Assembly (NCBI GenBank): GCA_024653355.1
Contig: JANLFQ010000001.1
Coordinates: 558,001-622,000 of the forward strand
DNA length: 64,000 bases
Origin: a candidate division WOR-3 bacterium
Lineage (GTDB): Bacteria; Hydrothermota; Tepidihabitantia; Tepidihabitantales; Tepidihabitantaceae
Reading direction: 5' to 3'
Part shown: in pieces, positions 1 through 64,000 of the stretch
How the letters are laid out: the number at the start of each line of letters is the position of its first letter
How positions within the stretch are numbered: the first letter of the stretch is position 1
Translations under genes and position numbers: made by a program
Notes under the pieces: model-generated
What the model saw: only the letters and a program-made list of their open reading frames with translations
What the model was told of the DNA's origin: nothing
Database searches by the model: none

Positions 1-156
1 ACCCGGATAGTTAAGTTCTGCGGGAAAATAGGGCGGGGAATCGCTCAATTGACTCTGACTTAGTCTGACCCTCTTTTCGTCCTCTTTGCTCGGGGCATTA
101 CCACAACTTAGCATAAGGAGCGCACAAACGATTGGGACTATTCCGGTGCCCTTCAT
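1..156 (-). CDS. Lipoprotein, N-terminal part (gene runs off the window)
   Basis: Only the first 52 codons are visible; the rest lies beyond the left edge. The product starts with a short basic-hydrophobic signal peptide and a lipobox (Leu-Met-Leu-Ser before Cys at about residue 18), followed by a charged, Ser/Gln-rich linker, so it is probably a lipid-anchored envelope protein. The ATG at 154-156 is preceded by an AAAGGAG site five bases away. A consensus promoter (197-224) lies just upstream, so the gene is transcribed separately from the redox operon that ends at 245. No family can be named from so short a piece. Confidence 0.75.
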   Translation of the reverse strand, partial: MKGTGIVPIVCALLMLSCGNAPSKEDEKRVRLSQSQLSDSPPYFPAELNYPG

Positions 157-196
157 ATTGACTCCTTTCTCTTTTTTAAACCGCCCTCAATTGGAG

Positions 197-224
197 ATTA
201 TAAAATGAGATTTTAAAATGTCAA
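197..224 (-). promoter_or_regulatory. Promoter of the partial lipoprotein gene
   Basis: On the minus strand TTGACA (219-224) and TATAAT (197-202) are separated by exactly 16 bp, a perfect match to the sigma-70 consensus. The predicted transcript begins near position 190 and carries a roughly 35-nt leader with a Shine-Dalgarno site. Confidence 0.8.
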
Positions 225-244
225 TAGTAATTTGAACGCGGCGG

Positions 245-2797
245 CTAACGGGCTAATAGCAAACGAAGGCTGTTGCTTTCGCAATGAGGGCAGGCGCGTT
301 CTTCGGGCTGACCCGGTGTCCAGTGATGAGTTGATTCTTTACCGCAGCGGAGGCATACAAACGACATCTCACCGGCGGTCTTGGGCTCAGTTCGTAAGGT
401 CACCTTGGGTGGATTACTGAGAATTTGCTTTGTCTGCTCAATCTCCTCTGGTGTCACCGACGCCCTGAGCCTTTCCAGTTCCTCCATCGTTTTGACAAAT
501 CGCGGCGCCTGCGCCGCAGAAATCCACTCCAGTTGCAGCCTTTCCGGTCGAATCCCCCACGCCTCAAGTTTATCCCATAGTTTCTCGACCCGACGCTGGG
601 TCTGCCGGTTAGCATTGAGGTAGTGGCAGTCCGCATAGTGACACCCGGAAATGAGAACGACCGGCGCCCCGAGTGCAAACGCCTTGAGCACAAACTTTTC
701 CGCAACCCGGGCGCTGCACATCGTCCGAATCAAAACCTGTGTGGGTGGGTACTGCGACCGTGCCAGCCCAACCGTATCTGATGCCGCATAGGAGCACCAG
801 TGGCAGGCAAACACAATCGCTTTCGACCCGGGTTCTTCTGCCAGCGCCGCCTCAATCTGAGCGATAATCTGTTCGTCCGTGAACTGATGCGCCTCAATCG
901 CTGCAAACCGACACTCGGCCGCACAATTGCCACAGCCGGCACAGACGGCATCAATCGCCTTTGCCGGCGCGCCCCGCTGCCACTCGACCGCTTTGAATGT
1001 ACAGACCGGTGCACACATACCACAGGCACGGCATTTATCGGTTATAACCTCCACCGTATTGGGCTCTGCCGCCAGGGAACCTTGTGCCAGAAGTCGCGCC
1101 GCCCGACCCGCCGCCGCACTTGCTTGGGTCACTGAATCCTTGACATCTTTTGGTCCTTCAGCACACCCGGCATAAAAAACCCCGCGTACCGGCGAATCAA
1201 CCGGTTGCAGTTTCGGGTGTGCCTCGAGCAGGAAACCTTCCGGATGGATTTGCAGCGCCATAAGTTGTTGAATCGGCTTGGCCTCAGGCCTTGGTTTGAC
1301 TCCGGTCGCCAGCACCACCAGTTCCGCAATGTGTTCCTCAACCTTACCGGTTTCGGTGTTTTCCACATAGAGTTTTAGATTTCCCGTTGCCTTATCTTCA
1401 ATCACTTCACCCGGAATCCCGCGAATATAGTTGACACCGAGACGCCGGGAACGCCACAACATCTCTTCAAACCCCTTACTGAAGGCGCGCAGGTCAATGT
1501 AGAAAACTTTGATGTCCATATCCGGGTAATGCTCTTTAAGCACCAGGCTGTCTTTAATTGTGTTCATACAGCAGATGTTGCTGCAGTAGGGCGTACCCTG
1601 TTGCGCACAGCGCGAGCCGACACACTGAATAAAGGCGATACTGTTCGGGCGCCGCCGGTCACTCAGCCGGATGAGTTCACCGCCCGTTGGTCCACCCGAC
1701 GATGCCAGTCGCTCAAACTCCAGCGCCGTTATCACATTTGCCGCCCGACCATAGCCGAATTCGGCGCGGGGCAACGGGTCAAACGGCTCCATTCCGGTGG
1801 CAACGATGATTGCCCCAACTTCAAATTTGAACTCTTTGTCCTGAGCGTTCAGGTCAATGCACTTCTTTTCGCACGCCTGCGCACATTTGCCACAGGCAAT
1901 GGGGTTTAAGCCAAGACAGTCATCGGGATTGAGTACATAAGACGCCGGAATCGCCTGCGGGAACGGCTGGTAAATCGCATGTCGCAACCCAAGCCCTAAA
2001 TTAAACTCATCCGGAACCAGTTGCGGGCAAACCTGGGCACATTCGCCACAGGCGGTGCACTCCCGCTCATCAACAAATCGTGCCTTCTGCCGAACCGTTA
2101 CCTTGAAGTCACCAACATGACCGGCAACTTCTTTGACCTCGGCAAGGGTCAGGAGTTTGATTTTCGGATGCCGACCGACATCCGCCATCTTGGGCGCCAG
2201 TATTCATATCGCACAATCCATCGTCGGATAGGTTTTGTGCAACTGCGCCATCAACCCACCGAGCGACGGTTGACGCTCCACCAGATATACCTGATGACCC
2301 GCATCTGCCAGGTCAAGACTCGCCTGAATTCCGGCAACACCACCGCCAATTACCAGCACCGCATCTTTTATGGGAAAACGACGCGGGCTAAGCGGTTTCA
2401 GTGCCCGTGCTTTTGCCACCGCCATTCGAACAAGACCGCACGCCTTTTTCGTTGCCCGCTCCGGCTCAAGGGCATGAACCCAGGAACACCCTTCCCGGAT
2501 GTTCACCATCTCCATAAGAAACGGATTCAAACCCGCCTGTGCCACGCAGGCACGAAAAGTAGGCTCGTGCATCCTTGGGGTGCAAGCCGCCACCACCACC
2601 CGATTGAGGTTGAATTCGGCAATCGCCTTCTGAATTCCCTTCTGCCCTGGCTCAGAGCAGGTGTAGAGGCTGGTTACCGCATAAACCACATCGGGTAAAG
2701 TTTTGGCGCAATTCACCACCTCTTCAACATTGACGGTGCCGGCGATGTTGGTGCCACACCGGCAGACAAACACGCCGATTCGCGTCTCTTGACTCAT
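245..2797 (-). CDS. hdrA: Selenocysteine-containing HdrA-like subunit with fused MvhD domain
   Basis: HdrA-type flavoprotein, 850 residues if the in-frame TGA at 2204-2206 is read through. Visible in order: the HdrA N-terminal domain with CRCGTN; an FAD-binding VIGGGVAG segment near residue 150; the HdrA signature DCA-x-U-ILAPKM with the TGA at codon 198, where HdrA proteins carry Cys or Sec; an inserted ferredoxin domain ([11 protein letters not shown] near 247, CGKCAQAC near 302); two further 4Fe-4S motifs near 590-630; an MvhD domain ([21 protein letters not shown]); and a C-terminal CxxC...CxxC zinc ribbon. Both sides of the TGA are in one frame with no other interruption, and a SECIS-like hairpin follows it. 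HdrA is the electron-bifurcating FAD subunit of heterodisulfide reductase complexes. It is the last gene of the Kor/Hdr operon, 9 nt after the HdrCB fusion gene. The physiological acceptor is unknown. The alternative, a nonsense mutation splitting the gene, is much less likely. Confidence 0.9.
2165..2206 (-). promoter_or_regulatory. UGA (Sec) codon and candidate bacterial SECIS element
   Basis: In the mRNA the TGA (2206-2204) is followed after 19 nt by an 8-bp stem (2184-2177 paired with 2172-2165, including one U-G wobble) closing a GGTC tetraloop (2176-2173). The UGA-to-loop distance is 27 nt and the loop begins with G. Both agree with the known rules for bacterial SECIS hairpins recognised by SelB, and the loop resembles the GGUC core of the E. 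coli fdhF element. The wobble pair forms only on the mRNA strand. The fold is by eye. Confidence 0.75.
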
Positions 2798-2806
2798 CCC
2801 GTTATT

Positions 2807-4342
2807 CTACTCCTTATCGCTTATAAAATCAATTAAATTCACAACCCGCAGCGCATCTTTGTTACCCCGGTTCAATTGGGCGCAGCGGAGATGAATTTCA
2901 CACCTGCCGCAGCCGGTAATCAGAGTTTCCGCCTGGACCGCCTGCCACTCCTGCAACCGCCGGTCCTGAAGCAGTCTTACCGCCGCTCCACACTCCAGCC
3001 ACGATGTGCCCCCACAACACAACGCCTCGTTACGGTTGTGCTCCATCTCAACCAGCTCAACCCCGTTGACCTGGGCAATCAACTGACGCGGTGCATCTTC
3101 TACCCCTAAATGTCTACTCAGTCGGCACGGGTCATGGTAGGTAACCCGCAATCGCTTCCCATTACCAACGGGTTTAAACCCATGCTCCAGTAAGAACTCA
3201 CTTATATGTCTTAATCTCAACCCGGGCGATTGAATTCCGGCAATACGCGGGTAATCCAGTTTGAATGTCCGCAAACAGTCCGGGCAGAGAAATACCACCT
3301 CTTTCACCCCTGCATCCTGCAATTGATTTAAGTTGTAGCGGGCAAGTTTCTTTACGGTACGGACATCACCCAACCATAACAAATCGTGTCCGCAACAACG
3401 CTCATCAGAAAGCACCACCGGCTCAATCCCCAATCGGTTCATAATCCGTACCGCATTACGCAATGTTTGGACTGGATTCACCTCCAACTCCTTAAACAGC
3501 ACATCAAAATAGGGTGCGCATCCAGTCCAGAGGGCGATTTCACCTTTATCAACAACTCGCAGTTCGGCACCAACCCAGTCCCGCCGGTTCTGAATCAAAG
3601 TCGTTTTTGCCATCATTCTCCCTAAAGTTTGCATAACACCATCGTGTGCCAGCACCGGCTGCGTCCCCTCCTGAAACGCCAGCGCCCTTAACCGCAACAC
3701 CTCTTCCGCAATACTCTTTCCGGAGGGACAAACCGTTTTACACATATCACACCCTAAACAGGCATAAATGACCTTCGTATTCACAACCGTATTTTCGGTC
3801 AACGCCTTTTGCATCAACCGCCGGGGTGAAAAACCAAGACCGGTTCGGGCAACCGGACACACTCCGCTACACCTGCCACATTCAATACATACAAAACCAC
3901 TCTGTTTGACGAACTTTTCAAAATCTTTATCACCGAACTCTTGCTCTAAATTAATCGGTTGTTTGTTAAGAAACTTCTCTTCAACCCTTGCCGTTCTCGC
4001 GAACAAGTCATCAAACGAAACCGGTCCCGACACGGGAACGAATTGAACCTGCTCGGGATTAAACCCCATCAGTCTTAAAATCTGCCGGCTAATTTCAACC
4101 TGTTTTCGGGCATTTTGTGCGCCAATCTCGTGCCGGCACTCCTGCTCCGAACAACCGAAAAGTACAACCCGGTCGGCACCATACTCAAAGGCACGTAATA
4201 TCGAACCAGTTCCGACCTGACCGATACAGGTTACCCTCCGATATCCGAACCCGTTTTTCAACAAAAAATCTTCTGACACCTGTCCGGAAACCCGTTCACA
4301 GACGAAAGCAAAACTCCTGATTGAAGGCAAATTACTTTTCAT
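2807..4342 (-). CDS. MvhD-like / HdrC-HdrB fusion, heterodisulfide-reductase-like Fe-S protein
   Basis: 511-residue fusion. Residues about 1-125 resemble MvhD, but the first Cys pair is reduced (CERV instead of CxxC) while VTC and GCSEQECRHE remain. Two HdrC-type 4Fe-4S motifs follow (CIECGRCSGVCP, CLGCDMCKTVCP). The C-terminal half has two complete CCG motifs (DERCCGH...CPDC and ALCCGG...CGRC), which in HdrB hold the non-cubane clusters that reduce disulfides. The protein is therefore expected to take electrons from HdrA and pass them to a thiol/disulfide or similar acceptor. It overlaps the preceding GltD-like gene by 11 nt. HdrD or GlpC-like functions without a disulfide substrate remain possible. 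Confidence 0.85.
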   Translation of the reverse strand: MKSNLPSIRSFAFVCERVSGQVSEDFLLKNGFGYRRVTCIGQVGTGSILRAFEYGADRVVLFGCSEQECRHEIGAQNARKQVEISRQILRLMGFNPEQVQFVPVSGPVSFDDLFARTARVEEKFLNKQPINLEQEFGDKDFEKFVKQSGFVCIECGRCSGVCPVARTGLGFSPRRLMQKALTENTVVNTKVIYACLGCDMCKTVCPSGKSIAEEVLRLRALAFQEGTQPVLAHDGVMQTLGRMMAKTTLIQNRRDWVGAELRVVDKGEIALWTGCAPYFDVLFKELEVNPVQTLRNAVRIMNRLGIEPVVLSDERCCGHDLLWLGDVRTVKKLARYNLNQLQDAGVKEVVFLCPDCLRTFKLDYPRIAGIQSPGLRLRHISEFLLEHGFKPVGNGKRLRVTYHDPCRLSRHLGVEDAPRQLIAQVNGVELVEMEHNRNEALCCGGTSWLECGAAVRLLQDRRLQEWQAVQAETLITGCGRCEIHLRCAQLNRGNKDALRVVNLIDFISDKE

Positions 4343-6197
4343 CGCTACCGGTAAAAACTGCCGATGCTAATTTGAAAGAACTTTGTAGAGCACCGCTCGG
4401 ACAAACAGGTAAACAGTTACCGCATCCGCGACAACGCTGGTTGTCAACGGCTGCAACCTGAATACCTGCATACCACACCTGCCTGCTAATCGCCTCATGG
4501 GGACAAATCTCAACACACCTTCCGCATCCGCGACACAACTCCTTCTCTACTTTAACAACCAAAGGCTGAATTACCGCTGGAATCGTCTTGTCCCCGCTGC
4601 CTGCATTAACTTGTAACTCCACCGCCAGTTCTTCAACATTATCGGGCAAGACAGTTTCCAGCGAATGAATTCGCATTAGTACCGACTCAGATTTGTCCAC
4701 GGTCTGAACTACCACCTGATGTTTCGGACAGGTCCGATGGCAGCGAACACATTCCCCACAAAAACCGCATCGTAAACAGCGCTCCGCCTCCTGAACCGCC
4801 TGCTCTGGTGTTAACGGTGCCTCAACCTCGGCAAAGATGTTTCGCTTTTCCGGTGCCAGATGTCCTAACTTGACCCTGCTCATGGGCACCGCGGTCAGAA
4901 CCGGAACCTGAACTTCAAGTTGCACTTCAGAAACTGGCGTCGTCTCATCCTCGTTGCTGATAAATTTATGAATCGCCTTTGCACCCCGATGGCCGCTGGC
5001 GATGGCATCAATCACCGTTGCCGGGCCACTCGCAGCATCTCCCCCGACAAAAACCCCAACGGGCAGTTGATTTACATCCTTTTCCACCTTCTGGCCCAGT
5101 GCGGTGATAACCCAATTAGCACCAATCACAAAAAGCGAATCCGGAATCGGTATCGGTTTTCTTCGCCCCGAATCATCGGGCGCGCCCAGCGTATTACGGA
5201 CACATTTCAATCCGCTAACCTTGCCATCCTTATGAACAAACTCTACCGGCTGGGTCAAATATTCAATTCTGACACCCTCTGCCTCTGCCTGGGAAATTTC
5301 CTCTTCATCGGCGGGCATTTCTGTTCGGCTCCGGCGGTAAACAATCCAAACCTCCTCAGCCCCTAACCGCTTTGCCACTCTTGCGGCATCAATCGCCGAA
5401 TTTCCGCCGCCAATCACCAGTACCCTACCGGGCAAATTTTTAATATCGCCGGTAAACGCCATTTTCAAAAATGAAAGGGCGTCTATCACTCCGGCAAGTT
5501 CATCCTCCAGAGCCAGCCCCAGACGCAAGCTTTTCTGACAGCCCGGAGCATAAAACACCGCCGCATAACCATCTTTCAGAAGTTGTGCCGGCTCGTCGAT
5601 TTTCGTCCCGGTAAAAATTTCCACTCCCAATCCAAGAACCGAGTCAATCTCCTGTTCAATAACCGGCCGTGGCAGACGAAAAGGCGGAATACCCCACAAC
5701 AGCATACCACCCGGTTTTTCCTGTGCCTCAAAAATCGTCACCTGATACCCGAACCGGATTAGGTCGTTTGCCGCAGTCAAACCTGCTGGACCAGCACCAA
5801 CAACCGCTACGCGTTGCGACCGTTTAACGGTCTCTTTTGGTAATACCGCCTGTAGTTGATTGACCGCATAATCGGCGATAAAACGTTTCAGGGCTCTGAT
5901 TGCGACCGGTTCATCCAATTCCGCCCGCCGGCACTCTTTCTCACAGGGATGGGTACAGACGCGGCCGCAGATTCCAGGAAAAGGATTGGTCTGTCGCACC
6001 ACCTCCAGCGCCCGGACAAATTCGCCGGCGGCAATTAACCCAACATAAGCCTTGACATTAACACCAGCCGGACAGGCAACCCGACAGGGCGATGGTGGCG
6101 CCGCCACGATTTGAAACTCCCGCTCGCCAACTCGTAAACTCGCCCCCTTCCCATAAAGCATCTCCTTGAAACTCAGCCGTCCCTTTGCCGGGTTCAC
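4332..6197 (-). CDS. GltD-family NAD(P)H/FAD oxidoreductase with C-terminal ferredoxin domain
   Basis: 621 residues. The N-terminal Fe-S domain of glutamate-synthase small subunits is present (CRVACPAGVNV near 38, CGRVCTHPCEKECRR near 75-90), followed by an FAD site (VVGAGPAGL), an NAD(P) site (VIGGGNSAIDAAR) and the GGDAASGPATVIDAIASGHRGA signature in two parts. The C-terminus adds a Cys-rich segment (CLRCGFCGECVRC) and a two-cluster ferredoxin (CRGCGRCVEICP, CRGCGNCLPVCP). Relatives act as NAD(P)H-ferredoxin oxidoreductases, including the bifurcating NfnB. Its place between korC and the Hdr genes suggests that it links NAD(P)H to the Kor/Hdr electron chain. It is not a GltD partner of a glutamate synthase large subunit here; no gltB is near. 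Confidence 0.85.
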   Translation of the reverse strand: MNPAKGRLSFKEMLYGKGASLRVGEREFQIVAAPPSPCRVACPAGVNVKAYVGLIAAGEFVRALEVVRQTNPFPGICGRVCTHPCEKECRRAELDEPVAIRALKRFIADYAVNQLQAVLPKETVKRSQRVAVVGAGPAGLTAANDLIRFGYQVTIFEAQEKPGGMLLWGIPPFRLPRPVIEQEIDSVLGLGVEIFTGTKIDEPAQLLKDGYAAVFYAPGCQKSLRLGLALEDELAGVIDALSFLKMAFTGDIKNLPGRVLVIGGGNSAIDAARVAKRLGAEEVWIVYRRSRTEMPADEEEISQAEAEGVRIEYLTQPVEFVHKDGKVSGLKCVRNTLGAPDDSGRRKPIPIPDSLFVIGANWVITALGQKVEKDVNQLPVGVFVGGDAASGPATVIDAIASGHRGAKAIHKFISNEDETTPVSEVQLEVQVPVLTAVPMSRVKLGHLAPEKRNIFAEVEAPLTPEQAVQEAERCLRCGFCGECVRCHRTCPKHQVVVQTVDKSESVLMRIHSLETVLPDNVEELAVELQVNAGSGDKTIPAVIQPLVVKVEKELCRGCGRCVEICPHEAISRQVWYAGIQVAAVDNQRCRGCGNCLPVCPSGALQSSFKLASAVFTGSDEK

Positions 6198-6733
6198 GCC
6201 CGCCTCTTTTCTATTCCGACCTGATACCCCTTCTCCAGTGCAATGAGATTTTTTTCGAGGAGTCGCGCCGGCAGTATGTCCTGAACCGCTTTAACCAGAG
6301 CCTCCTTGGGCACAACGCCGGTCACCGCAACCAAAAATCCGAGCATCACCATATTGGCGTACATCCGATTTCCAAGCCCCTCGGCAATTCTTGTCGCCGG
6401 AATCGCAAACTCCTTGACCCGGCCCAGGTGGTTATGCGGTCGTACCAGATTTTCCTCCCAGATGAGCACCCCGTCATCCTTCAATGTGGGCTCGAACTTT
6501 TCATAGGCTTCCTGAGACATTGCCACTAAAATGTCTGGCGCTGTCAGATAAGGATAAAGCACCCGCTCCTCAGAAATAATCAACTGTGCCGAACAGGCAC
6601 CCCCTCTTGCTTCGGGACCGAAACTTTGCGTCAGGGTGGCATACTTATTATCATAAAGCGTTGCCGCACGGCCTAACACCATCCCCATCATTATAATCCC
6701 CTGGCCGCCAAATCCGGAAAGTTTAATCTCCAT
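6194..6733 (-). CDS. korC: 2-oxoacid:ferredoxin oxidoreductase, gamma subunit
   Basis: About 179 residues, beginning MEIKLSGFGGQG. The GFGGQG(I) loop and the SFGPEARGG segment are diagnostic of the gamma (CoA-side) subunit of KGOR/VOR-type enzymes. I chose the ATG at 6733 because family members start directly before the GFGGQG loop; a start 27 nt further upstream is open but adds an unusual extension. The gene overlaps the 3' end of korB by 11 nt and the start of the GltD-like gene by 4 nt, so the operon is translationally coupled. Confidence 0.88.
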   Translation of the reverse strand: MEIKLSGFGGQGIIMMGMVLGRAATLYDNKYATLTQSFGPEARGGACSAQLIISEERVLYPYLTAPDILVAMSQEAYEKFEPTLKDDGVLIWEENLVRPHNHLGRVKEFAIPATRIAEGLGNRMYANMVMLGFLVAVTGVVPKEALVKAVQDILPARLLEKNLIALEKGYQVGIEKRRA

Positions 6734-7613
6734 CTTCCATTGGTCCTTGATACGGTACAAACTTTTCGCCCACAGTCGTGCGCAAAAATTGGTTCATCAT
6801 CTCAAGATAGGTGGGCTTTTGCTTCTGAACAAACCTTCCGACAACGATCGGACCTTGATAGGTTATTTCACACTCCCGGGTGTCAATATCATTCCTGACC
6901 ACCGACTTTTCCTGATAATACTTCACAATCTCAAGGCCCGAACCCAACTGATTACGCCGGCCATAAACCGTCGGGCAGGGCGAAATCACCTCAACAAAAC
7001 TGAATCCTGAGTGCATTAAAGCCTCTTTGAATGCTTGTGTCATCTGGCGGACATGAAGCACCGTCCAGCGTGCCACATAGGTTGCCCCGCAGGAGTCAAC
7101 AAGAAATGGAATGTTAAACGGGTGCTCAAAACTGCCGTAAGGCGCCGTCGTCAACTTCGCGCCCTGGGGTGTCGTTGGTCCAAACTGACCGCCCGTCATC
7201 GCATAGTTGAAGTTGTTTACACAGATTACGGTCAAATCCATATTGCGCCGCGCCGCATGGATAAGGTGGTTGCCGCCAATCGACACCAAGTCACCGTCGC
7301 CGGAGATAATCACCACCTTCAGTTGCGGATTGCCCAATTTTAAACCAATCGCAAACGGTATCGCCCGGCCATGGGTGGTGTGAAATGAGTCGAGGTTCAC
7401 GTAACCAGCGGCGCGGCCCGTGCAACCGATACCGGACACAACTACCAGGTCCTGCCGGGGAATTGCACTCTCCCGCACCGCCGTGAGAAAAGAGTTCAAA
7501 ACAATACCCAGGCCACAGGTCGGACACCAGATATGGGGTATGCGGTCCACCCTTAACAGGTCGTCAAGCGGGTGCTGTTCCAGTCCGGCGATATTGACCG
7601 TCGCATCACTCAT
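6723..7613 (-). CDS. korB: 2-oxoacid:ferredoxin oxidoreductase, beta subunit
   Basis: 296 residues. It contains the beta-subunit CxxC near residue 30 (WCPTCGLG), the thiamine-pyrophosphate motif GDGDLVSIGGNH followed by the VNNFNYAMTGGQ stretch, and further Cys residues. It binds TPP and a 4Fe-4S cluster and carries out decarboxylation of the 2-oxoacid with the alpha subunit. Together with korDAC it forms a four-subunit enzyme most like 2-oxoglutarate:ferredoxin oxidoreductase. A branched-chain 2-oxoacid substrate cannot be excluded from sequence alone. Confidence 0.9.
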   Translation of the reverse strand: MSDATVNIAGLEQHPLDDLLRVDRIPHIWCPTCGLGIVLNSFLTAVRESAIPRQDLVVVSGIGCTGRAAGYVNLDSFHTTHGRAIPFAIGLKLGNPQLKVVIISGDGDLVSIGGNHLIHAARRNMDLTVICVNNFNYAMTGGQFGPTTPQGAKLTTAPYGSFEHPFNIPFLVDSCGATYVARWTVLHVRQMTQAFKEALMHSGFSFVEVISPCPTVYGRRNQLGSGLEIVKYYQEKSVVRNDIDTRECEITYQGPIVVGRFVQKQKPTYLEMMNQFLRTTVGEKFVPYQGPMEDGD

Positions 7614-8764
7614 CGCGCACTCTCCATTATCGCCTCAAAGATGTTTTTCGGGTCATGAACCCAACCACCACAATGGGGAACATGTCGCGTCTGCGCCCGC
7701 CCCCCAACCACCCTTTGCAGCTCCAGATACATTTGACCCAGATTTATCTCGGGCATAACAAACGCCTTTACTCTCTCTGCCAGTTGTTTAATCTTACTTT
7801 CCGGGAAGGGCCAGACCGTAATCAACCGCAACATTCCGACCTTAACGCCGCGTGCCCGGGCGTCTTCAATCGCCTTGAACGCCACCCGGGCGCTGATTCC
7901 GTAAGCAACAACAACCACCTCGGCATCATTTAGTTGGTACTCATCTACGATAACTATTTTCTCCCGATTCTTGCGGATTTTTTCAACCAGATGGGTAACG
8001 CACCAGTTCTGACATTCGGCATTGATCACCGGATAACCCCGTTCATCATGGGTCAATCCGGTAATATGAATCCGGTAATCCTTTCCTGCCCGGACCATTG
8101 CTGGTACACCATCCTCATCCGGTTTAAAAGGACGATACTGTTCTCGCGGACCACGATACCACCTTCTTGGTACCAAACGGATTTTATCCGGCTCCGGGAT
8201 GACCACCTTTTCGGTCATATGCCCTACACATTCATCCATCATAAACAAAACCGGGACTCGAAATTGTTCGGCAAAATTAAAACAGGTAATCGTCAAATCG
8301 AAACACTCCTGGGGTGAAGCCGGTGCCAGAGCGATAATCTCATAATCACCGTGTGAACCCCACCGGGCTTGCATCATATCTTGTTGCCCGGTTAAAGTGG
8401 GTAATCCAGTTGAAGGACCACCCCGCTGGACATTAACTACGACACAGGGAGTTTCGGTCATCACCCCGAGCCCGATATTCTCCTGCATTAACGAAAAACC
8501 AGGACCCGAGGTAACGGTCATCGCTTTAGTTCCTGCCCATGCTGCACCCAGCACCGCCGCCATTGAAGCCAGTTCGTCTTCCATCTGAATAAATGTGCCA
8601 CCGACCATCGGAAACCGCTGGGCAATTCGTTCCGCAATCTCGGTGGAAGGGGTTATTGGATAACCGGCAAAGAAACGACAACCAGCCACAATCGCCCCCT
8701 CAGCACAGGCGTGGTCACCATCAAGAAAATGTGCACCGGTCAGCACAACATCACTGTTCTTCAC
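7610..8764 (-). CDS. korA: 2-oxoacid:ferredoxin oxidoreductase, alpha subunit
   Basis: 384 residues. Typical alpha-subunit segments are FAGYPITPSTEIAE, MEDELASMAAVLGA and TSGPGFSLMQENIG, then RGGPSTGLPT. The start is a GTG with GGAGG six bases upstream; it overlaps the end of korD by 14 nt and its own end overlaps korB by 4 nt. The alpha subunit holds the 2-oxoacid and CoA binding region. Known enzymes of this family produce acyl-CoA and reduced ferredoxin, or run in reverse as CoA-dependent carboxylases. Confidence 0.92.
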   Translation of the reverse strand: MKNSDVVLTGAHFLDGDHACAEGAIVAGCRFFAGYPITPSTEIAERIAQRFPMVGGTFIQMEDELASMAAVLGAAWAGTKAMTVTSGPGFSLMQENIGLGVMTETPCVVVNVQRGGPSTGLPTLTGQQDMMQARWGSHGDYEIIALAPASPQECFDLTITCFNFAEQFRVPVLFMMDECVGHMTEKVVIPEPDKIRLVPRRWYRGPREQYRPFKPDEDGVPAMVRAGKDYRIHITGLTHDERGYPVINAECQNWCVTHLVEKIRKNREKIVIVDEYQLNDAEVVVVAYGISARVAFKAIEDARARGVKVGMLRLITVWPFPESKIKQLAERVKAFVMPEINLGQMYLELQRVVGGRAQTRHVPHCGGWVHDPKNIFEAIMESAR

Positions 8765-9050
8765 CCGTGCCTCCGGTCATTACCTTCTCGGATTCCTGCT
8801 CCGGCGTTGTCCAGATAGCGAACTCGGCACAGATAGCAGTACACAATCCGCAATTAACGCAACGCTCAGGGTATTTGACAATCGGCGGGTGATAACCCCG
8901 CCGATTGAAATCGGTTGATGCTTCAAGTACCTGTTTCGGACAAAAGGTAATACAGAAACCGCATCCCTTGCACCGCTCAATCAGGATGTGAACAATACCA
9001 TGGGGCGGCTTCTTTTGCTCCGCATCTAAAGGTTTGCGCCACAGTTTCAT
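8751..9050 (-). CDS. korD: 2-oxoacid:ferredoxin oxidoreductase, ferredoxin (delta) subunit
   Basis: 99 residues with two 4Fe-4S motifs, CKGCGFCITFCP and CVNCGLCTAICA, as in KorD/VorD. It passes electrons from KorAB to soluble ferredoxin. It is the first gene of the operon. The ATG at 9050 lies only 15 nt from a consensus -10 box and has no Shine-Dalgarno site, so the mRNA is expected to have a leader of only about 8 nt. Confidence 0.9.
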   Translation of the reverse strand: MKLWRKPLDAEQKKPPHGIVHILIERCKGCGFCITFCPKQVLEASTDFNRRGYHPPIVKYPERCVNCGLCTAICAEFAIWTTPEQESEKVMTGGTGEEQ

Positions 9051-9065
9051 CGATGTAGAATGTTG

Positions 9066-9093
9066 ATTATAAAAGTTAAATTTTGGGGGTCAA
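9066..9093 (-). promoter_or_regulatory. Promoter of the kor/hdr operon
   Basis: Minus-strand TTGACC (9088-9093) and a perfect TATAAT (9066-9071) with a 16-bp spacer. The -10 box ends 15 nt before the korD ATG, giving a very short untranslated leader. Confidence 0.82.
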
Positions 9094-9217
9094 GAAAATC
9101 TGCCAGCCCGTACATATCACAAAAACATCCTTTTAAGAAATGCCTGCTAACTGATAAATTCTATAACCCATTTTATGTTATGAGATTCTAACATTTTCAT
9201 ATGGCTCTATCCCATCC

Positions 9218-9245
9218 TTGACTTCGCTTCGCACCTTCCTAAAAT
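9218..9245 (+). promoter_or_regulatory. Promoter of tRNA-Leu (and probably tig-clpPX)
   Basis: TTGACT (9218-9223) and TAAAAT (9240-9245) with a 16-bp spacer. It points at the tRNA-Leu gene 38 bp downstream. No separate promoter was seen between the tRNA and tig. Confidence 0.65.
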
Positions 9246-9273
9246 AAATTTGGTCAGATATAAGACCAAATTT
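9246..9273 (+). repeat. Perfect 10-bp inverted repeat over the predicted transcription start
   Basis: AAATTTGGTC (9246-9255) and GACCAAATTT (9264-9273) are perfect inverted repeats around an 8-nt centre, directly after the -10 box. It could be an operator or a 5' hairpin in the pre-tRNA leader. It is followed only by TTTTG, so a terminator is a weaker reading. Confidence 0.5.
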
Positions 9274-9283
9274 TGTGACCGAT

Positions 9284-9369
9284 GCGAGGATGGCGGAACT
9301 GGCAGACGCGCCAGACTTAGGATCTGGTCCCGAAAAGGGATGGGGGTTCAACTCCCCCTCCTCGCACCA
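9284..9369 (+). tRNA. tRNA-Leu (anticodon TAG)
   Basis: 86 nt including an encoded CCA. The acceptor stem GCGAGGA (9284-9290) pairs with TCCTCGC (9359-9365). The anticodon loop CTTAGGA has anticodon TAG, reading CUA-type leucine codons. A long variable arm (TCCC-GAAAA-GGGA) marks a class II tRNA. It stands 30 bp before trigger factor, on the same strand. Confidence 0.95.
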
Positions 9370-9399
9370 GGGGAAGTGTATAAACTAAAGGAGTGAAGT

Positions 9400-10614
9400 T
9401 TGGAAGTTGCGGTTAAATCGCCCAAAGAGTGGTTAAGGGAAATTGAAGTAGAAATTGAACCAGAAAGGCTGAAATCCCGGCTCGAAGGGCTGCTCGAAGA
9501 GTACCGGGGACGTGCCGAAGTGCCGGGTTTCCGTCGCGGCCGCGTTCCCAAGCATATTATGGAACGGCGCTTCGGCTCTGCCCTTGAATCTGCGGCAGTT
9601 GAAGAAATTGTTGAGCAAACCTTAACTGAAGCGCTGGAAAAACATTCCATCAAACCCGCTTCCCGCGTGCAATTTCTTGACCTTGAAGTTGCGCCCGATA
9701 AAACGATTCGCTTTCGAGCCGCAGTTGAAGTGGTGCCCGAGTTCGAACTCCAGCCCTATTCGGGATTAAACCTCAACCGTCCCACCCCCACCGGATTTGA
9801 CGAAGAGTTTGAAAAACGAATTGCGGAATTGCGGGAAAAATGTGCTCACTTTCAACCCGTCTTACGACCAGCGCAGAATGGTGACTATGTCGTCGTTGAC
9901 TACACAATTACCGAAGGGAACAAAACGCTCGTTGGACCGAAAAACAATGTAACCTTACAGGTGGGAAACGAAAATAATCACCCCGAGGTCAACCAGGCGC
10001 TGCTCGGTGTTAAACCGGGCGACGAGCGCCAGGCAATAATCACATTCCCTGCTGACCACGAGGACAAAACGCTCGCCGGCCGAACAATAACCTACCAGTT
10101 TACTGTCCGGGCGGTAAGAGAAAAACACCTGCCCGAGATTACTGATGAGTTTGCTGCCGACCTGGGATTTGAAAATCTTGACGCCCTCCGTCAGGCGATA
10201 AACAACGAAATCCTTGCCGAGCGGGAGGAACAGGTTGAAGACGAGTTAAAACGTCAGGTTATCGACCAGTTGGTTGCTGCCCACAACTTTGAACCTCCCC
10301 AATCCTGGGTTGAAGAGCACATCACCCGGTTACGGCAACAGTTGAATTTACCCGACACCCCCGAAATACGCGAGAAAATACTGCCCGTTGCCATTCGCTC
10401 TGCAAAGTTCGACTGTATCGTGATGCGCATTGCCGCCCAAGAAAACCTTGAGGTCAGCGATGAAGATATCAAAGAGCAGGTTGCGGAAATTGCCCGCTCC
10501 ACGGGTCGAAATTCCGAGGAAATCGCACCCCTGGTCGACACCGCTTCCTACCGCTTTTACACCCTCCAGCGTAAGGTTCTACGCCTCATCCTTGACCAGG
10601 CAAACATCAAATGA
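9400..10614 (+). CDS. tig: Trigger factor, ribosome-associated chaperone and prolyl isomerase
   Basis: 404 residues, slightly shorter than the roughly 430 of E. coli. The N-terminal ribosome-binding domain has the signature GFRRGRVPKHI near residue 45. A central FKBP-like domain (about 150-235) begins at the NGDYVVVDY segment, and a helical C-terminal arm follows. It binds at the ribosomal exit tunnel and shields nascent chains. The start is TTG at 9400, supported by AAAGGAG seven bases upstream. It is followed by clpP and clpX, the common tig-clpP-clpX order. Confidence 0.93.
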   Translation: MEVAVKSPKEWLREIEVEIEPERLKSRLEGLLEEYRGRAEVPGFRRGRVPKHIMERRFGSALESAAVEEIVEQTLTEALEKHSIKPASRVQFLDLEVAPDKTIRFRAAVEVVPEFELQPYSGLNLNRPTPTGFDEEFEKRIAELREKCAHFQPVLRPAQNGDYVVVDYTITEGNKTLVGPKNNVTLQVGNENNHPEVNQALLGVKPGDERQAIITFPADHEDKTLAGRTITYQFTVRAVREKHLPEITDEFAADLGFENLDALRQAINNEILAEREEQVEDELKRQVIDQLVAAHNFEPPQSWVEEHITRLRQQLNLPDTPEIREKILPVAIRSAKFDCIVMRIAAQENLEVSDEDIKEQVAEIARSTGRNSEEIAPLVDTASYRFYTLQRKVLRLILDQANIK

Positions 10615-10647
10615 ATCAAACCACCAAATCTGATAGTCAAATACTAA

Positions 10648-11274
10648 ATGGCTGAAAAGTTAAAAAATCAGGAAACCGAGGAGGTCCCTGTGTTAGTTCC
10701 AATGGTAATTGAACAAACGGGCCGGGGCGAACGAGCCTACGACATCTACTCCCGGCTTTTGAAAGAACGCATCATCTTTTTGGGTCAACCGGTTGACGAC
10801 ACAGTCGCCAATCTCGTAGTTGCCCAGTTGCTCTATCTTGAAGCTGAAGACCCGGAAAAGGATATCTTCCTTTACATCAACTCTCCGGGCGGCGTGGTCT
10901 CTTCCGGTTTGGCAATCTACGACACGATGCAGTACATCAGGCCTAAAGTTTCGACCATCTGTGTTGGCGAAGCGGCGTCAATCGCTGCCCTGTTACTCGC
11001 TGCCGGTGAAAAGGGTAAGCGGTTTGCCCTGCCCCGTTCCCGGATGATGATTCATCAGCCCGCGGCTTACGGCTTGAGCGGTCAGGCAACCGATATCGAA
11101 ATCCATGCCCGGGAACTGGTTCGGGCAAAGGAAACCCTTGCCGAAATCCTGGCAAAACACACCGGCCAACCGATGGATAAAATCCTTAAAGACACGGACC
11201 GCAACTTCTTTATGTCCGCCACCGAAGCGAAAGAATACGGCCTGATTGATGAGGTAATTGAGAAAAGAAAATGA
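10648..11274 (+). CDS. clpP: ATP-dependent Clp protease proteolytic subunit
   Basis: 208 residues. The catalytic Ser111 (GEAASIAA) and His136 (MMIHQPA) are both visible, as are the INSPGG oxyanion region and the typical C-terminal [19 protein letters not shown]. It forms the barrel-shaped peptidase that works with ClpX. There is no convincing Shine-Dalgarno site before the ATG, unusual for an internal gene. Its TGA overlaps the clpX ATG (ATGA). Confidence 0.95.
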
Positions 11275-12521
11275 GTTCCCGCCATCGGCCGGTAAAAAAG
11301 AAAATACCTGAAACCTGTTCCTTTTGCGGCACTCCAGAAACTGCTACCAGCCGCCTCGTTCGGGGCCGTAACGGTTTGATATGTGAACAGTGTGCCCGGC
11401 TTGCGGTTGACCTTTTTGAAGAACGGGAAGCCGTACTTGAACCACTAAAGCAACTACCCAAGCCCGCCGCGATCAAAGCCTATCTTGACGAGTTTGTCAT
11501 TGGGCAGGAGTACGCCAAAAAGGTTTTGTCCGTTGCGGTGTACAATCATTACAAACGCATCACCGCACGGCGCGACGCCCCCCAACTTGATAAAAGCAAC
11601 ATCTTGCTTATCGGGCCAACCGGCGTTGGCAAAACCTTACTCGCGGAAACCCTTGCCCGTTTCCTGAAAGTACCATTTTCCATCTCGGACGCAACACCTT
11701 TAACCGAAGCCGGTTATGTGGGCGAGGATGTAGAAAACATCCTGTTGCGTCTTCTTCAGGCCGCGCGGGGCAATATCGCTCAGGCAGAAATTGGCATCGT
11801 CTACATTGATGAAATTGATAAAATTGGCCGCAAAGCCGACTCACCCTCAATCACCCGTGATGTTTCTGGGGAAGGTGTGCAGCAGGCGCTGCTTAAAATC
11901 CTTGAAGGAACAATTGCCAATGTCCCACCCCAGGGCGGCAGGAAACACCCGGAACAGCAGTTCATTCCGATCAATACCCGCAATATTCTTTTCATCTGTG
12001 GGGGCACATTTGAAGGCTTGGAGAAAATCATAGAACGTCGGGTCCGTACCACTTCGGTCGGTTTTGGCGCTACGGTCAGCAGCAACCGATTGCAGAATGC
12101 TGATGAACTCCTGCCCCTGGTACAACCTGACGACCTGATTAAATTCGGTCTCATTCCCGAATTTGTCGGCCGACTGCCGGTTATCGCTCCCCTGCACAGC
12201 CTTTCGCGCGCCGCGCTGATCGAAATCCTGACAAAACCGCGCAACGCTCTGCTCCATCAGTACTCTTACTTCTTTGAACTGGAAGGGGTAAAACTGACCT
12301 TCACCCCTGAAGCCCTGACCGCGGTTGCTGACCGGGCACTCGAACTGCGCACCGGTGCCCGGGGATTACGCGCTGTCCTCGAAGAAACAATGCTGGACAT
12401 AATGTTTGAACTGCCCAACAAAGAAAATGTAATTGAGTGCATCATCACCCCCGAAGTCATTACCAAAAAGAAGCCCCCGGAATACATCTACAGTCGAACC
12501 GCACTGCGCCGCGCCCAGTAA
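11271..12521 (+). CDS. clpX: ATP-dependent Clp protease ATP-binding subunit
   Basis: 416 residues. The N-terminal C4 zinc domain (CSFC near 18, CEQC near 40) that binds substrates and adaptors is followed by an AAA+ module with Walker A GPTGVGKT near 108, Walker [10 protein letters not shown], and the ClpX-specific [10 protein letters not shown]. It unfolds tagged proteins and feeds them to ClpP. It overlaps clpP by 4 nt. Confidence 0.95.
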
Positions 12522-12740
12522 AAACAGCTAACCACGAAAAACTATCCTGCCATAATTGCAACCGTCCCGGGTACTGTGGTTGGGCATGCCCCGGCCGGGC
12601 GTAAACCTGTTCTTTTCCGGCCTCATATCCATTTGCTAAATCCGCTTACTTAAAACTTATTTCAAATTACACCGTTAATTTTTCCTTAATTCGGGCTCAT
12701 AACGGTCAGATAGAAACAAAACATAAAAAAGGAGGTAATA

Positions 12741-13106
12741 ATGGCTGATGTTACAAAAAGGATAGAAAGATGGCGTATCAAAACCGAACCGGATGAAGTT
12801 TGTGCCCGACTGAAGCGGCTCCGCCCATCAATGGAAAATCGGCAGGAAAACCAGCAGAAACTGTTAGTTGAAATTGAAACCAAAGCAAAACAGGTCCTCG
12901 ATTCGGCAAATGTACCAACGATGCTTTATCCATTTTATCTTAATTTTGCCCGGGAAATCTACGCCCGGCGCCGGCGATTCTCCGGTCCTTCTCTTGCCCG
13001 CGAAATCGCAGTTTTGCTGGAAAAATGGGTGGGAAGAACCCTGGAACGAAAGGTTCTCGAACGCATTCGCGATGAGGCACTTTCTGTCCCCGCTCCCGAA
13101 CCTTAA
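12741..13106 (+). CDS. Hypothetical protein, small and charged
   Basis: 121 residues, rich in Arg, Lys and Glu, with no signal peptide or membrane segment. A perfect AAAAGGAGGT site lies 5-6 nt before the ATG, so translation is well supported. The composition (alternating charged helices, a 'SLAREIAVLLEKWVGRTL' stretch) suggests an all-helical cytoplasmic protein. I do not recognise a family. It is preceded by 219 bp that contain no gene and no clear promoter, and it is convergent with the oxygen-defence operon, whose terminator lies just beyond its stop. Confidence 0.7.
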   Translation: MADVTKRIERWRIKTEPDEVCARLKRLRPSMENRQENQQKLLVEIETKAKQVLDSANVPTMLYPFYLNFAREIYARRRRFSGPSLAREIAVLLEKWVGRTLERKVLERIRDEALSVPAPEP

Positions 13107-13127
13107 ATCAGTACCGGTAGGCAAGAG

Positions 13128-13165
13128 AAAAAAATAGACCAGCAACACGCAGGTTACTGGTCTAT
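13128..13165 (-). terminator. Rho-independent terminator of the oxygen-defence operon
   Basis: Minus-strand transcript: a 9-bp perfect stem (13165-13157 with 13142-13134) around a 14-nt loop, followed at once by a run of seven U residues. It stands 18 nt after the stop of the rubredoxin-fusion gene. Confidence 0.85.
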
Positions 13166-13182
13166 ATCTAATGCCGTATTAT

Positions 13183-13917
13183 CTACTCTTCCGGCTCAAA
13201 CTGGTCCTTGCTCGCACCACAAACCGGGCAGACCCAGTCTGGAGGTAAACTCTCAAAAGGTGTCCCAGCCGGTACCCCGTTGTCCGGGTCACCTTCTACC
13301 GGGTCGTAAACATAACCGCAAACTGTGCAAACATAGCGTTGCATCTTGTTCTCCTTTGTTTTGCTCTCTTTACTCACGCCTGCCAACCTTTCCTGCTCTT
13401 TTTGCGGCTGATAGGTCGGCGCACCCTTACCGGTTTTCCCCTTCTTAACCTCGTGATAATAGGCATAAGTGAGCGGTTCACCCTGCTTCACCCATTTTGC
13501 CATCACCACCTCACCGACAAATTGCGTATGGGTCACACAGTCTACCCTTTCCCGCACTTTTGCCTCCAAAACCACAATCGCATGTTCGGTAATCAGTGGT
13601 ACACCGGTTTCGCCCCATTCGTAATTAAGCCCATCAAACTTGTTCACATCCCGACCGGAACGAAAACCAAATCGGCCGATAAACTCAATCGGCGTCTCTT
13701 TTTCGAGAACGGTCACCGAAAACACCCCGCTCTTTTGAATCAACTCATGGGTAAAACTCGCCTTGTTAATCGCCACCGTAACGAGACACGGTTCCAGCGC
13801 CACCTGAACAACGGTATTCACCGTCAAACCATTGATTTTTTCCCCTGCCCGGCTCGTAACGATGTAAAGACCGTAGGTTAAACTATTCAGGGCACTTAAA
13901 TCGACTTTATCAGCCAT
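13183..13917 (-). CDS. hrb: High-molecular-weight rubredoxin (flavin reductase-rubredoxin fusion)
   Basis: 244 residues. Residues 1-150 match the FMN-binding flavin-reductase family ([20 protein letters not shown], then an 'H...L...SGVFSVTVL' stretch). After a Lys/Glu-rich linker, residues about 192-244 are a classical rubredoxin ([35 protein letters not shown]). In Moorella the equivalent Hrb transfers electrons from NAD(P)H to the flavodiiron protein FprA. FprA is encoded directly upstream with no spacer, which supports the same role here. It is the last gene of the operon. Confidence 0.9.
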
Positions 13918-15117
13918 TTATACTCCCCTTTCAATCAACCTTTCTGCCACCGTATAACCAAGTTCCCGGGCTTTGCCCAGCGCTTCTTTGTCCGGGACAT
14001 ATTTCACACGCAAAGGCTCTGCCACCAATTCCACGCCCATTTCTTTCAACTCATCAGCGAGAATTGAAACCGCTTCACCGCTCCAGCCATAAGAACCAAA
14101 AATCGCACCCAATTTGTTTTTCGGTTTGAGTCCCTTAATATAAGTAAGCACATCGGCAACCGTAGGAAAGATGTTATTGTTCAGAGTTGGTGAACCGAAC
14201 ACAATCGCACCGGCATCGAGAATCTCGGTCATCACATCACTCCGGTCATTAGCCCGCAACCGCATAACCTTTGTTTCAATACCCTTCTCCGCAAGCGCAT
14301 CCGCAATCACCCTTGCCAGGATATCGGTACTTCCCCACATCGTATCGTACACCACAACCGCCTTCCTTTTCGGTCTCTGTTCTGCCCATTCCTGATACCA
14401 ATAGACCACCTGCATCGGGTCCTTGCGCCATATCGGTCCGTGGTCGGGTGCGATGATATCAATCGGCAACTGCAACTGACGCAAGCGCTCAATGAGTTTC
14501 AACACCAGCGTTGAGTACGGCAATAGGATATTCGCATAGTATTTCGCCCCTTCGTACCTTAGTGTTTCATAATTCAATTCGTCGGCAAACCGCGCACCTG
14601 TTGCCCAATGCATCCCAAAACCATCCTGCGAAAAGAGCAACCGCTCTTCGACAAGATAACTGACCATACTGTCGGGCCAGTGCAGCATCCTTGTTTCCAA
14701 AAAGTTCAGGGTTAACGAACCGAGACTCAGCGAGTCACCATCTTTAACCGGAATTAACTCCTGCTCAAAGTGGAAGTGCTCTTTTAACGCCTTAACACCC
14801 ATCACCGAGGCGAAAACCTTATTGGGTTTAACCGCCTCAATTATCGCCGGTAAGGCACCAGAATGGTCCATCTCAGCGTGATTGGAAACAATGTAATCGA
14901 TTTTCTCCGGACTGATGACCGACGAAATCCGGCTGAGAAGTTCGTCTTTAAAAGGCGCCTTCACGGTATCGATCAGTGTCACTTTATCTGCGATGATAAG
15001 ATAGGCATTGTAGGTGGTACCTCGATTTGTCGAATAGCCGTGAAAATCTCTTACCGCCCAGTCAATCGCTCCCACCCAGTAAACCCGGTCACTGATTTGA
15101 ACCGCCCTATGCTCCAT
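13918..15117 (-). CDS. fprA: A-type flavoprotein (flavodiiron protein), O2/NO reductase
   Basis: 399 residues. The N-terminal beta-lactamase-like domain carries the di-iron ligand motif H80-x-E82-x-D84-H85 (NHAEMDHSG), with later ligands in the LHWPDS and APDHGP stretches. The C-terminal flavodoxin domain binds FMN (YDTMWGSTDILA near 260, SPTLNNNIFP, FGSYGWSG). Such enzymes reduce oxygen to water or NO to N2O in anaerobes. It is adjacent to Hrb, its probable electron donor. Confidence 0.94.
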   Translation of the reverse strand: MEHRAVQISDRVYWVGAIDWAVRDFHGYSTNRGTTYNAYLIIADKVTLIDTVKAPFKDELLSRISSVISPEKIDYIVSNHAEMDHSGALPAIIEAVKPNKVFASVMGVKALKEHFHFEQELIPVKDGDSLSLGSLTLNFLETRMLHWPDSMVSYLVEERLLFSQDGFGMHWATGARFADELNYETLRYEGAKYYANILLPYSTLVLKLIERLRQLQLPIDIIAPDHGPIWRKDPMQVVYWYQEWAEQRPKRKAVVVYDTMWGSTDILARVIADALAEKGIETKVMRLRANDRSDVMTEILDAGAIVFGSPTLNNNIFPTVADVLTYIKGLKPKNKLGAIFGSYGWSGEAVSILADELKEMGVELVAEPLRVKYVPDKEALGKARELGYTVAERLIERGV

Positions 15118-15135
15118 AGGATGCCCCGTTAAAAA

Positions 15136-15681
15136 CTAAGGGTTCGCCCCGGTACCCTGAGCGTAGAAAGCGGCAAGCTCGGGCGGCAGTACAAAGGTAC
15201 GCTGACCGAGTTCCCGGTCCAGCATCAAAATACCGCGCCCGTCACCGCCCACCAACTTTAAGTCCTGGGCGATTTTCAACGTGCTTTCCTCCTCCTCAAT
15301 CTGCTCATCCACAAACCACTGCAGCAAACTGTTGGAAGCGAAATCACCCTCGTTCTGGGCGAGTTTCACCAGTTCGTGAATTGTGCCGGTGATAAACTTC
15401 TCGTGCTCGTAAGCCGCTTCAAAAGCCGCCTGCGGTGAATCCCATTTTTCACCTAATACGCTCAGCGGTTGAAGTTTCACCTCACCCCCGCGCTCTAATA
15501 TGTGCTTGAAAAAACGCATCGCGTGGGTCAACTCTTCCTGCACCTGTGCCCGCATCCAGCGCGCCATTCCGGGAAAACCGGCTTCGTCAAAATAGGCTAC
15601 CATTGAAAGGTAGAGGTACGCCGACTCCAGTTCGTGTTTAATTTGCCTGTTAAAAGCCTCCTCAATCTTTTTGGGAATCAT
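15136..15681 (-). CDS. ftn: Ferritin
   Basis: 181 residues from the ATG at 15681, which has AAAGGAG ten bases upstream; a GTG further upstream lies inside that Shine-Dalgarno region and is rejected. The four-helix bundle has the ferroxidase ligands: Glu in HELESAYLYLSM, the EELTHAMRFF pair, and Glu/Gln in the FVDEQIEEE stretch. It stores iron as ferric mineral and removes free iron during oxidative stress. The C-terminus is somewhat longer than usual. Confidence 0.92.
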   Translation of the reverse strand: MIPKKIEEAFNRQIKHELESAYLYLSMVAYFDEAGFPGMARWMRAQVQEELTHAMRFFKHILERGGEVKLQPLSVLGEKWDSPQAAFEAAYEHEKFITGTIHELVKLAQNEGDFASNSLLQWFVDEQIEEEESTLKIAQDLKLVGGDGRGILMLDRELGQRTFVLPPELAAFYAQGTGANP

Positions 15682-15686
15682 AACGG

Positions 15687-16064
15687 TTATACTCCTTTCC
15701 ACAAACCATGAATATTGCAGTACTCCCGGGCATAGACCGTTTTTGCCTCAATTGAGAAAAACGCCTCAGGTTTATCTCCCGGGTAAAGAAACTGCCGATA
15801 CGCACGTTCATCTGCTATCAACTCTACCCATTCGATATAATGCTTCTCCTCCATGGGATGGGGCACACTGCCGACTTTGACCAGATAACCCTGAGCGGTT
15901 TTTTCAATTACCGGCACATGCTTCTCCTTTGCCGCATCGGTTGTATTTTCAATTAGAAGTTTCATCGGCTGACCGCAACAGACCAGTTGACCCGCACCAC
16001 CGTGTAGAACTTCCACAATATTCCCACAAACCTCGCACTTATAAATTTCTAACTTTTTAGCCAT
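15687..16064 (-). CDS. dfx: Desulfoferrodoxin (2Fe superoxide reductase)
   Basis: 125 residues. The N-terminal desulforedoxin domain has CEVCG and the vicinal Cys pair VCCGQPM. The superoxide-reductase domain has the conserved Glu-Lys-His region (KEKHVP near 48), [14 protein letters not shown], and the C-terminal Cys-x2-His (CNIHGLW) that bind the catalytic iron. It reduces superoxide to peroxide without making oxygen. AAAAGGAGG lies before the ATG. Confidence 0.95.
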
Positions 16065-16084
16065 TTATACCTCCTTTTTATTTT

Positions 16085-16390
16085 TTACTTTATCAACCTG
16101 CTATCCACGCCGGTGAGACCGCACTCCGGTATGTAGCAGGTAACATCAACAAACTGACAGCGCTGCCCGCAGGCCGGACACACATCCGGTGGCGTAACCG
16201 CCTGCAAGACATAATGACAACTGGAGCAACTCCAGTAAGGCGCATTCGCTGCCGCCTTTTGCTCTCCCTCTTTCTCTCCGGCTCTTTGCATCGTTTTATT
16301 ACAGCACATTAAGGAACCGCCACCTTTGTGGATTAGTTCAACTATCTGGCCACATACACTGCAACTGTACACTCTGGGTTCGTCTTTCAT
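16085..16390 (-). CDS. Desulforedoxin-rubredoxin-like two-domain iron protein
   Basis: 101 residues. Residues 1-40 are a desulforedoxin-type domain (CSVCGQIVELIHKGGG then a Cys pair MCCNK), closely similar to the start of the neighbouring desulfoferrodoxin. Residues about 52-75 have the rubrerythrin-type rubredoxin pattern CSSCHYVL...CPACGQ. A few extra Cys follow near the C-terminus. It is probably a small electron carrier for the rubrerythrin, peroxidase or superoxide reductase of the operon. I know no named family with exactly this arrangement, so the role is inference. Confidence 0.75.
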   Translation of the reverse strand: MKDEPRVYSCSVCGQIVELIHKGGGSLMCCNKTMQRAGEKEGEQKAAANAPYWSCSSCHYVLQAVTPPDVCPACGQRCQFVDVTCYIPECGLTGVDSRLIK

Positions 16391-16404
16391 CTATCAATCT
16401 CCTT

Positions 16405-16920
16405 TTATTTCAGTTTACGGACCGCATCAAGAACCGCCTCATAATCCGGCTCCTTCCCAGCCTCAGAAACAAGCTGGATGTATCGGATCACGCCCGCGCG
16501 GTCAACAACAAAAACTGCCCGGGCAAGAAGCCGTAACTCTTTTATCAGCACCCCGTACGCTTTGCCAAAAGAGGCATCCCGATGGTCGGAAGCGGTTATC
16601 ACCCGCTCTACACCGGCAGCGCCGCACCACCGTTTCTGAGCAAAAGGTAAATCCATACTCACCACCAACACCGTGACATCTTCACCTAAATTAGCCGCTT
16701 CTTTGTTGAACTTCCTCACTTCAAGGTCACACACCGGCGTATCAAGTGACGGTACCGAAAGGAGTACCAAGATTTTTCCCTTGAACTGCGCGCGGGTTAT
16801 CGGCTTCATATCGTTATCGATTAAAGAAAAATCGGGCGCAGTTTGCCCGATTTTAAGTTTCGGACCGATAAGGGTTACCGGATTGCCCTGAACTGTTACT
16901 TCGCCTTTGCGCTCTTCCAT
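16405..16920 (-). CDS. tpx: Thiol peroxidase (Tpx-type peroxiredoxin)
   Basis: 171 residues. The peroxidatic Cys is in SLDTPVCDLE near residue 60 and a resolving Cys is in the QKRWCGAAG stretch near 94, as in atypical 2-Cys Tpx. It reduces hydrogen peroxide and organic peroxides. I chose the ATG at 16920, which overlaps the rubrerythrin stop (TGATG) with AGGGGAG seven bases upstream; a GTG three bases earlier is also possible. Confidence 0.92.
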   Translation of the reverse strand: MEERKGEVTVQGNPVTLIGPKLKIGQTAPDFSLIDNDMKPITRAQFKGKILVLLSVPSLDTPVCDLEVRKFNKEAANLGEDVTVLVVSMDLPFAQKRWCGAAGVERVITASDHRDASFGKAYGVLIKELRLLARAVFVVDRAGVIRYIQLVSEAGKEPDYEAVLDAVRKLK

Positions 16921-17492
16921 CACCAGTTCTCCCCTAAAAGTTCAAAATAAGCCTGGGGATGTGCGCAGGAAGGACAAATTTCCGGCGCTTCGGTTCCCTC
17001 ATGAATATAGCCGCAGTTAATACAGCGCCACACCACGGGCTTTTCCCGTCGAAAGACGCGACCGCTCTCAATGTTTGCCTTCAGCGCCTGATAGCGCTTT
17101 TCATGCTGCTTTTCTGCAACGGCAATCGACCGGAAAATTGCCGCAATGTTGCTGAACCCTTCCTCTTCGGCAATTTGCGCAAATGTCGGATACATTTCTG
17201 TCCACTCATAATGCTCACCGCTCGCCGCCTCTTTTAGATTCTCGGCAGTAGTGCCAATAACACCGGCAGGAAAAGATGCCTGGATTTCAACATTACCGCC
17301 CTCAAGTAGTTTAAAAAGGCGCTTGGCATGCTCCTTTTCCTGATTTGCCGTCTCCTCAAAAATCTGTGAAATCTGAATATAACCCTCATCCCGGGCTTTA
17401 CTGGCGAAATATGTATATCGGTTACGTGCTTGAGACTCCCCAGCGAACGCTGTCAGGATATTTTTCTCTGTTTTGCTGCCTTTTAGTTGCAT
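16920..17492 (-). CDS. rbr: Rubrerythrin
   Basis: 190 residues. The ferritin-like di-iron domain has [15 protein letters not shown], the [12 protein letters not shown] helix and EKQHEKRY. The C-terminal rubredoxin domain ([21 protein letters not shown]) occupies residues about 155-190. It reduces hydrogen peroxide to water. It is the first gene of a seven-gene oxygen-defence operon and is preceded by AAAGGAGG. An interrupted palindrome GTTGAACTCAAC at 17535-17546 lies in the upstream region and could be a regulatory site, though it does not match a PerR box I know. Confidence 0.95.
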
Positions 17493-17573
17493 TATACCTC
17501 CTTTTGTTATTTATTTTCTTCTATTTTAGACTATAGTTGAACTCAACAGGATTCTATTCTCTTATCTATTACT

Positions 17574-18317
17574 TTACTTAAATATTCTTAATCGAAAATA
17601 CCTTTCCGGATGAGCTTTCAGGTCTGCAATCAGTTCCTGTATCTGCTTATTGGTCTTCAGCAACTCATCATAAAGTTCCGGTGATGTCAAAATTTTCTTT
17701 GCTGTAGACTCTTCATTCAGCAGTTGGACCATACTATCAATGACGTTGCTCAACCGAATAAGACTTTTGTTGGTATTTGCAAACCCAGTATCAAAACCCG
17801 CCAGCCGGGAAGCGATGACCTTCAGTAACTCATCCCTTGTCCGGCGCAACTCCTCAGTCAGGATGTCAGGATTCAATTCGTTTAAAATTCGGTCCAGCCG
17901 GGCAACGGTTGTTTCCAGGTCAAGAACCTCATTCACCCCATCGAATACATCGTTATCCTTGGCATCAGGACCAATACCCGGTGTTACCGCCAGATAACGG
18001 TCACTGCCAAGATAAGAAAGGGAACGAATCGCAAACCGTGTATCCTGGGTCAAAGGAACATCTCGTTCCAACCCTACTGAAACCTCAACCCCCTTTTTAC
18101 CTTCTAGTCTCAACCCGACAACCTTTCCTTTTGTTATCCCCAAAACATCTACCCGGTCCCCAACCCGCAACCCGGCAACATCGTTAAAGTAAACCCGTAC
18201 AACCTTTAGCCGTCGATGCAACGACCTCCCAGAAAACCAGAAATAGCCCAATATTCCCAGAACGATTCCGGTTAAAACAAAAATTGTTACAAGTAAATCA
18301 CGCAACTGACGGCTCAT
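17574..18317 (-). CDS. mlaD: MlaD-like MCE-domain lipid-binding protein
   Basis: 247 residues with one N-terminal membrane helix (about 8-28) and one MCE domain (about 38-115; VYFNDVAGLRVGDRVDVLGITKGKV). The remainder is helical. MlaD anchors in the inner membrane and binds phospholipids moved between the membranes by the MlaFE transporter. It overlaps mlaF by 20 nt. No mlaA, mlaB or mlaC homologue is in the window. Confidence 0.88.
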   Translation of the reverse strand: MSRQLRDLLVTIFVLTGIVLGILGYFWFSGRSLHRRLKVVRVYFNDVAGLRVGDRVDVLGITKGKVVGLRLEGKKGVEVSVGLERDVPLTQDTRFAIRSLSYLGSDRYLAVTPGIGPDAKDNDVFDGVNEVLDLETTVARLDRILNELNPDILTEELRRTRDELLKVIASRLAGFDTGFANTNKSLIRLSNVIDSMVQLLNEESTAKKILTSPELYDELLKTNKQIQELIADLKAHPERYFRLRIFK

Positions 18318-18996
18318 AATCCTCCTTCCTTATATCTTGAGCCGGAAATAACCGATTTTCTCTCAACAGATAAAGCCGCTCCCCTAACTCCCGGGCGATA
18401 TCAAGGTCATGAGTCACAATCACAGCGGTTCTTTTCTGTCCGTAACAAACTTCAAAAATCAACCGGCAAATTCGGTCGCGGCTTGCCGGGTCAAGCCCTG
18501 AAGTCGGCTCATCAAAAAAGAGATAAGAAGGCTCAACCACTAACGCTCGGGCAATCGCCACCAGCCGTGTCATTCCCCCGGAAAGTTCCTGAACCCGCAG
18601 CGTTGCCGCCTTTTCCATCCCGACCTGAGCAAGTACCCGATTAACCCGCGCTTCAACCTCTTGCACCGTCAAATTACTCCTTTCTCGCAAAGGTAAAGCG
18701 ACATTATCCGCCACGGTTAAAGAATCAAAAAGCGCCCCACCTTGAAAAACAAATCCTATCTTCCGCAGTATTTCGCCATTGTCGGCAAACAGCCCGTAAT
18801 CTAAAATTCGTCCCGAGTAACTTACCTGTCCTGAATCCGGCACGATCAAACCCGCCATAATCTTCAGAAGGACCGTTTTACCGACGCCCGAACGACCAAG
18901 TATAACAACCCGTGTCTGTTCGGGAATTTCGATATCGACATTATCAAGAATCAATTGACCCCGGAGCCGCTTTGTCACCTTCTCTAATTTTATCAT
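18298..18996 (-). CDS. mlaF: ABC transporter ATPase, MlaF-like
   Basis: 232 residues: Walker A GRSGVGKTVLL near 35, the signature segment LSGGMTRLVAIARAL, Walker B YLFFDEPTSGLDP and the H-loop VTHD. This signature (SGGM) is typical of the Mla/Ttg2 subgroup. It drives phospholipid movement with MlaE. It overlaps mlaE by 4 nt at its start. Confidence 0.92.
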   Translation of the reverse strand: MIKLEKVTKRLRGQLILDNVDIEIPEQTRVVILGRSGVGKTVLLKIMAGLIVPDSGQVSYSGRILDYGLFADNGEILRKIGFVFQGGALFDSLTVADNVALPLRERSNLTVQEVEARVNRVLAQVGMEKAATLRVQELSGGMTRLVAIARALVVEPSYLFFDEPTSGLDPASRDRICRLIFEVCYGQKRTAVIVTHDLDIARELGERLYLLRENRLFPAQDIRKEDYEPSVA

Positions 18997-19730
18997 CGGG
19001 AAAACATCAATACCGCAATTACGAAATCAAAGAAGAGAATCAAAATTCCCGCCCATACAACCGCTCGCGTCGTTGCCCTTCCCACCTCTTGCGCACCACC
19101 TTCGGCGTTAAAGCCAAAGTAACAACCGCTGGCGCCAATAAACAATCCAAAGATAATCGCTTTGATTATGCCCCCAACAAAGTCACGCGCCTGAACAAAA
19201 TGAGTCAAACCGTAAACAAAGGTCTCCTGGGTTACACCCACGAAACCTGCTACAACAACTGCCGTTAACGACGCAACAATCTCCATTATCACGACCAGGA
19301 TAGGCAGACTGACCGCTGCGGCAATTATCCGCGGTTGACAGAGAAACCGGTAAGGGTCGATACCCATAACGCGCAACGCATCAATCTGGTCCGAATTACG
19401 CATCGCCCCAATCTCCGCCGCCATTGCTGAAGCCGAACGACTGGCAAAAATAAATGCCGAAAAAACCGGACCAAGTTCGATAAGTAACATTCTACCGACA
19501 CCCATACCAATAAAATATCGCGGCACAATCCCTAAAAGTTGATAACTGGTCTGGACCGCCGTTGTTAACCCCACAAATAAACTCGCCAGAATCACAATCG
19601 GCACGGCACCGACACCAAAATTGTATATCTGCTCAACAATTCGGGGTAGCGTGCGCCTTAAATCCCTCGGTAATGTCAGACTCCGGCCCAGAAAAATTAC
19701 GAAATCAAACGCACCGGTAAACGCCCTCAT
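18993..19730 (-). CDS. mlaE: ABC transporter permease, MlaE-like
   Basis: 245 residues with about five membrane segments. MlaE-family signatures are VPIVILASLFVGLTTAVQ, ELGPVFSAFIFASRSASAMAAEIGAMRNSDQIDALRVMG (in two parts) and the C-terminal GASGCYFGF. It is the first gene of mlaEFD. The ATG lies 6 nt from the -10 box and has no ribosome binding site, so it is predicted to be leaderless. Confidence 0.93.
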   Translation of the reverse strand: MRAFTGAFDFVIFLGRSLTLPRDLRRTLPRIVEQIYNFGVGAVPIVILASLFVGLTTAVQTSYQLLGIVPRYFIGMGVGRMLLIELGPVFSAFIFASRSASAMAAEIGAMRNSDQIDALRVMGIDPYRFLCQPRIIAAAVSLPILVVIMEIVASLTAVVVAGFVGVTQETFVYGLTHFVQARDFVGGIIKAIIFGLFIGASGCYFGFNAEGGAQEVGRATTRAVVWAGILILFFDFVIAVLMFSR

Positions 19731-19736
19731 AGAAAA

Positions 19737-19764
19737 ATATTATTGCTATCCGGCACCCTGTCAA
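19737..19764 (-). promoter_or_regulatory. Promoter of mlaEFD (leaderless)
   Basis: TTGACA (19759-19764), a 16-bp spacer and TAATAT (19737-19742), then 6 nt to the mlaE ATG. The transcript would begin at or next to the start codon. Confidence 0.8.
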
Positions 19765-19802
19765 TTTACAGATTAGCCTGAGTTAACGCTGCTGGTAATA
19801 AA

Positions 19803-21404
19803 TTACAAATCTTTTCGCCGGGCGCGCCACCGTTTAACAACCCGCTCAAGGTCTGGATTAAGTAGACCCTCCCGCCACCAGCGGGAGAATTCAACATCAC
19901 CGCTCTTCGGTTTGGGATTGGGTAAGTCAACCATCATACGGGTTGGCATCGCTACCGCCTCACCCAGAATCAACGCTTCCCCTGTCCTCAACGCCGGCAG
20001 CATATTCATCAAACCTGCCAGCGAATCGGGCACCAGACGACGAACGTAATTCTGGTCATCAGGGTTCGTAAGACGCATTGCGATAAATGTGTTGCACTGG
20101 GAAAGAACCGTCTCGGAAAGCTCTTTGGGACGTTGACTGACAACAATCATTCCGATGCCGTACTTCCTGCCCTCTTTGGTAATCCGTTCCACCGCACTTC
20201 TTGCGGCAGTGAACCGGCCATCGCTCCGAGACGGCACGTAATTGTGCGCCTCTTCCAGAACCAGAAGTATCGGAAACCGTTCTCGTTCCGGATTCCAGAG
20301 GTTAAACTCAAAAACCATCCGGGCAACTACCGCAACCACCACTCCAATCGCCTCAGAAGGAACGCCACTTAAATCTACTACCGTCATCTGGTGGGGCGCA
20401 TTTATTGAAAGGTAACTCTGCAGTAGGTCAATAAAACTTGCGCTGCTGGTGTAAGTACGGGGCTTGAACATAAAGTTGTACCGCGGGTCAGAGAGTTTGC
20501 TGTCCAGCCGAATGAGGAATTTATCAAACACTCCATAAAGTGGACCTTCTTCCTGTTCACCTTGAGCATTGTAGACCATCTGGATATTCCAATCGCGCAG
20601 CATTGAAACCATGTCATCAAGGTCAAAGTAAACGGGCGAATCGGCGGTTATTGAAGAACCCAAACCCAACCGTTCTCTTGTATCCCACGCCTGCCGTGCC
20701 CGCATCAATGAGTCGCGTAAAACAACAATCTGATTTTTCGCCGTCGGTTCGGTCATATCAACGGTCAGGTCAACAAACTCTTCGAAGTTCAGCAGCCAGT
20801 AGGGTAATTCAACATTATCCGCCTGAATAAGGTTTACCTGTTCAGGAAATGCCGCGGCGTATTCACCATGCAAATCCAGAACAACGATATGCGTGTTGCG
20901 ATACTTCTCAATCGCCTCCTGCAAAATACTCACGACGGTACAGGACTTACCACAACCGGTTGTTCCCAGAACCGCGATATGCTGCCCAAAGAACTTATCA
21001 ACATTTATGTAAACCCGTTGATTCTCGGCACCACTCGGTTTGCCAAACGAGAATCCATATTCAATAAACTCAGAAAATATATCATCAAGTTCGCTGTCAT
21101 CAACCATCTGAACCCGTTGACCAACATTGGGATACACCGAAACACCCCGGACAAATTTTTTATTTTGTTCCAGCGTCCCCAGTAAGATGCAATCTGCCAC
21201 CTTCCGGGAGTTTTTTCCATTCTCCATTCTGATGCTTGACACCAATCCTATTACGCGGTAATCTTGGAAAGATATTTTTACATAGGAACCCGGTTGTCCC
21301 GGATAATAACCGTTACTGAGCGGAACTGTTGTATCCACAGTTAAATCAACCAGCGCCCGTTCACCATTGACTTCCGTAACATAACCAATATCAATCTGCC
21401 CCAC
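19803..21404 (-). CDS. HerA-like hexameric DNA translocase/ATPase
   Basis: 533 residues. An N-terminal HAS-barrel-like domain (about 1-110) precedes an ATPase with Walker A LGTTGCGKSCT near 150, Walker B LLVLEEAHNYVP and the sensor stretch IVVSQRPKELSETVLSQC. These are the marks of HerA/DUF87 proteins, which pump DNA with the nuclease NurA in recombination, or act in defence systems. No nurA or other partner adjoins it. It starts with GTG preceded by AAAGGAGG and has its own weak promoter (TATAAT at 21427-21432). Confidence 0.87.
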   Translation of the reverse strand: MGQIDIGYVTEVNGERALVDLTVDTTVPLSNGYYPGQPGSYVKISFQDYRVIGLVSSIRMENGKNSRKVADCILLGTLEQNKKFVRGVSVYPNVGQRVQMVDDSELDDIFSEFIEYGFSFGKPSGAENQRVYINVDKFFGQHIAVLGTTGCGKSCTVVSILQEAIEKYRNTHIVVLDLHGEYAAAFPEQVNLIQADNVELPYWLLNFEEFVDLTVDMTEPTAKNQIVVLRDSLMRARQAWDTRERLGLGSSITADSPVYFDLDDMVSMLRDWNIQMVYNAQGEQEEGPLYGVFDKFLIRLDSKLSDPRYNFMFKPRTYTSSASFIDLLQSYLSINAPHQMTVVDLSGVPSEAIGVVVAVVARMVFEFNLWNPERERFPILLVLEEAHNYVPSRSDGRFTAARSAVERITKEGRKYGIGMIVVSQRPKELSETVLSQCNTFIAMRLTNPDDQNYVRRLVPDSLAGLMNMLPALRTGEALILGEAVAMPTRMMVDLPNPKPKSGDVEFSRWWREGLLNPDLERVVKRWRARRKDL

Positions 21405-21475
21405 TGCTTCCTCCTTTCACATAAAAATTATATCAAAATTAAATCGTTTCGTAAACTGCCGATTAAAATTAGTAA

Positions 21476-22168
21476 TTAAGCACCCTTCTTTTTACTTTTG
21501 CTCTTTCTCCGGCTAATCAGCATTTGATTCAACCAATCCAGCCACACATCAACTCCTTCCCCGGTACGCAATGAAATCGTCATTATCGGCACGCGGGGCT
21601 TTAATCTGCGCACCGCCCGCTGAAAATCTTCAAGTTTAAAGTCAACATAAGGCAACAGGTCAATTTTGTTGACAATCACGACATCTGATTTGGTAAACAT
21701 CAGGGGGTATTTAACCGGTTTGTCGCTCCCTTCAGGTGTCGAGACAATCGTAACATTGTAGTGCACAGGCAGCCGGAACTCTGCCGGACAAACAAGGTTG
21801 CCAACATTTTCTATGATTAAAAGGTCAAGATTTGCCAGGTCAATCGAAGGGAAAACCGAAGCAAGCATCAAACCGTCCAGGTGACAGGCGCCCTGAGTGT
21901 TGATCTGTGTACAACCTACCCCCTGGGCAATAACCCGCCGCGCATCGAGGTCACCTTGAATATCCCCTTCAATGACCCAGATGCGCCAGCGCTCCTTTAA
22001 CGCCACCACCGTCCTTTCCACTAAACTGGTTTTACCAGCACCTGGCCCGGACATGATATTTATCCCCAGAACGCCATATCGATTTAACTGCTGGAGCTGC
22101 TCCTCAGCCAGCGCATCGTTACTCGCCAGAACCCGGCGCATCACCGGTAACCTCTTCATTTCTTTCAT
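21476..22168 (-). CDS. hypB: Hydrogenase maturation GTPase (nickel insertion)
   Basis: 230 residues. G-domain motifs are MSGPGAGKTSLVE (P-loop near 42), IEGDIQGDLDA, ENVGNLVCPAEF (metal-binding region) and NKIDLLPY. HypB inserts nickel into NiFe hydrogenases or urease with HypA. There is no long N-terminal His-rich stretch, but the C-terminus is strongly basic (KSKSKKKG). No other hyp gene or hydrogenase is in the window. It follows purA by 10 nt. Confidence 0.92.
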   Translation of the reverse strand: MKEMKRLPVMRRVLASNDALAEEQLQQLNRYGVLGINIMSGPGAGKTSLVERTVVALKERWRIWVIEGDIQGDLDARRVIAQGVGCTQINTQGACHLDGLMLASVFPSIDLANLDLLIIENVGNLVCPAEFRLPVHYNVTIVSTPEGSDKPVKYPLMFTKSDVVIVNKIDLLPYVDFKLEDFQRAVRRLKPRVPIMTISLRTGEGVDVWLDWLNQMLISRRKSKSKKKGA

Positions 22169-22178
22169 TGAGCCCTCT

Positions 22179-23489
22179 CTACTTATGTAAAAAGTTCTTT
22201 AACCATTTCAGAGCCTTGATATCAACCGGAACGAGCGCTTTCCGGTCACTGCCCACGGAAACTAACGCCACCGAACAATCCACCAGTTCGGCAATTTTTT
22301 CGATGTATTGCCGGGCTCTGAGAGGTAATGATTTAAAAGTTCGGCAGTTGGTGGTTTTTTCCCGCCAGCCGGGCAAGGAAATATAATCCGGCTCGAGTTC
22401 CGGTGCCAAAAATGGGTCAAATTCAAGAATCCTTTTACCCTGATAACGGTAACCCACACAAACTTTTATCTCTTTAAGTGAGTCAAGCACGTCAAGTTTT
22501 GTCAGTACCAATGCAGTGAGTCGGTTGTAACGCACTGCTGCCCGAACCAAGCCAGCATCAAACCAACCGCATCGGCGCGGTCTTCCGGTTGTTGCCCCGT
22601 ATTCGGCACCAAGTTCGCGCAGCATTGACGCCTCCGCCGTATCCAGTTCGGAAGGAAATGGCCCGGCACCAACGCGGGTTGTGTATACCTTCGCCACACC
22701 CACCGCTTCTTCAAGCCAGAGGGGACTGATCCCGCTTCCGGTTGCCGCCCCTGCAACACCTGTTGAAGAGGTTGTGACAAAAGGATAAGTTCCCAGGTCT
22801 ATGTCCAGATGAGTTCCCTGGGCGCCTTCAAACAGTATCCGTTTGTCAGCGCGCAGTGCCCTATCCAACATAACCGTTCCGTCCCCAATCATCGCTGTTA
22901 AATTCTTACTCACCACACGCACCTCTTGTGCCAGTTCTTTAAAAGAAATCGGCTCTGCCTGGTACAGCTCCATAAGTCGGAAATTCGCCGCTGCCACATT
23001 CCGGCGCAACTTCTCCATAAATAAATCTTCGTTCAACAGGTCACCAGCTCTGATGCCGACCCGGGCATACTTGTCTTGGTAAGCCGGGCCAATACCCTGA
23101 CCGGTTGTGCCAATTTTTTTCTCGGCAAGTTGTGTTTCCTGTAAGCGGTCCAGTGCCTTGTGGTAAGGAAAAATAATATGTGCGCGGCGGTCAATGAGCA
23201 AACGGTTGCCAACATCTTTACCATCTTTCTTTAACAACCTCAATTCGTCTTGAAGACGATAAGGGTCTACGACGCAGCCACACCCAATAATCCCCTTAAT
23301 ACGGGGGTGCAGTAGCCCGGATGGAATTTGATGGAAAGTAAGCTTATGCTTACCCCAACACACCGTGTGTCCAGCGTTCGGGCCCCCTTGAAAACGGACA
23401 ACAATCTGGGCGTTTTGGGCAAGAAAATCAACTACCTTGCCCTTACCTTCATCACCCCACTGAGTTCCGATTACTACCAGGTTAGGCAC
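22179..23489 (-). CDS. purA: Adenylosuccinate synthase
   Basis: 436 residues, full length. The GTP-binding start GTQWGDEGKGKVVD, the active-site NAGHT, the QGIGPAY stretch and GRPRRCGWFD are all present. It condenses IMP with aspartate in AMP synthesis. The start is GTG preceded by AAGGGA. It lies in the middle of a porV-purA-hypB operon, 14 nt after porV. Confidence 0.96.
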   Translation of the reverse strand: MPNLVVIGTQWGDEGKGKVVDFLAQNAQIVVRFQGGPNAGHTVCWGKHKLTFHQIPSGLLHPRIKGIIGCGCVVDPYRLQDELRLLKKDGKDVGNRLLIDRRAHIIFPYHKALDRLQETQLAEKKIGTTGQGIGPAYQDKYARVGIRAGDLLNEDLFMEKLRRNVAAANFRLMELYQAEPISFKELAQEVRVVSKNLTAMIGDGTVMLDRALRADKRILFEGAQGTHLDIDLGTYPFVTTSSTGVAGAATGSGISPLWLEEAVGVAKVYTTRVGAGPFPSELDTAEASMLRELGAEYGATTGRPRRCGWFDAGLVRAAVRYNRLTALVLTKLDVLDSLKEIKVCVGYRYQGKRILEFDPFLAPELEPDYISLPGWREKTTNCRTFKSLPLRARQYIEKIAELVDCSVALVSVGSDRKALVPVDIKALKWLKNFLHK

Positions 23490-23503
23490 AATTCCCTTGC
23501 TTT

Positions 23504-24628
23504 TTAAAACTGGTAAGAAAAGGAAAACTTGTAGTTACTCGTAGGGAAGTCGTAGATGAACTGGTCCACGCCGACGTCAAACTGAAATCGTTGAAACCCA
23601 ATACCGCCGCCAACGGTAAACCCCAGGGATTTGAATTTGCCAAGACCGCGCCGGGTTAAAACATCCCAGAAACTGTAATGGTAAGTGCCCTGACCCTCTC
23701 GCTCAAAAACAATTCCGCCCCTTTGACCGGTGATGTCTTCAAAATAACCTGCCCGTAGAAATCCGGCTACCGGTCCGTAACGAGCCCCGGCTTCAACCCC
23801 TAAACTTTTCCAGGCGTCGCGCCACTCACTGGAAATTTGCTGGCCAAAAGTTTTCGTAGAATCGGAAAACGCCCCGACCAGAATCTTAGATATCTCGGGC
23901 GTAATGCAGACGGAGAAAATCTCGTGCTTTAAAGGATAATAGGCTAAACCAAGCCGCAGCATCCGGGGCAAAGGGTCCGATTCACCCGAAGAGGTATAAG
24001 AAATGTTAGGCCCGAGGTTAGCCACTGCCAACCCCACAGCGAGAAAGTCAAAAGGTTTGTAAAGGGTGCCAGCATCAAATGCCCAGGTAATGCCGGTTCC
24101 CCCTTGTTCAATCCCCAGTTCGGGCATCGCCTTCCAGACCCAATCCGGAACCAAAAAGGAGTAAATTAACTTAGCAGACAAACCCACACCTAAATTCGGC
24201 AAAACAGGAAAACCATAAGCAAGGGCGGGTGAGGCATCAAATGTAGTATATCGGCCCAGAAAATCACCCCGCTCATTTATCACATCGGTTTCACCGGTCG
24301 TAAGGTAGATAACATTAAACCCCGCGGTCCCGCGTCCTTGAAAATTGTGTGCAATCCCAAGATACTCATAGTACATCCCGGGCCAGAGTCCTGGTAACCA
24401 GTTACAATGCATCAAGGTCACATTAGTTCCCTGAAGAAAAGCCAACCCACCGGGGTTGTAGTACACACTTGAAGCGTCGTCGCTGATTGCGGTAAAGGCA
24501 CCAGCGAGCGAAGTCGGCCGCGCTCCAGGCCAAATCATCAAGAAAACCGCACCGGGGTTCTGGCTGGCGTAAACTCCCATCGGACTGAGAACAAAAATCA
24601 AAGCCAGCCAGATAACTGTTCGTTTCAT
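23504..24628 (-). CDS. porV: PorV/LptO-like outer-membrane protein of the type IX secretion system
   Basis: 374 residues with a signal peptide (about 1-21, ending YAS). It has the PorV family start with GARPTSLAGAFTAISDDASSVYYNPGG (in two parts) near residue 35, and then alternating aromatic/glycine-rich beta strands ending in Phe, as in a beta barrel. In Bacteroidetes, PorV escorts cargo from the translocon to the sortase PorU. Here porU lies directly upstream on the same strand, 69 nt away. An AAGGAGG site precedes the ATG. Confidence 0.85.
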   Translation of the reverse strand: MKRTVIWLALIFVLSPMGVYASQNPGAVFLMIWPGARPTSLAGAFTAISDDASSVYYNPGGLAFLQGTNVTLMHCNWLPGLWPGMYYEYLGIAHNFQGRGTAGFNVIYLTTGETDVINERGDFLGRYTTFDASPALAYGFPVLPNLGVGLSAKLIYSFLVPDWVWKAMPELGIEQGGTGITWAFDAGTLYKPFDFLAVGLAVANLGPNISYTSSGESDPLPRMLRLGLAYYPLKHEIFSVCITPEISKILVGAFSDSTKTFGQQISSEWRDAWKSLGVEAGARYGPVAGFLRAGYFEDITGQRGGIVFEREGQGTYHYSFWDVLTRRGLGKFKSLGFTVGGGIGFQRFQFDVGVDQFIYDFPTSNYKFSFSYQF

Positions 24629-24666
24629 TGCAATACCTCCTTAAACAAACATAACTACTACCTTTA

Positions 24667-24694
24667 AGTATAAATAGTTACCTGCGATGGTCAA
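24667..24694 (-). promoter_or_regulatory. Promoter of porV-purA-hypB
   Basis: TTGACC (24689-24694), 16-bp spacer, TATACT (24667-24672). It lies in the porU-porV gap and gives porV its own transcript with a leader and Shine-Dalgarno site. Confidence 0.78.
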
Positions 24695-24697
24695 CAA

Positions 24698-27600
24698 TTA
24701 ACGAACTATAAGAAACTTATCCCTAACCGTGACACGCTCGCCGTTACCATCCGGGTATAAAACTTTTGCCCGCAGGGTAAACAGATAAACACCGTTGGGC
24801 AAGAGAAACCCATCCTGGTCCCTTCCGTCCCAGGTAATCTGGTTGTAACCCCAACTTGCTGGAAAATCCCCCAGGTCACGCACCAACCTGCCGCTCAGCG
24901 TGTAGATACGAATTTGGACCGTTCCCGCTTGACTCACAACGAAACTGAACACCGCACCCTGCTTCACCGGATTGGGATAAACGGTAATTGAATCCACGCG
25001 TAGGACTCGGGAGTAAAATGGCTTTAAAATCAGTTTTGTCGTTGTGCGGTTGAGAAAGTTGTCGGCAACAACAACAAATAAAGTGTCAACTGTTCCGCTC
25101 AAATTTAACTGAATCCGTGCCCGGGCCAGAGAGTAAGAACTGTCGTCAAATACAAAGTTGTCGCTGAGCTCAACCGGTGTTAATGGTTGATTGAGATAAA
25201 AACAGGGTGCGAAACCCGGAACTGGAGCAATCAGAATACCAGACTGGTCTGAAGCGACGATATCAAGCGGCAAATTTGCCGGCACCGTGGCACTGTCCAG
25301 CAATCGGCGCCCCCCAAAATACAAATAAACTTGCGGACCGGTGTTGTCATTTCGGTTTAATAACATACTGTTCCAGGCGATATTAGCATCAATTAAGCCC
25401 AGGTTCTTTGTTTCGCCTTTAACCTGAGCACTGAATCGGCAAGAGTTAGCAAGCGGTGCATAATAGCCATTACCCGCCCGCACCGTATCAAGCGGTACAC
25501 CAACCGGGAAGATTCCTTCACAGTAAAACCTGCCGTCTTTGACGCGAAATGAACCGCGCGCCAATTCCTCGCCTAAAATAAAGTATTGAACAACACCCAC
25601 CGGTGATTCATAATACCGTGAGCGCATCGGTCCAAACAAACGCCATTCGGCATCACCATCAGCCAACTCAACAATCGTTCGTGCCCGAAACAATGTACCA
25701 GGTTGCAGCGTATCTGGGGAGATACGCAAATTCTGGGTGGACATCGTTGGTAATTTGAGAACTGTTGCCGGGTCGCCAAAAAGATGGTAGCTTCGATCAG
25801 TTACCCAGGCTTTAAAGAAACAGTAGCCCACAGTCCTTATGCTCTCCGGCGGGAAAAACAGCGGCGTCAATAGATTACGAGCAAAGACAAGATTGTTTCC
25901 GGAAGGTGTCGCGGTTGAAGCGGCCACTGTCGCCAGTGCTCCACCCGGCATTCGAACCAACTCTTCCGCAATGCACTCAGACCGGGTATCGTCAAACCGT
26001 CCGACCGAACAACTGCCTAAAAAACAGAACGGGACTCGATTCTGATTGTCTATTTCAGAAACCCTGGCTACGGTCAAAACATCTTCATGGGTAAGAGAGT
26101 AGGCCGAGCCATGACCAAAAAACAACCAGATTAACGCCCCGCGATTCAACTGTCGCAAAAGTTCTCTGTTGGCTTGGGGTTTACTTTTTGAACCAAGAAA
26201 GGGAAACTCTGTGAGATAAATTTTTACCGGGTCAAGACGATTTCCCACCAGTGCTGCCATACCTTCGCACTGTTCAATATGTCTGAAGCGCAACTCATCA
26301 GGCCGGTCCGGGTAGCGCTGATATTCGTCGTCTGCCAGTAAAAGCAACCTTCTAGTCCAGTATCCATTACTACCCGTTTCGTAAGCAATCAACTTGTCAA
26401 CGAACTGCCTCGCTTCGCTTTCGCTTCTCACGCACACCCGGCCCAGGATAATGTCCGGACTGCCACCCTCACCTTCCAAATCAGCATACCACACATCCTG
26501 AGCCAGGGCACTACGGTCTCCGGCATCAGGAATTAGCCCGAATCCAAACTCATAAGGAGGGACACCCGGAGGCTGGACTCGGTTGAGGTTGTTCCTGTAA
26601 TCGTAGGTCCCATCACCGACCAGGAGCGCATATACCGGGCGCTTCATTTGAAAGAAACGTTTGATCGCCCCGGGCTCCTTCATCCCATAACCGAAGTCGT
26701 CGTAAATCTCCTGAAGATTAACCACCCGAACCCGAGCATTAGGAATACCGGAGACCCGATTGAAACGAAAACGGGCGAGCTCCTGCATCGATTGCATTAA
26801 TTCCGGTGGAGTTACTATCCAGTAATCAGCCAGAAATGTCTCGTCCCATAGAGAACCTGGTGATTTCACCTGCATATCTTTGGGCTTCAACAACTGCTCA
26901 GGAGTGGCAATAGCAAATTCGGTCCATCCCTGCAATCGCCGGCTGAACAACACACTGTCACCCCGTTTTTCCACCCCGAGACACAGCGCCGGAGCGTAAG
27001 GGTCGGTGACGTCCAGAACAACCGGTACCGCACCCGCACCCTGAATTAAAAATTGGTAGTCGCCGACGGTATCAACAAAAAAGTTGCACGGACCGGTAAA
27101 CAGGGACAGCCGGCAGGAATACTTGACCACAAGATAGTCAAGATAAACCTTCTTTTCACCGCTGCCCCGCAATTCAATCGTCAGTTGATTGTCACGAAAA
27201 GCCACCGGACCTACCGAATCAATAGAGAAATCGTAAGGGCTGGGATAGGAGCTGGAACCGAACTGAAAGTTGGTGAGTACCCTCCCGTTTAAGCGAATGG
27301 TTATTTCATTACTCGGGGAAGCATTGTAAAGCCGACCCGAAATCTGGTGAACTTTTATTGGATATCTTAGCTCAAGCGGGCAGGAAAATTGAGCAACACC
27401 GGCATCCGCTGCTTTAAATATCGTTGTCCAGACCCACATCAAACCCGCTCGAGCTGGGCATTCCCGGTCCAACTCCTGATGAAGCACAACTCGCCCGGTG
27501 TTAACAACTGTTGTACCGGAAGTATCCGGGCCGAATCCGCGTCGCATTCTCTTACCGGCAAAACCGGTCCAGGTAAGCCAGTAAACATTATCTCTGGTGT

Positions 27601-28549
27601 ATAAATTCTTCACCCAGACAGAACATTTGTTAACCCAGTGGTCTGGTGCCAACCCATAAAAAATTATCGTGTCGTTAAGGTCGAAATGCCCATCATCATC
27701 GCCGGTAACCGCAATCGCGACCGGCAGCAACGAATCAGGATAAGAACGGTTGGGCTCATGTTCACCAACTGTCCAGAGGGCTAATGATTGCGGATTCAAC
27801 CCCTGAATTGGCACACCTGCTTGTGCCAGTTCTGTGCCGGTGATACGATAAATACCGGTGGTATCGACCGTAATTCTCAACCACTGCGAAGAACGGCGAT
27901 AAGGGTTCAAAATGGCAAAACTGCTTTTGTGATTTAACTTCCAATTTCTTGCCTGCGCGCCATTTAAAAGCATCCCGGCAATCAAATCATCAAGCGGGTC
28001 AGGAGAAAAATTAACCTCCGGGGTTGTTTGGAAATGCACCACCACCTTTACCTCATCGAACCAGACCAATCTTCTTCTATCGGTCTGATATTGCGCCGGG
28101 TAAATTTTCAAGGTTACAAACCGTACATCGCGCATCACCTCTATTTGCCCAACCTCTACAACCGAATCGGGATAAAGCACCCGTTCCTCTTCCTCCCAAC
28201 CGCGCCAGACCGAATCTCCCTCAAATAAAACATAAGGAACACGTTCAAGGATGATATTTTCTTTTGCACCACCTACTTTTGTGCTGAATTCAACCTTTAT
28301 ACCACCACTCTGTGGCACACCGATGCGGACAACCTTTGCCGGCAGGTCGTAGTCGCCGAAAAAAGCTACCGGTTCGGCATCAGGAAACTCAAGAAGAGTA
28401 CCCCCTCTATCACCGCTCGTTACCGGTTCCCCAGGACGATAAATAAATCTAACACCACGCTCGTCAGAGTCGATAACTTGAATTTCCGCTTTAAGATAGA
28501 CGGGAAAAAGAGTCAGAATGAGCGATATCAATTTAAAATGACGACGCAC
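24698..28549 (-). CDS. porU: PorU-like C25 (gingipain-type) peptidase, type IX sortase
   Basis: About 1283 residues. A signal peptide (RRHFKLISLILTLFPVYLKA) is followed by beta domains and a C25 peptidase domain with catalytic His in FFGHGSAYS near residue 812 and Cys in FLGSCSVGRFDD near 848. The last 85 residues form a Por-type C-terminal domain (VYPNPVKQGA...LPNGVYLFTL). PorU cleaves the sorting domain from secreted cargo and links the cargo to the surface. I place the start at GTG 28549: it yields a normal signal peptide and lies 11 nt from a -10 box. A TTG at 28588 is actually inside the -35 box. A secreted C25 protease that is not the sortase is the alternative. Confidence 0.85.
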   Translation of the reverse strand: MRRHFKLISLILTLFPVYLKAEIQVIDSDERGVRFIYRPGEPVTSGDRGGTLLEFPDAEPVAFFGDYDLPAKVVRIGVPQSGGIKVEFSTKVGGAKENIILERVPYVLFEGDSVWRGWEEEERVLYPDSVVEVGQIEVMRDVRFVTLKIYPAQYQTDRRRLVWFDEVKVVVHFQTTPEVNFSPDPLDDLIAGMLLNGAQARNWKLNHKSSFAILNPYRRSSQWLRITVDTTGIYRITGTELAQAGVPIQGLNPQSLALWTVGEHEPNRSYPDSLLPVAIAVTGDDDGHFDLNDTIIFYGLAPDHWVNKCSVWVKNLYTRDNVYWLTWTGFAGKRMRRGFGPDTSGTTVVNTGRVVLHQELDRECPARAGLMWVWTTIFKAADAGVAQFSCPLELRYPIKVHQISGRLYNASPSNEITIRLNGRVLTNFQFGSSSYPSPYDFSIDSVGPVAFRDNQLTIELRGSGEKKVYLDYLVVKYSCRLSLFTGPCNFFVDTVGDYQFLIQGAGAVPVVLDVTDPYAPALCLGVEKRGDSVLFSRRLQGWTEFAIATPEQLLKPKDMQVKSPGSLWDETFLADYWIVTPPELMQSMQELARFRFNRVSGIPNARVRVVNLQEIYDDFGYGMKEPGAIKRFFQMKRPVYALLVGDGTYDYRNNLNRVQPPGVPPYEFGFGLIPDAGDRSALAQDVWYADLEGEGGSPDIILGRVCVRSESEARQFVDKLIAYETGSNGYWTRRLLLLADDEYQRYPDRPDELRFRHIEQCEGMAALVGNRLDPVKIYLTEFPFLGSKSKPQANRELLRQLNRGALIWLFFGHGSAYSLTHEDVLTVARVSEIDNQNRVPFCFLGSCSVGRFDDTRSECIAEELVRMPGGALATVAASTATPSGNNLVFARNLLTPLFFPPESIRTVGYCFFKAWVTDRSYHLFGDPATVLKLPTMSTQNLRISPDTLQPGTLFRARTIVELADGDAEWRLFGPMRSRYYESPVGVVQYFILGEELARGSFRVKDGRFYCEGIFPVGVPLDTVRAGNGYYAPLANSCRFSAQVKGETKNLGLIDANIAWNSMLLNRNDNTGPQVYLYFGGRRLLDSATVPANLPLDIVASDQSGILIAPVPGFAPCFYLNQPLTPVELSDNFVFDDSSYSLARARIQLNLSGTVDTLFVVVADNFLNRTTTKLILKPFYSRVLRVDSITVYPNPVKQGAVFSFVVSQAGTVQIRIYTLSGRLVRDLGDFPASWGYNQITWDGRDQDGFLLPNGVYLFTLRAKVLYPDGNGERVTVRDKFLIVR

Positions 28550-28560
28550 CAGTAAAAAGG

Positions 28561-28588
28561 AGTTTATTTCAATCTCCCGATAAGTCAA
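28561..28588 (-). promoter_or_regulatory. Promoter of porU (leaderless-type)
   Basis: TTGACT (28583-28588), 16-bp spacer, TAAACT (28561-28566), then 11 nt to the proposed GTG start. It is divergent from the permease promoter at 28622. Confidence 0.6.
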
Positions 28589-28621
28589 ATCTAAAATTAA
28601 CCTTGAACCGGCAAACAGTCC

Positions 28622-28649
28622 TTGACCTATGTGATTTGAACTTTATACT
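28622..28649 (+). promoter_or_regulatory. Promoter of the ABC permease genes (leaderless-type)
   Basis: TTGACC (28622-28627), 16-bp spacer, TATACT (28644-28649), then 10 nt to the ATG at 28660, with no ribosome binding site. Confidence 0.75.
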
Positions 28650-28659
28650 CATTGCAAAA

Positions 28660-29616
28660 ATGGCAACGCGCCCGAAATACCGGAACCTTTTAAAGGCACT
28701 ACTCTATCTCGCTCCGGCGCTGTTGATTTTACTTGTCTTCCGGATTTTCCCGATTTTTCTGTCGATTCGGATGAGCCTCTACGACTGGGGTATGGCAGGT
28801 CCACGCGCCTTTGTGGGATTGGGTAATTATATTGCGGTCCTCAAGGACCCGCTTTTCTGGAAGTCGCTGTTAAACACCGGTTGGTATGTGCTATTTGAAG
28901 TGCCGGCGACTCTGCTCCTTTCACTCTTTATTGCTTTACTACTCAATCAACGAATTCGGGGGTTGAGTATTTACCGAACTATCTATTACCTGCCAGTTGT
29001 TACTTCAATCGTGGCGGTGTCAGTAATCTGGAAATGGATTTTTCATCCGGACCGGGGAGTACTAAATTATCTCCTGTCGCTCATCGGCATCACTAATATC
29101 CGCTGGCTGCAAGACCCGAGGGGTCTATTTGAATTGATTTTCGGTTCGGCGGCAGCGCATTGGCCCTATGCTCTGCGTGGTCCATCAGTTGCCCTCTGTT
29201 CACTGGTTCTGATGGGTATCTGGAAGGCATTGGGTTACAACATCGTTATCTTTCTTGCTGGATTGCAAAACATCCCGCAAACTTATTATGAAGCAGCACG
29301 CATCGATGGCGCCTCGCGCTTCAAAACATTCTGGAAAATCACTCTGCCCCTGCTCTCGCCGACAACATATTATGTTTTAATTATGAGTTCAATCGCCGCC
29401 TTTGAAACCTTTGCCCAGGTTTGGATTATGACTGGACCCCCACCAGGTGGACCTCTTCATACCACCAAAGTGGTAATGTACTACTTCTACGAAAACGCAT
29501 TTGAACTGTGGCGCCTGGGCTACGGTGCGGCAATCGCTTTCATTGCTTTCCTTATCATCCTCGGTCTTACCATTTTACAAAGGGTGCTTTTGGAAAAGAG
29601 GGTCCATTATGGTTAA
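28660..29616 (+). CDS. ABC transporter permease, sugar type (MalF/UgpA-like)
   Basis: About 318 residues with six predicted membrane segments. The EAA loop is EAARIDGASRFKTFWKITLPLLSP near residue 230 (in family form EAAxxDGA). Partner of the next gene. The ATG at 28660 is chosen because the -10 box ends 10 nt before it; an upstream TTG would lie ahead of the promoter. Such pairs import sugars or glycerol phosphate, but no solute-binding protein or ATPase gene is near, so the substrate is unknown. Confidence 0.9.
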   Translation: MATRPKYRNLLKALLYLAPALLILLVFRIFPIFLSIRMSLYDWGMAGPRAFVGLGNYIAVLKDPLFWKSLLNTGWYVLFEVPATLLLSLFIALLLNQRIRGLSIYRTIYYLPVVTSIVAVSVIWKWIFHPDRGVLNYLLSLIGITNIRWLQDPRGLFELIFGSAAAHWPYALRGPSVALCSLVLMGIWKALGYNIVIFLAGLQNIPQTYYEAARIDGASRFKTFWKITLPLLSPTTYYVLIMSSIAAFETFAQVWIMTGPPPGGPLHTTKVVMYYFYENAFELWRLGYGAAIAFIAFLIILGLTILQRVLLEKRVHYG

Positions 29617-30427
29617 ACCTCGTAATCTGCCGGTGCATTTTCTGTTGATTCTGGGCAGCGGCGCAATGTTGTTACCCTTTTTCTGGATGGTCAGCACCTC
29701 GCTCAAAACACCGCTTGAGGCATTAAAATTTCCGCCCACCTGGCTACCTTCGGTCTGGCAGATATCAAATTATGGAGAAGTGTTCCGGCAGATTCCTTTC
29801 TGGCGCTATCTTGCCAACACCGTGTTGATCGCTGCTGCCAGCCTGCTGGGAATATTTCTCACCGGCATACCCGCCGCCTACGCATTTGCCCGTTTTCGTT
29901 TTCCTGGTAGGGAAATCTTATTTATGGGCTTCCTTGCCCTAATGATGATTCCCCTGCCAGTTTACCTCGTCCCCTCTTATATGATTCTCTTCAAACTGGG
30001 TTGGATTGACACTTATGCAGCAATGATTGTGCCTTGGATTGTTAACATTTTTTCCATCTTCCTTCTGCGTCAGCACATCAAGCAATTACCCCAGGATTTG
30101 TTTGATGCCGCCCGAATCGATGGCTGTTCCGAACTGTGGACACTATTACGCATCGTCCTGCCCCTATGCCGGGCACCTCTTGCAACAATCGCGGTATTCA
30201 ACATTATCTCATCCTGGAACTCGTTCTTCTGGCCCCTGATTGTTACCAATTCCGACCAGATTCGACCTCTCCAAGTGGGACTTGCCTACTTCTCACGGGA
30301 ACAGTCCACGAACTACACACTTTTAATGGCGGCGACAACGATGGCGATAATTCCCTTAATTATCCTGTTCTTTGCCGCACAAAAGCAAATTATCCAATCC
30401 CAGGCTCGCGCCGGACTTAAAGAGTAA
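29609..30427 (+). CDS. ABC transporter permease, sugar type (MalG/UgpE-like)
   Basis: 272 residues from the ATG at 29609, overlapping the previous gene by 8 nt. Six membrane segments; the EAA loop reads DAARIDGCSELWTLLRIVLPL near residue 170. The N-terminal MVSTSLKTPLEALKFPP is typical of the MalG branch. Forms a heterodimeric channel with the preceding permease. The ATPase may be a shared MsmK-like protein encoded elsewhere. Confidence 0.9.
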   Translation: MVKPRNLPVHFLLILGSGAMLLPFFWMVSTSLKTPLEALKFPPTWLPSVWQISNYGEVFRQIPFWRYLANTVLIAAASLLGIFLTGIPAAYAFARFRFPGREILFMGFLALMMIPLPVYLVPSYMILFKLGWIDTYAAMIVPWIVNIFSIFLLRQHIKQLPQDLFDAARIDGCSELWTLLRIVLPLCRAPLATIAVFNIISSWNSFFWPLIVTNSDQIRPLQVGLAYFSREQSTNYTLLMAATTMAIIPLIILFFAAQKQIIQSQARAGLKE

Positions 30428-30430
30428 ATG

Positions 30431-30458
30431 TTGACAAACTCTGCCTATTTGCTACTCT
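30431..30458 (+). promoter_or_regulatory. Promoter of the small gene at 30486
   Basis: TTGACA (30431-30436), 16-bp spacer, TACTCT (30453-30458). The leader of about 20 nt contains GAAAGGG before the ATG. Confidence 0.65.
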
Positions 30459-30485
30459 AATTCTGATTAACGAAAGGGCTTAATT

Positions 30486-30653
30486 ATGACTTTCCATATT
30501 TACCTTGAAGGAACGCCGGTGTATCGTGTCAACATCATCGCCGAGAAAATTGTTGATGAGGGTGCCAACTACGCCCTCTACGATGAAAAGGGCGTCAAGG
30601 TTGCCGAATTTAAAAAGGAGAAAGTTTTAGGTTACGATGTAAGCGAATATTAA
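30486..30653 (+). CDS. Small hypothetical protein (55 residues)
   Basis: A complete 56-codon frame from ATG to TAA with GAAAGGG about 9 nt upstream and a promoter of its own. The product (begins MTFHIYLEGTPVY, ends LGYDVSEY) is acidic with alternating beta-like and charged segments and no membrane span. I do not recognise a family. Its TAA overlaps the stop of the convergent xseB gene by 4 bases (TTAA shared), which argues that both ends are real. Confidence 0.65.
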   Translation: MTFHIYLEGTPVYRVNIIAEKIVDEGANYALYDEKGVKVAEFKKEKVLGYDVSEY

Positions 30654-30898
30654 TCCTCAGCCTTAAACGGCTCCTCGGTAAAAACCCCTTCCTTTTCTTT
30701 AATCAACTTCGACACCTTCAATTCCGCTGCAGCGAGTTTTTCCTTGCACAACCGGGCAAGTTTAACACCACGCTCAAAAAGTTCCAGCGACTTTTCGAGA
30801 CTTAAACTCCCGGCTTCAAGCTCCTTTACGATTTTCTCCAGTTCGGTAAGCGCCTGCTCAAAATCGATTGATTCAACATCACTGTTTTTACCCGCCAC
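30650..30898 (-). CDS. xseB: Exodeoxyribonuclease VII small subunit
   Basis: 82 residues, usual family length. The XseB signature FEQALTELEKIVKELEAGSLSLEKSLELFERG (in two parts) fills residues about 13-45, a helical hairpin that binds XseA. It overlaps the end of xseA by 11 nt. Exonuclease VII degrades single-stranded DNA from both ends. Confidence 0.93.
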   Translation of the reverse strand: MAGKNSDVESIDFEQALTELEKIVKELEAGSLSLEKSLELFERGVKLARLCKEKLAAAELKVSKLIKEKEGVFTEEPFKAED

Positions 30899-32249
30899 CT
30901 TTCACTCCTTTCATTTTATCTCTTACCTGGCAGTCCAACCTGCCATCGGCAATCCGCACCACGACTTCATCACCCAACCGGACATTATCAATGCTCACAA
31001 CAACCCTACCATCCGGTTTCTGGCAGATGGCATAACCCCGGGCAAGTTGGGCAAGGGGACTGAGGGCATCAAGGCTTGCTGCTGCCTTTGTCAACCGGGC
31101 ATCGATTTTGTTTTTCGCATTAATAAACCCCTTCTCCAGTCTTGAAGAAAATGTTTCCAGCAATACCCGCCAGTGCATCACCCGAGCCACCGGATTTTGG
31201 CGATTTAACCGTTCAACCACTGAGTTCAGTTTCTGATAGCCCAGGTTAACCTTTTGGTTCAACGCCCGGTTCAACATCTCACCAAGCAGTTCAGTCTGAT
31301 ATCGAGCTTCACTTAACCGCCGGTAGACATTTTCAAAACCGCGATGTTTTATCAAGGTATCGACCGCTCGCTCCTGCTCGAAAATAAACTCCTGGACACT
31401 TTGTTTCATCTCAACCCACAAATCATCCAGGCGCTTTTCGAACTCTTCCCAGCCCCGTGCCACCAAAGTAGCGGCAGCGGTTGGAGTCGCCGCTCGGACA
31501 TCGGCAACAAAATCGGCGATTGTCCAGTCAACCTCATGGCCAATCCCGGTAACCACTGGTACCCGGGAACTGGCAATCGCCCGGGCAACAACCTCCTCGT
31601 TAAAGGGCCAGAGGTCTTCCCAGGAGCCACCACCCCGGCCGATAATAAGCAACTCGACATTCTCAAGTGTGTTCATCTCCCAAATCGCCCGGGCAATCTG
31701 TTCCGCGGCACCTTCACCCTGAACCTGAACCGGGTAAATAAGCACTTTCAAATGGGCACGGTGCAACTGCAAGGTTCTCAACATATCGTGAATCGCGGCA
31801 CCGGCAGTGGAGGTAATAATACCGATGGTTTGGGGTAACTTGGGAAGCGGCCGCTTTCTTTCGGGTTTAAACAGTCCTTCCCTTTCCAGTTTCCGCTTCA
31901 ACTCCTCAAACGCCCTTTGCAGGGCGCCCAATCCCTTCGGTTCAATCGTGTCAAGAATCAACTGATACCTGCCATTGGGGACATAAACCTCCACTCGACC
32001 ATGACCGATAATGAGGTCGCCATCCTTCAACTGAAACTTCAACCGCTGTGCCGCTTCGCGAAAACATACCGCTGGGATTTGCGACCTTTCATCCTTTAAA
32101 GCAAAATAGAGATGACCCGAAGGATAAGCCTTAAAATTGGAAACTTCGCCTACCACCCAGATGTCAGAAAAGTCCGACCTTAGCCGGTCGTCAACCATCT
32201 TGTTAATCTGATAGACCGTATAAATCTTATTTGCCGGTACCGCTGCCAT
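30888..32249 (-). CDS. xseA: Exodeoxyribonuclease VII large subunit
   Basis: 453 residues. The N-terminal OB fold (VVGEVSNFKAYPSGHLYFALKDE in part) is followed by the catalytic domain with IGIITSTAGAAIHDMLRTL, GRGGGSWEDLWPFNEE and VTGIGHEVDWTIADFVAD segments, then long coiled helices that bind XseB. Used in DNA repair and in removing toxic single strands. AAAAAGG precedes the ATG. Confidence 0.95.
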   Translation of the reverse strand: MAAVPANKIYTVYQINKMVDDRLRSDFSDIWVVGEVSNFKAYPSGHLYFALKDERSQIPAVCFREAAQRLKFQLKDGDLIIGHGRVEVYVPNGRYQLILDTIEPKGLGALQRAFEELKRKLEREGLFKPERKRPLPKLPQTIGIITSTAGAAIHDMLRTLQLHRAHLKVLIYPVQVQGEGAAEQIARAIWEMNTLENVELLIIGRGGGSWEDLWPFNEEVVARAIASSRVPVVTGIGHEVDWTIADFVADVRAATPTAAATLVARGWEEFEKRLDDLWVEMKQSVQEFIFEQERAVDTLIKHRGFENVYRRLSEARYQTELLGEMLNRALNQKVNLGYQKLNSVVERLNRQNPVARVMHWRVLLETFSSRLEKGFINAKNKIDARLTKAAASLDALSPLAQLARGYAICQKPDGRVVVSIDNVRLGDEVVVRIADGRLDCQVRDKMKGVKGGG

Positions 32250-32317
32250 CGCGCCTTTTTAATTGATCAACATCTGACCGCTGTGATTCTTTACCTCACT
32301 TCTGAACAATAACGCCC

Positions 32318-33175
32318 CTACTTGCCACCGTACTCGTAAAATCCCTTTCCGGTCTTTCGGCCCAGAAATCCGGCGGCGACCATCCGTTTAAGTAATGGGC
32401 AGGGTCGATATTTCGGATCCCCTAAATCCTCATACAGTACCTCAAGAATCGCCAGGACGACATCCAGCCCGATTAAATCGGCGAGTGCCAGCGGTCCCAT
32501 CGGGTGATTCATCCCTAACTTCATCACGGTATCAATGGCTTCTTTGTCGGCGACGCCGGTTTCCAGACAGAAAATCGCTTCGTTGATCATCGGCATCAGT
32601 ACCCGGTTTGAAACAAAACCGGGCGAATCGTTCACCACGACCGGTGTTTTGCCCAATTCCTTAGCCAGGGCGACAATCTCGTCAATCACATTGGCAGCGG
32701 TTGCTAACCCGCGCACCACTTCAACCAACTGCATCAAGGGCACCGGATTCATAAAGTGCATCCCGACAACCTTTTCGGGCCGTTTGGTTGCCGCGCCCAG
32801 CAGTGTCACGGAAATTGTCGAGGTGTTAGTAGCAAGCATCGTCTCAGGCGAACAGACCGCATCAAGTTTCCGGAACAGTTCCTGCTTCAATTTCACATCC
32901 TCAGTGACCGCTTCCACCACCAGACCGCAGCCCTGACAGGCTTCAACATTCAAATTGGAGCTGATACGCGCTTGGGCCGCGGCCGCAACTTCAGCCGTCA
33001 TCTTACCCTTCTCAACCAGTTTATCCAGCGACTTTTTAATCGTTGCCACTCCCCGGTCCAGAAACCGCTGGTCAACATCAACCAGCACAACATCGTAACC
33101 CGCCATTGCAAACACCTGGGCGATACCCGAACCCATTGTGCCCGCACCAATGACACCAACTTTACGACTCTGCAT
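32318..33175 (-). CDS. hbd: 3-hydroxyacyl-CoA (3-hydroxybutyryl-CoA) dehydrogenase
   Basis: 285 residues, the length of the short, single-function enzyme. NAD site [17 protein letters not shown] at the N-terminus; catalytic region with [11 protein letters not shown] and [10 protein letters not shown]-terminal domain with [18 protein letters not shown]. It oxidises 3-hydroxybutyryl-CoA or works in reverse for butyrate or carbon storage pathways. No other beta-oxidation or butyrate gene is in the window. It has an AAAGGAG site and a promoter (33200-33227). Confidence 0.94.
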
Positions 33176-33199
33176 ATTTGCTCCTTTCTTTTTTATAAA

Positions 33200-33227
33200 A
33201 AGTTAGGTGCCCGAAATTAAAAGTCAA
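33200..33227 (-). promoter_or_regulatory. Promoter of hbd
   Basis: TTGACT (33222-33227), 16-bp spacer, TAACTT (33200-33205), with the -35 box overlapping the last codons of the upstream lipoprotein gene. A normal leader with AAAGGAG follows. Confidence 0.6.
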
Positions 33228-33826
33228 TTAATACCCCGCCAGCGGGCTATTAAATCCATCAACCGCCGGCCATTCTCCGGTGTAAACCGAAACCTTCCAT
33301 CGGGCAGCAACTCATCCACCGCCTCTGGCTCTTCTTTCTTGAGCCATTGCCAGAAAGCCACTCCTCTACCCGTCAATAATATCACAACAGTTTGGTCCGG
33401 CTCAACAACCAGTTTATCAATCTTGCCCTCGTCAATAACAAATGTCGCCTTGTAAATCATCGGTTCAACTCCCACCAAGTGCAACCAGTTATTTGTCTCC
33501 TCTAAACGACAGAAGATAGTATCGCCCTCCACTGCCGGTTCAGACATCGATAGCCTTACATCAACCGTGCGGGCGTAACCTAAAAAGTCCTTTATCTCCT
33601 TTCTACCTCGTGCCATTACTCCCAAACCCTTAACCTCTAATGACCCATTTGCTGTCCAGAGTCTGAGCAGCCGGTGCTCGCTTTGCCGTCCGACTCCATA
33701 AACAAAGGTTCGAACCAAGCCCAGTTCGCTGCCACGCCGCTTTTGCCCTTCCTGAAGAAAAACCGGCGCACACCCAAATTCCCAGCATAAAATTCCAACA
33801 ATTAAGAACAAAACCTTGCGGACCAT
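33224..33826 (-). CDS. Putative lipoprotein with NTF2-like fold
   Basis: 200 residues from the ATG at 33826. The signal peptide (VRKVLFLIVGILCWEFG) ends in Cys, a lipobox-like site. The following sequence has the pattern of SnoaL/NTF2-like proteins: a helix with a basic stretch (GLGVMARGRKEIKDFLGYAR), then strands (GDTIFCRLEETNNWLHL, YKATFVIDEGKIDKLVVEP). Substrate unknown. The start is fixed by a promoter whose -10 box ends 8 nt before this ATG; more upstream starts would precede the promoter. Confidence 0.75.
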   Translation of the reverse strand: MVRKVLFLIVGILCWEFGCAPVFLQEGQKRRGSELGLVRTFVYGVGRQSEHRLLRLWTANGSLEVKGLGVMARGRKEIKDFLGYARTVDVRLSMSEPAVEGDTIFCRLEETNNWLHLVGVEPMIYKATFVIDEGKIDKLVVEPDQTVVILLTGRGVAFWQWLKKEEPEAVDELLPDGRFRFTPENGRRLMDLIARWRGIN

Positions 33827-33834
33827 CACTGTTA

Positions 33835-33862
33835 GTTCTATCAACACAATGTCACCTGTCAA
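33835..33862 (-). promoter_or_regulatory. Leaderless-type promoter of the lipoprotein gene
   Basis: TTGACA (33857-33862), 16-bp spacer, TAGAAC (33835-33840), then 8 nt to the ATG. Divergent from the purQ promoter. Confidence 0.65.
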
Positions 33863-33906
33863 CATCGCATCAATCTTCATTGAGCCCGAAACCCGTCACT
33901 CCAAGT

Positions 33907-33934
33907 TTGACTATCCAAGCTTAACCGCTATCCT
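33907..33934 (+). promoter_or_regulatory. Leaderless-type promoter of purQ
   Basis: TTGACT (33907-33912), 16-bp spacer, TATCCT (33929-33934), then 8 nt to the purQ ATG, with no Shine-Dalgarno site. Confidence 0.72.
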
Positions 33935-33942
33935 TACCATCT

Positions 33943-34722
33943 ATGGTAAAAGTCTGCGTCCTGTTTGCCGCGGGAATAAACTGCGACCAGGAAACGGCGT
34001 ATGCGTTTGAACTTGCCGGTGCGGACACCGAAACCGTGCACATCAATCGGTTAAAAGAAAAACCCCATTTACTTGACCGCTACCAGGTTTTTGTCATCCC
34101 TGGGGGGTTTTCGTACGGCGACTACATCGCTTCGGGTCGTGTCCTGGCAAATGAGTTAAAACATCACCTTGCCGAAGAGGTTTGCCGTTTCTTAGAAAAG
34201 GGCAAACTTATCCTGGGCATCTGTAACGGTTTCCAGGTGCTGGTCAAATCCGGGCTCCTGCCGGGCTTTGAAAAGCCGTTTGAACCCCAGACCGTAACGC
34301 TTGACACCAACGATTCCGCCCGTTATGAAGACCGCTGGGTATATCTCAAAACCGAGCATTCACCCTGCGTGTTCACATCAAACCTGCCCGAAATCGTCTA
34401 CTTGCCCGTTGCCCATGCCGAAGGCAAGTTCATTCCCGGTTCTCATCAGGTACTCAAACAGTTGAAAGGTAACAACCAGATTGTATTCCGCTATGTCACC
34501 GTAGGTGGTCAAGAAGCAAAGTATCCTGATAACCCAAATGGCTCGGTGGAAGGAATCGCCGGCATCTGCGACCCGACCGGTCGGATTTTTGGTCTAATGC
34601 CCCATCCCGAACGTTACATCAGGATTGAACACCATCCCCGCTGGCATCGGGAAAGTTTGACAAAACCGGACGGAATCGCCATATTTGAAAATGCGGTGCA
34701 ATATGTCAAAAAGAACCTCTAA
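33943..34722 (+). CDS. purQ: Phosphoribosylformylglycinamidine synthase, glutaminase subunit
   Basis: 259 residues. Class I glutamine amidotransferase with catalytic Cys in ILGICNGFQVL near residue 92 and the His-x-Glu dyad in MPHPERYI near 225. The GGFSYGDYIASGRVLANEL segment is specific to PurQ. It feeds ammonia to PurL in purine synthesis. No purL or purS is adjacent; instead the next genes encode a FAD/2Fe-2S oxidoreductase that overlaps it by 20 nt. Confidence 0.94.
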   Translation: MVKVCVLFAAGINCDQETAYAFELAGADTETVHINRLKEKPHLLDRYQVFVIPGGFSYGDYIASGRVLANELKHHLAEEVCRFLEKGKLILGICNGFQVLVKSGLLPGFEKPFEPQTVTLDTNDSARYEDRWVYLKTEHSPCVFTSNLPEIVYLPVAHAEGKFIPGSHQVLKQLKGNNQIVFRYVTVGGQEAKYPDNPNGSVEGIAGICDPTGRIFGLMPHPERYIRIEHHPRWHRESLTKPDGIAIFENAVQYVKKNL

Positions 34723-35038
34723 ACAAACCGCCCCGACAAGAATCAGTGACCATCCGATTCTGAAATTCGAGCGGGGGCGAGAGATAACTTTCTATTTTGA
34801 AGGCAAACCCATGAAAGGTTACGAGGGCGAAACAATTGCCGCTGCCCTTGTTGCCAATGGAGTCAAACTGTTTCGATACAGCGAAAAACACAATCGGGCG
34901 CGGGGATTTTTCTGCGCCGTTGGCAAATGCTCCTCCTGCTTAATGGTTGTTGACGGCAAACCCAATACAATGGTCTGCATGGAACCCCTGCGCGCCGGGG
35001 TAACTGTTGAACGGCAACGCGGCAGAGGAAAAATATGA
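34703..35038 (+). CDS. 2Fe-2S subunit of an HcnA/opine-oxidase-type dehydrogenase
   Basis: 111 residues from the ATG at 34703. A 2Fe-2S plant-type-like domain has the pattern Cys-x4-Cys-x2-Cys-x11-Cys (CAVGKCSSC...MVC). The GYEGETIAAALVANGVKLFRYSEKHNRARGFFCAVGKCSSC region is characteristic of the HcnA, sarcosine-oxidase-alpha N-terminal and opine-oxidase small subunits. It serves as an electron relay for the FAD subunit encoded next, which overlaps it by 4 nt. Confidence 0.82.
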   Translation: MSKRTSKQTAPTRISDHPILKFERGREITFYFEGKPMKGYEGETIAAALVANGVKLFRYSEKHNRARGFFCAVGKCSSCLMVVDGKPNTMVCMEPLRAGVTVERQRGRGKI

Positions 35039-36129
35039 GTAACATCAAAGATGGCGGCATTGTAATTGTCGGCGGTGGTCCCGCCGGGCTTTCCGCCGCA
35101 ATCATTGCGGCGCAACTGGGCGCACCGGTCACTTTAATTGACGACAACCCGCGCCTTGGCGGCCAACTGATTAAACAGACCCACAAATTCTTTGGTTCCA
35201 AAAGCCACTACTGCGGCACCAGGGGAGTGGACATCGCCACCATTCTGGAACAGCAAATTTACTCAACACCAGCAAAAGTCATCCTCAACACAACTGTAAT
35301 CGGCCACTTTTCACCCAACATCCTTGGGCTCGCCGACCGTAACACCTTTACCAAACTTGCCTACCAGCGTTTAATCGTTGCAACCGGTGCCAGTGAAAAC
35401 ACCATCCTGTTCGAAAACAACGACCTGCCGGGAATTTACGGTGCGGGTGCGGTCCAGACCCTAATGAATGTGTTTGGCATCAGGCCGGGTAACAAAGTTT
35501 TAATGGTCGGCTCAGGAAACATAGGCCTAATCGTCTCCTATCAACTGATTCAGGCCGGTATCAATGTGGTGGCAGTAATTGAAGCGCTTCCTAAGATTGG
35601 GGGCTATCATGTTCATGCGGCAAAACTTGCCCGTTTGGGCATCCCGATACTCACCTCGCACACAATCAAAGCGGCGTTGGGTAAGGAGTTTGTGACCGGT
35701 GCGGTCATCTGTCGGGTTGATAAAAATTTCAAACCCATCAAAGGAACCGAAAAAAGATTAAAGGTGGACACGATTTGCCTCGCCGTCGGCTTATCACCAT
35801 TAGTAGAGCTCCTGTCCCAGATTGGCTGCCAGATGGTATTTATTCCGGAACTGGGTGGTCAGGTTGCCTACCACAACGAGAATATGGAAACGACCGTTTC
35901 CGGAGTGTATGTTGCCGGTGATGCCAGCGGGGTTGAAGAAGCGTCAACCGCAATGCTTGAAGGGCGAATTGCCGGTGCCCATGCTGCCGGCAATTTACTC
36001 GGTAAAACTGCCGAAGCGCAAGCCATCATAAATCAGGCAAAGTTGGAGCTCGCTGCCATCCGCCAGGGTCCCTTTGGGGAAAAGGCGGCAAAGGGCAAAG
36101 AAAAGATGAGTTACACCGTCCGCCAATAA
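35035..36129 (+). CDS. FAD-dependent oxidoreductase, HcnB/opine-oxidase-A-like subunit
   Basis: 364 residues with an FAD site (IVGGGPAGLSAAI), an internal NAD-like site (VGSGNIGLIVSYQL) and a C-terminal GDASGVEEASTAMLEGRIAGAHAAG stretch. Related proteins oxidise glycine, sarcosine, proline or opines together with a 2Fe-2S subunit and usually a third FAD (DadA-like) subunit. That third subunit is not encoded here, so either it lies elsewhere or the pair works with other partners. The substrate is unknown. Confidence 0.82.
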   Translation: MSNIKDGGIVIVGGGPAGLSAAIIAAQLGAPVTLIDDNPRLGGQLIKQTHKFFGSKSHYCGTRGVDIATILEQQIYSTPAKVILNTTVIGHFSPNILGLADRNTFTKLAYQRLIVATGASENTILFENNDLPGIYGAGAVQTLMNVFGIRPGNKVLMVGSGNIGLIVSYQLIQAGINVVAVIEALPKIGGYHVHAAKLARLGIPILTSHTIKAALGKEFVTGAVICRVDKNFKPIKGTEKRLKVDTICLAVGLSPLVELLSQIGCQMVFIPELGGQVAYHNENMETTVSGVYVAGDASGVEEASTAMLEGRIAGAHAAGNLLGKTAEAQAIINQAKLELAAIRQGPFGEKAAKGKEKMSYTVRQ

Positions 36130-36140
36130 ACTGCCCCGGA

Positions 36141-38486
36141 ATGAAAACCAAAATCAAAAAGACTGACACCGGTCCCGGACCAGAAAATCGGTTTGTTCCG
36201 GCACTTCCCTATCTCTTACTTGCCGGTGCAACCGTTTTATTTTTCTGGGAAATTTTAACCCAACAGAACTTCCTCTGGGAGGATATCCTCTATCAATACT
36301 ACCCCTTCCACTCCTTCCTTTTTAGAAATCTGCGTCAGTTTCATCTTCCCCTCTGGAACCCATATATGTTTGCTGGTATGCCGTTTCTTGCCGACATCCA
36401 GACTCAGGTTTTTTACCCGCTCAACTGGCTTTTTGCCTTTATCACCCGCTCAGACCAGAACTATGTGTTCTGGCTCGTCGAACTGAAATGCATCCTCCAT
36501 CTATTTCTCGGCGCCCTGGGTTTTTATCTTCTGATGCGGGAGTTAAAGCTCTCCCGATATTCGGGTATCATTGCGGGCATCACCTTCGGCTTCTCCGGAT
36601 TTATGATTAGCCACATAATCCACCTTACCATCATCAGCACCTTTGGCTGGTTCCCGCTCATCCTGTTATTTTTTTATCGGACCCTGTGCCAGCGCCGATT
36701 ACGCGATGCCAGCGCCACCGCGCTTACTCTCGGACTTGCCAATCTCGCGGGCCATCCTCAAATGACCCTTCATATCGTCTATGCCCTCTTCTTTCTCTTT
36801 ATCCTCTACCTGATTTTCCACTGGCACAGTGAACGCGCCCGGATATTAAAAACCCACATCCCGCTTTTTCTCTTGACAATTTTCCTTGGTTTTGCCCTCT
36901 CCGCAGCCGCCTACCTTCCGGCATATCGTTATTCCATTCATACCGTTCGGGAAATGATGTCCTACCCCGAAGCGACCGAAACATCCCTACCACCCTGGTT
37001 CCTCATCACCATCCTCATCCCCAAATTTTTTGGTAGCGTTGCGGGCGGCGTTGAAGAAAACGCTCCTTTCTGGGTTGACCCGGCACGCTACACCTACTGG
37101 GAGACCTGCCTCTATGTTGGAATTGTACCCCTCCTGCTTGCCGGTATCGGAATTGTCTTCAGCCGCAACAAAATCCGCTGGCAATTTCTCATTTTGGGCA
37201 TTGTCGCGCTGCTTTTTGCGTTGGGAAGGTTTACACCGCTCTACCGCCTGGCTTTCAACCTTCTGCCCGGTTTTGACCGGTTCCGAATTCCGGCACGGTT
37301 TGTTGACCTGTTCACGGTCGCAATTGCCTTTCTCTCCGGACTGGGCATGGAGGTTCTAATCAAATCCCAGCCCAAATTAGACCCTAAATCAAAAACCGGG
37401 CGGTATCGGCTCCTGCTCCCGGGATTAACTGTCCTCGCTTACGGAGGAGTAATTTTATTGCTCCTCATCACCGGCTTACTGGAGAAAACTTTTCCCCCTC
37501 TTCACGACCCACACCTGTTTCGCAACAGCCTGACCCAAACCGGTATTATGTTCGGATTCCTCATCAGTGGACTCCTGCTCATCTTCCTTGCAATAAATGC
37601 GCCCAAATACCGCCCTTTATTTCTCAGTCTGCTCCTCGGTGTTGCCTTCCTCGACCTTTATACATTTGGTCATCGCTTCAGCCTGGGAACAACTCCGCCC
37701 GAAGAGTTTTATCCCCCCCGCCCCTTTATCAATACACTTATCGAAGAGCATAAAAAAGAACCTTTCCGCATCAACGCCCGCAGCGGTCCTTATATGCTCC
37801 TGCAACGCAATGAAGGTTTAATCTGGGAACTGGAACTACTTGAAGGTTACACACCGTTAAAACTAACCGACTATGTCACCTTTGAAATTCCAATTAAGCG
37901 CCGCAACGACCTGTTGAATGTCCGTTACGGGATTCACATTGACTCGGTTCGGGGAACAATGACCCTAATCCAGAATCAAACCCCGTTACCCCGTTACTGG
38001 CTTGCCGACTCTTTTATTGTCATCACCGACCGGGCAGCAATCCTTAATCGCCTTGCCGACACCACCTTTGACTACCGCCGGATTGCAATCCTTGAAGAAA
38101 AGCCCGCTTTGAATTTTGAACAACCATCCCCGCCCAGCCCTAATCGCGCTACCAACTCCACCCCGCAGGGCGGAATCACGGTAATAAAACGCACCGCCGA
38201 GCAAATCGAACTTACAGTTGAAACCGACAAACCGGCAATCCTGATGTTTTCAGAAATCTACTATCCAGAGTGGAAGGCAACAGTTGATGGTAAACGAGCA
38301 AAATTGATGCGCGCTGATTACTGCCTGCGTGCCCTGCCCTTATCTGCGGGCAAGCATAAAGTTGTCACCTGGTATGACCGCACCGCTATCAACCTCGGCA
38401 TTTTAATCAGCAAACTCGCCTTCCTTGCAATCGTCCTCATTTTCTTTCTTACGCGCGCCGCTTCAAATCTTCGTCAACGCAAGTAA
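36141..38486 (+). CDS. YfhO-family polytopic membrane protein
   Basis: 781 residues. About 11-13 hydrophobic segments fill residues 20-530, with the motif WNPYMFAGMPFLADIQTQVFYP (in two parts) near residue 70, typical of YfhO/DUF6044-type proteins related to GT-C glycosyltransferases. A soluble domain of about 200 residues and a last membrane helix follow. In Bacillus, YfhO is needed for glycosylation of lipoteichoic acid. The function in this organism is unknown. It overlaps the convergent UbiA gene by 13 nt. Confidence 0.8.
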   Translation: MKTKIKKTDTGPGPENRFVPALPYLLLAGATVLFFWEILTQQNFLWEDILYQYYPFHSFLFRNLRQFHLPLWNPYMFAGMPFLADIQTQVFYPLNWLFAFITRSDQNYVFWLVELKCILHLFLGALGFYLLMRELKLSRYSGIIAGITFGFSGFMISHIIHLTIISTFGWFPLILLFFYRTLCQRRLRDASATALTLGLANLAGHPQMTLHIVYALFFLFILYLIFHWHSERARILKTHIPLFLLTIFLGFALSAAAYLPAYRYSIHTVREMMSYPEATETSLPPWFLITILIPKFFGSVAGGVEENAPFWVDPARYTYWETCLYVGIVPLLLAGIGIVFSRNKIRWQFLILGIVALLFALGRFTPLYRLAFNLLPGFDRFRIPARFVDLFTVAIAFLSGLGMEVLIKSQPKLDPKSKTGRYRLLLPGLTVLAYGGVILLLLITGLLEKTFPPLHDPHLFRNSLTQTGIMFGFLISGLLLIFLAINAPKYRPLFLSLLLGVAFLDLYTFGHRFSLGTTPPEEFYPPRPFINTLIEEHKKEPFRINARSGPYMLLQRNEGLIWELELLEGYTPLKLTDYVTFEIPIKRRNDLLNVRYGIHIDSVRGTMTLIQNQTPLPRYWLADSFIVITDRAAILNRLADTTFDYRRIAILEEKPALNFEQPSPPSPNRATNSTPQGGITVIKRTAEQIELTVETDKPAILMFSEIYYPEWKATVDGKRAKLMRADYCLRALPLSAGKHKVVTWYDRTAINLGILISKLAFLAIVLIFFLTRAASNLRQRK

Positions 38487-39346
38487 AGTACCGCTACAAC
38501 ACTCAACAACCACAAAACAATGTCGATGATCAACGGCACATCGGTAAACAAAACCTTTTCCGGTGCGCCGCCCTCCTCTTTGCGATAAACCAAGTACAGA
38601 TAGCGATAAATGCCGTAAAGGACAAACGGGACAGTTAGAATCAGGTTGTGGGTTTTAAATTTATGCACCGTCTCTGGTGCAATCGTATAAAGGCAGTAGG
38701 CGATAACGGTTGAAGATGTCGCCACCGCAATCATCTGGTCTAAAAGCGTCTCCGAATACTTTCCCAGCACACTCCGATGAGAAATCCCCCCGCCTTCAAG
38801 GTAGAGCAGTTCATGGCGCCGCTTTGCCAGCGCCAGAAAAAGGGCAAGGAGAATAGCACAGACAAAAAGCCAGGGTGAAATCTGGACCTGAACCAGAAAT
38901 GTACCGGAAATCGCCCGAATCGCAAAACCGGTCGCCACCACCATCACATCGAGGACCACAATTTTCTTCAGGTACAAAGAATATGCCAGTTGCAAAATGA
39001 AATAACTTAAAATCAACAGGCCAAAGCGCAATGTCAAAACAAACCCACCGCCAATCCCCAGTACCACGGCAAGAACCGCCGCAATACCGGCGGTCCCAAC
39101 ATTTATCTCGCCCGCGGCGATGGGCCGGAACTTTTTCTTGGGATGGGAACGGTCATTCTCCCGGTCCAGAATGTCGTTGATGATATAAACTGCGCCCGAA
39201 ACCAAACAGAAGGCGATGAATCCGGCAAATGTTTCCAATAACTTTATCGCATTGAATAGATTCTGGGAAAAGATTAACGGTGCAAAGACCAGAAGGTTCT
39301 TGACCCACTGTTTGGGCCGCATTGACCTTACAATTGCCCACAACAT
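38474..39346 (-). CDS. UbiA-family prenyltransferase (decaprenyl-phosphate phosphoribosyltransferase-like)
   Basis: 290 residues from the ATG at 39346 with about eight membrane helices. MRPKQWVKNLLVFAPLIF near the start and NDILDRENDRSHPKKKFRPIAAG (in parts) near 65-85 are the marks of the DPPR-synthase branch, which transfers phosphoribose to polyprenyl phosphate for arabinose-type glycans. The earlier TTG at 39382 is the first base of the -35 box and is rejected as a start. Other UbiA activities cannot be ruled out. Confidence 0.85.
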   Translation of the reverse strand: MLWAIVRSMRPKQWVKNLLVFAPLIFSQNLFNAIKLLETFAGFIAFCLVSGAVYIINDILDRENDRSHPKKKFRPIAAGEINVGTAGIAAVLAVVLGIGGGFVLTLRFGLLILSYFILQLAYSLYLKKIVVLDVMVVATGFAIRAISGTFLVQVQISPWLFVCAILLALFLALAKRRHELLYLEGGGISHRSVLGKYSETLLDQMIAVATSSTVIAYCLYTIAPETVHKFKTHNLILTVPFVLYGIYRYLYLVYRKEEGGAPEKVLFTDVPLIIDIVLWLLSVVAVLYLR

Positions 39347-39354
39347 AGTTATCA

Positions 39355-39382
39355 GTTTTACAGGAAACGGTGCAACTGTCAA
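39355..39382 (-). promoter_or_regulatory. Leaderless-type promoter of the UbiA gene
   Basis: TTGACA (39377-39382), 16-bp spacer, TAAAAC (39355-39360), then 8 nt to the ATG. Confidence 0.68.
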
Positions 39383-39404
39383 CTTATTCCCGACTTTTCA
39401 GTTG

Positions 39405-41591
39405 TCAGGGCTTGATTAACTTGATAAGTCGATAGAACTGATTGTTATCCCGGCACAACTCAACAAACTCATCAATCGGGTTAACGACCACACAAAACAA
39501 ACCCTCTTCTTCGTAACCTGCATCAATTAAAGGGATTTCAAAGATCAAAGTGGCAGACTTTTGCGGCTCGAGCATCAATTGGGTTGCCGGCAACATCGTA
39601 TCGGTAAGCAGAGTATTGTTCAGGTAAAACCTGATACGACAACCTGAATTGCCCAAATACATCCGATTTCCGATGTTTCGCAACCCTACCTTCACGGTTA
39701 ACTTTTCACCAACCCGGGGTAAATCCGGGATGAACTGAACATCGTCAACAACTAAATCCGGCCTTTTTGGCGCTGACCGCTCCCGGATAAAAACAGGCCG
39801 CACCCCGAGATTCAAATTGAGCCCGCCATCTGTTTCGGCTTTTACTATCTCAATTGCTGGGGTGTCATTGTAAGCCAGGGGTATTAACTCCACCGTATCA
39901 CAACCGACCGGCAGCCTTATCTGAACTGTCTTTTCGGTATCTCTCCCGGTAATTTGATTAAGCCAGGCAATCCAGAGCCTCTTACCGCTCAAAGGCTCCT
40001 CGAACTCGTACACCCACACCGCATCGATCGGGCAATCGTTTAAAATCACCCTTTGATTAAACCGCTTGCCCTTTAACATCCTGATTGTTTGGGCAAGTGC
40101 GTAATAACCTGATTTGGGCTCAAAAGATGGGGTATGGAGTCCGTAACTGCCCTCCACCGATTCGCCCCGGGTTAGAAACGAGTAATAACAAATGCGGTCA
40201 TAACCACCACCGGGTAAAGATTGACTCGCCCGGGCAACCGCAAAAACTCTCGCAACCCAGTTTGCCTGTTCTTTGATATCGCACTCACCGTTGGGCTGCA
40301 AGCAGGGCAAGCCTACTTCGGTTATCCACAATTCGCCATAATCACCGTTTTCTCTCATAACCGCCCGGATACTTTCTGCCTGTGCCTCAAACAGGTTGAA
40401 ATCAAAACCCTGGTCCTGATAAGGATGAAACGCCACTCCCCACCACGATTTTTCGGGGATTAGTCGATAGCAGTAACTGAGCATCTCATCAGGTGGTATC
40501 CGGGTGATAATCGACGGTTGCATTGCGACAAGCGAGCCAATCAGCACCTTAGCCTTGCCCCGGGTTATTGAATCTATCACGGTAAGAGCCACTTCAACCA
40601 GACGGGCGTAAAGCGAGCACAACCCCTGCTGGTTATCGCTCAGGTGGTAATGAAACTGGGGCGTCTTCCAGAACCTTACGGTATCGTTTGGTTCATTCCA
40701 TATCTCATAAACATCAATCAGTTTCTCGTCGTTATAGTAATGTCTCACCACACCCTCAACATACCGTGCCCAGTAATTTGAAGGGTGCCAGACATCCAAA
40801 AAGAGATTGCGGGGCGGACTGAATTCCGGAGCGTCAAAACGGGTACCTGCCCAGCTTGCGCTGTAATCAAGAATCCCGATTACCTTACAGCCCATTGTCT
40901 TGCTGGAATAGAAAACCGCCGGGTCTAACTGCGCAAAGTCAAAACCTGCCGTAGAATCAGGCCAGACCCAATTCCAGAGCAGGTCGATGCGGTCTAAGTG
41001 AACACCCGCGGCGCGGACCCGTTGGTGCACATTCTGTTTGTGGGCAAAAACGGTATCGTAAGCCGAAATCAACACACCCCACCAACTACTGTCAATTACC
41101 TTCATCACCCCATACACCCTCATACACAGATCAAGCGATTCCGCGGCGTAACTGTACAACAGGGTGCCGTATCGATAAGGGTTACCGGCGTCGTAGTAAA
41201 ACTGAATTGAGTCCGGTCCGGCACGGCTGAAACGGAACTCGTAGCGTTTGCCCCGGGTGAAACCAAACCGCCTGTTCCAGTTCTCAAACCGGACCCAACT
41301 GTAACTTCGTTTTTGCACACCGCTACTCCACATCACCAATTTGTCACCATTCCAAACCTCAACCCGGTAACAGCTCCCAATGCCCCTCGCACCGACAAAC
41401 AACTCCACATATACCAGACTGTCAAAATTGCCAATGATGGTCTGGGAAACATACCTGTTGGCGCCGGTGCACCGGGTCCAGCCTGACCAGTCGAACCGAA
41501 CCGGCTTCACCTCATAACAGTTTACCATGCCCGGGGCAGGAATAAAAAAACAAAACAACAATCCCAACAAAATCTTAATCTGTCGTGTCAT
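39405..41591 (-). CDS. Secreted glycosidase-like TIM-barrel protein with CARDB-type domain
   Basis: 728 residues with a signal peptide (about 1-25). Residues about 30-150 look like a beta-sandwich. A TIM-barrel glycoside hydrolase of clan A follows: the acid/base Glu is in YEIWNEPND near residue 297 and a candidate nucleophile Glu in LWITEVGLP near 420. The last 115 residues (DLVVDDVQFIPDLPRVGEKLTV) are a CARDB-like Ig domain. It may act on surface or external polysaccharide. No Por sorting domain is visible. The exact GH family is not certain. Confidence 0.7.
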   Translation of the reverse strand: MTRQIKILLGLLFCFFIPAPGMVNCYEVKPVRFDWSGWTRCTGANRYVSQTIIGNFDSLVYVELFVGARGIGSCYRVEVWNGDKLVMWSSGVQKRSYSWVRFENWNRRFGFTRGKRYEFRFSRAGPDSIQFYYDAGNPYRYGTLLYSYAAESLDLCMRVYGVMKVIDSSWWGVLISAYDTVFAHKQNVHQRVRAAGVHLDRIDLLWNWVWPDSTAGFDFAQLDPAVFYSSKTMGCKVIGILDYSASWAGTRFDAPEFSPPRNLFLDVWHPSNYWARYVEGVVRHYYNDEKLIDVYEIWNEPNDTVRFWKTPQFHYHLSDNQQGLCSLYARLVEVALTVIDSITRGKAKVLIGSLVAMQPSIITRIPPDEMLSYCYRLIPEKSWWGVAFHPYQDQGFDFNLFEAQAESIRAVMRENGDYGELWITEVGLPCLQPNGECDIKEQANWVARVFAVARASQSLPGGGYDRICYYSFLTRGESVEGSYGLHTPSFEPKSGYYALAQTIRMLKGKRFNQRVILNDCPIDAVWVYEFEEPLSGKRLWIAWLNQITGRDTEKTVQIRLPVGCDTVELIPLAYNDTPAIEIVKAETDGGLNLNLGVRPVFIRERSAPKRPDLVVDDVQFIPDLPRVGEKLTVKVGLRNIGNRMYLGNSGCRIRFYLNNTLLTDTMLPATQLMLEPQKSATLIFEIPLIDAGYEEEGLFCVVVNPIDEFVELCRDNNQFYRLIKLIKP

Positions 41592-42092
41592 CGCTTAATC
41601 GTGCTGTCAAACAGCATCTTAAATCCGCTACTCTTCAATCAATCCTGACCTGAAATAACTTATCACGAACCGCTACCCAGAACCCACCTTTTGTCGCCAT
41701 CACTCCCGCCTGTTCAGGAGAAACAAAAGTGTGCCAAACTATCGGCAATCCTCATTCCCCAATTGTAGAAACTTGAAAATCGCGGTCAAGATATACTAAC
41801 CCTGCGGGATAACCGCTCTTAATTAAATTCACCACCACCTGATTTTCCCATCAGAAACCTTTCTACCCCGAAGATGTAAACAGCGTGCACTAATGTGATG
41901 TTTCCAGAACCGCCATTTCCATTTACATTACCGGACCTCGTACCACTCCTGGAACCGCATCAGGGCCTGCCCCGGCCGCGCCCTTAAAAATTCCCCAATT
42001 TATTTAAAAACCGTCAGTTGCGCGGCGCACCAAAAATTCCACCAGTAATTTTAAACCCGCCTGGAATCACAGCAACATAAATGGGCAGGAAC
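41592..42092 (-). pseudogene. Decayed coding remnant(s) in a 500-bp gap
   Basis: No intact gene. The minus strand holds several protein-like fragments that change frame: one reads VTFVSP-like text ending in GGFWVAVRDKLFQVRID and a stop near 41640, continuing upstream through a TGA into KSGYPAGLVYLDRDFQVST, and another contains GNGGSGNITLVHAVYIFGVE. The pattern suggests one or two secreted-protein genes in decay. It may instead be chance open sequence. Confidence 0.3.
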
Positions 42093-42941
42093 TTACACCG
42101 GAAACTGCTCGTATAACCGCTTTCGGTTTGCCTCAAGCAGTTTGGTTTGTAACCCCATAAAAGTCGCCGCATCAACAACCCGGGCTTTTGACCTCGCGCT
42201 TAAATTCTCAAGCCACTCCCTCCCTGTCTCCGAACGCAAAAGGTGATGGTCCACAATCAATAGACCAATAGCCCGTGCCAGTTTAACCCCATTGATAAAA
42301 GCCCGGTTTTGTGCCTCTTTACTTAAAACCGAGAGGTAAATTGGCGGTCCCGCAACAAACACCACATCGGGTTTCCAGGCGATAATCGCCTCAACCCCAT
42401 CTTCGGCAAGCAACTGGATGTCTGAACCGTGGACGAAAACCTCATTGCCCTCGCTCACCCGGGTCATCATCACCATACCCCGACCTTCAACACCGTGTTG
42501 ACAGGGTAAGGAAAAAGTAACATCACCGGTATCCTTGCCTTCACCTTCAACCATCCTATCGCCCAGGAGTTGCGCAAAGTGGCGTAACCGCTCATCCATC
42601 AATCGGGTGTTACCGGCTCGGCCTTTGACCCAGAGGGCGCTCACACCCAGTTTGGCTACAAAATCAATAAGGTTAATTTGATACGGGTCTGGTTCTAACA
42701 GCGGCGCATGGTCACCATGGAAATGGCTTATAACAACATCGCTTGCCATTTTAACCTCATTGAGAATTTTCTCCCTTATCGCCGCCGCCTCACCCACTTC
42801 AATCTTATGGGGCACCAATCCTGAACGGCGTGGTGCCAGAGCAACACCCGGGTCAATCAATACCCGGCGGGTTTTGGTCTCAACAACACAACACATACTG
42901 CGGACCCCTAAAGACTCGGCACCGATAATCCTTATCTTCAT
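42093..42941 (-). CDS. UPF0282-like metallo-hydrolase
   Basis: 282 residues. The start (GAESLGVRSMCCVVET, then LIDPGVALAPRRSGL) and the SHFHGDHAPL metal site near residue 73 match the UPF0282 family of metallo-beta-lactamase-fold proteins, better known from archaea. Further ligands are probably HGSDIQ and the DHHLLR pair near the C-terminus. The substrate is unknown. The ATG has no Shine-Dalgarno site; a -10 box ends 9 nt upstream. It is divergent from the aminotransferase gene. Confidence 0.82.
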   Translation of the reverse strand: MKIRIIGAESLGVRSMCCVVETKTRRVLIDPGVALAPRRSGLVPHKIEVGEAAAIREKILNEVKMASDVVISHFHGDHAPLLEPDPYQINLIDFVAKLGVSALWVKGRAGNTRLMDERLRHFAQLLGDRMVEGEGKDTGDVTFSLPCQHGVEGRGMVMMTRVSEGNEVFVHGSDIQLLAEDGVEAIIAWKPDVVFVAGPPIYLSVLSKEAQNRAFINGVKLARAIGLLIVDHHLLRSETGREWLENLSARSKARVVDAATFMGLQTKLLEANRKRLYEQFPV

Positions 42942-42950
42942 CCAACTTTC

Positions 42951-42978
42951 AGGATAGCGGACTTCTCCGACCTATCAA
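42951..42978 (-). promoter_or_regulatory. Leaderless-type promoter of the UPF0282 gene
   Basis: TTGATA (42973-42978), 16-bp spacer, TATCCT (42951-42956), then 9 nt to the ATG. Confidence 0.62.
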
Positions 42979-42993
42979 CCCTTTCCGATTATG

Positions 42994-43021
42994 TTGACTT
43001 CAATCTCATCAAGCATAAATT
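42994..43021 (+). promoter_or_regulatory. Leaderless-type promoter of the aminotransferase gene
   Basis: TTGACT (42994-42999), 16-bp spacer, TAAATT (43016-43021), then 7 nt to the ATG. Confidence 0.68.
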
Positions 43022-43028
43022 ATTCCCG

Positions 43029-43925
43029 ATGAATTACGAATCAGATTTTTGTTATATCCGCTCGGTTGACTATCCGGACGGTGCAATCATACCGAAAAAG
43101 GTTGCCCGGATTTCGCCTGATGACCGGGGGTTTTACTTTGCCGACGGTGTTTATGAAGTTATCCGCACCTACCGGGGCAATCTCTTCCACTTTCCCGACC
43201 ATCTAACACGGTTTAAGAACAGTTTACAGGCGGTGCGGATTGGTCTCCCGGATGTCGATGGCATTGAGAAAATTTGCTTTGAACTGCTCCGTTACAACAA
43301 TCTGTCAAATGCCGACGCCTTTTTTTACATTCAGGTAACACGGGGTGTTGCCCCTCGTAACCTTCTTTTTCCGCCCGCAGAGACATTACCCACCCTCTAC
43401 ATTTCGGTAACACCAATTACCCCACCCATTGTCGAACAAAAAGAGGGCATCAAGGTAATCACCGTGCCGGATATCCGCTGGCACCGCTGTGACATCAAGG
43501 CGATTGGACTTTTACCCAGCGTCCTTGCCCGCCAGACCGCGGCGGAAGCCAATGCCCAGGAAGCGATATTTGTCCGCAATGGTATTGTTACCGAAGGCAC
43601 CCACACCAATTTGTTCGGTGTTAAACAAAAGACGGTTATCACCCACCCCCTTGACAGTCATATCCTGCCCGGTGTCACGCGGATTGTTCTAATGAAGCTC
43701 TGTACCCGGCTCCGGCTGCCCGTAATTGAATCACCACTCCCGGAACCGGAACTGTATCAACTGGACGAACTGTTTGTCACCAGCACCACCTGGGAGGTTG
43801 TACCGGTGATTGAGGTCAACCGGAAACCAATCGGTTCCGGTAAACCCGGTGTGATTACCCAAGAGCTGCAGGCGGAGTTTAAAAATTATGTCCAGGAAAT
43901 TTTGGCCGAGCGCAGTTCCGCTTGA
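43029..43925 (+). CDS. dat: D-amino-acid aminotransferase (class IV PLP enzyme)
   Basis: 298 residues. The start region DRGFYFADGVYEVIRTYRG is the Dat form, and the PLP lysine is in RCDIKAIGLLPSVLARQ near residue 157, followed by GIVTEGTHTNLFGV. These segments fit D-alanine transaminase better than the branched-chain enzyme IlvE. It would supply D-glutamate or D-alanine for the cell wall. Branched-chain activity is the main alternative. Confidence 0.83.
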   Translation: MNYESDFCYIRSVDYPDGAIIPKKVARISPDDRGFYFADGVYEVIRTYRGNLFHFPDHLTRFKNSLQAVRIGLPDVDGIEKICFELLRYNNLSNADAFFYIQVTRGVAPRNLLFPPAETLPTLYISVTPITPPIVEQKEGIKVITVPDIRWHRCDIKAIGLLPSVLARQTAAEANAQEAIFVRNGIVTEGTHTNLFGVKQKTVITHPLDSHILPGVTRIVLMKLCTRLRLPVIESPLPEPELYQLDELFVTSTTWEVVPVIEVNRKPIGSGKPGVITQELQAEFKNYVQEILAERSSA

Positions 43926-43950
43926 CCGCTCACCGCAATCGGGCTACACT
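43922..43950 (+). promoter_or_regulatory. Promoter of the VCBS-repeat protein gene (leaderless-type)
   Basis: TTGACC (43922-43927), 17-bp spacer, TACACT (43945-43950), 9 nt to the ATG at 43960. The -35 box overlaps the stop region of dat. Confidence 0.6.
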
Positions 43951-43959
43951 GATTGTGGT

Positions 43960-45636
43960 ATGAAAATGGCAAGGGTTATGACCTTCCTGATGGTACTGTT
44001 GCTCGGCTCTGCGCAAAGCCAGATTCCCCTACCGACCGCACCCGATTGGAGTTCAATCGACACCGACTATTCGACCGGTGGTGCCTTTGCCGACATTGAT
44101 GGCAACGGTTATCTGGACTTCTGCATTTCCAATGGCAACGATATGGCAGCCGACCCCAATGCCGTATATTTCAATCAGAATGGCAACCTTGAAACAAACG
44201 CCTCCTGGCGCTCAACCGACCGGGGTTATTTTGGTCACTGCTATACCGGCGACATCGACAACGATGGCGACGACGATTTTGCGGTTGCCTACCTCGGCGA
44301 CTACCAGAATCAGAGCGAACTCCGCGTCCGGGTCTACCGTAACACCGGCACCGGCCTCGAACCCCTCCCTTTCTGGAAGGCAAAAGACTCGGTCTCTTCC
44401 TTTGACTGCTGTCTCGGTGACTTTGACCTCGATGGTGACCTTGACCTTGCCATCAGTGCCGGTGATGCCTATCGCGGCATGATGGACCGGGTGCGGATTT
44501 ACCGCAACAACAACGGCGTATTCGACACCCTGCCCTTCTGGTACGCAAAACTTGATACCGCTTCGGATGCAATCCGATTTGCTGACATCGACAACGACGG
44601 CGACCTCGACCTGTTCGTGGGCCACCGGCGCAAGGTGGTGATGTACCGCAACAGCAACGGTTCTTTTGATACTATTCCCGAATGGGTTGTGCGCCGCGCA
44701 ATCGGCTGGGTTTTGCGTCTTGAACTGGGTGATTACGACCAGGACGGCTACCTTGACCTTGCGGTTGCCTCCAACGACCAGCTGGGCGACCCGAACAGCA
44801 TCAAAGTTTTCCACAACAATCAGGGCACACTGGACACGGTTGCCGCATATACGATGCAAACCCGGGGCACGCAACTTTACTCTTCCTGCGTTGCCTGGGG
44901 TGATGCGAATGGTGACGGATTTCCCGAACTTGCCGCCGGTGGTTGGTGGCAACCGGTAGTGGTGTATCTCAATCGTCGCGGTGTCCTTGACACCACACCA
45001 TCCTGGTCCTGGTTACCCGCCAACCCGAACAATCTGGTTTGCGAAGCGTTGCTCTGGACTGATGTCCGCAACTGCTACCTCGTTTCGGTCACTGAACGCC
45101 ATAATGGCGACGGTGTCCGGAAACTCTTTAACCTCGCAAAACGGCCGATTCAATTCCTCGACAGTGTTAAGGTAAACGACACGATTGTCCCGCGCGCCGC
45201 GTACTGTTACGACCGCCATCTCGCCTGGTGCAGTTTTGCCACCCCACCTTCTTTGGGAACTGACAATGTTGTATTCTACTACCATTACGCCACCACTCCG
45301 GACCTCGCCGTTACCAACTGGGCGCGCACTGCCGGCAACCATCTTTTCTTAAACACCACGCCGACCGCGATTGCTCAAAATCAACTATCAAGCAAACCAA
45401 TTCTCCATAAACTCATCGTCCATCCCAATCCCGCATCCGGACCGGTTTTGCTCACCACTTCCGGACCATTACCAGCAACCGTCGAAATCTTTTATCAGGA
45501 TGGCCGGTTAATCGAAAAACTAATTATCAAGCAAAATTCGCCCGTCTGTTACAATCGCAAACTACCCAACGGCGTTTACTTTATCACCGCTCCTGGTTAC
45601 CAGCCGGTGAAACTATTGCGGCTGGAAAGTAAATAA
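43960..45636 (+). CDS. Secreted VCBS/FG-GAP-repeat protein with Por sorting domain
   Basis: 558 residues. A signal peptide (about 1-20, ending SAQSQ) is followed by repeated Asp-rich calcium-binding motifs of the DIDNDGDDDFAVA / DFDLDGDLDLAIS / DYDQDGYLDLAVA type about every 50-60 residues, forming a beta-propeller like integrins. The last 75 residues (VHPNPASGPVLL...LPNGVYFIT) are a Por-type C-terminal sorting domain, so it is probably exported by type IX secretion and attached to the surface by PorU. The ligand is unknown. Confidence 0.82.
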   Translation: MKMARVMTFLMVLLLGSAQSQIPLPTAPDWSSIDTDYSTGGAFADIDGNGYLDFCISNGNDMAADPNAVYFNQNGNLETNASWRSTDRGYFGHCYTGDIDNDGDDDFAVAYLGDYQNQSELRVRVYRNTGTGLEPLPFWKAKDSVSSFDCCLGDFDLDGDLDLAISAGDAYRGMMDRVRIYRNNNGVFDTLPFWYAKLDTASDAIRFADIDNDGDLDLFVGHRRKVVMYRNSNGSFDTIPEWVVRRAIGWVLRLELGDYDQDGYLDLAVASNDQLGDPNSIKVFHNNQGTLDTVAAYTMQTRGTQLYSSCVAWGDANGDGFPELAAGGWWQPVVVYLNRRGVLDTTPSWSWLPANPNNLVCEALLWTDVRNCYLVSVTERHNGDGVRKLFNLAKRPIQFLDSVKVNDTIVPRAAYCYDRHLAWCSFATPPSLGTDNVVFYYHYATTPDLAVTNWARTAGNHLFLNTTPTAIAQNQLSSKPILHKLIVHPNPASGPVLLTTSGPLPATVEIFYQDGRLIEKLIIKQNSPVCYNRKLPNGVYFITAPGYQPVKLLRLESK

Positions 45637-45645
45637 GGATGTGCT

Positions 45646-46431
45646 ATGGCACCCCCCGAACAGATTCCCGGCGAACTGCTCAACCGCATCGCCCGTTTTG
45701 GCCGACTTTACCTTCTTGACACTGTAACATCAACCAACGACTTTGCCTTTTCCCTTGCTGACAAAAAGGAACCTGCCATCGTCGTTGCCCAGAAACAGAC
45801 TAAAGGTCGCGGCCGGTTTCGCCGCCACTGGTTTGCCGATGAAAACAGTTTGACATTCTCCCTTCTGCTATTTCCGGCGATAAACAGTTCGGCACCCGAT
45901 TTCTCTACCGCCGCAATCACCCAGATTGCGGGCCTGGCGCTCTGTCAAGCAGTTGAAACCCTGTTTATCACTAATCCTGCCCAATCTTTACCCAAACCGA
46001 TGCTCCGTTGGCCCAACGATGTCCTGCTCGAGGGCAAAAAGGTTGCGGGTATTCTCTGCGAACAACGAAACCAGGCGCTGGTGATAGGTGTCGGCGTCAA
46101 TGTCAACCAGCCCACAATCCCGGAAAACCTGCCCGATGCCACCTCGCTCTTTCTTGTCTACCATCAGCTAACCGACCGGATGACACTGCTCGAAAACTTT
46201 CTGACCAACCTCTTTTCCCTGCTCAAAAAAGTAACCCAGGACCGCAAAGTTATCTGGGATGAAGTCCGCTCCCGTTCTGCAATCCTCCACCACCGGGTCG
46301 AGATTAAAACCCTGCTGCGGCGTTATGTCGGTACGGTCATTGACATTGATGACGCCGGCCGGATTATTCTTCGCACCGACTCCGGCAAACTCACGCTGTT
46401 CAGCGCCGGTCAGGTTCGTCAGCTCCGATGA
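45646..46431 (+). CDS. birA: Biotin-protein ligase (no DNA-binding domain)
   Basis: 261 residues. The adenylation loop is TKGRGRFRRHWFADENSLTFSLLL (GRGRxGR type) near residue 55, with WPNDVLLEGKKVAGILCE near 123 and GVGVNVNQ. It lacks the N-terminal helix-turn-helix of E. coli BirA, so it should be a ligase only. It attaches biotin to carboxylase carrier proteins. It lies 9 nt after the previous gene and overlaps coaX by 4 nt. Confidence 0.93.
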   Translation: MAPPEQIPGELLNRIARFGRLYLLDTVTSTNDFAFSLADKKEPAIVVAQKQTKGRGRFRRHWFADENSLTFSLLLFPAINSSAPDFSTAAITQIAGLALCQAVETLFITNPAQSLPKPMLRWPNDVLLEGKKVAGILCEQRNQALVIGVGVNVNQPTIPENLPDATSLFLVYHQLTDRMTLLENFLTNLFSLLKKVTQDRKVIWDEVRSRSAILHHRVEIKTLLRRYVGTVIDIDDAGRIILRTDSGKLTLFSAGQVRQLR

Positions 46432-47162
46432 TTCTCACCGTCCTCGTCGGTAACTTCAACACCCGCCTTGTCCTCTGGGAGAAAAATCGTATCAAGATGC
46501 GGAAAATCGTGCCCACAAACCAGGTGTTAGAACGGCTGAACCGGCTCATCCCCAACCGGGCGCTGCAAGGCGCGGCGCTCGCTTCGGTTGTTCCCAAAGT
46601 TACCCTGCGGTTGTATCAAACACTCTGCCGGCACACCAAAACCTTACTTGTCACCACCCGCACCCCCACTCCCCTGAAGATTGTTTACCGAAAGAAGTCG
46701 CTCGGCGTTGACCGGCTCTGTGCTGCGGTCGGCGGCATTCTCCGCTATCAACAGAACCTGATTATCATCGACTTCGGCACCGCGATAACCTTCAACATCG
46801 TGCACTACCAGGAAAAGGCATTGCTCGGTGGTCCAATCCTGCCCAACGCCCGAATAATGTTCACCGCCCTTAGAGACCACACCGCTCAGTTACCGATGGT
46901 CGAATTGCACCCCCGGGAAAACCCGTTTGTCAAAAGTACCAGGACCGCCATCCAGGCTGGGGTTTTTAACCTTATCCTCGGCGGCATCGAGCGCATAATT
47001 GAACAAATCCGCTGCCGGACAAAGGCGCATTACCAGATTATCGCCACCGGTGGTGAAGCACAAATCTTTAGTAAGAAATGTCAATTGATTAACAAAGTTG
47101 ACCCGGAACTTACCAGTTTCGGGTTGGCGCAAATATACTATTTTAACCGGAGGACAAAATGA
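46428..47162 (+). CDS. coaX: Type III pantothenate kinase
   Basis: 244 residues. The family signs are the N-terminal VLVGNFNTRLVLWE phosphate loop, the LGVDRLCAAVGGILRY segment and IIDFGTAITFNIV near residue 110, then GGPILPNARIMFTALRDHTAQLP. It performs the first step of coenzyme A synthesis. The GNFNTR form differs slightly from the usual GNT. birA followed by coaX is a common pair. It overlaps its neighbours at both ends. Confidence 0.9.
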   Translation: MILTVLVGNFNTRLVLWEKNRIKMRKIVPTNQVLERLNRLIPNRALQGAALASVVPKVTLRLYQTLCRHTKTLLVTTRTPTPLKIVYRKKSLGVDRLCAAVGGILRYQQNLIIIDFGTAITFNIVHYQEKALLGGPILPNARIMFTALRDHTAQLPMVELHPRENPFVKSTRTAIQAGVFNLILGGIERIIEQIRCRTKAHYQIIATGGEAQIFSKKCQLINKVDPELTSFGLAQIYYFNRRTK

Positions 47163-47719
47163 ATCGTTCAAATAGAACTGGAGTGTTTATCGATGTTCAA
47201 AATGTTCAGGAAACATTTGAAAGACAGGGTAAAGAGGTTCGCTACGACGCCGTAATTCGCCACATCCTGACCACAGGAAATCGCGAACGGGAAAGTTGTA
47301 AATTCGTCGCCTTTGTCCCGTTCCGGCGGGATGATGAACGGCGCCAGCGCCTGATCGACGCCCTCTCGTTTCAGGGTTACCGGGTTGTTGCCAAACCGGT
47401 ACGGGAAAGGCCCGACGGCACCATTAAAGCCAATATGGACATTGAAATCACCCTCGAGATTCTCTCAATGAGCGAATGGCTGGACGAAATTGTCCTGGTA
47501 ACCGGTGATGGCGACTTTGTTGCTCTGGTTGACTGGCTTTCCAAACGGGGTAAGCGCGTCATATCAATTGGTTTGGGTCGGGGATTCACTTCAGTTGAAC
47601 TGATTCGCGCCTGTGACGAATACATCAACCTCGACGAAATTGAAGGGGCGGTGAAGGCACAATTTCCCAACAAGGAGTGGGAACAGCCACCCCCGGGAAC
47701 CACACCGCCTGTACTATGA
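47159..47719 (+). CDS. NYN-domain (LabA/DUF88-like) putative ribonuclease
   Basis: 186 residues. The PIN-like NYN fold has Asp in GVFIDVQNVQ near residue 12, then KANMDIEITLEIL and TGDGDFVALVDWLSKRGKRV, which supply the acidic metal-binding residues. Known NYN proteins cleave RNA. It lies between coaX and tsaB with 4-nt overlaps, so it may be linked to RNA processing. The substrate is unknown. Confidence 0.85.
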   Translation: MNRSNRTGVFIDVQNVQETFERQGKEVRYDAVIRHILTTGNRERESCKFVAFVPFRRDDERRQRLIDALSFQGYRVVAKPVRERPDGTIKANMDIEITLEILSMSEWLDEIVLVTGDGDFVALVDWLSKRGKRVISIGLGRGFTSVELIRACDEYINLDEIEGAVKAQFPNKEWEQPPPGTTPPVL

Positions 47720-48408
47720 GCCCAATCTATCTTGCCCTCGACACCAGCGGTACTCGAACGGCGCTGGCGCTGGTCAAAGACGATAAACCGATATTTGAAA
47801 CCAGTGCTACCGCGCCCTATGGCCACAATGAAAAACTGCTCGATTTGCTTAAAGAGGCGCTCGACCAGACCGGGATAACATTGAACCAGATCACCGCAAT
47901 CTGTCTTACTATCGGTCCGGGAATGTTCACCTCGCTCCGGGTAGGATTAAGCGTCGCAAAAGGGCTTGCCTTAACAGGAAAACTGCCTCTTAAAGGAGTC
48001 AATACACTTTACGCCCTTGCCGCCACCGCTGAAGAACATTCCCAGCCGGTGCTGGCGTTGATTGATGCCCGGCGCGGGGAACTCTACACTGGCTTATACT
48101 ACCAGGGCACACCCATTATAAAACCATCGGTGCTACCACCCGAACAGTTACCGACAATTATCACCCAATCCCGCTTACCCGCCACGGTAGTCCGTGTTGC
48201 TGGTGATGGTACCCGGCTTGCCCTCCCGTTTCTGAACAACATGCACTTAGCCGTTGAGACCACAGATATCATCTATCCGGCACCGGTCACGATTGCCCGA
48301 ATCGGCGCAAAACTTCTTGCTTTTGAAGGAGCGGACGAAATCGACCATCTGGAACCAATCTATCTGCGCCGCACCGATGCCGAATTAAAACGGCAGCAGT
48401 TGAGTTAA
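47716..48408 (+). CDS. tsaB: tRNA threonylcarbamoyladenosine synthesis protein TsaB
   Basis: 230 residues from the ATG at 47716, which overlaps the preceding stop (ATGA). N-terminal YLALDTSGTRTALALV, and ICLTIGPGMFTSLRVGLSVAKGLA near residue 70, are the TsaB/YeaZ signature. It forms the TsaBDE complex that makes t6A in ANN-decoding tRNAs. Its TAA overlaps the stop of the convergent porin gene by 4 bases. Confidence 0.92.
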   Translation: MSPIYLALDTSGTRTALALVKDDKPIFETSATAPYGHNEKLLDLLKEALDQTGITLNQITAICLTIGPGMFTSLRVGLSVAKGLALTGKLPLKGVNTLYALAATAEEHSQPVLALIDARRGELYTGLYYQGTPIIKPSVLPPEQLPTIITQSRLPATVVRVAGDGTRLALPFLNNMHLAVETTDIIYPAPVTIARIGAKLLAFEGADEIDHLEPIYLRRTDAELKRQQLS

Positions 48409-49373
48409 AGCACCGCCTGCAACTGAGCAATCACACCCTGGTATCCCCAATCACCAAGCAGGGTGTGATATTGATAACCGAGAAGAACCTTCAACCTCCC
48501 CTCAACAATGTCCAGCCCCAGTGCCGCAAGCCCCCGCCCCTGGAATTTGCCGTTGTCCCGGGCAATCAACTCCAGTCGCGTCCCGGGCACAAAAAAACCG
48601 AAATCGTAACCGCCTTCAACAAATCCAGCCAGTGTCATCCGGTTCTGGAATTTCCGGTAAATCAACTCCAGTTGAGAAGAAAAGCCCCGCTGTTTCCACC
48701 GGATCTCACCCGCAACCCCTAACCAGCGTACCGCCTCGGGATAAACCCAACCATAATATCCGCTCCCCCCAATCCAGATGTCATAATCGGCAAACGGTTT
48801 TCCAATTACACGGCAACTGACATCCTTCCAGCCGTTGTTATCGCCGCTGTTTGGTCCGGTCCCGTTAACCACCGTGCCAAACAGCCGGTAATCAAACTTT
48901 CCTGGACAGGGCGGAGCATAGGACAAACTCAAACCGATATCGCGGATATCACCAGGTTTCAGCACATCGGTATACAAGAGCGAATAGTCCTCAACTCTCA
49001 AATCCTGTTCCCGGGTTTCGCTCTCAAAATTAAGCGGGGTTTTAAACTGCCCAAGGCGCAGCGCCATTCCGTTTTCCCACCGAAAATCGACAAACAGGTC
49101 CCGCAGATACAGTCGGCTGAAGTCAAACTCCATCCGGGCGCTAACCCCTTTAAGCAGTTCTCCGGTTAAACCGAAAACCGCCAGCCGCTTCTGAAACTCA
49201 AATCCGGTTGTTACCCACCCGGTGCTGTTTATCCCCTGCCAGAACAGGGCATAAGCCTGAATTAGCCCATCAACCTTTAACCGGTCCGGAACAACGGTGA
49301 TTTCCGCCTGCAAACAGGGGTTCGGCGGAAAAAGAATAAGGGCGACGATAAGAAGGAATCTTCTCCCCTTCAA
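48405..49373 (-). CDS. Outer-membrane porin (phosphate-selective porin O/P-like)
   Basis: 322 residues with a signal peptide (about 1-23). Alternating beta strands with aromatic girdles and the segments LRDLFVDFRWENGMALRLGQFKTPLNFE (in parts) are characteristic of the O/P porin family; the last residues form a C-terminal strand. The start is TTG at 49373 with GAAGGGAG before it. The gene follows tRNA-Sec by 24 nt on the same strand and probably shares its transcript. Confidence 0.78.
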   Translation of the reverse strand: MKGRRFLLIVALILFPPNPCLQAEITVVPDRLKVDGLIQAYALFWQGINSTGWVTTGFEFQKRLAVFGLTGELLKGVSARMEFDFSRLYLRDLFVDFRWENGMALRLGQFKTPLNFESETREQDLRVEDYSLLYTDVLKPGDIRDIGLSLSYAPPCPGKFDYRLFGTVVNGTGPNSGDNNGWKDVSCRVIGKPFADYDIWIGGSGYYGWVYPEAVRWLGVAGEIRWKQRGFSSQLELIYRKFQNRMTLAGFVEGGYDFGFFVPGTRLELIARDNGKFQGRGLAALGLDIVEGRLKVLLGYQYHTLLGDWGYQGVIAQLQAVL

Positions 49374-49397
49374 CCCGCTCCCTTCTCAACCAAAAAC

Positions 49398-49492
49398 TGG
49401 CGGAGGCGGGTAGGAATCGAACCTACCGGTCCACTTATCGCAGACCATACGGATTTGAAGTCCGCCAGGCACACCAGCACCCATCCGCCTCC
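49398..49492 (-). tRNA. selC: Selenocysteine tRNA (anticodon TCA)
   Basis: 95 nt with encoded CCA. An 8-bp acceptor stem (GGAGGCGG with CCGCCTCC) and a 5-bp T stem (GTAGG with CCTAC) give the 8+5 arrangement of bacterial tRNA-Sec. The anticodon loop CTTCAAA has anticodon TCA, the variable arm is long (GGTC...GACC stem) and the discriminator is G. This cannot be a suppressor tRNA-Ser, because its acceptor and D arms have the Sec form. It supports the reading of TGA as Sec in hdrA. Confidence 0.95.
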
Positions 49493-49501
49493 GCATAACA
49501 T

Positions 49502-51472
49502 CTAATGCTGAACAATAACCTTTCTTACCTGCTTACCCCTGGCGTCGTCCACGCGCAGGAAATAAACTCCGGTTGGCAAATTACGAACATCCAGCCGCAC
49601 TGTTTGTTGCCCGCTACCGCCCTCACCGCTGAAAACCAAGTTCCATTTCTGCACCAGCGCACCGGTCCGGTCGTACATCCGAAGACTGACATTTCCCATA
49701 GGTGTTCCTGTTAGATGCACCAACCCTTCATTACGAACCGGATTCGGGGCAACTGTTAATGCCGATATTCCAAAAACCCGTTTTGGTTCGGCAACCGCCA
49801 CACTCTCCTCCCAGACGATAAGTTCCGCGCCGAGGGTATCGTTAAACCGCCGTTCATCGCCAATCAGTTCACTCCAACAAGTAACGGTAAACAATCCGCT
49901 GCTCTCAGCGCGAAAGACATTGAATTCAACGGTTTCAACCATTCCCGGTGTGAGATTCAACCATACACTATCACGGTATTCGCCCGGGGTCACAGTTAGT
50001 TTTATCCAGCAACTGTCTCGGTTTATCGCCAGATTTTTAACAACCGCGCCGGGCACAAACGAATCTTCTATCCAGAGCGATTCCGGGACAACCAAAGCGG
50101 TCAGGGCAAAATCGTGCTGCACCTCGTAAAACTTGCCGATTAACAGGTCGTAACCGGTTGAATCGTTAAAACTCATACCGCCGATATATAAAAACCCATT
50201 GCGGCTTGTAACAATCCGGTAGCCCAGGTCCTCATTATGACTTGCCGGATTGTCCCAGAGATAAGAATAAAGCAAATTGCCCGTGTTGTCGTACTTCAGC
50301 ACCCCGATATCGCGGACTGTTGTCCGTGTGTCAACATTACCAATCACCAGCACCTGACCTAAAGAGTCAACAACGATATCCGTACCTTCGTCTTCCAGCA
50401 TTGCGCCATCATAACGCTGGGTCCAGCGCGGCACCCCGGCTGATGTGTAAGACACCGTGGCGATGTCGTAATCGGTTACATCGTCAAGACTGGTACCGGT
50501 CACAAACACATTGCCCGCCTGGTCCAATGTCAACCCGTAAAGCAAATCCTCGTTGTTGGCAGGGTAACGGTTGTACGCCCGTGCCCAGAGCGAGTCGCCA
50601 TTCCGACTGTACTTCATCGTAAAATAGTTGTAATCCTGATTGTCGTCATAGACAATGCCCCCGATAACAATCGTGCTTGTCACCGGGTCAAACTTAATTT
50701 TCATTCCGTAGTCATCGCCGACCCAGGGGTAGTTATTCTTACGCCGCAACCAGCTCCGGACACCGGTTGGTGTGTAACGAATCGTCGCAATATCATAATC
50801 GGTGCCGTCATCGTAACTGGTTCCGGTAACATAGACATTGTTAGAGTCATCAACACAGATCGAATAGGAAATGTCCTCGTCGTTTTCCGGGGTCCGGTTG
50901 TAATAACGAACCCAAACGGTATCACCGGTTGTCCCGTTGTAGCAGATGGTGCAGTAATCTGTGTTACCGGTACTATCCGAACTGTAACCGGTAACAATCA
51001 CCCGGCCCAAGCGGTCAAGACAGAGTGCCAGCGCCGCGTCATCTTGATTAAACGCCCGGCGCCAGGTTTTTGCCCAGAGCAACTGACCGGTTGCGGAATA
51101 TTTCAGCGTCACCCAATCGATGTCCATCACCGTGTCAATCACCCAACCGCATACATAAACCTGGCCCAGACTGTCCACAACCAGTGCTGCTGCCGAGTCG
51201 TCCTGGTGTGCTCGGCCGTCATAGGTGGCAGTCCAGACCAGTTGACCTGTTGAATCGTATTTTTGAACAACAATGTCCGCGGTTTGCGCTATCGTACCTG
51301 TCACCCCCGTTACATAAACATTGCCCACCCTGTCAACTACCATATCAGAAAAAATCTCTTCGCCTCTTGCCGTACCATCAAACTGCCGCAACCAGGCGGT
51401 ATCAAGCTGTGCCGATGTAGTTCCAAAGAACAAAACCGTCAAGAGAAACGACACAACACGCAAAAAGTTCAT
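49502..51472 (-). CDS. Secreted beta-propeller-repeat (SBBP) protein with Por sorting domain
   Basis: 656 residues. The signal peptide ends near residue 22 (GTTSAQ). Around eight repeats of 45-55 residues carry DxxGNVYVTG / YDIATIRYTPTG-type motifs, the SBBP/delta-60 family. A C-terminal domain (VAPNPVRNEGLVHL...LPTGVYFLRV) is a Por-type sorting signal. The start is ATG 51472 with GAGGAGG upstream; a TTG 15 nt earlier falls within that site. The stop is only 9 nt before tRNA-Sec. Confidence 0.85.
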   Translation of the reverse strand: MNFLRVVSFLLTVLFFGTTSAQLDTAWLRQFDGTARGEEIFSDMVVDRVGNVYVTGVTGTIAQTADIVVQKYDSTGQLVWTATYDGRAHQDDSAAALVVDSLGQVYVCGWVIDTVMDIDWVTLKYSATGQLLWAKTWRRAFNQDDAALALCLDRLGRVIVTGYSSDSTGNTDYCTICYNGTTGDTVWVRYYNRTPENDEDISYSICVDDSNNVYVTGTSYDDGTDYDIATIRYTPTGVRSWLRRKNNYPWVGDDYGMKIKFDPVTSTIVIGGIVYDDNQDYNYFTMKYSRNGDSLWARAYNRYPANNEDLLYGLTLDQAGNVFVTGTSLDDVTDYDIATVSYTSAGVPRWTQRYDGAMLEDEGTDIVVDSLGQVLVIGNVDTRTTVRDIGVLKYDNTGNLLYSYLWDNPASHNEDLGYRIVTSRNGFLYIGGMSFNDSTGYDLLIGKFYEVQHDFALTALVVPESLWIEDSFVPGAVVKNLAINRDSCWIKLTVTPGEYRDSVWLNLTPGMVETVEFNVFRAESSGLFTVTCWSELIGDERRFNDTLGAELIVWEESVAVAEPKRVFGISALTVAPNPVRNEGLVHLTGTPMGNVSLRMYDRTGALVQKWNLVFSGEGGSGQQTVRLDVRNLPTGVYFLRVDDARGKQVRKVIVQH

Positions 51473-51508
51473 TTGTCCTCCTCGCAACTAATGTTACTCA
51501 TCTTTAAC

Positions 51509-51537
51509 AATTTACCGCCGAATCCTCCTCTTGTCAA
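51509..51537 (-). promoter_or_regulatory. Promoter of the SBBP protein gene
   Basis: TTGACA (51532-51537), 17-bp spacer, TAAATT (51509-51514). A leader of about 30 nt carries GAGGAGG. Confidence 0.7.
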
Positions 51538-52040
51538 TCCATACGCACCGATAAACTTAAATAGCGCAAAACTGTTCGTTTAAACAAACCGGTTTAACTC
51601 GAATTTAACACCGGGTAGATTAAACCTGACTGTGCCGAAGATGTTCACCCTCTCTGACCTGAAGACACCATTGGGAACAAACCGGGAAATAGAATTCAGG
51701 ACCGCACCAAAGACCGATTGGCAGATTACCGGGTCAGTTGGTAATAAAATGGTAGATTAGACGGTTCTGGTTAGAATCCTGTTGATTATCAATAAGATAG
51801 GTGCTAAAACGGTCGGGAAAACGGTTTCTGGAAGGTTAAGAATGATGGTAAGAAAGGTGATAGGAAAAGGGGTATATAAGACTATTCCAGGGATTGCCCC
51901 CGGACTACTGGGGGAACGGTTTTTTGTCACTTTTCGTTAAATTTTCGTATTAAGAAAATAGGGCAAAAAATTTTGCTGCCTTTGCATTTGGCATTAACCG
52001 CGTCATTCGCATCGTGGATACACACAACCAAAGGCATCTG
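51538..52040. other. Gene-free interval
   Basis: About 500 bp between divergent promoters without a supported gene. The plus strand has open runs broken by stops and no ribosome binding site. A small terminator-like hairpin near 51897-51914 followed by six T (51920-51925) is the only structured signal I see. Confidence 0.55.
51897..51925 (+). terminator. Terminator-like hairpin without a known upstream gene
   Basis: CCCCC (51897-51901) and GGGGG (51910-51914) around an 8-nt loop, then AACGG and TTTTTT. The stem is short and the U run is five bases away, so the call is weak. Confidence 0.3.
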
Positions 52041-52068
52041 TTGACTGCAAACAAATTATTATAATAAT
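52041..52068 (+). promoter_or_regulatory. Promoter of the BNR-repeat protein gene
   Basis: TTGACT (52041-52046) with AATAAT at 16 bp (52063-52068) or TAATAA at 15 bp. AAAAAGGAG follows before the ATG at 52090. Confidence 0.55.
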
Positions 52069-52089
52069 AAAGTAAAAAGGAGCAGCGCA

Positions 52090-54297
52090 ATGCGTATCAT
52101 TCTGTCCCTTCTATCCCTCAGTACAATTGTCTTTGCCCGGTGGACGGCTATCGGACCTGCCGGTGGCCCGGTTTACTCCGGTGGAATCAGCCGAACCAAT
52201 CCCCCTGTAATCTACTTTTCACCTTACGCCTCTCCAACAAAACTGTTGAAATCAACCGACGCGGGCACAACCTGGGAGTTCACCAACGGCACTCTCAGCA
52301 CCTATCCAAGAGAAATCGTGGTCCATCCGCACAACCCTGATATCGTTTACGCCCTGACCGGTTCCGCCATTTACAAAACCACAAATGGTGGTAGTTCCTG
52401 GACTCTCAATTCGGTTCCAGCAAGTCACTACTTTTACACCTTTACCATCAATCCCCTAAACCCGGATGAACTTTTCGCCGCCGGGTACAACTACACTGGT
52501 GGCTCTGCCCGATTGGCATTTGCTCGCAGCACCAATGCCGGTGTCAGCTGGACAACAACCATCTGTGATACCACACCTTCATCTTATGGTTACTCAATCG
52601 CCGTTGACCCGGTTGACACAAGTGTAATATATGTCGGGGGCTATCGCAGCACCGGGGGCACAACCACGCTCTATCGGTCATTTGACCGGGGAGAAACCTG
52701 GGAAGAAATTAATCTTGCTATCACCGGCTACTACCCCTATGCGCTCCACATCAACCCTGCAAACAACAACATTATCCTCATCGCCCCTTACACGAGCGGA
52801 ATATACCGTTCCACCGACCGGGGCGCAACTTGGACCCGGACCGCAATCATCACCAGCGTCTACCGTATTGCCTCTGCCGCCGGCGAACCGGCAACCGTTT
52901 ATGCCACAAACAGCAGTGGTATCTATAAGAGCACCGACGCCGGTATCACCTGGACAAGAATTGGAACTGGCGTGCTCGGTACACCCAACTACTGTCTGCT
53001 GACAAACCCTGTTGACCCGGGCACCGTTTACTTTGGAACGAAGGTTGGGTTCTACCGTTCTACCGACTACGGCGTTACCTGGGAGAATACGACAAATACA
53101 ATTTCCTTTAATAAAACCACCGTAATCGCCCTTGCCTCGGACAACGCTACCGTCTATACCGAATGCCTTGACAACGCCATCTACCGTTCAACTGACAACG
53201 GCGCCTCCTGGGAACGTTGTCCGGATTTTCTCTCCTGCGGCAACATCTGCGGCATCGCCGTGCACCCTTCTGACCCTCAAACCGTGTGGGCGCTTGAAGG
53301 CTCCGGTTGAGGCAACGCTGAGCTCTTTAAGAGCACAGACGGCGGGTCCGTCTGGACACAGGTTGAAAGTTATCTGGTTGATGGTGCTGCCATCGCCATT
53401 TCGCCCCACAATCCCGATATCATCTTCAGCGCCGGTTTTGGTTCCATCAACGGTGCCTATCGCATCCAGACCTCTTACACTACAAATGGCGGCAGCGTCT
53501 GGCACCACGACACCCTGGAAGATTCTATCGCCCGTGTTAATGCCCTGATTTTTGACCCCTATGACTCAAACCGCATCCTGATGGGCGGCGACTCAATGTA
53601 CTCCTACAAACTCCTTCTGGTAAGCACTGACCTGGGCAACACCTGGCGCCACATTGGCAATAACTTAACGGGTTCGATTTACTGCCTTGCTGCAGTACCC
53701 ACCACCCCGGGTGCGTTTTTCGCCGGCACCAGTCAGGGACTGTTTTTGTCTACTGACGGTGGCAACAACTGGACACGCACCGGCACATTCACCTATGTCA
53801 AAGCGGTCTGTGTCCATCCGGAAAATGAAAGCATCGTCTATGCCGGCACCAACAACGGCGTTTATCTCACCACTGACCGTGGCACGGTCTGGCAACAGAT
53901 TAACGAAGGATTACTTAACCTTAATGTCGTTGCGCTGACCCTACACAGCGGTGAAAATCCCACAGTGTTCGCCGGTACCAGCGGCGCGGGAATTTTTACC
54001 ACCTCGCCACCAACCGGCATCGCTCATCAAACACAAACAGCGTTACGGACGCTCAAACTAACACCCAACCCCTCTCGCGGGTTTATTAGGCTAATCGGCT
54101 TAACCCGTAGCGAAAACGGCATCTCCTGTTCTGTCTATGACCGTAGCGGGCGCCTCCTGCTTTCAACAACACCCCAACCAGCATCGGATAACAACACCTG
54201 GCTCCTCGATTTGCACCACTTACCCTCAGGCACTTACTTCCTCGGTATTAAAGATGGTCAGAAAACGGTGTTCCAGCCATTAATAATCTCCAAATAG
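52090..54297 (+). pseudogene. BNR/sortilin-type repeat surface protein with Por sorting domain, in-frame TGA
   Basis: 735 codons from a signal peptide (about 1-16) through BNR repeats with the recurring KSTDGGxxW / RSTDxGxTW motif, about every 45 residues, to a C-terminal Por sorting domain (LTPNPSRGFI...LPSGTYFLG). One TGA interrupts the frame at 53308-53310, within a repeat (EGSG-stop-GNAELFKSTDGG); the frame is otherwise open on both sides. No SECIS-like hairpin follows, so selenocysteine is unlikely. It may be a recent nonsense mutation, strain variation or an assembly error. A protein stopped at residue 406 would lack the sorting domain and could not be retained by the Por system. Confidence 0.8.
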
Positions 54298-54331
54298 GAG
54301 AGGCGAACGGCATAACGACTCGTTCAATAAG

Positions 54332-54359
54332 TTGACGGCTACTTGAAAAGTGCTATCTT
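54332..54359 (+). promoter_or_regulatory. Leaderless-type promoter of the Xer recombinase gene
   Basis: TTGACG (54332-54337), 16-bp spacer, TATCTT (54354-54359), then 6 nt to the GTG start, with no Shine-Dalgarno site. Confidence 0.68.
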
Positions 54360-54365
54360 GAACTG

Positions 54366-55268
54366 GTGGCATTAAGCGAACATTACGAGCGCCATTTAAC
54401 GAACTTTCTTACCTATTTAGAAAAGGAGCGCCGCTTTTCTTCCCATACGGTCCGCTCTTATGAAGTGGACCTCCGCCAGTTCTTTGACTTCTGTACTGAA
54501 CAACTTGGCGGAAAATCGATCGCTCAACTAACCCGTTCTGACATTCGTGATTTTCTGGGCGCGGTTCTGCGCTATGGCTACACTGCAAAGAGCGCTGTGC
54601 GAAAACTGTCCGCATTGAAATCGTTTTTCCGCTATCTTCTCTCAACCGGAGAAGTTCTGCAAAGCCCGGCTCGGGGTATTAAAGGACCGCCCATCGAAAA
54701 GCAACTGCCGCCTCTTATCACCCAGCTGCAGATTGCCCAGGTCCTGAACAGCACCGATGATTCGCCCCAATCGCTACGTACCATTGCGATTCTTGAAACA
54801 ATCTACGGTTCAGGCTTACGCGCTGCCGAACTTGTCGGACTGAACCGTTCTGACATCGACTTTGCGCACAACACAATCCGAATCCGAGGTAAGGGCGGTA
54901 AAGAACGACTCCTGCCTCTGGGAAGCAAGGAAAAGTCGGCTTTACAGAAATACCTTGCGGTGCGCGGCTACCCGGACGCTGAACCGCTCTTCCTTAACAA
55001 TCAGGGCAAGAGACTTACCACCCGTTCGGTTCAAAATATCGTGCGCCGTGCCTTGAGCCAGATCGCCGGCATCACCGCTACCAATCCCCACGCCCTCCGT
55101 CACGCATTTGCGACCCATCTTCTGGAACGGGGTGCTGACCTGCGCGCTGTTCAGGAACTTCTTGGCCACTCTTCACTCTCATCCACTCAGATTTACACCC
55201 ACCTTACTGTTGAACGTTTGCGCAAAGTTTACGATAAAGCCCATCCGCGTTCTGGGGCGAAGAGTTGA
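54366..55268 (+). CDS. xerC: Tyrosine recombinase of the XerC/XerD family
   Basis: 300 residues, family length. N-terminal SAM-like DNA-binding domain (about 8-95) and catalytic domain with Arg152 (GSGLRAAEL), Lys176 (RGKGGKER), His242 and Arg245 (HALRHAFATHLL), His268 (LLGHSS) and Tyr277 (IYTH). All catalytic residues are present. It resolves chromosome dimers at dif with a partner. XerC or XerD cannot be chosen with certainty, and no dif site was recognised. No phage genes are near, so it is likely the housekeeping enzyme. Confidence 0.9.
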   Translation: MALSEHYERHLTNFLTYLEKERRFSSHTVRSYEVDLRQFFDFCTEQLGGKSIAQLTRSDIRDFLGAVLRYGYTAKSAVRKLSALKSFFRYLLSTGEVLQSPARGIKGPPIEKQLPPLITQLQIAQVLNSTDDSPQSLRTIAILETIYGSGLRAAELVGLNRSDIDFAHNTIRIRGKGGKERLLPLGSKEKSALQKYLAVRGYPDAEPLFLNNQGKRLTTRSVQNIVRRALSQIAGITATNPHALRHAFATHLLERGADLRAVQELLGHSSLSSTQIYTHLTVERLRKVYDKAHPRSGAKS

Positions 55269-55281
55269 GTCTAAAACATTG

Positions 55282-56442
55282 CTAAAAAAATTTAATCCTG
55301 CGCCGCGGTAACATCCGCCCTTTCCAGGATGTCTTCCCCAGAATGGTTAATACTATTGAGGCGAATCCCAACCCACTGGCAACAGTCATAGTCAGCGGAT
55401 AGAGGAAAACAATCTTACCGGGTAATTTTGCCTTCACCGCTACAACGCTCCAGACGATTACCGCAAACAGAATCGTAACAACCGCCGCATAGAACTGACC
55501 GTTAAAATTTAGCCGAACAACACCCCTTCCGGCTTCAATCAGTGGCTGCCAGGTTATCAATAGCATCCAGCACCAAACAAACAGTGCCGGTATCAGTCGA
55601 TAGTCAAATATCGCAAAAAAGTTCTTGCTGAACCCCTGCCATGCTGAAACAAAACCCCGGTACATACGCGTTGAAACACAGTCGGTTGCATCTATCATGC
55701 GCCAGCTCATTCCCGCCTTCTTAATCCGGCGCGCCAGCGCTATATCCTCGGCGGCTTCGGTTCGCACTTCTCTGTGTCCGCCAATCAACTGGTAGGAAAG
55801 TTTACGGAACAACATAAACTTCCCATTCGCCGCAACTAATGCCTGAGAATTACGCCATCGATAAGCAATACCCAGCGGTAGAATCGACATTATTGCCCAG
55901 AAGAGAAACGGGACCGTTATCTTCTCACCAATCGTTGGAACAGAATTGTGGATTATTGCGGTTAGCAAATCGGCGTTGGTAACCGCCATTACCGCCACAC
56001 CGCGACTCAATGTATCAGAACGAAAAACCGTATCGGCGTCGGTAAATAGAAGTAACTCGCCGGTTGCGGCATCTGCCAGTTGCTGGCAGGCCCAGGTTTT
56101 ACCGGTCCAACCTTCGGGTAACGGAAGCCCATTAATAACCCTTAACCGCTGGTCGGCAAATTGGGCAAGAACTATACCGGTTCCGTCTTCTGAATGGTCG
56201 TCTAACACCAGAACCTCAAAATCACCGTAATCCTGCTCCAGTAACGAGGTAATGCATCGACCGATTGTCTCCGATTCATTACGTGCCGGTATCAGGATTG
56301 ATACCCGGGGGCGCCATGGACCTGATTGATAGCTACTCAGTCGACGCAAAAACAGTGCATTGCTCACAGTTATTATCAACTGCACGCTAACAAATATCAA
56401 TAAACGATAACTGTCCACGAAAAGATTGATAAACCTTATCAC
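55282..56442 (-). CDS. Family 2 glycosyltransferase, membrane-anchored
   Basis: 386 residues. A hydrophobic N-terminus precedes a GT-A domain with VSILIPARNESETIGRC, the VLDDHSEDGT metal region, TDADTVF and the late catalytic segment RTEAAEDIALARRIKKAG. Three or four C-terminal helices follow. The pattern is close to the CrtQ-like or hopene-associated GT2 proteins, which use lipid acceptors. It overlaps plsY by 4 nt. The exact substrate is unknown. Confidence 0.8.
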   Translation of the reverse strand: MIRFINLFVDSYRLLIFVSVQLIITVSNALFLRRLSSYQSGPWRPRVSILIPARNESETIGRCITSLLEQDYGDFEVLVLDDHSEDGTGIVLAQFADQRLRVINGLPLPEGWTGKTWACQQLADAATGELLLFTDADTVFRSDTLSRGVAVMAVTNADLLTAIIHNSVPTIGEKITVPFLFWAIMSILPLGIAYRWRNSQALVAANGKFMLFRKLSYQLIGGHREVRTEAAEDIALARRIKKAGMSWRMIDATDCVSTRMYRGFVSAWQGFSKNFFAIFDYRLIPALFVWCWMLLITWQPLIEAGRGVVRLNFNGQFYAAVVTILFAVIVWSVVAVKAKLPGKIVFLYPLTMTVASGLGFASIVLTILGKTSWKGRMLPRRRIKFF

Positions 56443-56990
56443 CGCCGAAATCCCATTTGATGTTTAAACATTACTATCAGAAAATTACCCAGCGCCGCAC
56501 CGGTGAGCACCGGGTCTCGGAACCGAAAACCGATATATACCAACATAAAGAGCAAACTGATTAAAACCGATAACCTGTCGTCCCGTAGCCGTAAAATAAA
56601 TTTCAAAAAGAAAAGCATCCCACCCAGAAAGGTGGGGACCTCCCATAATGTCACACCACTCCAGACGCCGAAAGTTACCGCAAGTGCCTTACCGCCTCTG
56701 AACCGCAACCAAGGGGAAAAGGCATGTCCGAGCACCGGCGCAATTATCGTCAACAATAAAGGCACGCCGGCCAACTTTAAGCCCCAATAACCTATCGCGA
56801 CCGGCACCGCACCTTTGAGAAAATCAAGTAGCAACGCCACTCCCCCAATTATCGGACCGGCAACTTTAATCGCGTTAACAGCACCCGGATTACCATCACC
56901 CACACTCCTCAAATCCCGACCCCGAACCCGTGCCAGCCATAATGAAAACATCAGTGACCCGGAACAGAATGAAAAAAGAGGAAACAGCAA
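56439..56990 (-). CDS. plsY: Glycerol-3-phosphate acyltransferase PlsY
   Basis: 183 residues, slightly short. The family motif near the start is altered (VGDGNPGAVNAIKVAG instead of GSGNxGATN), and PVLGHAFSPWLRFRGGKALAVTFG, the second conserved region, is intact. About five membrane helices. It transfers the acyl group from acyl-phosphate to glycerol-3-phosphate. The start is a TTG with weak ribosome binding, so the exact N-terminus is uncertain. Confidence 0.85.
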   Translation of the reverse strand: MLFPLFSFCSGSLMFSLWLARVRGRDLRSVGDGNPGAVNAIKVAGPIIGGVALLLDFLKGAVPVAIGYWGLKLAGVPLLLTIIAPVLGHAFSPWLRFRGGKALAVTFGVWSGVTLWEVPTFLGGMLFFLKFILRLRDDRLSVLISLLFMLVYIGFRFRDPVLTGAALGNFLIVMFKHQMGFRR

Positions 56991-57004
56991 TCGAATTACC
57001 CCAA

Positions 57005-57718
57005 CTAATCCCCCAATTTACTACTTTGACGCAAATCAAGTTGATAATCATCGTAAATGTCGTAGATTTCGATACGCCGGCGCATAACCTCAACTAAAAA
57101 ATTTAGGCGTAAATCCATCTGAAGCCTGAACTCCTTTGGTAACCGGTATCCTTGTATTAACCGATAATCAATCACCATTTGAGCATCAGCAACCACAAAC
57201 GGCAAACGCGCCGGGACAAACTCCAGCCGGACAACATCTCCCGAATTAACCATCACATAACCGACACTCCTGATGTGATAATCATCGGCACGCCGGGGGA
57301 TAAATTTTACCATCACAACACTTTCCTTCTGCCAAACTCTACTCCCTATTACTTCATAACGATAGTCATCCCGTGTTTCCAGAAAAAACGGCATCTTGGT
57401 CTGACGCGCGATCAACCCCTTTTTCACTAAACTGCGGCAAACCTGTGTCTTTTCCCGCCCGGTAACTATCCTGCCATCGACACTCACTTTAAGAAATTCG
57501 AACTCCTGTTCCTCGTAACGCTTCATTCTTACCCGGCGTCGACATTCTATCGTCTGCTGTTTGCCACTACGGAAATCGGTCTCCTTGTAAGTAAAATCTG
57601 CCTGATAGGTGACACCCGCCAGTTCAGTTGCCACTTGACGCTGACGAAGGAATATCCGATTGATTACCTCTTCCTCATTTAAAACCCAACACAAAATTAG
57701 TATCCCGCTAAGGGGCAT
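57005..57718 (-). CDS. LolA-like outer-membrane lipoprotein-sorting family protein
   Basis: 237 residues. A short hydrophobic N-terminus (LSGILILCWVL) is followed by a half-barrel pattern of strands: YQADFTYKETDFRSGKQQ, then charged strands ending VMVKFIPRRADDYHIRSVGYV and a VMVNSGDVVRLEF pair. It resembles the LolA/LolB-like or DUF4292-type lipoprotein carriers in spacing, but the resemblance is by pattern only. It is first in an operon with plsY and the glycosyltransferase. The ATG lies 5 nt from a -10 box, so it is predicted leaderless. Confidence 0.5.
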   Translation of the reverse strand: MPLSGILILCWVLNEEEVINRIFLRQRQVATELAGVTYQADFTYKETDFRSGKQQTIECRRRVRMKRYEEQEFEFLKVSVDGRIVTGREKTQVCRSLVKKGLIARQTKMPFFLETRDDYRYEVIGSRVWQKESVVMVKFIPRRADDYHIRSVGYVMVNSGDVVRLEFVPARLPFVVADAQMVIDYRLIQGYRLPKEFRLQMDLRLNFLVEVMRRRIEIYDIYDDYQLDLRQSSKLGD

Positions 57719-57723
57719 GAGGC

Positions 57724-57751
57724 ATTATCTTTTTATGTAGTCATTTGTCAA
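57724..57751 (-). promoter_or_regulatory. Leaderless-type promoter of the LolA-like gene
   Basis: TTGACA (57746-57751), 16-bp spacer, GATAAT (57724-57729), then 5 nt to the ATG. Confidence 0.72.
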
Positions 57752-57762
57752 GGGTTAAAAAC

Positions 57763-57791
57763 TTGTCCGGTGTATAAATTAAGGGTAAAAT
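57763..57791 (+). promoter_or_regulatory. Leaderless-type promoter of the DUF523/DUF1722 gene
   Basis: TTGTCC (57763-57768), 17-bp spacer, TAAAAT (57786-57791), then 8 nt to the ATG at 57800. Divergent from the promoter at 57724. Confidence 0.55.
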
Positions 57792-57799
57792 TGACTTGT

Positions 57800-58765
57800 A
57801 TGGATAGTGGAAAACCCCGCGTGGTCTTCTCCGCCTGTTTGGGATTCGAACGCTGCCGGTATAATGGAGAAATTATCCGGGACGATTTTTGTGAACACCT
57901 GAAACATTTTGTCGAACCGGTTCCGGTCTGCCCTGAAATGGCAATCGGACTGGGCGTGCCCCGCGAGCCAATCAGAATTGTCTACCAGAACAATAGCCCC
58001 CGTCTTATTCAACCTGCTACCGGTAAGGACTTTACTGAATCGATGCAACGGTTCGCCACCGATTTCCTCGCTCAACTGGATGTTGTGGACGGGTTTATTC
58101 TTAAATCGCGTTCGCCCTCCTGTGGCACCCGTGATGTCAAATCCTACAACGAAGACGGTAATCTCAGACCATCGATTCATCGCCGGGGCATATTTGGCGG
58201 CGCAACAATTGAGAAGTTTCCTGACAAACCGGTTGAGGACGAAGGCCGGCTGAAAAACTTCCTCATCCGGGAAAGTTTTCTGACCCGGCTTTTTTCTCTT
58301 TATCGGTTCCGGTTATTGCGCTTAGCACCTACGATGGGTAACCTTGTCGAGTTCCACACCACCCACAAACTTCTCTTGATGGCTTATGACCAGGTTGCAC
58401 TTCATCGGTTAGGTCGGCTTGTTGCCAACCCGGAACACCGACCAATCAACGAACTACTCACTGAATACGAAACAACTTTATCCCGTGCCCTGGCACGACC
58501 ACCCAAATACACCAATGCGGTCAATGTTCTGTTGCACGCGCTCGGTTATTTTTCCCGTAACCTCACTACTGCCGAAAAGGGATTTTTCCTTGACACCATG
58601 GAAAGTTACCGTGCCGGCCGTCTACCGTTGAGTGCTCCGGTCAGTATAATTCGCTCCTGGATTGTCCGTTTTGATCAACAGTACCTCGCCCGACAGTGGT
58701 TTTTCTTACCCTATCCGGAAGGCCTGCGCGACATCAGCGACTCAGGTAAAGGACGCGACCGGTGA
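57800..58765 (+). CDS. DUF523-DUF1722 (YbgA-like) fusion protein
   Basis: 321 residues from the ATG at 57800. The N-terminal DUF523 domain has FSACLGFERCRYNG, PVCPEMAIGLGVPREP and KSRSPSCGTRDVK, with conserved Cys residues that may bind metal. The C-terminal DUF1722 domain begins near residue 180 (MGNLVEFHTTHKLLLMAY) and ends PYPEGL. YbgA homologues are often encoded beside photolyases; here the gene overlaps a UV damage endonuclease gene by 4 nt, which again points to a role near DNA repair. Biochemical function unknown. Confidence 0.88.
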   Translation: MDSGKPRVVFSACLGFERCRYNGEIIRDDFCEHLKHFVEPVPVCPEMAIGLGVPREPIRIVYQNNSPRLIQPATGKDFTESMQRFATDFLAQLDVVDGFILKSRSPSCGTRDVKSYNEDGNLRPSIHRRGIFGGATIEKFPDKPVEDEGRLKNFLIRESFLTRLFSLYRFRLLRLAPTMGNLVEFHTTHKLLLMAYDQVALHRLGRLVANPEHRPINELLTEYETTLSRALARPPKYTNAVNVLLHALGYFSRNLTTAEKGFFLDTMESYRAGRLPLSAPVSIIRSWIVRFDQQYLARQWFFLPYPEGLRDISDSGKGRDR

Positions 58766-59664
58766 CCATTCGCATCGGTTATCCCTGTATCAATTTGTCC
58801 CTTAACTGTCGGAGCACAAAAACCTTTCGCCTGCAGTCGTATTCTGAAGAAAAGTTTAAGTCAACCGTTGAGAGCAATCTCCTATGTCTGGAAGAAACAA
58901 TAAAATGGAATATCAAACATGGTATCAGGTTCTTTCGCATCAGTTCCGACCTTATCCCTTTTGCCTCCCATCCTATCTGTAAATTTCCCTGGCAAAAATC
59001 TTTTCGCCCGCAATTGCGCCGAATCGGCGCCCTCATCCGTCAAAACCAAATCCGGGTTTCGATGCACCCGGACCAATTTGTTCTCATCAATGCCATTGAC
59101 AAGCAAATCGTTATCAATTCAATTCGTGAACTGTTATACCATGCTCAGGTACTTGATTTAATGCAACTTCCGACGGACGCCAAAATCCAGATTCACATTG
59201 GCGGTGCCTATGGTGATAAAGAAACCAGTATCAAACGATTCGCCCGCCGCTTTTACCGTCTCCCCAATGCCGTCCAGCGCCGTTTAGTTATCGAAAATGA
59301 CGACCGATTGTATACGGTTACTGATTGTTTAAAATTACACCGCCTGACTAAGATCCCTGTTGTCTTTGACTGTTTTCACCATGAAGTTAATCCTGACGGC
59401 AACGCTATCGGCACCGCCTTTTTGTATTGCGCCCGGACCTGGCGGCGGCGCGATGGCGTCCCAATTGTTGACTACTCCTCCCAGGAACCGCATGCCCGCC
59501 TTGGTTCTCACGCCCAGCACATCAATCTGAAACATTTCTCCGCTTTCATGGAACAAATTCCCCAATACGACTTTGACCTGATGTTAGAAATAAAAGACAA
59601 AGAAACCAGCGCCCTAACAGCGTTGAGAATCCTGAAAACTAAATTTACGCCGGCAAATGTCTGA
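58762..59664 (+). CDS. uvsE: UV damage endonuclease
   Basis: 300 residues. A TIM-barrel metal enzyme: IGYPCINLSL at the start, FRISSDLIPFASH near residue 55, SMHPDQFVL near 96, LVIENDDR near 175, FDCFHHEVNPD near 205 and the DLMLEIKDKE stretch. The His/Glu/Asp residues bind the metal cluster. It nicks DNA 5' to UV photoproducts and some other lesions, an alternative to UvrABC. The start is a GTG overlapping the previous TGA. Confidence 0.93.
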   Translation: MTIRIGYPCINLSLNCRSTKTFRLQSYSEEKFKSTVESNLLCLEETIKWNIKHGIRFFRISSDLIPFASHPICKFPWQKSFRPQLRRIGALIRQNQIRVSMHPDQFVLINAIDKQIVINSIRELLYHAQVLDLMQLPTDAKIQIHIGGAYGDKETSIKRFARRFYRLPNAVQRRLVIENDDRLYTVTDCLKLHRLTKIPVVFDCFHHEVNPDGNAIGTAFLYCARTWRRRDGVPIVDYSSQEPHARLGSHAQHINLKHFSAFMEQIPQYDFDLMLEIKDKETSALTALRILKTKFTPANV

Positions 59665-59680
59665 TATCATTTGTAAAAAA

Positions 59681-59708
59681 TTGACAACGGTGAAACCGAG
59701 CGTAAAAT
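59681..59708 (+). promoter_or_regulatory. Promoter of the rnf operon (short leader)
   Basis: TTGACA (59681-59686), 16-bp spacer, TAAAAT (59703-59708), 12 nt to the ATG at 59721. The leader would be about 5 nt, without a ribosome binding site. Confidence 0.75.
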
Positions 59709-59720
59709 TTGCCCCGTCTT

Positions 59721-61028
59721 ATGGATAAATTTCGTGGCGGAATTCATCCCCGCGAGCATAAGGAAGCAACGGAATTTAAACCGATTGAAGCTGCACCTTT
59801 GCCCCAGCGGGTGGTCATACCGCTATCCCAGCACACCGGTGCACCTTCCAAACCGGTTGTCAAACCAGGCGATGCCGTCCGCACCGGAACGATAATCGCC
59901 GAACCCGGCGGTAACCTTTCGGTACCAACTCATTCATCAATTTCCGGCACTGTTTCCGAAGTCAAGGAACTTCCTCATCCCCTTACCAGCAGATTCGTTA
60001 CGACAGTTATCATCGAATCTGACCAGCAGGACACACTCGACGAAAATATCAAGGAGCGTGACCTCAACAACATAACACCTGACGAGATAATTACCGCAAT
60101 CCGTAATGCTGGTATTGTCGGGTTAGGTGGTGCTGCCTTTCCCACTTTTTTTAAACTGACTCCCCCTAAAGACAAGGTAATCGACACCCTTATCATCAAC
60201 GGCTGCGAATGTGAACCGTATTTGACCGCTGACCATCGTCTAATGGTAGAAAAACCGGCTGAAATCGTCGAAGGGACTACCTATATCGCTCGGGCACTGG
60301 GCGTAAAAAATGTCCTGATTGCGATCGAAGACAATAAACCTGATGCCATTGCCGCGATGAAAGAGGCGGTGGCTGGGACCGGATTTGTGGTTCGTCGACT
60401 GAAAACCAAATATCCCCAAGGTGCGGAAAAACAGTTAATAAAAGCCTGTTTGGAACGTGAGGTCCCTTCCGGTGGTCTCCCGGCTGATGTCGGCTGTATT
60501 GTTCAGAATGTCGGCACTGCGTTTGCGGTGCGGGAAGCGGTCCGGTTCAATCGGCCGCTTTACGAGAGGGTCGTAACCGTAACTGGCTCCGGCATCTCCG
60601 AACCGAAAAATCTTCTTGTTAGAATCGGGACCCCGGTCAAAGATTTAATAAACTTTTGTGGGGGGTACAAGGGAACGCCGGAAAAACTTATTATGGGTGG
60701 ACCGATGATGGGAATTACCCTGGCATCAGATGAGGTGCCGGTCTTAAAAGGTACATCGGGCATCCTTGTTTTCCTCTATGCCCAGGAGCCCGAAGAACAA
60801 GACTGTATCCGCTGTGGTCGGTGCATTGAAGCCTGTCCGATGGGATTATCCCCAACCCGTTTGAACTATCACATCAAATCTGGACGACTCCTTCAGGCAA
60901 AAAATGAACACCTCCTTGACTGCATCGAATGTGGCTGTTGTGCCTTTGTTTGTCCGGCTAAAATCCGACTTGTTCACAACTTCAAATACGGCAAATCTGA
61001 AATCCTGCGTGCCCGAGAGAGAGGATGA
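59721..61028 (+). CDS. rnfC: Rnf complex subunit C (NADH-binding Fe-S subunit)
   Basis: 435 residues. The start (MDKFRGGIHPREHKE) is the RnfC form; a TTG 12 nt earlier adjoins the -10 box and is rejected. The NADH/FMN region has GIVGLGGAAFPTFFK and LIINGCECEPYLTADHRL; two 4Fe-4S motifs are CIRCGRCIEACP and CIECGCCAFVCP near residues 370-410. It exchanges electrons with NAD+ in the Rnf ferredoxin:NAD+ oxidoreductase. First gene of rnfCDGEAB. Confidence 0.95.
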   Translation: MDKFRGGIHPREHKEATEFKPIEAAPLPQRVVIPLSQHTGAPSKPVVKPGDAVRTGTIIAEPGGNLSVPTHSSISGTVSEVKELPHPLTSRFVTTVIIESDQQDTLDENIKERDLNNITPDEIITAIRNAGIVGLGGAAFPTFFKLTPPKDKVIDTLIINGCECEPYLTADHRLMVEKPAEIVEGTTYIARALGVKNVLIAIEDNKPDAIAAMKEAVAGTGFVVRRLKTKYPQGAEKQLIKACLEREVPSGGLPADVGCIVQNVGTAFAVREAVRFNRPLYERVVTVTGSGISEPKNLLVRIGTPVKDLINFCGGYKGTPEKLIMGGPMMGITLASDEVPVLKGTSGILVFLYAQEPEEQDCIRCGRCIEACPMGLSPTRLNYHIKSGRLLQAKNEHLLDCIECGCCAFVCPAKIRLVHNFKYGKSEILRARERG

Positions 61029-62086
61029 AGATGAATAGCGATGTTAAAACCCGTTTGCTGGTCACAGCCTCTCCTCACATCTACTCTTCCGTGACTGTTA
61101 GTAAATTGATGTGGGCGGTAGTTATCGCTTTACTACCAGCACTCGGCGGTTCGATTTACTTCTTCGGTTTCAAAGCGCTTCTGGTAATTGCCATCTCAAC
61201 CGCTGCCGCTGTTTTATTTGACACTTTGGGTCAGTTAATGTTCAAGCGCAAAGTTACGGTTGAAGACGGCAGCGCGGTAATCACCGGCTTGCTCCTTGCA
61301 TTTAATCTGCCACCCAATGTTCCCTTGTGGTTGCCGATTGTTGGTGCGGCATTTGCTACCATTGTTGTCAAACAGTTCTTCGGGGGGCTGGGACACAACT
61401 TCATCAATCCGGCACTCGGCGCCCGCGCATTCCTTGTCGCATCCTGGCCCACATATATGACCACAACCTGGCTTGCCCCGCACAACGGTACGCTCTCCGG
61501 TCTCTCTTCGCAGGCGCTCAAACTTTGCACGGATGCGATAACAACTGCAACCCCGCTCAATGTGTTAAAACACGGCTCAAAACTTCTTCTCCCGGGAAAT
61601 GAACCCAATTTACTTTATCAACATCTCCAGTCATGGGAAACTATTAAAAACCTCTTCTTCGGCAACATTGGCGGCTGTTTAGGTGAAACCTCGGCACTCT
61701 TGTTACTCATCGGTGGAATATTCTTAATTGCAACCCGAGTCATCGACTGGCGCATACCGCTCTCTTACCTTCTCACCGTTGCGGCTCTCGTTCTAATACT
61801 GCCTGGCCACAAAACCGCTCTTTTAAACTACATTTTATTCCATCTGTTTTCAGGTGGCCTTATGCTTGGTGCCTTTTATATGGCAACTGACTATGTTACC
61901 TCACCGTTAACCCATAAAGGCCGGGTTATCTTTGGAATAGGTTGTGGCGTTCTCACATCGGTCATTCGTCTCTGGGGCGGATACCCCGAAGGGGTATGCT
62001 ATTCAATCCTTTTGATGAATGTCGCCACACCGTTGATCGACCGTCTGACTTTGCCCCGGGTATTTGGCACAAGGAGCAAAAAGTGA
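61025..62086 (+). CDS. rnfD: Rnf complex subunit D (membrane flavoprotein)
   Basis: 353 residues with about nine to ten membrane helices. The covalent FMN site is the Thr in DAITTATPLNVLK near residue 177. GHNFINPALGARAFL and ATDYVTSPLTHKGRVIFG are conserved in RnfD/NqrB. Part of the ion-translocating core. It overlaps rnfC and rnfG by 4 nt. Confidence 0.95.
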   Translation: MKMNSDVKTRLLVTASPHIYSSVTVSKLMWAVVIALLPALGGSIYFFGFKALLVIAISTAAAVLFDTLGQLMFKRKVTVEDGSAVITGLLLAFNLPPNVPLWLPIVGAAFATIVVKQFFGGLGHNFINPALGARAFLVASWPTYMTTTWLAPHNGTLSGLSSQALKLCTDAITTATPLNVLKHGSKLLLPGNEPNLLYQHLQSWETIKNLFFGNIGGCLGETSALLLLIGGIFLIATRVIDWRIPLSYLLTVAALVLILPGHKTALLNYILFHLFSGGLMLGAFYMATDYVTSPLTHKGRVIFGIGCGVLTSVIRLWGGYPEGVCYSILLMNVATPLIDRLTLPRVFGTRSKK

Positions 62087-62640
62087 AGGAAAGCAAACTC
62101 TGGATGGTCATTTCCCTCTTCATTACCTGCTGTATCGCCGCCTTTGCCCTATCTCAGGTCTATGCCATAACGAAGCCAAAAATTGATTATCAACGACAGG
62201 TCGCAGGGTTACGCACCGCACTCGGCGCGGTAATGCCGGAAGCAAACCGGTTTGAGCCCGTTAATGACGACTCTACTGTCTGGCGTGCCTATGCGGATGA
62301 CCAGCACATTGGCACCGTAATCCGTGCCGCAAAACAGGGCTATGGCGGGCTGGTACCGGTCACGGCGGGAATCGACCTTGAAGGTAAAATCGTTGCCATT
62401 CGGGTCGCCAGTTCCGCCGAAGGTTTAAAGGAAACGCCTGGGTTGGGACTTAAGGCGACCGAAGAAAAGTTTTGTGACCAGTTCAAAGGCAAAAGTTTAT
62501 CAGAACTTCGGCTGAAAAAAGACGGTGGGACAATTGAAGCAATAACCGGTGCGACAATTACCTCTCGAGCAGTTACCGATGCCATCCGGGAAACAATGGA
62601 AAAATATCAGGATATCATTATCATCAAAGGCAATGAGTAA
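62083..62640 (+). CDS. rnfG: Rnf complex subunit G (covalent FMN subunit)
   Basis: 185 residues from the GTG at 62083, which overlaps the rnfD stop and has AAGGAG seven bases upstream. One N-terminal membrane helix (WMVISLFITCCIAAFALSQ) and a periplasmic FMN-binding domain; the flavinylated Thr is in ITGATITSRAV near residue 160. It moves electrons within the membrane arm of Rnf. Confidence 0.94.
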   Translation: MKESKLWMVISLFITCCIAAFALSQVYAITKPKIDYQRQVAGLRTALGAVMPEANRFEPVNDDSTVWRAYADDQHIGTVIRAAKQGYGGLVPVTAGIDLEGKIVAIRVASSAEGLKETPGLGLKATEEKFCDQFKGKSLSELRLKKDGGTIEAITGATITSRAVTDAIRETMEKYQDIIIIKGNE

Positions 62641-63250
62641 CAAAAAACCATCCCGCCTTGCTTACCTGACATCAGGGATTGTAAAAGAGAACCCAACTCT
62701 CATCTTGATGATTGGCTTATGCCCCACCCTTGCCACGACCGTTTCTGCTCGTGATGGACTGGGAATGGGCCTCGCCGCATCCTTCGTTCTCATCGGCTCG
62801 AATGTCGTTGTCTCCGCAGTGCGAAAACTGGTACCCGATTCAGTGCGTATCCCGATTTTTATTATCATCATCTCGACCTTTGTTACAATTGTTGATTATC
62901 TTATGCAGGCTTATCAACCCGGTCTTTACCGCGTGCTTGGCGTATTCGTACCATTAATTGTCGTTAACTGCATCATTCTTGGCCGGGCTGAGGCATTCGC
63001 TTACAAACATGGAATCTTCGACTCTCTTCTGGACGGACTGGGTAAATCGATTGGTTTCACTTTGGTGCTGTTTATTATGGGCACAATTCGCGAAATCGTT
63101 GGCAACGGCACCTTCTTTGGCCAAGCCGTCACCCCTGCCTGGTACCGTAATGCGCCGATGCTCTTTGCCATCTTTCCTCCCGGTGCCTTCTTCTTAATCG
63201 GATTGCTCAAAGCGCTCGTCAACAAAACAAAACTCGGGGGAAATAAATGA
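62633..63250 (+). CDS. rnfE: Rnf complex subunit E
   Basis: 205 residues from the ATG at 62633, which overlaps the end of rnfG. Six membrane helices; KENPTLILMIGLCPTLATTVSARDGLGMGLA (in parts) near the start and IFVPLIVVNCIILGRAEAFA-like text near residue 108 are typical of RnfE/NqrD. Its half-helices, with those of RnfA, hold a 2Fe-2S cluster at the membrane centre (Cys in GLCP and VNCI). Confidence 0.95.
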   Translation: MSNKKPSRLAYLTSGIVKENPTLILMIGLCPTLATTVSARDGLGMGLAASFVLIGSNVVVSAVRKLVPDSVRIPIFIIIISTFVTIVDYLMQAYQPGLYRVLGVFVPLIVVNCIILGRAEAFAYKHGIFDSLLDGLGKSIGFTLVLFIMGTIREIVGNGTFFGQAVTPAWYRNAPMLFAIFPPGAFFLIGLLKALVNKTKLGGNK

Positions 63251-63837
63251 GCCAAATGAATCCCGCCAAAATCTTTCTCGCTGCCTTTCTGGTCAACAAT
63301 ATCATCCTGATGCGCTTCATTGGACTCTGTCCATTCTTTGGCGTATCAACATCGCTTAACACCTCAGCGGGAATGAGTGCTGCGGTTTTGTTTGTAATGC
63401 TGCTCGCCGCCTGGGTCTCCTGGATTCTGTATCACACCCTCCTCATACCTTTAGGGCTAATCTTCCTGCGTACCGCAGTATTTATCCTCGTGATTGCGGC
63501 ACTTGTTCAGTTCGTCGAAATGTTCCTCAAACGTTACGTCCGTAACCTTTACTCCGCAATGGGCATTTACCTGCCCTTAATCACCACCAACTGTGCCATC
63601 CTCGGCGTTACCTTTCTCAACATCGATTACAAATTTAACATTCTTCAGGCAACAATCTTTGCCCTCGGAACCGCCTTTGGCTTCGCCCTCGCTATCATTC
63701 TTTTTGCGGCGATTCGCGAACGCCTTGAAGATGCACCCATATCACCGGCATTTAAAGGTTATCCCATCGCCTTTATTGGTGCCGCCTTGGTATCGTTAGC
63801 ATTTATGGGCTTTACCGCCCTTTTTGGAATTTCGTAA
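63247..63837 (+). CDS. rnfA: Rnf complex subunit A
   Basis: 196 residues with six membrane helices. NNIILMRFIGLCPFFGVS near the start and YLPLITTNCAILGVTFLN near 115 carry the two Cys of the membrane 2Fe-2S cluster, mirrored in RnfE. It overlaps rnfE by 4 nt; rnfB begins directly after its TAA. Confidence 0.95.
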   Translation: MSQMNPAKIFLAAFLVNNIILMRFIGLCPFFGVSTSLNTSAGMSAAVLFVMLLAAWVSWILYHTLLIPLGLIFLRTAVFILVIAALVQFVEMFLKRYVRNLYSAMGIYLPLITTNCAILGVTFLNIDYKFNILQATIFALGTAFGFALAIILFAAIRERLEDAPISPAFKGYPIAFIGAALVSLAFMGFTALFGIS

Positions 63838-64000
63838 ATGGACTGGTTTCTAATTTTAAAATCACTATTAGTTCTCGGTGGCTTGGGTCTTATCCTCGCA
63901 GTTGTCCTCCTGATCGCCTACCTGAAACTTACCGTCAAAGTTGACGAACGTGAGGCACAGATTCGTTCCGTCCTGCCCGGAGCTAACTGTGGTGCCTGTG
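63838..64000 (+). CDS. rnfB: Rnf complex subunit B, N-terminal part (gene runs off the window)
   Basis: The first 54 codons are visible. A hydrophobic helix (LVLGGLGLILAVVLLIAYL) anchors the protein, followed by KVDEREAQIRSVLPGANCGAC, the start of the Fe-S (NCGACG) domain. RnfB takes electrons from ferredoxin. It follows rnfA with no gap, completing the order C-D-G-E-A-B. Confidence 0.93.
   Translation, partial: MDWFLILKSLLVLGGLGLILAVVLLIAYLKLTVKVDEREAQIRSVLPGANCGAC

Follow-up and report, generated by a model that had tools for sequence, protein, structure and literature searches.

The window analyzed here, a stretch of 64,000 nucleotides from a bacterial genome of 1.88 Mb that is 98% complete, carries near its start an hdrA gene whose reading frame of 850 codons contains a single internal stop, a TGA at codon 198. 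Upstream of it, on the same strand, lie the korDABC genes, a gene for a GltD-like flavoprotein and a gene fusing MvhD with HdrC and HdrB (table 1). When the TGA is read through, a domain search places an MvhD (FlpD) domain at the C-terminus of the protein (PF02662, residues 661-775), which also passes, narrowly, the cut-off of the NCBIfam HdrA2 model NF040770 (1122.7 bits against 1100). These results bear out the initial annotation in its coordinates and in its reading of one continuous hdrA frame interrupted by a single TGA and of an HdrA fused to MvhD. The same annotation had foreseen that automated procedures would split the gene, and standard ORF calling with table 11 indeed returns two genes, at 2204-2797 and 245-2188; the read-through frame thus corrects the annotation, since gene callers would cut Sec-containing HdrA into two pieces.

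Table 1. Features of the window considered in this work, with the basis of each assignment.
Feature	Position	Strand	Basis
hdrA-mvhD, with UGA198 read through: predicted 850-aa Sec-containing HdrA + MvhD	245..2797	-	Frame, domains
UGA codon 198, predicted to be read as Sec, CxxU pair with Cys195	2204..2206	-	Relatives, Cys homologues
SECIS-like hairpin, 8 bp, GGUC loop, 27 nt 3' of UGA	2165..2184	-	Comparison of relatives
MvhD-HdrC-HdrB fusion	2807..4342	-	Domains; conserved neighbour
GltD/NfnB-like NAD(P)H flavoprotein with ferredoxin tail	4332..6197	-	Domains; conserved neighbour
2-Oxoacid:ferredoxin oxidoreductase gamma (KorC)	6194..6760	-	Domains; conserved neighbour
2-Oxoacid:ferredoxin oxidoreductase beta (KorB)	6723..7613	-	Domains; conserved neighbour
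2-Oxoacid:ferredoxin oxidoreductase alpha (KorA)	7610..8764	-	Domains; conserved neighbour
2-Oxoacid:ferredoxin oxidoreductase delta, ferredoxin (KorD)	8751..9050	-	Domains; conserved neighbour
tRNA-Sec (selC)	49398..49492	-	ARAGORN; Rfam RF01852, 74.2 bits
BNR/Sortilin-type beta-propeller, type IX secretion tail	52090-54297	+	In-frame TGA 53308-53310, codon 407
Two SECIS-like hairpins of the propeller gene	53322-53334 and 53336-53354	+	Covariation

The simplest account of codon 198 would be that it is a true stop, so that hdrA is a pseudogene, contains a sequencing error or represents two genes coding for 197 and 647 residues, an account with which the two ORFs of table 11 and the presence of an ATG at 2188, soon after the TGA, would agree. 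The comparison with relatives makes this extremely improbable. The host belongs to the phylum that includes Ca. Stahlbacteria (WOR-3/TA06 lineage), and two genomes of the phylum set that we used (147 genomes) could be named by identical DNA, G082 being JAUWLY010000025 (Ca. Stahlbacteria) and G074 being LJNI01000128 (candidate division TA06 DG_78). In a phylum-wide search all close homologues covering the site had TGA at this codon, amounting to dozens of relatives, all uncultured bacteria; in these independent assemblies the codon is identical, always TGA and never TAA or TAG, in phase and free of gaps. The HdrA-MvhD of the congener G111 is 93% identical and most of its codon changes, both before and after the TGA, are synonymous, while homologues of the Cys form are continuous and carry Cys exactly at this position. 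The codons around the site are nearly fixed in the Sec forms; the corresponding codons vary in Cys homologues.

A conserved in-frame TGA would also be predicted if a suppressor or a reassigned code had UGA read as Cys or Trp. Against this reading, which we regard as having next to no likelihood, the genes neighbouring hdrA are terminated by TGA and have none inside, so that UGA is not globally reassigned, and the host possesses the machinery for Sec. The tRNA-Sec gene that the initial annotation had reported 47 kb from hdrA is present, and the search for selA, selB and selD that it had proposed retrieved selA (553 bits), selB (387 bits) and two selD genes, all above curated cut-offs. One selD adjoins selB and is itself of the Sec form, with UGA at the active-site position (TCAGUASK; G000:C3:221946-222854, L009); the other is a separate Cys form (GCAGKAC; G000:C3:28006-28923, L008). 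No match above cut-off was obtained for formate dehydrogenase. Across the phylum, selA is found in 29 of the 33 genomes that have the Sec fusion versus none of the 7 that have the closest Cys fusions (Fisher p 1.8e-5, related genomes not being independent); the four Sec-fusion genomes without a selA match are three draft MAGs and G076, a single contig of 90% completeness.

Further evidence comes from the RNA following the codon. In bacteria the loop of the SECIS element lies about 16-37 nt 3' of the UGA, and the hairpin found here, CGGAUGUC-GGUC-GGCAUCCG (2184-2165; 5' arm 2184-2177, loop 2176-2173, 3' arm 2172-2165), has its loop within this range. Its fold energy is unremarkable with respect to shuffled sequences (z -1.4), and 8 bp are reached by 1.7% of synonymous variants; fold energy by itself was therefore dropped as an argument, and the evidence for the hairpin resides in its conservation. 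All seven core pairs are retained in 24/24 distinct CxxU sequences, whereas the 12 CxxC homologues have three pairs at most, none of them (0/12) forming the complete core. The hairpin that had been described at SECIS distance is thus borne out, and its restriction to Sec forms is a further argument against reassignment of UGA. A genome-wide scan with the loose pattern TGA-N-GGTC gave thousands of chance matches and was uninformative.

Sequencing error, pseudogene and code reassignment are accordingly rejected on the combined basis of TGA conservation, synonymous changes, sel genes and hairpin distribution. Judged from these sequence comparisons, the hdrA TGA is a selenocysteine codon and the gene a real selenoprotein, because the TGA is kept, the hairpin tracks the CxxU form, the sel machinery is present and selA co-occurs with Sec-HdrA. 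The earlier proposal of a Sec form of HdrA in this bacterium is therefore supported, and none of the findings named in advance as contradicting it appeared among those checked. From the conservation of the sequence, SelB with Sec-tRNA would decode UGA198 as Sec, steered by the GGUC hairpin just 3' of the codon.

With regard to the role of this residue, U198 aligns without gaps with C197 of Methanothermococcus thermolithotrophicus HdrA (PDB 5odc), matching the Cys position of HdrA homologues as the initial annotation had expected, and a non-standard residue, X, in 9sfi_A aligns with U198, consistent with Sec. According to published comparative work, Cys197 binds the N-terminal 4Fe-4S cluster carried by the second HdrA of the dimer (PMC9012536), and a review describes the Sec residue of heterodisulfide reductases as an Fe-S cluster ligand (PMC9499178); by this homology Sec198 is probably a ligand of the partner's N-terminal 4Fe-4S cluster. 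It would replace Cys197 in reaching across the HdrA dimer to this cluster, on the route from FAD to ferredoxin, and in the place of a ligand Cys its selenolate would tune or stabilise the inter-subunit cluster. One could instead envisage that Sec is mainly redox active, the CxxU pair forming a selenenylsulfide that takes electrons from FAD as in thioredoxin reductase. The pair does sit in a thioredoxin-reductase-like domain, and in some relatives both positions can be Sec, a feature not accounted for if residue 198 acts purely as a ligand; the structural account and the review just cited speak against this possibility, which we consider unlikely though far from negligible. Alignment to 5odc shows that the residues linked to bifurcation (E356 and K409 in PMC12054007) are kept as E362 and K415, as are the cysteines of the FAD-proximal cluster (C392, C405, C409 and C410).

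The gene order Kor-GltD-(MvhD)HdrCB-HdrA/MvhD is met again within the family and at distant loci of the UxxU form described below. The HdrB and HdrC partners of HdrA are present in the adjacent MvhD-HdrCB fusion, their partnership being deduced from the operon. This fusion is one protein here; in several relatives the best-matching pieces are separate, MvhD not being joined to HdrCB. Since the operon holds Kor, a GltD/NfnB-like flavoprotein and MvhD-HdrCB, gene order and domains suggest, as the most economical reading, a likely complex of Kor, GltD, HdrBC and HdrA that would perform flavin-based electron bifurcation or confurcation among ferredoxin reduced with 2-oxoacids, NAD(P)H and, at the HdrB site, an acceptor that may be of the disulfide type or another compound. 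The whole interpretation, namely a Sec-containing HdrA-MvhD produced by hairpin-directed SelB decoding, with Sec198 as a probable cluster ligand in a likely bifurcating complex encoded by the operon, appears to us very probable.

Other HdrA-like proteins occur in the host and its relatives. The host genome has a second Hdr cluster (G000:C4:71886-88318, L097) with several HdrA-like proteins, one of which has an inserted GltD domain and resembles 'type III' HdrA (PMC12054007). Some HdrA/MvhD-like matches on contig C4 are flagged for in-frame TGA, but the two MvhD domains there are without internal stop, and the flagged TGAs thus look like gene ends. In some relatives the main HdrA has beside it another HdrA-like protein, which includes a GltD-like segment and has a CxxU codon followed by a hairpin (L045 4853 (+), L048 6544 (+), L083 1176 (+)), so these relatives would have Sec in two kinds of HdrA.

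In 8 of the 30 loci first retrieved hdrA contains two TGAs, giving D-U-A-I-U, the UxxU pair (L036-L043, L044-L059) having both residues encoded by UGA with the codons six nucleotides apart. A pattern scan of the GTDB r220 collection, allowing Lys or Arg, returned 16 UxxU contigs, all true HdrA and all with PRM rather than PKM, which are labelled Stahlbacteria, TA06, Cloacimonadota, Neomarinimicrobiota, Gemmatimonadota or Deltaproteobacteria, or are unnamed. All 16 have an extra hairpin directly after the second UGA; all of its base pairs can form in 17/17 distinct UxxU sequences, where one pair shows a compensatory change from C-G to G-C, and in no CxxU sequence can they all form. Its loop lies 16 nt after the first UGA and only 7 nt after the second, which, given the usual spacing, leaves the first as the only codon that it can serve. 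The conserved downstream hairpin follows at 27 nt after the second UGA and is weakened in three UxxU sequences. We infer that both UGAs are decoded as Sec: the first of the tandem hairpins would serve the first UGA and then unwind as the ribosome arrives at the second, where the other hairpin would direct Sec insertion, and the constraint that the first hairpin places on the RNA has apparently imposed the change from Lys to Arg (PKM to PRM) in HdrA.

In quick trees constructed with the Sec sites masked, UxxU sequences form one side of a branch next to the CxxU forms (SH-aLRT 93 and 88), a topology that fits a stepwise gain of Sec and does not amount to proof of it. We find it probable that the CxxU form of the window represents the single-Sec stage of the lineage that yielded UxxU, with tandem hairpins, one per UGA, and an exchange of PKM for PRM forced at the RNA level. 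The table of a 2026 review (PMC13188914) gives CxxU, with a single Sec, as the only form of HdrA, and a literature search covering few subscription journals turned up no publication that mentions UxxU HdrA or Stahlbacteria selenoproteins; an HdrA with two Sec residues and SECIS-like hairpins in tandem is apparently undescribed. The forms CxxC, CxxU and UxxU make up a natural series at the Fe-S ligand site of a single enzyme, in which one can test the advantage of selenium over sulfur for ligating a cluster and the manner in which two neighbouring UGAs can both be decoded as Sec in bacteria.

The same window contains another gene with an in-frame TGA, coding for a secreted beta-propeller. Its homologues were found in the phylum at more than 80 places in 34 genomes, most of them with exactly one in-frame TGA. 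When the motif EGxGUGxxELxxSTxGGxxW was searched allowing Cys or Sec, the codon was TGA in all 36 distinct motif-bearing sequences; in a distant paralogue without TGA, the segment bearing it is absent. The two hairpins following the codon show, among 26 sequences, double-sided changes at six pairs versus 1.4 expected from shuffling, and slid controls fail. Eight genomes of the UxxU group yielded no member of the family, and the terms BNR, sortilin, sialidase and propeller are absent from the text of the 2026 selenoprotein review (PMC13188914). By its sequence pattern the TGA-containing propeller is a candidate for a new family of extracellular selenoproteins, a novelty that is separate from Sec-HdrA and probably stronger.

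The initial annotation was correct in recognizing Sec-HdrA in a bacterium but overstated its novelty, for bacterial Sec-HdrA has been known since 2006, beyond methanogens (PMC1794560, PMC5029168): it was listed then for 16 bacterial genes (PMC1794560), reported in Desulfobacterium in 2009 (PMC2702500) and included in the table of a 2016 survey with the figures 42 and 103, which we read as organisms and genes (PMC5029168). Fusion of HdrA with MvhD is equally known, as type Ia or HdrA2 (PMC12054007). Because both traits are already published, the predicted Sec HdrA-MvhD of the window is not a new kind of selenoprotein; rather, it extends a known selenoprotein of energy metabolism to a poorly studied, uncultured phylum. 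The published bacterial forms (Syntrophobacter, Syntrophus, Desulfotalea, Desulfobacterium, Moorella and others; PMC1794560, PMC2702500, PMC5029168) share the same CxxU Sec, the bacterial Sec machinery and a location in energy-metabolism operons with MvhD. In their operons, however, MvhD/FrhD is reported to have a gene of its own, frequently accompanied by hydrogenase genes, whereas in the window MvhD is fused, the neighbours are kor and gltD and the phylum is different. HdrA2 of Methanosarcina acetivorans (type Ia; PMC12054007; NF040770) has the same C-terminal MvhD fusion and differs from the protein of the window, which has the predicted Sec at 198, is encoded in a bacterial Kor-GltD-HdrBC operon and is not expected to use F420. 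Finally, the HdrA core (1-650) of HdrABC-MvhAGD (PDB 5odc) aligns end to end with HdrA of the window and shares its cluster and bifurcation residues, with Cys at the place of Sec198; in contrast to that system, the operon of the window is without MvhAG hydrogenase genes, CoM-S-S-CoB is not expected, and the likely partners are 2-oxoacid-reduced ferredoxin and NAD(P)H.
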